21,145 bases of DNA from the IMG/VR virus record IMGVR_UViG_3300005613_000479, positions 1 to 21,145 of that record; one strand, 5' to 3'. Shown here piece by piece: positions 1 to 21,145 of this stretch. The position numbers and the translations under genes were made by a program. The notes under the pieces are model-generated. The model saw only the letters and a program-made list of their open reading frames with translations, did no database searches and was not told where the DNA came from. How positions within the stretch are numbered: the first letter of the stretch is position 1; each line of letters starts with the position of its first letter. The stretch is from a virus.

Positions 1-84
1 TTCCTCCGTGATATAATCATCAATTGATGATAAATCACCTTTTTCGTCAATAAAATCATCAATAGAAGGCAAGTCCTTTGGCAT
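1..84 (-). CDS. 17: Terminase large subunit gp17, N-terminal fragment (runs off window)
   Basis: The frame opens with ATG at 84 and stays open to the window edge, giving 28 residues beginning MPKDLPSIDDFIDEKGDL. No ATPase or nuclease motif is inside the window, so the identity rests on position directly after gp16 and on an acidic, helical N-terminus of the kind I expect in T4-like marine phage gp17. In T4-like phages gp17 is the packaging motor ATPase and nuclease that acts with gp16 at the portal. The upstream frame is closed by a TAA at 133-135 and no ATG, GTG or TTG lies between, so the start is well fixed. AAAGG lies about 11 bases before the ATG as a weak ribosome binding site. It is separated from gp16 by 44 bases that start with a second stop (TAATAG). 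Confidence 0.62.
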   Translation of the reverse strand, partial: MPKDLPSIDDFIDEKGDLSSIDDYITEE

Positions 85-128
85 TTTATTAGTAACCTTT
101 GTACTTCGGGATTTCTCTCCCTGTTCTA

Positions 129-563
129 TTATTTATCTTCTTCTTTTAGTCCAGTTTTCAACATTTTTGCTAATTCTGCCGTAGATCCAACAAAGAGAGC
201 ATTATTAACTGTCGATGGTCCTTTAATTTGCTTCTCTTCTTCGACTTCTTTAAGTTTTTTCTGAAGTTCCATTAATTTATCCGTTGCATCGGCAACGTTT
301 TTGATTAACTGACCAGCAACCTCATATGCTCTTGCTTGTTCAGTTTCTTGTGCAAGTTCAAGAATCCCGTTAATTGCTTCTTGTCCCTTTTCAATTAAAG
401 AATATAAATTTCCTCTTGTATATTCATAGTCTTTTTTGATATCATCTGGAAATGATTTTTTATCTTCTCTCCTTTCAGAAATTTTCTCTGCTTTTACGGG
501 AATTATGTCCCCATCAACATCAAAAGCCTCATTTAGTTTTTTATACTTCTTTGTCATTTTCAT
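129..563 (-). CDS. 16: Terminase small subunit gp16
   Basis: This 144-residue protein resembles T4 gp16 (about 164 residues), which forms a ring, recognises concatemeric phage DNA and stimulates the gp17 packaging ATPase. Residues 1-45 are charged and probably flexible. Residues about 46-112 are strongly helical with coiled-coil character, including ARAYEVAGQLIKNVADATDK and a Lys/Glu-rich stretch. The C-terminal motif ALFVGSTAELAKML (about 122-135) is the most recognisable family signature, since T4 gp16 has a similar ALFIGST-type segment. The ATG overlaps the stop of gp15 by four bases (ATGA), implying translational coupling; a second ATG two codons later is an alternative start. It ends with tandem in-frame stops TAA TAG. 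Gene order gp15-gp16-gp17 is the T4 order. Confidence 0.9.
   Translation of the reverse strand: MKMTKKYKKLNEAFDVDGDIIPVKAEKISERREDKKSFPDDIKKDYEYTRGNLYSLIEKGQEAINGILELAQETEQARAYEVAGQLIKNVADATDKLMELQKKLKEVEEEKQIKGPSTVNNALFVGSTAELAKMLKTGLKEEDK
130..137 (-). promoter_or_regulatory. Late-promoter-like motif at gp16 end
   Basis: GATAAATA on the minus strand matches seven of eight bases of the T4 late promoter core TATAAATA. It covers the last codons of gp16 (GAT AAA TAA) and lies 45 bases before the gp17 ATG, one of the few spaced junctions in the window. Assignment is by motif and position only; an AT-rich genome will produce chance matches. Confidence 0.4.
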
Positions 564-1561
564 GAAATACTACCACTAAATCCGAAGTCATCTCCTTCCT
601 CTATCAATGCATTATCTGTAGTAGTAATTGTTTTAATCGGAGCACCTTTCAGGTGAGAGGTAATGGTTGTTCCATCTTGACCTCTCTTAACTGTAAGTTT
701 GTTTCCGGAAATCTTAGTGATATATAATTCTTCGCCTTCAAGATCAATATAAGTTTTATTGGTCAAACCACTTACATCATCAACTTCAATTACTGTATTT
801 GTTGTTGTAATATCAGAGGAGATATTAGTTGCTACATCACCAGTATAATTCTTGAGTGCTCTTGGAGTGACTGAGTATGACAACTCTCTTGTAGTATTCG
901 TAACTTCCGTACCAGTAGCATAACTGATGGTTGCCCTCTTGATAACATCTGTAGTAGCAGAAGAAACAGGACCAAACAAATAGGTTTTGGCTGTAAATCT
1001 TAAAGTGTATAACAAAACTCTTCTAGAAGTAAAATCACCTTCGTAGTCATCTTGCATCGTTATATTTTCGAGAACGATGGGAACATCTCTTTTTTCTTTA
1101 ATACTCTCAACGAGTTCTATTGTCAGATTATAAGCAGGTTGAAAATATGGCAGTATTTGTTCGATGATTTGAAGCATATCATCATTAAGTTTGGTCATTA
1201 CACTCAGTTCAAATTGCATATTATAAGGAACTGGCATATATGCCTTTTTCGTTTCCGATCCATCTGTTGGATCTTTTATCGTAAATTGTTGTGTTGTCGT
1301 TACTTTTCTTTGTGGATCATATATAAGACCAGTAAATTCAAATGACATCCTTGGCAGAGTAATTGCCGTAGACTTATCAAGATCTGGTGATTGTTCTAAT
1401 CTTGTAAGAAATTTTTGAGTAGGTCCATAGGCAAGGGGAACTTTTACAACGTTAGTTACATTGTCGGAAGTATCCGTATGTTGTATCGTGATATTATTAA
1501 AGAGAGTACCAAAAGAAATAATAGTTCTCCTTAAAATTTCGTTGTAAAAATAGTCAAACAT
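560..1561 (-). CDS. 15: Tail completion / sheath stabiliser protein gp15
   Basis: The 333-residue product is clearly related to T4 gp15 (272 residues), the hexameric terminator that caps the tail tube and sheath and binds the neck. The N-terminus MFDYFYNEILRRTIISFG parallels T4 MFGYFYN...RR, and FELSVMTKLNDDMLQIIEQI followed by LPYFQPAYN (about 117-145) parallels the T4 segment ELSIFTRYEDDMFQIVEQILPYFQP. Residues 1-215 are therefore the gp15 core. Residues about 245-312 form an added beta-rich module with VKRGQDGTT that also appears, diverged, in both giant proteins of this window. The C-terminus is acidic (EEGDDFGF). The ATG at 1561 follows a 44-base spacer carrying a late-promoter-like motif, and the stop overlaps gp16. 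Confidence 0.93.
   Translation of the reverse strand: MFDYFYNEILRRTIISFGTLFNNITIQHTDTSDNVTNVVKVPLAYGPTQKFLTRLEQSPDLDKSTAITLPRMSFEFTGLIYDPQRKVTTTQQFTIKDPTDGSETKKAYMPVPYNMQFELSVMTKLNDDMLQIIEQILPYFQPAYNLTIELVESIKEKRDVPIVLENITMQDDYEGDFTSRRVLLYTLRFTAKTYLFGPVSSATTDVIKRATISYATGTEVTNTTRELSYSVTPRALKNYTGDVATNISSDITTTNTVIEVDDVSGLTNKTYIDLEGEELYITKISGNKLTVKRGQDGTTITSHLKGAPIKTITTTDNALIEEGDDFGFSGSIS
626..808 (-). repeat. Beta module C in gp15 C-terminus (ELYI...RGQDGTT type)
   Basis: Residues about 252-312 of gp15 follow the pattern T..I.V.D.SG.......I..EGEELYI......LTVKRGQDGTT...H..GAPI. The same order of elements (IGDEVI.Y, a beta strand, R...G, then TGTLV) is seen around 5720-5925 in the DUF4815 protein and 16370-16605 in the gp7-slot protein. 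This is divergent protein-level similarity, not a DNA repeat. Confidence 0.6.
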
Positions 1562-1602
1562 AAGTAAAAATTTATTATATTTTTATTTAACTTGTTAATG
1601 TT

Positions 1603-1610
1603 TATTTATG
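1603..1610 (-). promoter_or_regulatory. Late-promoter-like motif before gp15
   Basis: CATAAATA on the minus strand matches seven of eight bases of TATAAATA, the T4 late promoter core. It includes the gp14 stop (CCA TAA ATA) and lies 41 bases before the gp15 ATG, inside the 44-base spacer. It is well placed to drive gp15-gp16-gp17. Confidence 0.5.
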
Positions 1611-3030
1611 GAACTCCAAAAGGATTGCGCTCAGAAAAATCTAAAATTTGATTTGCTTCGTTCTGAATATCAAGATTCTCCGCGAATCCATCATCTGTTG
1701 GGTTTGTATCTACTTTTAACAGTGAATGAGATGCTCCAGAAGTAGATCCAACAATGCTTTCTCCAGTTACAAATGCTCCAGAAACATTAGACACTTCAAG
1801 AACATTAGTGGTTGAGTTCCAAGTTCTTACTCTTGCTGTTGTTCCGCTAGATGAACCAGTTACAATCTCATTGAATATAAATTCTCCAGTGGATCCAAGA
1901 TTCGGACTTGAAATCGTTATTGTTGGTGCTTCTGTATATCCCAAACCAGCATTAGTAATATTAATTGCCGTTATTATTCCAGCGGCACTAACAACTGCTG
2001 TCGCAGCAGCAGAAATAGTTGCAATGCCAGTAAATGTAATCGTTGGAGAAGTTGTATAACCGGATCCTCCCGAAGTAACTGTAACAATTCCAATTACACC
2101 ATCACCAATAGTGGCAGTAGCAGCAGCCCCACTTCCCCCGCCGCCAATAAATCTAACAGAAGGCGCTACGGTATATCCAGATCCTGCATTTACAATATCA
2201 ACATTTTGAACGGATTGAAGATTTGGATTAACGTTTAAATTACATACATTAATTCCACCAATCATTCTTGCAGTAGCAATACCAGTAACTCCTCCAACTG
2301 GTGCTGAAGAAATTCCAACAGTAGGAATGCTGCTATAACCCCCGCCTCTATTTGTTACAGTAATAAAACGAATGCCACCACTTACTATACTTGCAGTTGC
2401 GGTTGCTGTTACTCCTATTCCAATAAGTGTTAGAGTTTGAGTTGCTCCAAGAATAGTAGGTAATCCATTTTCATCAAGACCATCTTCTTGATTTCCAATT
2501 AAGATATCATCAATTTCTTCAACGCCAGTATCAATCAATTCATCTTCATATCTGAAGAGTTCGCATCTCAGTTGATAAACATAGTTTTTTTGTAATTGAT
2601 AAAATGGTTTTTCGTGTTCAACATACTTAATTTCATATAAACGATCACCAAGAGGAAAGTATATCAAATCCCCTTCTTTAGGTCTTGTTGAAAGTTTTAT
2701 GTTTATTTCATTTTTAATTAATGGTTGAATGTAAGATTCCCATCTATCTTTTGAAATGATTAAAGTTACCTCTTGAGTTTGCTGAATACCAAATTTGGAC
2801 ATTAAAACAGCATTATCAGAGTATCCTTCATAATTTTCTACATATGCTTCGATTGGATATGCATCATCAAAAGCAGATTGAATGACTTCTTTTAAGATAG
2901 TTTTTTCAGTTAAATATTTTCTTGGAAGATAATGGACTTCAACACCGTACATTCTCAACTGTTCGTTGATTAGATCTTGAATAAGATTTTGTTCGGATAT
3001 TGATCCTTGCTGAAAAAAAGGATTAAGCAT
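1606..3030 (-). CDS. 14: Neck protein gp14 with inserted beta-repeat region
   Basis: At 474 residues this is far longer than T4 gp14 (256 residues), which forms the neck with gp13 and joins the head to the gp15-capped tail. Residues 1-170 carry the family core: MLNPFFQQGSISEQNLIQDL, then GVEVHYLPRKYL, a YSDNAVLMSKFGIQ segment and YFPLGDRLYEIKYVEHEKPF. The C-terminus (about 445-474, ENLDIQNEANQILDFSERNP) also looks like the native tail of the family. Between them, residues about 204-374 hold three to four G-x-GYT beta repeats, and residues about 381-441 hold a GE..TGSSSGTTARV / GESIVGSTSGA module. The extra 220 or so residues thus look like an insertion near the C-terminus, probably exposed on the neck. 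The gene starts four bases after the gp13 stop, with no clear ribosome binding site. Confidence 0.92.
   Translation of the reverse strand: MLNPFFQQGSISEQNLIQDLINEQLRMYGVEVHYLPRKYLTEKTILKEVIQSAFDDAYPIEAYVENYEGYSDNAVLMSKFGIQQTQEVTLIISKDRWESYIQPLIKNEINIKLSTRPKEGDLIYFPLGDRLYEIKYVEHEKPFYQLQKNYVYQLRCELFRYEDELIDTGVEEIDDILIGNQEDGLDENGLPTILGATQTLTLIGIGVTATATASIVSGGIRFITVTNRGGGYSSIPTVGISSAPVGGVTGIATARMIGGINVCNLNVNPNLQSVQNVDIVNAGSGYTVAPSVRFIGGGGSGAAATATIGDGVIGIVTVTSGGSGYTTSPTITFTGIATISAAATAVVSAAGIITAINITNAGLGYTEAPTITISSPNLGSTGEFIFNEIVTGSSSGTTARVRTWNSTTNVLEVSNVSGAFVTGESIVGSTSGASHSLLKVDTNPTDDGFAENLDIQNEANQILDFSERNPFGVP
1708..1890 (-). repeat. Module B in gp14 (GE..xG..SGA type)
   Basis: Residues about 381-441 show paired half-motifs, FNEIVTGSSSGTTARVRTWN and FVTGESIVGSTSGA, separated by a strand (LEVSNVSG). 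The same pattern occurs in gp8, several times in the DUF4815 protein and once in the gp7-slot protein. Confidence 0.6.
1909..2421 (-). repeat. Module A array in gp14 (GxGYT beta repeats)
   Basis: Residues about 204-374 repeat a unit of roughly 45-60 residues with the core N.G.GYT..P.....G.......A.A....G.I..I...N.G.GYT. Visible copies contain NRGGGYSSIPTV, NAGSGYTVAPSV, SGGSGYTTSPTI and NAGLGYTEAPTI. The even spacing and the Gly, Ala, Thr and Ile composition suggest stacked beta structure. Confidence 0.8.
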
Positions 3031-3034
3031 AGGT

Positions 3035-3892
3035 TTAGCCGATCATGTCTAGCGGTGGAAGTTCATATGTATTAGACATTTTTTCCATTATTATATCAAT
3101 TTCTTTCTGAGCATCATCGTAAATTTGTCTTCCATTTAATTCTATTCCGCCAGGAAGTTTTACTCCTTGAAATTTAATTAAATTTTGTCCCCATTGACGC
3201 TTAATTAATGAAGTCAAATATTTTTTCAAAAAAGAATCATTCCAAACCCTAGAATAATCATTAGGATCCATTAGTCTGTGGCACTCTATTACAAAATAAT
3301 CTCCGACACTAACAGAAGACCAATCAATATCTAAGTATAATCTATCTTGTCTTTGATTGAATCTTATCTGTTTTTGAGTTGTAAGAAGAAAATCAATATC
3401 TTCCAAATAGGTTTTAACCATCGCATATGTTAGAAGTTCTGTTGAGCCCCAGTAGTAAATATCATTTAAAAATAACTGATATTTCACACTGAACATATTA
3501 TTAGTTACTGTGTTGGACCCATCAAAATGGAATATTTTTGTTATTCCGATAATTGATGGTGGTATTTGTAAATAATTACTATTTTCTTCATAAGAAAAAG
3601 TAACACCAGTGGTAGAAATTCCAGATGAGGCAGGAGCAGTTGCCGTTGTTGTTACAATACCAATGGGATTATTTCCACCTCTACCTCTTCCCCTATCAAT
3701 ATCGTCTTGGGTGATTTTATACTTCAAGAACGTCTGCGCTACTCCATCAAAATGTCGCTCATTGAAAAATTGTAGGGCATCATCAACCAAATCATCTACT
3801 TGCTCATCGGCAACATTAATCTCCAGTACGGGAGCACCCAGTTGCCTCTTACAATAGTTTATTAATTCTGTTCTACTTGTTGGTTGTGCCAT
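3035..3892 (-). CDS. 13: Neck protein gp13
   Basis: The 285-residue product matches T4 gp13 (309 residues), which with gp14 completes the head by forming the neck ring below the portal. Diagnostic segments are YCKRQLGAPVLEINVADEQV and DDALQFFNERHFDG near the N-terminus, FHFDG followed by MFSVKYQLFLNDIYYWGS (about 121-150), RFNQRQDRLYLDIDW (about 177-191), ECHRLMDPNDYSRVWND and the very conserved KRQWGQNLIKF then LPGGIELNGRQIYDDA (about 231-261), ending YELPPLDMIG. Residues about 66-98 are a low-complexity loop (RGRGRGGNN followed by Thr/Ala/Ser) that looks inserted between conserved blocks. The ATG at 3892 lies 25 bases after the preceding stop; GTGAG just before it is a weak ribosome binding site. 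Confidence 0.95.
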   Translation of the reverse strand: MAQPTSRTELINYCKRQLGAPVLEINVADEQVDDLVDDALQFFNERHFDGVAQTFLKYKITQDDIDRGRGRGGNNPIGIVTTTATAPASSGISTTGVTFSYEENSNYLQIPPSIIGITKIFHFDGSNTVTNNMFSVKYQLFLNDIYYWGSTELLTYAMVKTYLEDIDFLLTTQKQIRFNQRQDRLYLDIDWSSVSVGDYFVIECHRLMDPNDYSRVWNDSFLKKYLTSLIKRQWGQNLIKFQGVKLPGGIELNGRQIYDDAQKEIDIIMEKMSNTYELPPLDMIG

Positions 3893-3914
3893 TTACTCAC
3901 AAGTTTCCTAGTAA

Positions 3915-3922
3915 TATTTAGG
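3915..3922 (-). promoter_or_regulatory. Weak late-promoter-like motif before gp13
   Basis: CCTAAATA on the minus strand matches six of eight bases of TATAAATA. It overlaps the stop of the upstream 128-residue gene (CCC TAA ATA) and lies 22 bases before the gp13 ATG. It is listed because the arrangement is the same as at 1603 and 13800, but by itself the match is weak. Confidence 0.22.
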
Positions 3923-4304
3923 GTGCTGAAGAAATGCCAGGAATAACCAAAATATTTCCATTTACCAAATTGTAAACAGTGGATCCAGAACTTACCAAGA
4001 GATTGTATACATATCTTCCTTCAGATAAACTTCTAGTATCTGTTGAACCGAGAGAAATTTTTATTTTTCCTCCAGCAGCACTGGTAAATCCAACGTTAAA
4101 AGTTGCTGTTGGATAAGAAGATGATCCAATAGATACACTTTTCGTCATTTGAGACGATCCAGTCCAACTTTCAAAATTAAATGCAGAACTAGATGTATCG
4201 ACTACATTAAAATTAGCAGAAAAATCTGCTCCAGTATGGATAGTTAAGTTTGCTCCTTTTGGAACTCCAGCATCTGGATCAAATGTTATGTTTCTACTTG
4301 GCAT
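3918..4304 (-). CDS. Small beta-sandwich virion protein (hypothetical)
   Basis: This 128-residue protein has no T4 counterpart that I recognise by name. Its pattern is that of small all-beta proteins common in phage tail clusters: LTIHTGADFSANFNVVD (about 20-36), a Gly/Ser loop, then GKIKISLGSTDTRSLSEGRY and VYNLL (about 79-103), closing with VNGNILVIPG. The strand, turn, strand, G.I...L.......L..GRYVY order suggests an Ig-like or baseplate-associated fold. No signal peptide or membrane segment is present. The ATG overlaps the stop of the 60-residue gene by 11 bases, so translation is probably coupled. Its place just before gp13 suggests a virion component of the baseplate or neck; the exact role is unknown. 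Confidence 0.75.
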   Translation of the reverse strand: MPSRNITFDPDAGVPKGANLTIHTGADFSANFNVVDTSSSAFNFESWTGSSQMTKSVSIGSSSYPTATFNVGFTSAAGGKIKISLGSTDTRSLSEGRYVYNLLVSSGSTVYNLVNGNILVIPGISSAP

Positions 4305-4476
4305 CTTGAATTCCTATAACAGATAGAGTTTCTTGTTGTTTATAGTAAAGTTTACAAAAACATTTTGCAATATTTTTAATTTTATCAATATCAGTATAAC
4401 TATCTATTTTGTTTGCCATTCTGATATATTCAAAATTTTTTGTTAAATTTTCTAAACTAATTTTATCTGGATCCAT
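4294..4476 (-). CDS. Small conserved-type hypothetical protein, 60 aa
   Basis: The 60-residue product is mostly helical: ISLENLTKNFEYIRMANKID, then DIDKIKNIAKCFCKLYYKQQ. The LTKNFEY...ID......I.NI.K...KLY.KQQE layout resembles short hypothetical proteins that I associate with T4-like marine phage structural clusters, though I cannot name a function. Support that it is a real gene comes from tight packing: its ATG overlaps the end of the 77-residue gene by 14 bases, and its stop overlaps the start of the 128-residue gene by 11 bases, each time in a different frame. It could be an assembly chaperone or a minor virion protein; that is inference from size and place only. Confidence 0.72.
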   Translation of the reverse strand: MDPDKISLENLTKNFEYIRMANKIDSYTDIDKIKNIAKCFCKLYYKQQETLSVIGIQDAK

Positions 4477-4696
4477 TAATCAACTCCATCAATAAAGATT
4501 TTATTTCATTCACATCACTTTTTATACTAGCAACTTCATTTTCAATTGTCTGTACTTTTTGATTTTCTTCAGATTTTAAATTTTTTCTCATCATATATTC
4601 ATGATATTCGGATTGATTTTTGTTTATGATTGAATTTGTTTCTGGATCTCTAACTAAATCAGAGTGACCAGAAACTTTTATGTACTCTCTTTTCAT
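4463..4696 (-). CDS. Small hypothetical protein with C-terminal coiled coil, 77 aa
   Basis: The product starts MKREYIKVSGHSDLVRDPET and has two parts. Residues 1-37 form a compact segment (VSGHSDLVRDPETNSIINKN) of a kind seen in small proteins of T4-like marine phage structural clusters. Residues about 46-74 form a coiled coil with hydrophobic residues at heptad spacing (VQTIENEVASIKSDVNEIKS, then LLMELI). I chose the ATG at 4696, one base after the TAA of the DUF4815 gene (TAAAATG). A TTG at 4711 would add five residues inside that gene, but stop-start coupling favours the ATG. The coiled coil suggests an oligomer, perhaps attached to the neighbouring fibre-like protein or to neck or baseplate. 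No function is known to me. Confidence 0.75.
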   Translation of the reverse strand: MKREYIKVSGHSDLVRDPETNSIINKNQSEYHEYMMRKNLKSEENQKVQTIENEVASIKSDVNEIKSLLMELINGSR

Positions 4697-4697
4697 T

Positions 4698-7600
4698 TTA
4701 TGCCAAAGCAATAGTTCTTAACTCTTTAAATCTTGGTGGATAAGCCTGATTTGTACATGTTGCAACTATTTTAATTCTATATTTTTTAAATGAAGGTAAA
4801 TCATTTATAGTGAAAACATTTTCACGATAATCAAGTGAATTTGAATCAAAATTAAGAATTTGTGATTTGGGAACTAGTGTGTCGGATCTACCGTCATTGT
4901 TTTGTGGATTTATAACTCTTCCTCTATAATCTATGTTTTCGTATCCAGGAAAAGGTACAAACACAGGGTTAAATCCTTGATTATTACTAATAGCATAGAA
5001 TGCCCTTATATCCGAATATTCATTGATATATGCAGATAATAAAATTTTTAAAGAAGTTGCCGAATTTTCTAATGTTACTTCTTTAGAAATATATGTAAAT
5101 GATGTTGGATCATCTAGAAAACTGTTTGCTCTACTATCAGTAGCATAATCACTAATTACACTATTTACTCTATTTGATACGAAAATTGCATTTATTCTTT
5201 GAGTGTCAATAACTGGAGAAACTTTACTGTCTATTGTTTCTAAATCTAACTGAAGGTTAAATGATTTATTTCCTGGCAAATTAAGTCCAGTTAAGTTATT
5301 TTCCTCATTTATATTAGAACAAATTAATCTGGTACTGTTAAGATAGTTTGGTTTATTCAAAGTTATGTTTTCGTATCCAACATTTTGATATGGAATTTCA
5401 GTTCCACTCAAACTTTGACCTGTTATAGTTCTAATTTTTGCATCCAATTTAGTTCCAGTAACAAGTTGATTTTGTACCATCACAGAAACTATTTCAAATG
5501 GTATATTTTGGGTTGACCTGACTTCATTTCCTCCAGCAAATTTAGATTCATTAAAATAAAGTTTTGGTAATCCAACATCAGTGCTTCTATCAATACCATC
5601 TAGTGACGTATCAATTTTTATATTATATGAGTCAAATGTTATTGGATCTGTAATTTCTGCATTGTTGAGATAATGTGTTTTGTTAATTCTTCTAAGAGAA
5701 ATTCCATTAAGTTCATATTTGTAAACTAATGTTCCGGTTGGATAATTTTTCTTAAATCCAGACACATTTCTAGTGATTACTCCTCCTATTGTATTACCAA
5801 TTACTTCCGTGTACTCTATAACTTCATCCCCAATTTTTAAATAACCTGGATTTGTAGTTCCTACTCCTACATTTTCAAACTGAGCAAATACTGAAGAATC
5901 TTCTACAGAAATCGATATTGTGGAGTCAGTATTATATTCTGCAGTTAGTTTTGTGGGATTTTGATCACTTTTTGCACCATATATTGTGACATAATTGTCT
6001 TCAAAATACATTCCATTATTTTTATGGTTTACTATTATATGAAGACCATCATTATTAACTTCAATATTATTGATTTGAACATTTCCTCCATCATTATAAT
6101 TAAGTTCTGTTGTTATTCCTGAACTATTAATATAACTAACAGTATTTCCTGCACCAGAAACTATAAACTCTCCCTGAACACCATCTAAAATAATCTCATT
6201 TATATCCGAAATAGATGTAATAGAAAGTCTTGCATTAATTCCTGTTGGGATACTTCCTATTGTTCCAATTCCAAGAACATCACCAACTTTATAACCCAAA
6301 CCACCATTAGTAATAGTAGCACCAATAGCAATTCCATTGTTTATGGTAATCTCTGCTGTTGCATTTCTTCCTGTTCCGGTAATTGTTATTAAGTTAACTC
6401 CACCATAAGTTCTTCCTCCAGATGCTGGAGTATATCCAATTCCGGCATCAATAATATTGAGAGAGCCAGTAGCAGACCCAGCACTTCCCACATAATTTCC
6501 AGTAGCATTAGTTCCATATTGCAATACGGTATTTCCTAATTGCAATCCGGAATCATTTATTGTACTTGCAAATCCAACTCTAATTTCTCTAGAATTAATA
6601 ATAAGAGGATTTGTTGGAAGATTTGCTATTTGATCATTTCCTTCAGTCAAGGGAGGATTGTAGAATTGAATGTCACCTTTTGTCACAAAATTTGCTCTAT
6701 ATAATGCAAATTTTAAATCTTCCCATTGACTTGCATCCCAAGTAGACGCATTTTGAGATTTAAATAATGATCCCAAATAAGGTTGATTTGATATGAATAC
6801 CTGTGTTAATAAATCTTCTTCTCCAACTCTTGAAATAAAAACTCTATATTTTGCTGAGTGTGATAACATGCATATTGCATATTCTGTTCCTCCTCCTTCT
6901 AGATAAACCGGAGATTTAAAAGTAAATTTAGTTGGTATAGACCCATCAGTGGAAGTAGTTATTTCATCTGGATTTAATATAACTTCCGAAAAAGGTAAAA
7001 CTACTTGAGTAGGAAGACCCAACTTCATAGTCCTAATTTGAAGTATAACAGGTATGTCTGTATCATCAGTTGTTTGAAAATATACTTCGCAACTTGTTAG
7101 GAAAATTCCAGACTTTTCATCTACTGTAAATGATTGTGCAAGAGGGTCTATTATTCGACTACCTCTAGCATCCCGATTTTCTCTTGTAACTCTAGTATCA
7201 ATAATATTTGATTCTACAACTTGTGGTCCAGTTGTACTAAAAATATCCCTTTCTTCAAACCTTTGAACTACTTCAACTCTAGCATTTCTAACAGATGTAA
7301 TTTCTTCTTGGAATGTTTCTAAAATACCAGTTGAGATGTAATCTTCTTCTCCAATAGTTGATGCACTTCTTGAATCATTATTTTCATCATTAATCAATGT
7401 AAACGTTTTTGTTCCGGTTTCAAATCTTGGATTACTTGTAACATTAGGATTTGGTATAAAAAAACTAAATATACAAGTGGAAGAAACATCCGATACCAAT
7501 CTAAGATCATTTAAAACTGCTATAGCACCACTAGTTTGCCCAACAAATATCATTCCTGGTGATACCCATCCATTATATTCCCCCTGCACTTCATTTGATA

Positions 7601-10600
7601 AAGAAAAAGTATCAACATTAAGTATTTCTGAGGTCGATGTATATGTGTTTGGTATAACTCTATTACTATATGGACTCTGAGTAAACTGAGATGTGGGACT
7701 ATTAAAAGCTCCTTCTTTGTGTTTTGGGGATGCTAATCTAAAACTTATTCTTGGAGTTACTCCAGGTATACTTCTATTTAATCCTGAAGAATTCATAGTA
7801 CCAATCACAGTTTCCCCTATTTGGAAAACACCAGAAATCATACTAATATTTAAAAGTTTTGGAACACAATAGTTTGTTACGTTGACTCCATCAAAAAACC
7901 CATATAATCTCGTATTTGGTTTTAATCTCTTAGAAATGATTTGAACATTTCTAGATCTCATAAACTTTACAAGATCTCTACTAATGACTCTTTCTCCGGT
8001 TGTGGTTACATCAAATTGTTCTGTAATAAAAGTTTGAGTTCCAGTTCTAGATTCTGATCCTGTAGTTATACTTTCGGAGAAAACATCTTCAATGACGTTT
8101 TCCGTGATTTCAAAAGTATCTCTACGCCAGTTCCATCCACCAGAACGAAATCCAGTACTTCCAATTCTTGTTGTATCAACTACCTCAGTTCTTTGAACTG
8201 TTTCAGCCAAAGTTTCTGTACCAATCCAATCAGTTTCCCAAGAATTCCAAACAACAGGAGCAAATCCTGTATTTGGATCAAAACCAAGATTATTTACTGC
8301 TTCAGAAACAGTAGATGCAAAGTTACCTTCTTGATTAATAATTTTTGGTTCTAACAATACAGTATCTACCCACGTATCTGATGGTGGAGTAAGTTCTAAA
8401 CTTGCTTCCCAGAAAGACACAATATATGGAGTAACACTTTCGGTTCTAGTGGCAAAAGTTTGTTTAAGCCACTCAACTTCAGTATAATCAAGAGTTACTA
8501 TATCTCCTGTCTTTTTAATATTATTACCCTCTGGATCAATAAATGCCAAATCTCTATTAGGATCAACATTTACAACAGGACCAAATTGCAAATCCAATGA
8601 GGTTGTATAATGTCTTGGCCTAACCTCACTATTTTTTACATCAATACTATTATTGATTGGAATTTGAGACTCTTGTGGAATTAATGTTTTAAAATTATCA
8701 ACAGAAAATCCAGATTTAAATCTATTTAATCCATTCGAATCTGAAATGAATAAATTTGAAGTTTTTGTTTCTAATAAAGATAATGAAGTATAATACTCTA
8801 GATTTTTTATTCTATTTTCTAACCTTCTAATATCGGACATTGTATAACCTTTATGCTCTAAAAATCTTATAGAAGCATCAGCCACATTAAACAAATATGG
8901 AGGAAGTTTTATTGAAGCAATTTCTAAAGATCCATCAATAGTAGCGGGTGGGTCAAATGTCTCGGAAGCAACGCCATAAGAAACTTGAAATCTTCCATCT
9001 GGAGATACAAAAATTCTATCAGTTCTTCCTAAGTAATGTGAAAATGATAAAGTTATATTTTCATCAGAAGCCAAAATATTTGAAGATGAATTTCCAGACG
9101 CATTAAAAGATCTACCATAAAATTCAAATGGAGATCTCGATCCCTCCGATATTGTATAATTAGATACCATTGGTCTAATATCAATAATATCAGTATTTCT
9201 GATATTGTTTATTCTAGAAATTTCATTTGTATAATTAAAAGATTGATATGAATTTACCGTAGTAATATCACCATCATCAGAAGAATCATAAAATCCATTT
9301 GAAAAATATATTTTAATTTTTCTTAGAGGGGGATTTGAAGAATCTTTTCTTTTTATAAATCCATAGTTATAGAATGATTCATTTTGACCATTTCTAAAGG
9401 AAAACTTAGCAGATATATTTAAACTAGGAGTTGAGAGGGTTGATATAACGGCTTGTATGTTTGATTCTTTAAATTCTACTATTTCACCTTCACTAAAATT
9501 TGAACTAGAACGCATGATGAATGATAATTGAGAATCCGTTACTCTTTCGGCAACTATAGCAACTGCTCCAGAAGTTTTTCCTACAATTTTTTCTCCTATT
9601 ATCAAATCTGTAGTTTTTGATGTTGGACTATTAATTGATGTTAGAGTCATTCTTGGGGCCGATGGATCATTATTATCAGTAGATTCAAAAACTCCAAGTA
9701 TTTTAATAATATCAGGAACATTTAATGATATAATATCATCTTGCACTCTCGTTCCATATGGATAATTTCCATATGTCAATCCATCATTAATTGTTGTAGA
9801 TCCAATTCCAGAAGAACTATTTTTTGATTTATTTACAACTAGAGTATTAATTCTTTTTTTATTTTTAATTTTTGATGTTGGTTTATTTTTTCTTAAAGTA
9901 GTGTGTAAAGTTGCTCCTACATCATCGGTTCCAAGTCCATAAATTTGCAAAGAATTAAAATTGGAAGAGAAACTAAATTTATCTGCTCTTAAAATTTCAT
10001 AAGATCCGTCAGATCTAATTAAAGTATATCTTTCTTCATCAAATGGCAAGAAATTTTCATTTGTATCGGAAAATATTGATGATGATAATTGTCCATCAAC
10101 TATATTTACATCATATTGTTTTCTGATTGTAATAGATGAAGTTGATAAATCTACAGATGATATTATTGATTTTGGTAATATAGTGTATAAAGAATTATCA
10201 GAGGAGAAATCAAATCTAGAAGTTAAAACTTCAAAATCAGTGGCAGTAAATGTATTCGTTGGGAGTCCACCATTGACAATACCAGGAACTGTTGTAACTC
10301 CCGAAATATTTACTTGAGTAGTTCCAACACTTACAATTGATGCAACAACAGGATCTGTATAATTTGGATCAGTATATCTGATAAGTGTTCCTGTTTTTAA
10401 CGTATCGTTTGGAAAATTATCATTTGTGGATGTTACTGTACTTATTCCAGCGTGAACCGGAGTAATAACAGCAGATCCAACAGTTAATGATACTGATGGT
10501 ATGATATCTGCCGTAAAAGTTTTAGCCGATCCTACAATCCCATAAACAGATTTTACATCAGATATTCCATAAGAAGTTACTGCTATTGAAACTCTTGTAT

Positions 10601-12218
10601 CATTAATTCCATTAATAGTAAAAGACTCATTAGTTACAAATTCACCATTTTTTTCGTAAACCGAAAAAGTCGCCTCATCAGTGACAGCATCTTTAAGAAA
10701 AGCAGTCGCTCCACTTCTATTTCCTTTTATATAAGAAGGAACAGTTAATGTTATGGGTTCATTTAATGTAATCTCAGAAGTTGTTTGAATATCGTATAGA
10801 GATATTTGCCAACGATTTAAATTTGCATCATTAGTATCATATGTTCCAGATTCCAAAGCAAAATCATATACTCTTGCAAGTCCAATTTCTTTACCCACTG
10901 ATACAGTGGACGATGTTCCTACTCTTTCATTACGTAAACTAAGGACATATGTATTTCCTATTCCAGTTATTGGAGATCCATAAACTCTATTTAAAGTAAA
11001 AGATGCTCCAGTATTAAACGCAAATGCTTGATTTGTTAAAGTTTTTGAGGTTCTTGGTTTTGGAACATCAAGATAATTAGGACTTATTGTTTCTACTTCA
11101 TACCCACGAACAAAAGCTTTACCGGGAGATATTTTATATACTGCAAGATCATCATTGGGAACAGATCCGGCATTTGTTAGTTGATTTTCATTAAATATCC
11201 CTCTATTTCCTTCACCATCATTCAAAGAATTATATAAAAAAACATCAAATGGTTTTGTAGTATAGTTTCCAGATTCTGAAAAAGTTCTTCTTGCAAATTC
11301 GTCCGCAAGAATATTATAATCAGTATTATTCTTTTTAGACCTTAAACTTCCATTTTCAATAGTTGCAAGTTCAACAAAGTTATTATCATCAAAATCGTTC
11401 AAAGATTTTTTTGTAAGACTTGCAGATATTTTTAATCTATCGGCACCTGGAGCAGCATAGTTATTAAATCCCTGCGAATTATCATTCAAATATTCATCTA
11501 AATCGGAGTTAATAATTTCTTCTCTTATTGCCAATCCAATTCTATAACTTGGAAGATTTGTATATTGATCTAACAACAAAGTCTCTGTTTCTACAGAAAC
11601 AAATCTTCCTCTAATAAAATAAACTCCATTCGTTATTTGAAATGCAGATCCTGTTGCTGTTGATTCAGTTTCTAATGTAGAGGCAAAAGGTTCACCAGCA
11701 GAAATTACAGTTGTCCCAAGTTCTTCAGTTAAAATATTTTCAGAGCAAGTCAATAATTCACCATCAACAAAAATTTGGTTATTGTTATTAATAAGATCAG
11801 AATTTAGATATTGAATATAAAGGGTTGTATTTCCTCTTTCAGAATCTGCAGATAACAAAACTCTATCAACAGTAGCAGAAACACCTGATGTTAATCCAGT
11901 AATTTTTTTACCAATCAAAGAATTAATATATAAATCTACAGACACTCCAAGATAAGTGTTTTGTAGTTGAACTGCAGAATAAAATCCATTATATGATGTG
12001 TTACCTGGAATAACTTTAGCACCCTCTTTAAAAAAATGTTGACCAAATCTCTCAATTTGATTTTGTAATATAGATTGTAACGTTGTTAGTTCTCTTGCTT
12101 GTACAGGGTATCCGGGTTTAAAGAGAACTTGATAATACTCATTATCCTTTGCTCCAATATTAGGAGTGTTATAATCATCAAAATATGGAGCAACATTAAG
12201 ATTGGTGTTTTGTGACAT
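4698..12218 (-). CDS. Giant DUF4815-type virion structural protein (baseplate/fibre)
   Basis: This 2,506-residue protein is recognisable as the DUF4815 type found in T4-like phages of marine bacteria. The N-terminus carries the hallmark YYQVLFKPGYPVQARELTTL and QNQIERFGQHFFKEGAKVIPG (about 28-71). Further landmarks are RRLENRIKNLEYYTSLSLLE (about 1110-1160, probable coiled coil), WNSWETDWIG (about 1325), FMRSRN with RLKPNTRLYGFFDGVNV (about 1415-1455), DPLAQSFTVDEKSGIFLT and a YFQT..D.D.PV.LQIR segment (about 1685-1730), and a terminal NQAYPPRFKELRTIALA. Copies of modules A, B and C are embedded. It fills the slot where T4 has gp9, gp10, gp11, gp12 and wac, so a peripheral baseplate or fibre role with host contact is inferred. 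It starts six bases after gp8 with no clear ribosome binding site. Confidence 0.88.
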   Translation of the reverse strand: MSQNTNLNVAPYFDDYNTPNIGAKDNEYYQVLFKPGYPVQARELTTLQSILQNQIERFGQHFFKEGAKVIPGNTSYNGFYSAVQLQNTYLGVSVDLYINSLIGKKITGLTSGVSATVDRVLLSADSERGNTTLYIQYLNSDLINNNNQIFVDGELLTCSENILTEELGTTVISAGEPFASTLETESTATGSAFQITNGVYFIRGRFVSVETETLLLDQYTNLPSYRIGLAIREEIINSDLDEYLNDNSQGFNNYAAPGADRLKISASLTKKSLNDFDDNNFVELATIENGSLRSKKNNTDYNILADEFARRTFSESGNYTTKPFDVFLYNSLNDGEGNRGIFNENQLTNAGSVPNDDLAVYKISPGKAFVRGYEVETISPNYLDVPKPRTSKTLTNQAFAFNTGASFTLNRVYGSPITGIGNTYVLSLRNERVGTSSTVSVGKEIGLARVYDFALESGTYDTNDANLNRWQISLYDIQTTSEITLNEPITLTVPSYIKGNRSGATAFLKDAVTDEATFSVYEKNGEFVTNESFTINGINDTRVSIAVTSYGISDVKSVYGIVGSAKTFTADIIPSVSLTVGSAVITPVHAGISTVTSTNDNFPNDTLKTGTLIRYTDPNYTDPVVASIVSVGTTQVNISGVTTVPGIVNGGLPTNTFTATDFEVLTSRFDFSSDNSLYTILPKSIISSVDLSTSSITIRKQYDVNIVDGQLSSSIFSDTNENFLPFDEERYTLIRSDGSYEILRADKFSFSSNFNSLQIYGLGTDDVGATLHTTLRKNKPTSKIKNKKRINTLVVNKSKNSSSGIGSTTINDGLTYGNYPYGTRVQDDIISLNVPDIIKILGVFESTDNNDPSAPRMTLTSINSPTSKTTDLIIGEKIVGKTSGAVAIVAERVTDSQLSFIMRSSSNFSEGEIVEFKESNIQAVISTLSTPSLNISAKFSFRNGQNESFYNYGFIKRKDSSNPPLRKIKIYFSNGFYDSSDDGDITTVNSYQSFNYTNEISRINNIRNTDIIDIRPMVSNYTISEGSRSPFEFYGRSFNASGNSSSNILASDENITLSFSHYLGRTDRIFVSPDGRFQVSYGVASETFDPPATIDGSLEIASIKLPPYLFNVADASIRFLEHKGYTMSDIRRLENRIKNLEYYTSLSLLETKTSNLFISDSNGLNRFKSGFSVDNFKTLIPQESQIPINNSIDVKNSEVRPRHYTTSLDLQFGPVVNVDPNRDLAFIDPEGNNIKKTGDIVTLDYTEVEWLKQTFATRTESVTPYIVSFWEASLELTPPSDTWVDTVLLEPKIINQEGNFASTVSEAVNNLGFDPNTGFAPVVWNSWETDWIGTETLAETVQRTEVVDTTRIGSTGFRSGGWNWRRDTFEITENVIEDVFSESITTGSESRTGTQTFITEQFDVTTTGERVISRDLVKFMRSRNVQIISKRLKPNTRLYGFFDGVNVTNYCVPKLLNISMISGVFQIGETVIGTMNSSGLNRSIPGVTPRISFRLASPKHKEGAFNSPTSQFTQSPYSNRVIPNTYTSTSEILNVDTFSLSNEVQGEYNGWVSPGMIFVGQTSGAIAVLNDLRLVSDVSSTCIFSFFIPNPNVTSNPRFETGTKTFTLINDENNDSRSASTIGEEDYISTGILETFQEEITSVRNARVEVVQRFEERDIFSTTGPQVVESNIIDTRVTRENRDARGSRIIDPLAQSFTVDEKSGIFLTSCEVYFQTTDDTDIPVILQIRTMKLGLPTQVVLPFSEVILNPDEITTSTDGSIPTKFTFKSPVYLEGGGTEYAICMLSHSAKYRVFISRVGEEDLLTQVFISNQPYLGSLFKSQNASTWDASQWEDLKFALYRANFVTKGDIQFYNPPLTEGNDQIANLPTNPLIINSREIRVGFASTINDSGLQLGNTVLQYGTNATGNYVGSAGSATGSLNIIDAGIGYTPASGGRTYGGVNLITITGTGRNATAEITINNGIAIGATITNGGLGYKVGDVLGIGTIGSIPTGINARLSITSISDINEIILDGVQGEFIVSGAGNTVSYINSSGITTELNYNDGGNVQINNIEVNNDGLHIIVNHKNNGMYFEDNYVTIYGAKSDQNPTKLTAEYNTDSTISISVEDSSVFAQFENVGVGTTNPGYLKIGDEVIEYTEVIGNTIGGVITRNVSGFKKNYPTGTLVYKYELNGISLRRINKTHYLNNAEITDPITFDSYNIKIDTSLDGIDRSTDVGLPKLYFNESKFAGGNEVRSTQNIPFEIVSVMVQNQLVTGTKLDAKIRTITGQSLSGTEIPYQNVGYENITLNKPNYLNSTRLICSNINEENNLTGLNLPGNKSFNLQLDLETIDSKVSPVIDTQRINAIFVSNRVNSVISDYATDSRANSFLDDPTSFTYISKEVTLENSATSLKILLSAYINEYSDIRAFYAISNNQGFNPVFVPFPGYENIDYRGRVINPQNNDGRSDTLVPKSQILNFDSNSLDYRENVFTINDLPSFKKYRIKIVATCTNQAYPPRFKELRTIALA
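5720..5925 (-). repeat. Module C copy in the DUF4815 protein
   Basis: The segment around residues 2100-2165 includes YLKIGDEVIEYTEV, then VITRNVSGFKKNYPTGTLVY. This is the same element order as in gp15 (626-808) and in the gp7-slot protein (16370-16605). Confidence 0.55.
6270..6450 (-). repeat. Module A copy in the DUF4815 protein
   Basis: Around residues 1925-1985 the protein reads DAGIGYTPASGG, a strand with TGTGRNATAEITINNG, then ITNGGLGYKVGDVLGIG. These are two G.GY half-units flanking an Ala/Thr-rich strand, as in the gp14 array. Confidence 0.6.
7500..7570 (-). repeat. Module B half-copy in the DUF4815 protein
   Basis: GMIFVGQTSGAIAVLNDL follows the GE..xG..SGAxAxV pattern of module B. 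Related half-copies are near 9540-9610 (IIGEKIVGKTSGAVAIVAER), 10690-10760 (YIKGNRSGATAFLKDAV) and 11880-11930 (KKITGLTSGVSATVDRV). Confidence 0.5.
9540..9610 (-). repeat. Module B half-copy in the DUF4815 protein
   Basis: IIGEKIVGKTSGAVAIVAER is the clearest GE.I.G..SGA.A.V half-motif in this protein. It is followed after a strand by SEGEIVEF, as expected for the paired form seen in gp14. Confidence 0.55.
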
Positions 12219-12224
12219 AATTGT

Positions 12225-13781
12225 TTAAAACTGCAATATTACTTTGATGTCTTCTTTTTGGTTTGATGATCTTGTAATTGAGGGTCTATTATCAACATAA
12301 ATGATATTTCCAGAATGTTTCTTAACCTCAGGATTTGACAAACCGCTTGTGAAAGATTGACCTAAGTAGTAAGTTCTATTATTTATTGTAGTAGATAGAC
12401 CCGTAAATGAAGTATCAATTCCTAAAGAAACAGATCCTCCATTAATAATAACACTTCCACCACTTGATGGATTTGCAGTAAACTGATTCAGATTGTATCC
12501 ATAAACTGGATTGGTTACTCCCACACCAGCACCAGGAGTGGTTGTAAATCCAGCAAGAGTTCTATCTTGCCAGTATTTCAAAACTCCAGTGACCGAATCA
12601 TAATTTACAACTTTTCCTGCAGCAGTTACTCCAGTTCCAATTGTTTGGGTGATTATAGTGTCTGGGGTGAAGGTAGCATCACTAACCCCAGCACCAGTTA
12701 GTTTTAGTCCATAAACCGCACTTGCCTTATCTATGGACAAATTTTCTATAGAGTCATATGCTTTTGGATTTTGAACAACTCCTACTCTTGCAATTTGATT
12801 TCCAATTATGAAATCGGGATTTTGATTATCGTTCTCAATTCTAGAATAGAGAAGAACATTTCTTGCTCCAAGTTCTCTATAAATATCTGCTCCATGACCA
12901 CCTTCTGGAGAGATTATGACATTAAATTGTGGAATAGTTGTTCCGTTAGGAACTCCACCTGCTTCTAAATCAACATTTCCAAAAGTGTATCCAGATCCTT
13001 GGTTTGATATCGTGACAGACTCAACTTCTTGATCATTATTAATGATGACAGTGCATTCTGCATCAGATCCATCACCTTTTATAGGAACTCTTGTGTAAGT
13101 TCTATTTGCAGTTCCGACACCAACTCCTCTATTAGTAACAGTAACTATTTTAATAGATCCATCCACTGCGTTTTCTCTCACCGCAGCATTTTCGGCAGAT
13201 GTTTCCCAATTTAATGGAATCGGCATAAAGTCAGTAGATTCAAACTTGGAAATCTCTGATGGTTTTATCGTATACAAATATTTCCAAATGTATCCATCCC
13301 CACTAGTTCCAGCAGATTTTGGTTCTAAATCAGTAAAAGTTGGCTCATCAAGAGAAGGTTGTCCAGTTGGAGTTTCTGGTGTTGTGCCATTTTGCAAGCA
13401 AATATAAACTCTATAATCACTATTGATTATAAAATAATTTGCTGAATATAAACTTGTTGCACCAGATCTAGCAGGGTTTCTAATACTATAATCGTGTCGA
13501 TACATATCATATGTTGTACCGGAATTCCAAAAACGTTTGGGAACTACAAGTCTGACATCAGAACTATCAATTTTTTTCAATGCAATCATTGTGTCCCAAT
13601 AATTATTCTCTTCATCAAAATTATCAAGTGGGCTTGGTGGACTAGTATCCCAATTTGATTGAATATTAGTTGGGTTTGGTAGTCCAATAAAGGAATAATA
13701 AGAATTTGAAGTAGTACTTACACCAGCAACAAAATTCTTAGCATTCAATATTCTAATCTGATCAGTTATAATAGCTGCCAT
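12225..13781 (-). CDS. 8: Baseplate wedge protein gp8
   Basis: The 518-residue product corresponds to T4 gp8 (334 residues), a wedge subunit that binds gp7, gp10 and gp6 in the baseplate. Conserved points are YYSFIG (about 28-33), WDTMIALKKI then VVPKRFWNSG (about 62-88), YRVYICLQNG (about 123-132), GTSGDGYIWKYLYTIKP (about 158-174), which mirrors T4 GDGYVWEYLFEIPP, and the end KHSGNIIYVDNRPSI (about 488-502) with a final KVILQF, mirroring T4 RHSGEMIYMENRPPI and INILFTF. The extra length lies mainly at residues about 204-275 (GxGYT repeat) and 340-480 (module B-like TGVTAAGKVVNYD and Gly-rich strands). The ATG at 13781 follows a 21-base spacer with a late-promoter-like motif. Confidence 0.94.
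   Translation of the reverse strand: MAAIITDQIRILNAKNFVAGVSTTSNSYYSFIGLPNPTNIQSNWDTSPPSPLDNFDEENNYWDTMIALKKIDSSDVRLVVPKRFWNSGTTYDMYRHDYSIRNPARSGATSLYSANYFIINSDYRVYICLQNGTTPETPTGQPSLDEPTFTDLEPKSAGTSGDGYIWKYLYTIKPSEISKFESTDFMPIPLNWETSAENAAVRENAVDGSIKIVTVTNRGVGVGTANRTYTRVPIKGDGSDAECTVIINNDQEVESVTISNQGSGYTFGNVDLEAGGVPNGTTIPQFNVIISPEGGHGADIYRELGARNVLLYSRIENDNQNPDFIIGNQIARVGVVQNPKAYDSIENLSIDKASAVYGLKLTGAGVSDATFTPDTIITQTIGTGVTAAGKVVNYDSVTGVLKYWQDRTLAGFTTTPGAGVGVTNPVYGYNLNQFTANPSSGGSVIINGGSVSLGIDTSFTGLSTTINNRTYYLGQSFTSGLSNPEVKKHSGNIIYVDNRPSITRSSNQKEDIKVILQF
12549..12686 (-). repeat. Module B copy in gp8
   Basis: Residues about 366-411 read as DTIITQTIGTGVTAAGKVVN, then a VTGVLKYWQDRTLAGF strand. This aligns by pattern with the G..SGATA.V..W....L.V....G.F unit of gp14. 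Confidence 0.45.
12981..13172 (-). repeat. Module A copy in gp8
   Basis: Residues about 204-267 comprise VTVTNRGVG, an Asp/Thr strand (GSDAECTVIINND) and VTISNQGSGYTFG, the same half-unit order as the gp14 array. T4 gp8 has nothing comparable at this site as far as I recall. Confidence 0.6.
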
Positions 13782-13799
13782 TTTTGACGAGTTTTTATT

Positions 13800-13807
13800 T
13801 ATTTATG
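13800..13807 (-). promoter_or_regulatory. Late-promoter-like motif before gp8
   Basis: CATAAATA on the minus strand, continuing as CATAAATAAATA, matches seven of eight bases of TATAAATA. It contains the stop of the giant gp7-slot gene (ACA TAA ATA) and lies 18 bases before the gp8 ATG. With normal T4 late spacing the transcript would begin only about 12 bases ahead of gp8. Confidence 0.45.
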
Positions 13808-16800
13808 TTGATACATATGTGGTCTGGATGTAGTTTATATATCTAAGTGGTTTTGTTCTGTTTACATGACCGCCAGTTACAATTCCAGTTACACCATTAT
13901 TTGTATATGCATTATATGTGTTAGTTCCAACTCTTGTACTGAAGTTGAGTTTGCCCCAACTATATTCTCCATAAAAAGTACTTGTTCCAATTCCAGATAA
14001 AGAATTGTAATCCGATACACTGACGGTAACTTTAGCAACATAAGTAACTCCAAATCCAATAGCATCTGTTTGTGCAATAGAAACAGATGCAACTCGATAT
14101 ACATTATCTAAACATGTTGTACCAATACCAATTACTCCACCATCACTATCTAATGAAGTTACTCCATTTCCAACGTTAGAATTATAAACAACAAAGTAAT
14201 ATCCCGTTTGAATACCACTTATCGTAGTAAATCCCGTAATTTCAGATTCTCTGAGGAAAGAATCTTTCTCAATTAACAAATCAAATACAATTCCAGTCGA
14301 TGCTACTCCAACTGAAGTGGTAGATATACCGGTTATTAATCCATAATCTCCTTCATATGATGCTATTCTATTTGTTTCATAAACAATACTTGGAGATTCT
14401 ATCAAAACAACTGGTGGATTTGATGTTGTATATCCAAATCCTGGATTTGTAATTGCGATAGATACCACACTTCCACCAGAAATAGTCGCAGATGCAAATG
14501 CATTATGAGTAGAACCAATTCCAACAGTTCCAGCAATACTAACGATTGGTGATGTTGTATATCCAACTCCACCATCAGATATAACAACAGATGAAATAGT
14601 TCCAGCAGAAGAAACAACAGCAGTAGCGGAAGCAGAAACTATCGTATTTTGTGAGACTAAAATTACATCTCTTTGAAATACAAAAGGATCGGATCCACCA
14701 GCATCAGTTTCATTTAATGGATTGAAGAATGGTCTTACATTATCAACAAAAACTACAGTTTCTCCAACACCAACAGATTTGATTAAATATGCTGATGGAT
14801 TGATATTTGCTTCATATAATTCTCTACTCTTTCCGACTATTTTTGAATTAATAAATACATCTTCTGTTTGTCTACACCAAACAACTGGTCTCTTTAAATC
14901 TGGATTGTCAACATTTCCCGGACCATAATATGGATTAGTAGTAACAACATTTACACTATCAACTGACTCAACTAATCTTTTATCTTCATCTAGAGATGGA
15001 GATTGATTCAACGAAGGTGCATGTTGAATTCTTAATGTATCTCCAGGTTCTACATCATTAATAATTTCTTTAAATTCCACATCCACTATCCCAGATCCCT
15101 TATAGAAAATAATTTTTGAAGTATCACCTTCTTTTGGAGGTTCAGTAAAGGTTATGATATTTCCTCCACCAAAAGTATATCCTTCTTCAGGAACTTGTAA
15201 TATATCATTAATGAATATTAATAATGTATAATCGACATTAATATATGATCCAGGTGCAGAAAGAATATTTACAACTTCTCCTGCCAATCTAAGAGAAAAT
15301 GTTCTTCTTCTTCCATTGAATAATGTACTAATATCGTCAAGTATATCTAAATCACCAATACTCCATCCAGAAAACTTATCATTAACAGTTTTATCAACTG
15401 TTAACTCAAAAGGAATATAATCAGATGTAGTTGGAATACCAGAGATGCCTCCTATAGGCAAGGTTAAAATTTCACCTTGACCATATCCATATCCAGTAGA
15501 TTGAATTTCAAAATCAATAATACTTGACCCTTGACCAACTATAACATTAATAAATGCTGATGTTCCAACGCCTAAAACCGAATTATTAGAATAAATTAAT
15601 GGTATATTTGAATATGAAAGTGGAGCATCAAATATTACATATGGTGGATTTGTTGTAGTATATCCAGTTCCTGGATTTGTAACTGCAATACTTACAATAT
15701 TTCCGTTGCTTACAGTTGCAGTACCAACAAAATGAATACTTGGAGTGCCTGTTGTTGAGGTTGCTACTCCAACATTAACTGTTTGAATTTGCCTATATCC
15801 AGATCCACTGTTTCCGATACTAATTGATTGTATTGTTCCGGATATGGAAACAATAGCAGTTCCTCCAGCAGATACAAGGGGTTGATACCCAAATCCTTCA
15901 CTAGAACCAACAGATACAATCATTCCACCTCTAGGAAAAGAAGAAATGCCAATATCTTTTCCTAAAGATTGTCCAAATCCAACAAACTCTAAATTAGTCT
16001 CTCCAGAAGATTCTGTTAATGTATAAGTATATTCTTGCCCAACATTTTGAAATATTTCATTTATTAAGACAATTGCATTACCGGTAGAAATACCAGTTAC
16101 ATTAGATCCTTCAGATTTTAATGTAAAAGTTTTTGCGATTCCAGTAAATCCTTCGGATATATCATCAAAAATATAATTTTGGTGATATGCTTCTCCAACT
16201 CCATTTGGAATGCCAGATCGCATAAACATTCTTCCATGAAATTTAGAGTTTGTAGAAATTCCCACCCAATCTCTTTCTTCTGGTCTATTTGTTGAAGTGG
16301 AAAGAGGAACATTTCCGTATGGAGCAGTAACAAAATTAAGAGTATTTCCTACAATATTATAATCTCCATTAACCTTAGTGACTAATGTGCCGGTTGAATA
16401 TCCAGCATAATTTGTTCCCATCCATGATCTTTTAACTCTTATTCCATTAGTTGCCCCTATTCCTATCCCTTCAATTTGCAATATTTCACTTCCAATTCTG
16501 ATTAAATCCCCACCAAAAAAAGATGTTATTCCTGTAAAGAAAATAATATCATCAACAGATGAGACCTGATCTGCAAGAGTTGTCGTCAAAGAAGTAGAAA
16601 CAATTGGGGATTGAATATTATTATCTAATGCAATGATAACTTTATTGTTTTGATTTTTTGCGATTAAAGTGTGTGAAGTTCCTATTCCAACATGAATTAA
16701 ATCAAATACTACTGGATTACTACTAAGTGCATCTTGAGCAGTTGCTGCAAGTTTTATTGTTTTATCATCAACTTTAAGTGCAAATACTGTAGGAGGAAGT

Positions 16801-19800
16801 TTATCTGTAGTCCCAAATCCAACAATGGATGTTGTTCCAATACCAATGGCCATTGTGGATCCAATTCCAGCATGAGAATATGAAAGTTCTTCTCCAGTCA
16901 CAAAGAAATGATTTGGTATAATAATAGTATTGTTGTTAATGTCAACAATATTAGTATTATTTCCCTCAAAATCTCTTACAAAAACAGGATAATTTTCATA
17001 TGAAAGTCCAAATTGTCTCTTAACGTCTATACTGGTTCCTTGATATTCCGAAAAATCTGTTTCTATAATTGCATTGGTAAAGTCAATTTGATCTGGTAGA
17101 GAATCTGGATCATCATACTTGAATGCATTCATGTAAACTTTTACTTCAACGTCAATACTCGGAAGTGGAGTAAAAGTTAAACGAGTATCAACTGGATGTA
17201 TATGATAAGAACCAATAGTTCCCAAACCAGAATGGGTCTCCAAATTTCCATACTCTGTCTGGAAAGTTATTGATTCTGCGTCTTCTTCAAGAACTAAAAC
17301 TTCAGAAATCTGGTGTCTATTATTAGTAACATCCGAAACCTGAACTATAAAATACGCAGCATCATATCCTTCATCAAAAATAGCAATATCGTGTGCAACA
17401 GGAGAAGTAGAAGAACCAATAGAGGTCGATCTTCCTTCGATCAAAACATGTCTCATTTGATAAGTTCCTATTCCGGTAGAGGAAGAGTTTGTCATAGAAA
17501 CTCTTAAAGAATTGACTGTAGCAGCAACTCCCGGATTTGGAATAAAATCAAGATTAACATTAGATCCCGATATATAAGCACTATATGTGCCTAATCCAGA
17601 TCCAACATATCCTTCATCGGATATATTGTTTATTCTTCCAAATTCTACAATTGAAACATCAGAGTTATCGTGAATTATACTTATTTCATTATATTCAAAT
17701 AGTCCGTCTGGAGTTCCAATTTCCAATAAAACCTTAGATGATGTGTATGTTGTAGCAATTCCAACTATTGTTGTAGTAACTCCGGAAGAAACTTCAATAC
17801 TTGTTGTGGCAACACTTATAGGACCAAAATCAGAATTTCCAGCACCTATTAATGACTCCTTTAAGCTATAAGAAATAGATGATATATCATAATTATTTAC
17901 AGAATATTTTACTGGATAGAATCGAAGTACAGAATCTAAACCATCCGTTAATACATCAAAATTTCCCAAATCATTATATCCCTCAATTCCATATTGATTC
18001 AAATATGTATTATTTTTACCGTCTATTATAAAAGAGATTGCAGATAACTGTCTTTCGTCAGTATACCTAGTATCTTGAACATAAATGATATATTTTTGTG
18101 CGACAATATCTCCTCCAGAGGATATTCTATGAACATCAGCATATCTTGTTGATCTTGGATTGCTATTAAATTGACTACTTATATCATCAAAAAGTAAAAC
18201 TCTATTTCCAATAGACTCTGTATAATCTGTTAATATTTGATTTTCAAAAATAATCTGATTAGATGCAAGTTTTCCATTAATATTAATTGCATTTTCTGTT
18301 ACTAAATCAAAATTGTTAACACAATTTAGATCAATCTCTCCAATTAAATCGACCTTTACTTCCAAATCAGTTACATTTGTTGGAATACCAACTATCATTG
18401 AACTGGGAATATCCAACAAAGATTCCATTTGATAGTCGGAAAACTTTTTAAATCCAGGTGTGTGATTTAAATTGCTAACAGTATTATTCCAAGTATCATA
18501 ATCAATAGTTGACTTCAATGAATATGAAAAATTTTGATAATAGAAACTATCTTGAATTCTTTGAGAGTTGTTGCTAATAAATCCTGCATCGTATGACCAT
18601 CCACCAACGACTCTTGAAAATGAATTCAAATTATACGAAGAATCAATAGAAATAGATTTTGAAATAAGTGCTTCTGATTTTGAAGATTGTCCTATTAATA
18701 TCGTTCCTTCTTCAAATTCATCTTTTGTTTCTATAACCGCATATTCTGTAATTGGATCCCATTTGGCAATTTTTCCGAATGATTTTCCATCAAAGGACTT
18801 TACCTCTTCTCCAACCAAAAAATTATTTTTCGATAAAGTCACATCAAATATTGGAAATTGTTTTTCTGGGATTACTCTTCCAATAGATTCAATAGAATCA
18901 AAAGTTCCTGGACTTTCTTCTGGTAAAAGAAATCCATCTAAACTATAAATGATATTAGCTCCAGACCCACCATAATTTGGATTTACAGTTTTTACTGTAA
19001 ACAATTCATAGTTATAATTTGAAGAATTATAACCTTTGTTTGTAGACCCAGCTCCAATACTTATGCCTTCTATAAGAATTTTATCATTGACAGAAAACGG
19101 AAATCCACCAATAGTAGTAAATCCAACAGATAAAACTATCGTAACATCTTTGGTTACAGAATCATATGATACACTAGATATTCCAACTCCATTGCAATTT
19201 TGTGTTGGAATAATTATCGGAGTAACGTCGAATAAACCTTTAGTATTATTTAAAATATCTACAGTATTATTAGAAACATCAAATCTAAGATCAACCTCAT
19301 TCAAAACTTTTTTAGTGCTCCCATCTAAAACAATTAATTCTGGTGCAGTAACATATCCAACTCCAGCAGAAGAAACTCCGATACTTTTTATATTCGATAG
19401 GGGTTCAATATTTAATACTTCTGGTATTTTGGATGATGGCCTTACTGTAAAATCAGTAGGATAATCAAATCCAATAGTGTCTATCTTTACTTCTTCAATT
19501 TTTCCTATGGAATTACTTTCTGGTTCTAAAATGGCATTAGAACCAAGATCACTAATGATTGTAGATATTCCGGGAAGAACATCAAATCCACTTCCCCCAT
19601 TAATTATTTCTATTTTTCTTATAGGCCCAAATGCAGTTTCGGATGAAGTACTATAAGATAAATTTGCATCATTTATTGTATATTGAGATTTTTCTGGATA
19701 TTTTTCTAAATCGTATGTAAAAGTAGAACCTGTAGAAACATAAACATTATAATTGCCATTATAAAGACTTTCTTTTATAAAAATCTTGTTATTTTGCTTT

Positions 19801-21014
19801 ACATTAGAATCAACTACTACTTCTTTCTTAGATGTAGGTATAGATTTTAAATTAGTTGGTACTAATTTGTAAAATAAAATTTCTGGAGTATTATCATTAG
19901 TTACAACAGTTACTTTTGCATCTGTTGAAACTCCGGGTGTTCCAAATTTTTTAACAACGAGTTGATTATTTTCTATTTTTTGATATTCTTTAAAAAAGTT
20001 ATCATCAACAAAGAATTTAAAATCAAAAGATGATATACTAGATCCAAAAGAAGTTACATGTGATAGTGAGGGGTCAGTAAGATCAAAATCTATGGTAGAA
20101 TTTTTATATACTTCTAAAGGTGGATTGACTAAAGACAAAGTTCCTTCTGAAGCACTCGTTATATCAATAACTGTTGGTTTCTCTAAAGTTGCATTATAAT
20201 AAGTATCTGCTAATTGTATGATATCTTGAGTTACAACATGCACGTAATAAATCTTATTATTCTCCAAACCTCCAGATGGAGAAGGTGATGTGTAAATAAC
20301 TACTTGGCCATTATAAAATCCATGATTAGAAATATTAATATTATTTTCAAAAATATTAATATTTCCAGATGAAAAAGTTTTTGATCCAACAATAACTCTT
20401 CTATTATATTCATTATACCTAACTGAAAAAGTCTTTGCTGTTGATGGATTTACATTAATTTTAACCAAGTCATTTGTTAATAGCCCATGAGTTTCTGCTG
20501 TAGAAACTATTGCAGTATTTTTATCAACTCTTCCCTTTAATACAAACTCATAATTTGTTTTAAAACTATGGTAAGTATTAGTGCCAATCCCAGTAAAATA
20601 AAGAATACTTTGATTTGAAGTCGTAGAAGCAATACCAACAAAACTTCCTGTTGTACCCAATCCAACTTTTATGGTTGATATTCCAATTAGGTCGTTCGTT
20701 ATTTTTGCAACATAAAAATTATCTCCACTTGTGGGATTTATTGTAGTAATACCATCGGTAGATACTCCTATTGATCCACCACCATTAGTATTATATGCAA
20801 TTTGATCTCCAGTATTTAAATTATGATTTGGAAGATAAATTGATCTTGTTGGAATGAAGATTTGTGTGATTCCTGCACCAGGATTTGAAAATACAATAGT
20901 TGATCCTATACCGACTCCAGAAATAGTTCCGATACCAAGTGATTCTGAAGGATCAAAATAATATTCTCTATTTCTTACCGGAGTAAAAGAGGTATTATAT
21001 CCAGACTTTACCAC
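13803..21014 (-). CDS. Giant virion structural protein in the gp7 slot
   Basis: This protein has 2,403 residues from the first usable start, GTG at 21014, or about 2,435 if the in-frame extension to 21110 is translated. It lies between the presumed gp6 and gp8, where T4 has gp7 (1,032 residues), but I see no convincing gp7 similarity. Recognisable landmarks, numbered from the GTG, are VLLFDDISSQFNS (about 935), a YIIYVQDTRYTDERQLSAIS segment (about 980), YHIHPVDTRLTFTPLP (about 1270), RSWMGTNYAGYSTGT (about 1525), WVGISTNSKFHGRMFMRSGI (about 1590), and FINDILQVPEEGYTFGGG (about 1930). Such segments are typical of large structural proteins of T4-like marine phages. GxGYT repeats lie near 475, 555, 1715-1795 and 2125-2205. 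It is probably a peripheral baseplate or fibre component. No signal peptide or enzyme motif was seen. Confidence 0.82.
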   Translation of the reverse strand: MVKSGYNTSFTPVRNREYYFDPSESLGIGTISGVGIGSTIVFSNPGAGITQIFIPTRSIYLPNHNLNTGDQIAYNTNGGGSIGVSTDGITTINPTSGDNFYVAKITNDLIGISTIKVGLGTTGSFVGIASTTSNQSILYFTGIGTNTYHSFKTNYEFVLKGRVDKNTAIVSTAETHGLLTNDLVKINVNPSTAKTFSVRYNEYNRRVIVGSKTFSSGNINIFENNINISNHGFYNGQVVIYTSPSPSGGLENNKIYYVHVVTQDIIQLADTYYNATLEKPTVIDITSASEGTLSLVNPPLEVYKNSTIDFDLTDPSLSHVTSFGSSISSFDFKFFVDDNFFKEYQKIENNQLVVKKFGTPGVSTDAKVTVVTNDNTPEILFYKLVPTNLKSIPTSKKEVVVDSNVKQNNKIFIKESLYNGNYNVYVSTGSTFTYDLEKYPEKSQYTINDANLSYSTSSETAFGPIRKIEIINGGSGFDVLPGISTIISDLGSNAILEPESNSIGKIEEVKIDTIGFDYPTDFTVRPSSKIPEVLNIEPLSNIKSIGVSSAGVGYVTAPELIVLDGSTKKVLNEVDLRFDVSNNTVDILNNTKGLFDVTPIIIPTQNCNGVGISSVSYDSVTKDVTIVLSVGFTTIGGFPFSVNDKILIEGISIGAGSTNKGYNSSNYNYELFTVKTVNPNYGGSGANIIYSLDGFLLPEESPGTFDSIESIGRVIPEKQFPIFDVTLSKNNFLVGEEVKSFDGKSFGKIAKWDPITEYAVIETKDEFEEGTILIGQSSKSEALISKSISIDSSYNLNSFSRVVGGWSYDAGFISNNSQRIQDSFYYQNFSYSLKSTIDYDTWNNTVSNLNHTPGFKKFSDYQMESLLDIPSSMIVGIPTNVTDLEVKVDLIGEIDLNCVNNFDLVTENAININGKLASNQIIFENQILTDYTESIGNRVLLFDDISSQFNSNPRSTRYADVHRISSGGDIVAQKYIIYVQDTRYTDERQLSAISFIIDGKNNTYLNQYGIEGYNDLGNFDVLTDGLDSVLRFYPVKYSVNNYDISSISYSLKESLIGAGNSDFGPISVATTSIEVSSGVTTTIVGIATTYTSSKVLLEIGTPDGLFEYNEISIIHDNSDVSIVEFGRINNISDEGYVGSGLGTYSAYISGSNVNLDFIPNPGVAATVNSLRVSMTNSSSTGIGTYQMRHVLIEGRSTSIGSSTSPVAHDIAIFDEGYDAAYFIVQVSDVTNNRHQISEVLVLEEDAESITFQTEYGNLETHSGLGTIGSYHIHPVDTRLTFTPLPSIDVEVKVYMNAFKYDDPDSLPDQIDFTNAIIETDFSEYQGTSIDVKRQFGLSYENYPVFVRDFEGNNTNIVDINNNTIIIPNHFFVTGEELSYSHAGIGSTMAIGIGTTSIVGFGTTDKLPPTVFALKVDDKTIKLAATAQDALSSNPVVFDLIHVGIGTSHTLIAKNQNNKVIIALDNNIQSPIVSTSLTTTLADQVSSVDDIIFFTGITSFFGGDLIRIGSEILQIEGIGIGATNGIRVKRSWMGTNYAGYSTGTLVTKVNGDYNIVGNTLNFVTAPYGNVPLSTSTNRPEERDWVGISTNSKFHGRMFMRSGIPNGVGEAYHQNYIFDDISEGFTGIAKTFTLKSEGSNVTGISTGNAIVLINEIFQNVGQEYTYTLTESSGETNLEFVGFGQSLGKDIGISSFPRGGMIVSVGSSEGFGYQPLVSAGGTAIVSISGTIQSISIGNSGSGYRQIQTVNVGVATSTTGTPSIHFVGTATVSNGNIVSIAVTNPGTGYTTTNPPYVIFDAPLSYSNIPLIYSNNSVLGVGTSAFINVIVGQGSSIIDFEIQSTGYGYGQGEILTLPIGGISGIPTTSDYIPFELTVDKTVNDKFSGWSIGDLDILDDISTLFNGRRRTFSLRLAGEVVNILSAPGSYINVDYTLLIFINDILQVPEEGYTFGGGNIITFTEPPKEGDTSKIIFYKGSGIVDVEFKEIINDVEPGDTLRIQHAPSLNQSPSLDEDKRLVESVDSVNVVTTNPYYGPGNVDNPDLKRPVVWCRQTEDVFINSKIVGKSRELYEANINPSAYLIKSVGVGETVVFVDNVRPFFNPLNETDAGGSDPFVFQRDVILVSQNTIVSASATAVVSSAGTISSVVISDGGVGYTTSPIVSIAGTVGIGSTHNAFASATISGGSVVSIAITNPGFGYTTSNPPVVLIESPSIVYETNRIASYEGDYGLITGISTTSVGVASTGIVFDLLIEKDSFLRESEITGFTTISGIQTGYYFVVYNSNVGNGVTSLDSDGGVIGIGTTCLDNVYRVASVSIAQTDAIGFGVTYVAKVTVSVSDYNSLSGIGTSTFYGEYSWGKLNFSTRVGTNTYNAYTNNGVTGIVTGGHVNRTKPLRYINYIQTTYVST
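14400..14640 (-). repeat. Module A pair in the gp7-slot protein, C-terminal
   Basis: Residues about 2125-2205 contain DGGVGYTTSPIVSIAGT, an Ala/Ser strand, and ITNPGFGYTTSNPPVVLIES. Part of the DNA is close to the pair at 15630-15870. Confidence 0.7.
15095..15350 (-). repeat. Second copy of the DDIS-FxG module in the gp7-slot protein
   Basis: Residues about 1890-1970 run ILDDISTLFNGRRRTFSLRL, LLIFINDILQVPEEGYTF, then ITFTEPP and IIFYKG. This aligns by pattern with the segment at 15975-16185 of the same protein (FDDISEGFTGIAKTFTLKSE then IVLINEIFQNVGQEYTY). Confidence 0.65.
15630..15870 (-). repeat. Module A pair in the gp7-slot protein, central
   Basis: Residues about 1715-1795 contain IGNSGSGYRQIQTVNVG, a short strand, and VTNPGTGYTTTNPPYVIFDA. 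The second half is a near match to the C-terminal pair at 14400-14640 at both protein and DNA level. Confidence 0.7.
15975..16185 (-). repeat. First copy of the DDIS-FxG module in the gp7-slot protein
   Basis: Residues about 1610-1680 read FDDISEGFTGIAKTFTLKSE, then IVLINEIFQNVGQEYTY. See the copy at 15095-15350; the two lie about 830 bases apart and are separated by the module A pair. Confidence 0.6.
16370..16605 (-). repeat. Module C copy in the gp7-slot protein
   Basis: Residues about 1470-1550 include DLIRIGSEILQIEGI, then IRVKRSWMGTNYAGYSTGTL. The IG.E...I, strand, KR..G, TGTLV order matches module C of gp15 and the DUF4815 protein. Confidence 0.5.
18660..18825 (-). repeat. Module B copy in the gp7-slot protein
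   Basis: Residues about 730-785 read FLVGEEVKSFDGKSFGKIAK, WDPITEYAVIE, then FEEGTILIGQSSKSEALIS. These are paired GE..xG halves flanking a strand, as in gp14. Confidence 0.5.
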
Positions 21015-21110
21015 AAACTTTCTTGAATCTTCAAAGATTATTGTTGAAGCAGTATGCGAAACTCCAATGGTTCCATCAATTTCTCTTAAAACCCTAATTC
21101 TAGAAGATAT
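21015..21110 (-). other. In-frame 5' extension of the gp7-slot gene lacking a standard start codon
   Basis: Thirty-two codons are open in frame upstream of the GTG at 21014 and reach back to the TAA at 21111-21113. The peptide (ISSRIRVLREIDGTIGVSHT followed by ASTIIFEDSRKF) has alternating hydrophobic strands that continue smoothly into the protein and looks coding. It contains no ATG, GTG or TTG before the GTG at 21014; the first codon is ATA, where TAA-ATG would be expected in this tightly packed operon. Either an unusual start (ATA or ATT), a G-to-A change or sequencing error at 21108, or a real start at the GTG with an untranslated leader could explain it. Confidence 0.55.
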
Positions 21111-21126
21111 TTAATCGATATTTAAT
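21106..21126 (-). repeat. 11-bp tandem direct repeat at the gene junction
   Basis: ATTAAATATC occurs twice on the minus strand (21126-21117 and 21115-21106), separated by one G. The repeat covers the last codons and stop of the upstream gene and the ATA at which the gp7-slot frame opens. Each copy also contains TTAAATA, a partial match to the late promoter core. Confidence 0.75.
21108..21115 (-). promoter_or_regulatory. Weak late-promoter-like motif before the gp7-slot gene
   Basis: ATTAAATA on the minus strand matches six of eight bases of TATAAATA and includes the upstream stop (GAT TAA ATA), as at other spaced junctions. If used, transcription would start near 21102 and leave a leader of nearly 90 bases to the GTG at 21014. 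Confidence 0.2.
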
Positions 21127-21145
21127 ACATTTACTCTCTCAGATC
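21111..21145 (-). CDS. C-terminus of upstream gene (gp6 by position), partial
   Basis: One minus-strand frame is open from the window edge and reads SERVNVLNID before a TAA at 21111-21113; the other two frames hit stops at once. Ten residues cannot identify a family. Position before the gp7 slot and gp8 suggests the baseplate wedge protein gp6 of the T4 order. Its stop directly precedes the open frame of the giant gene. Confidence 0.4.
   Translation of the reverse strand, partial: SERVNVLNID

Follow-up and report, generated by a model that had tools for sequence, protein, structure and literature searches.

What is a tandem array of short GxGYT beta-repeats doing in the neck protein of a T4-like cyanophage, and are the similar stretches in other structural proteins of the same virus related to it? 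These questions are raised by the window studied here, a 21,145-base virus record from a T4-like cyanomyovirus, whose nearest annotated relative is the Synechococcus phage S-SM2 (74% identity in gp14 and 72% in gp8). The minus-strand gene order is gp7-slot, gp8, DUF4815/VrlC, three small genes, gp13, gp14, gp15 and gp16. An earlier note, made from the sequence, had proposed that the repeat is a decoration that spread among unrelated structural proteins of one virion.

Residues 2-176 of gp14 correspond to the PF11649 T4_neck-protein core (Pfam scan, E 2.7e-29), and a match to phrog_460 (head closure Hc2, E 8.4e-135) placed the protein in the Hc2 head-closure family. Gp8 was identified as a member of the wedge family by PF09215 (Pfam, E 2.6e-15) and by phrog_438, which matched over residues 1-518 (E 3.1e-166). 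The reading frame of the gp7-slot protein is interrupted by an in-frame stop at 21111-21113 (minus strand), 11 codons from the record edge and at a point where the gp7 of S-SM2 continues; about 1,600 upstream residues of the protein fall outside the record. This stop, located at the end of the contig, is likely to reflect an error in assembly or sequencing. The features of gp14 are:

1606..3030, minus strand: gp14 neck/head-closure protein, 474 aa, bearing the array (Pfam T4_neck-protein and PHROG head closure Hc2).
1903..2412, minus strand: gp14 GxGYT array, residues 207-376, with units at 2302-2412, 2140-2253, 2023-2133 and 1903-2016 (HMM and AF2).
1705..1893, minus strand: gp14 small beta-domain, residues 380-442, with the array in its first loop (alignment with S-PM2, Syn1 and P-SSM4; model strands).

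The earlier note had placed the repeats correctly, as window positions 1909-2421 (minus strand) are gp14 residues 204-374. The four units, each of about 37 residues (207-243, 260-297, 300-336 and 339-376), follow the pattern ATAxV - turn - VxxIxVTNxG - GYTxxP - TVxI, in which strands A (ATAxV), B (VxxIxVTNxG) and C (PTVxI) are linked via a glycine/tyrosine turn. The earlier note had suggested predicting the structure of residues 204-374 to look for a repeated beta fold, and the AlphaFold model of gp14 had repeated three-stranded units, mostly at high confidence, with strands A, B and C present in every unit (AF2). The pLDDT was about 84-92 for most of residues 210-340, with a dip to 66 near residues 261-270, and 77-90 onward to residue 380; the N-terminal core was poorly predicted. 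The array is bracketed in the model by strands 196-202 and 389-392, which agrees with insertion into a loop.

A fold search with the gp14 model gave T4 gp14 as its sole significant match, over the N-terminal core only, and no significant PDB match for the array; matches over residues 195-447 were to small barrels, with Z values that did not exceed about 6 and were too low for an assignment. A PDB sequence search using the unit profile found no match, and neither Pfam nor NCBIfam had a model that matched the unit in the scanned proteins. The BFVD predicted structures that resembled the gp14 model, in a search with the entire model, included cyanophage structural proteins and proteins with P22 gp10-like names. 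Literature searches using the letters of the motif yielded no paper in biology, term searches of Sullivan 2010 and the S-CREM2 paper found no passage on the unit, and no functional or structural experiment on the module came to light.

Alignments of gp14 from related phages revealed both empty and filled versions of the site. The gp14 proteins of S-PM2 and Syn1 (292 aa) and P-SSM4 (308 aa) have no array and have kept the small C-terminal domain (residues 380-442 of the window protein); in all three the flanks are joined directly, and the first strand of the domain is continuous with the remainder. Elsewhere, two units were counted in Syn9, three in P-SSM2, four in S-SM2, in the window and in most close relatives, and up to six or more in other contigs. 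Among 104 complete gp14 frames, a non-random set in which many loci were fetched by array-derived patterns, the median length was 292 aa with no unit, 310 aa with two, 476 aa with three and 478 aa with four, and frames with six reached up to 852 aa. The longest gp14 array here is in an 852 aa relative (L255:1469-4027), which has six HMM units and extra ones recognized by eye. Copy number, which the earlier note had proposed to compare between relatives, thus varies as an add-on to parts of gp14 that stay constant, namely the N-terminal core and the small beta-domain towards the C-terminus, in which the tail motif is retained. As these alignments show, the array is optional in gp14 and lies inserted in a loop of the small C-terminal beta-domain. 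Residues 380-442 themselves had weak iterative matches to DUF4815 residues 871-922 and 1452-1478 and to gp7-slot residues 731-781, and are perhaps a third shared module.

The search for related units in the other proteins began from an HMM built from the four gp14 units alone, with 1,200 shuffled proteins as the control (top shuffle 5.2 bits). This HMM scored 20.0 and 15.5 bits on gp8 and 14.3, 12.2, 9.8, 7.4 and 6.7 bits on the gp7-slot protein. The DUF4815 copies were the weakest, at 7.1 bits. When the HMM was widened with gp14 relatives, two gp7-slot units reached 30.0 and 23.7 bits and gp8 reached 22.4 bits. The copies are:

12957..13172, minus strand: gp8 two-unit module, residues 204-275 (HMM, hhalign and a gap in T4 gp8).
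14391..14639, minus strand: gp7-slot two units, residues 2126-2208 (30.0 and 23.7 bits; hhalign E 8.7e-15).
15615..15875, minus strand: gp7-slot two units, residues 1714-1800 (12.9 and 14.5 bits; 28-34 bits with relatives included).
19335..19628, minus strand: gp7-slot weak units, residues about 463-560 (9.8 and 5.5 bits; tblastn E 7.6e-6).
6255..6450, minus strand: DUF4815 degenerate two-unit module, residues about 1923-1988 (hhalign with orthologue profile).

The unit had been said to occur at four places in the gp7-slot protein, and about four clusters were found (residues 463-559, 1707-1795, 1841 and 2127-2207). Profile comparisons by hhalign, with 45-56 orthologues for the gp14-array, DUF4815 and gp7-slot profiles and 76 rows for gp8, matched the gp14 array to the gp7-slot protein (98.4%, pairwise E 8.7e-15), the DUF4815 protein (95.5%, E 1.4e-8) and gp8 (85.8%, E 5.3e-6). 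The best E-values from column shuffles (n=60) were 0.012, 0.046 and 0.0017, respectively, and none of the unrelated tiles from gp8, gp14 and gp15 gave a match. A broader unit HMM gave the DUF4815 copies 4.7 bits, under the best shuffle of 7.2 bits, and their membership was clear only via the orthologue profile. In a distant DUF4815 homologue (L191), two canonical units directly follow a conserved block shared with the window protein. PHROG links from the gp14 array led to gp8 (phrog_438), the gp7-slot protein (phrog_2885), the hub/lysozyme (phrog_1922) and several virion-protein families.

The profile HMM search that the earlier note had set as its check therefore produced cross-matches between the proteins that were above the controls, and excluded the outcome it had named as counting against a shared unit, namely no significant cross-hits. 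At the level of sequence, these comparisons demonstrated that gp14, gp8, the gp7-slot protein and the DUF4815 protein carry related copies. The AlphaFold model of gp8 was too weak for a detailed comparison (mean pLDDT 50), with pLDDT of about 54-80 in the module and a strand order like that of the gp14 units, so a common fold in gp8 would rest on sequence and strand order. All aligned Kyanoviridae gp8 proteins had the two-unit segment, either intact or degenerate, some of them scoring below the HMM threshold, and the only gap was in T4. The idea of a variable decoration did not hold for gp8, as its module is fixed in every Kyanoviridae gp8 aligned.

Units within the window have about 40-60% protein identity, and those of gp14 resemble one another no more closely than they resemble the units of the gp7-slot protein, which indicates that the spread is old. 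Recent copying within the genome was ruled out, as DNA identity between units is 59-73% where most of the unit aligns. Mean pairwise identity across 56 gp14 sequences was 63% in the array, 61% in the adjacent small domain and 75% in the N-terminal core, and the gp8 module had 74% versus 73-75% in the remaining gp8. A fast-evolving receptor domain is disfavoured, the array and the gp8 module being constrained. The receptor or glycan contact put forward in the earlier note was unsupported, as neither is hypervariable. One Gly of the motif and the Tyr are the only residues that reach 90% conservation among the units, and thus there is no catalytic residue common to all of them.

The distribution of the unit among genomes was surveyed using a profile of 28 units. 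Seven Kyanoviridae genomes had 2-22 significant copies each (S-SM2 13, P-SSM2 10, Syn1 9, P-SSM4 22, S-PM2 9, Syn9 21 and HTVC008M 2), phiM12 had a single weak match, and the genomes of T4 and KVP40 had none. T4 gp8 and gp14 had been said to lack the unit; both have alignment gaps there, and the whole T4 genome was unmatched. In viral contigs fetched via a DNA pattern, the unit occurred in 84 open frames at 77 loci, 20 of these frames being gp14 relatives. No plasmid matched the unit. A MAG contig labelled Euryarchaeota (L175) carries cyanophage gp13, gp14, gp15 and DUF4815 genes, and is probably phage DNA that was misbinned.

Units were also identified in bacteria, with 4 of 151 sampled Chloroflexota genomes matched at 1e-8. 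One 4057-residue frame in a Dehalococcoidia MAG (L176) had 28 HMM matches, and another Chloroflexota protein (L180) has a tandem GxGYT array. The first of these (L176:1-6378) has dozens of GxGYT units followed by a multicopper-oxidase-like region, for which the Pfam hits were sub-threshold. The unit in these arrays is identical in kind to that of the phages; however, the bacterial arrays are long, adjoin the multicopper-oxidase-like region and belong to non-virion proteins, whereas the phage units are in virion proteins. Such long arrays in Chloroflexota proteins indicate that the unit is not phage-specific. The view of a module spread among unrelated structural proteins was therefore upheld, but its limitation to one virion was not, as the unit is also Kyanoviridae-wide and present in many proteins of other uncultured phages and in bacterial proteins, and its copies are old.

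An insert of about 60 residues in gp15 constitutes a second module:

620..802, minus strand: gp15 module, residues 254-314, before the conserved C-terminus; unrelated to GxGYT (iterative HMM).

Iterative profile searches linked this module to gp7-slot residues 1495-1549 and DUF4815 residues 2103-2167, on weaker evidence than the GxGYT controls. The insert is present in S-SM2 and P-SSM4 and missing from P-SSM2, S-PM2, Syn9 and Syn1. The gp15 insert of P-SSM4 occurs without a gp14 array, whereas P-SSM2 combines the gp14 array with a gp15 that lacks the insert, and these opposite combinations indicate independent gain or loss of the two.

With regard to role, we lean towards the GxGYT unit being an old, mobile structural beta-module that would act as a surface extension or spacer. 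In T4, the C-terminal arm of gp14 (residues 178-256) is ordered on gp15 with extensive contacts in the finished virion (PMC12270204). Based on these contacts and on the insertion being in the corresponding region of the cyanophage gp14, the array is most likely located around the neck, adjoining gp15. A gp14 hexamer, as in T4, would bring 24 units to the neck of each virion. The array there may be a passive extension that provides a larger outer surface and lateral contacts, probably with an outward orientation, and would be neither an enzyme nor a fast-evolving receptor binder. Three cultured relatives have no array, so it cannot be essential to head closure in general. Its loss in several relatives shows that the neck works without it, and this does not favour an essential contact.

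A tentative and rather less probable explanation is that the modules lock adjacent subunits to one another (gp14 to gp15, and gp8 to the wedge) and so stabilise the virion. The contacts of the T4 gp14 arm with gp15 (PMC12270204) are consistent with such a role, as are the conservation of the gp8 module, which is present in all aligned Kyanoviridae gp8 and conserved like the rest of the protein, and the count of four units in the gp14 of most close relatives. However, the array is wholly absent from the gp14 of S-PM2, Syn1 and P-SSM4, and the gp14 array and the gp15 module were gained or lost independently of each other.

We consider it doubtful that the modules bind glycans of the host surface or the environment weakly and keep the phage near its host, as proposed for Ig-like domains. 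The many copies per virion and the arrays in giant baseplate and fiber-like proteins would suit such binding, and one unit-bearing phage protein has a sub-threshold hit to the carbohydrate-binding CBM_5_12 model (E 0.0011). Nevertheless, the sequence of the unit is constrained, with few gaps, and no binding-site pattern common to the units was found. In addition, the neck and gp8 are away from the host-contacting tip, as is known for T4. Finally, convergence of Gly/Ala/Thr-rich beta sequence with no common ancestry is very improbable and was rejected, for although the composition is simple, the motif short and the DUF4815 copies alone below shuffles with one HMM, column shuffles of the same composition fell far short of the real matches and unrelated tiles were unmatched.

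Beyond the extension or spacer role that we prefer, the case is evenly balanced for a broader proposal, in which an unnamed beta-repeat family of marine T4-like phages and bacterial proteins would be a general virion plug-in. GxGYT (in gp14, gp8, gp7 and DUF4815) and another module (in gp15) would be swapped independently at fixed loops, giving conserved neck and baseplate cores with interchangeable surfaces. Kyanoviridae are abundant ocean viruses whose giant structural proteins are mostly unannotated, and a name for the module would give many of these proteins a partial annotation. The natural gp14 series of 0, 2, 3, 4 and 6 or more units includes the cultured phages S-PM2, Syn1, P-SSM4, Syn9, P-SSM2 and S-SM2, and permits direct comparison of the role of a virion decoration.

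T4 gp14 (PF11649) has the homologous N-terminal core (residues 2-176) and the C-terminal tail motif but neither the small beta-domain nor the array, and T4 gp8 (PF09215) is homologous in its N- and C-terminal parts but has a gap where the window protein has its two-unit module (residues 204-275). The closest parallel to the GxGYT unit is with the Ig-like domains of tailed phages, Big_1, Big_2, I-set and FN3 (review PMC9022992). Both are small, optional beta-modules situated in loops or at C-termini of unrelated structural proteins, and the function of the Ig-like domains is debated. The Ig fold is a seven- to nine-stranded beta-sandwich; the GxGYT unit has about 37 residues, occurs in tandem and has three strands in the gp14 model. 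None of the Ig-like Pfam families (Big, I-set, FN3) was found in gp14, gp8, the DUF4815 protein, the gp7-slot protein, L176 or the further unit-bearing proteins, and the unit is therefore not classed as Ig-like despite its similar behaviour. GxGYT is best called a new, as yet unnamed family that behaves like the Ig-like decoration domains. Its site in a head-closure protein, which is not among the five protein classes of the Ig-like review (PMC9022992), carries the concept of a promiscuous decoration domain beyond fibers, tubes and capsids to head closure.
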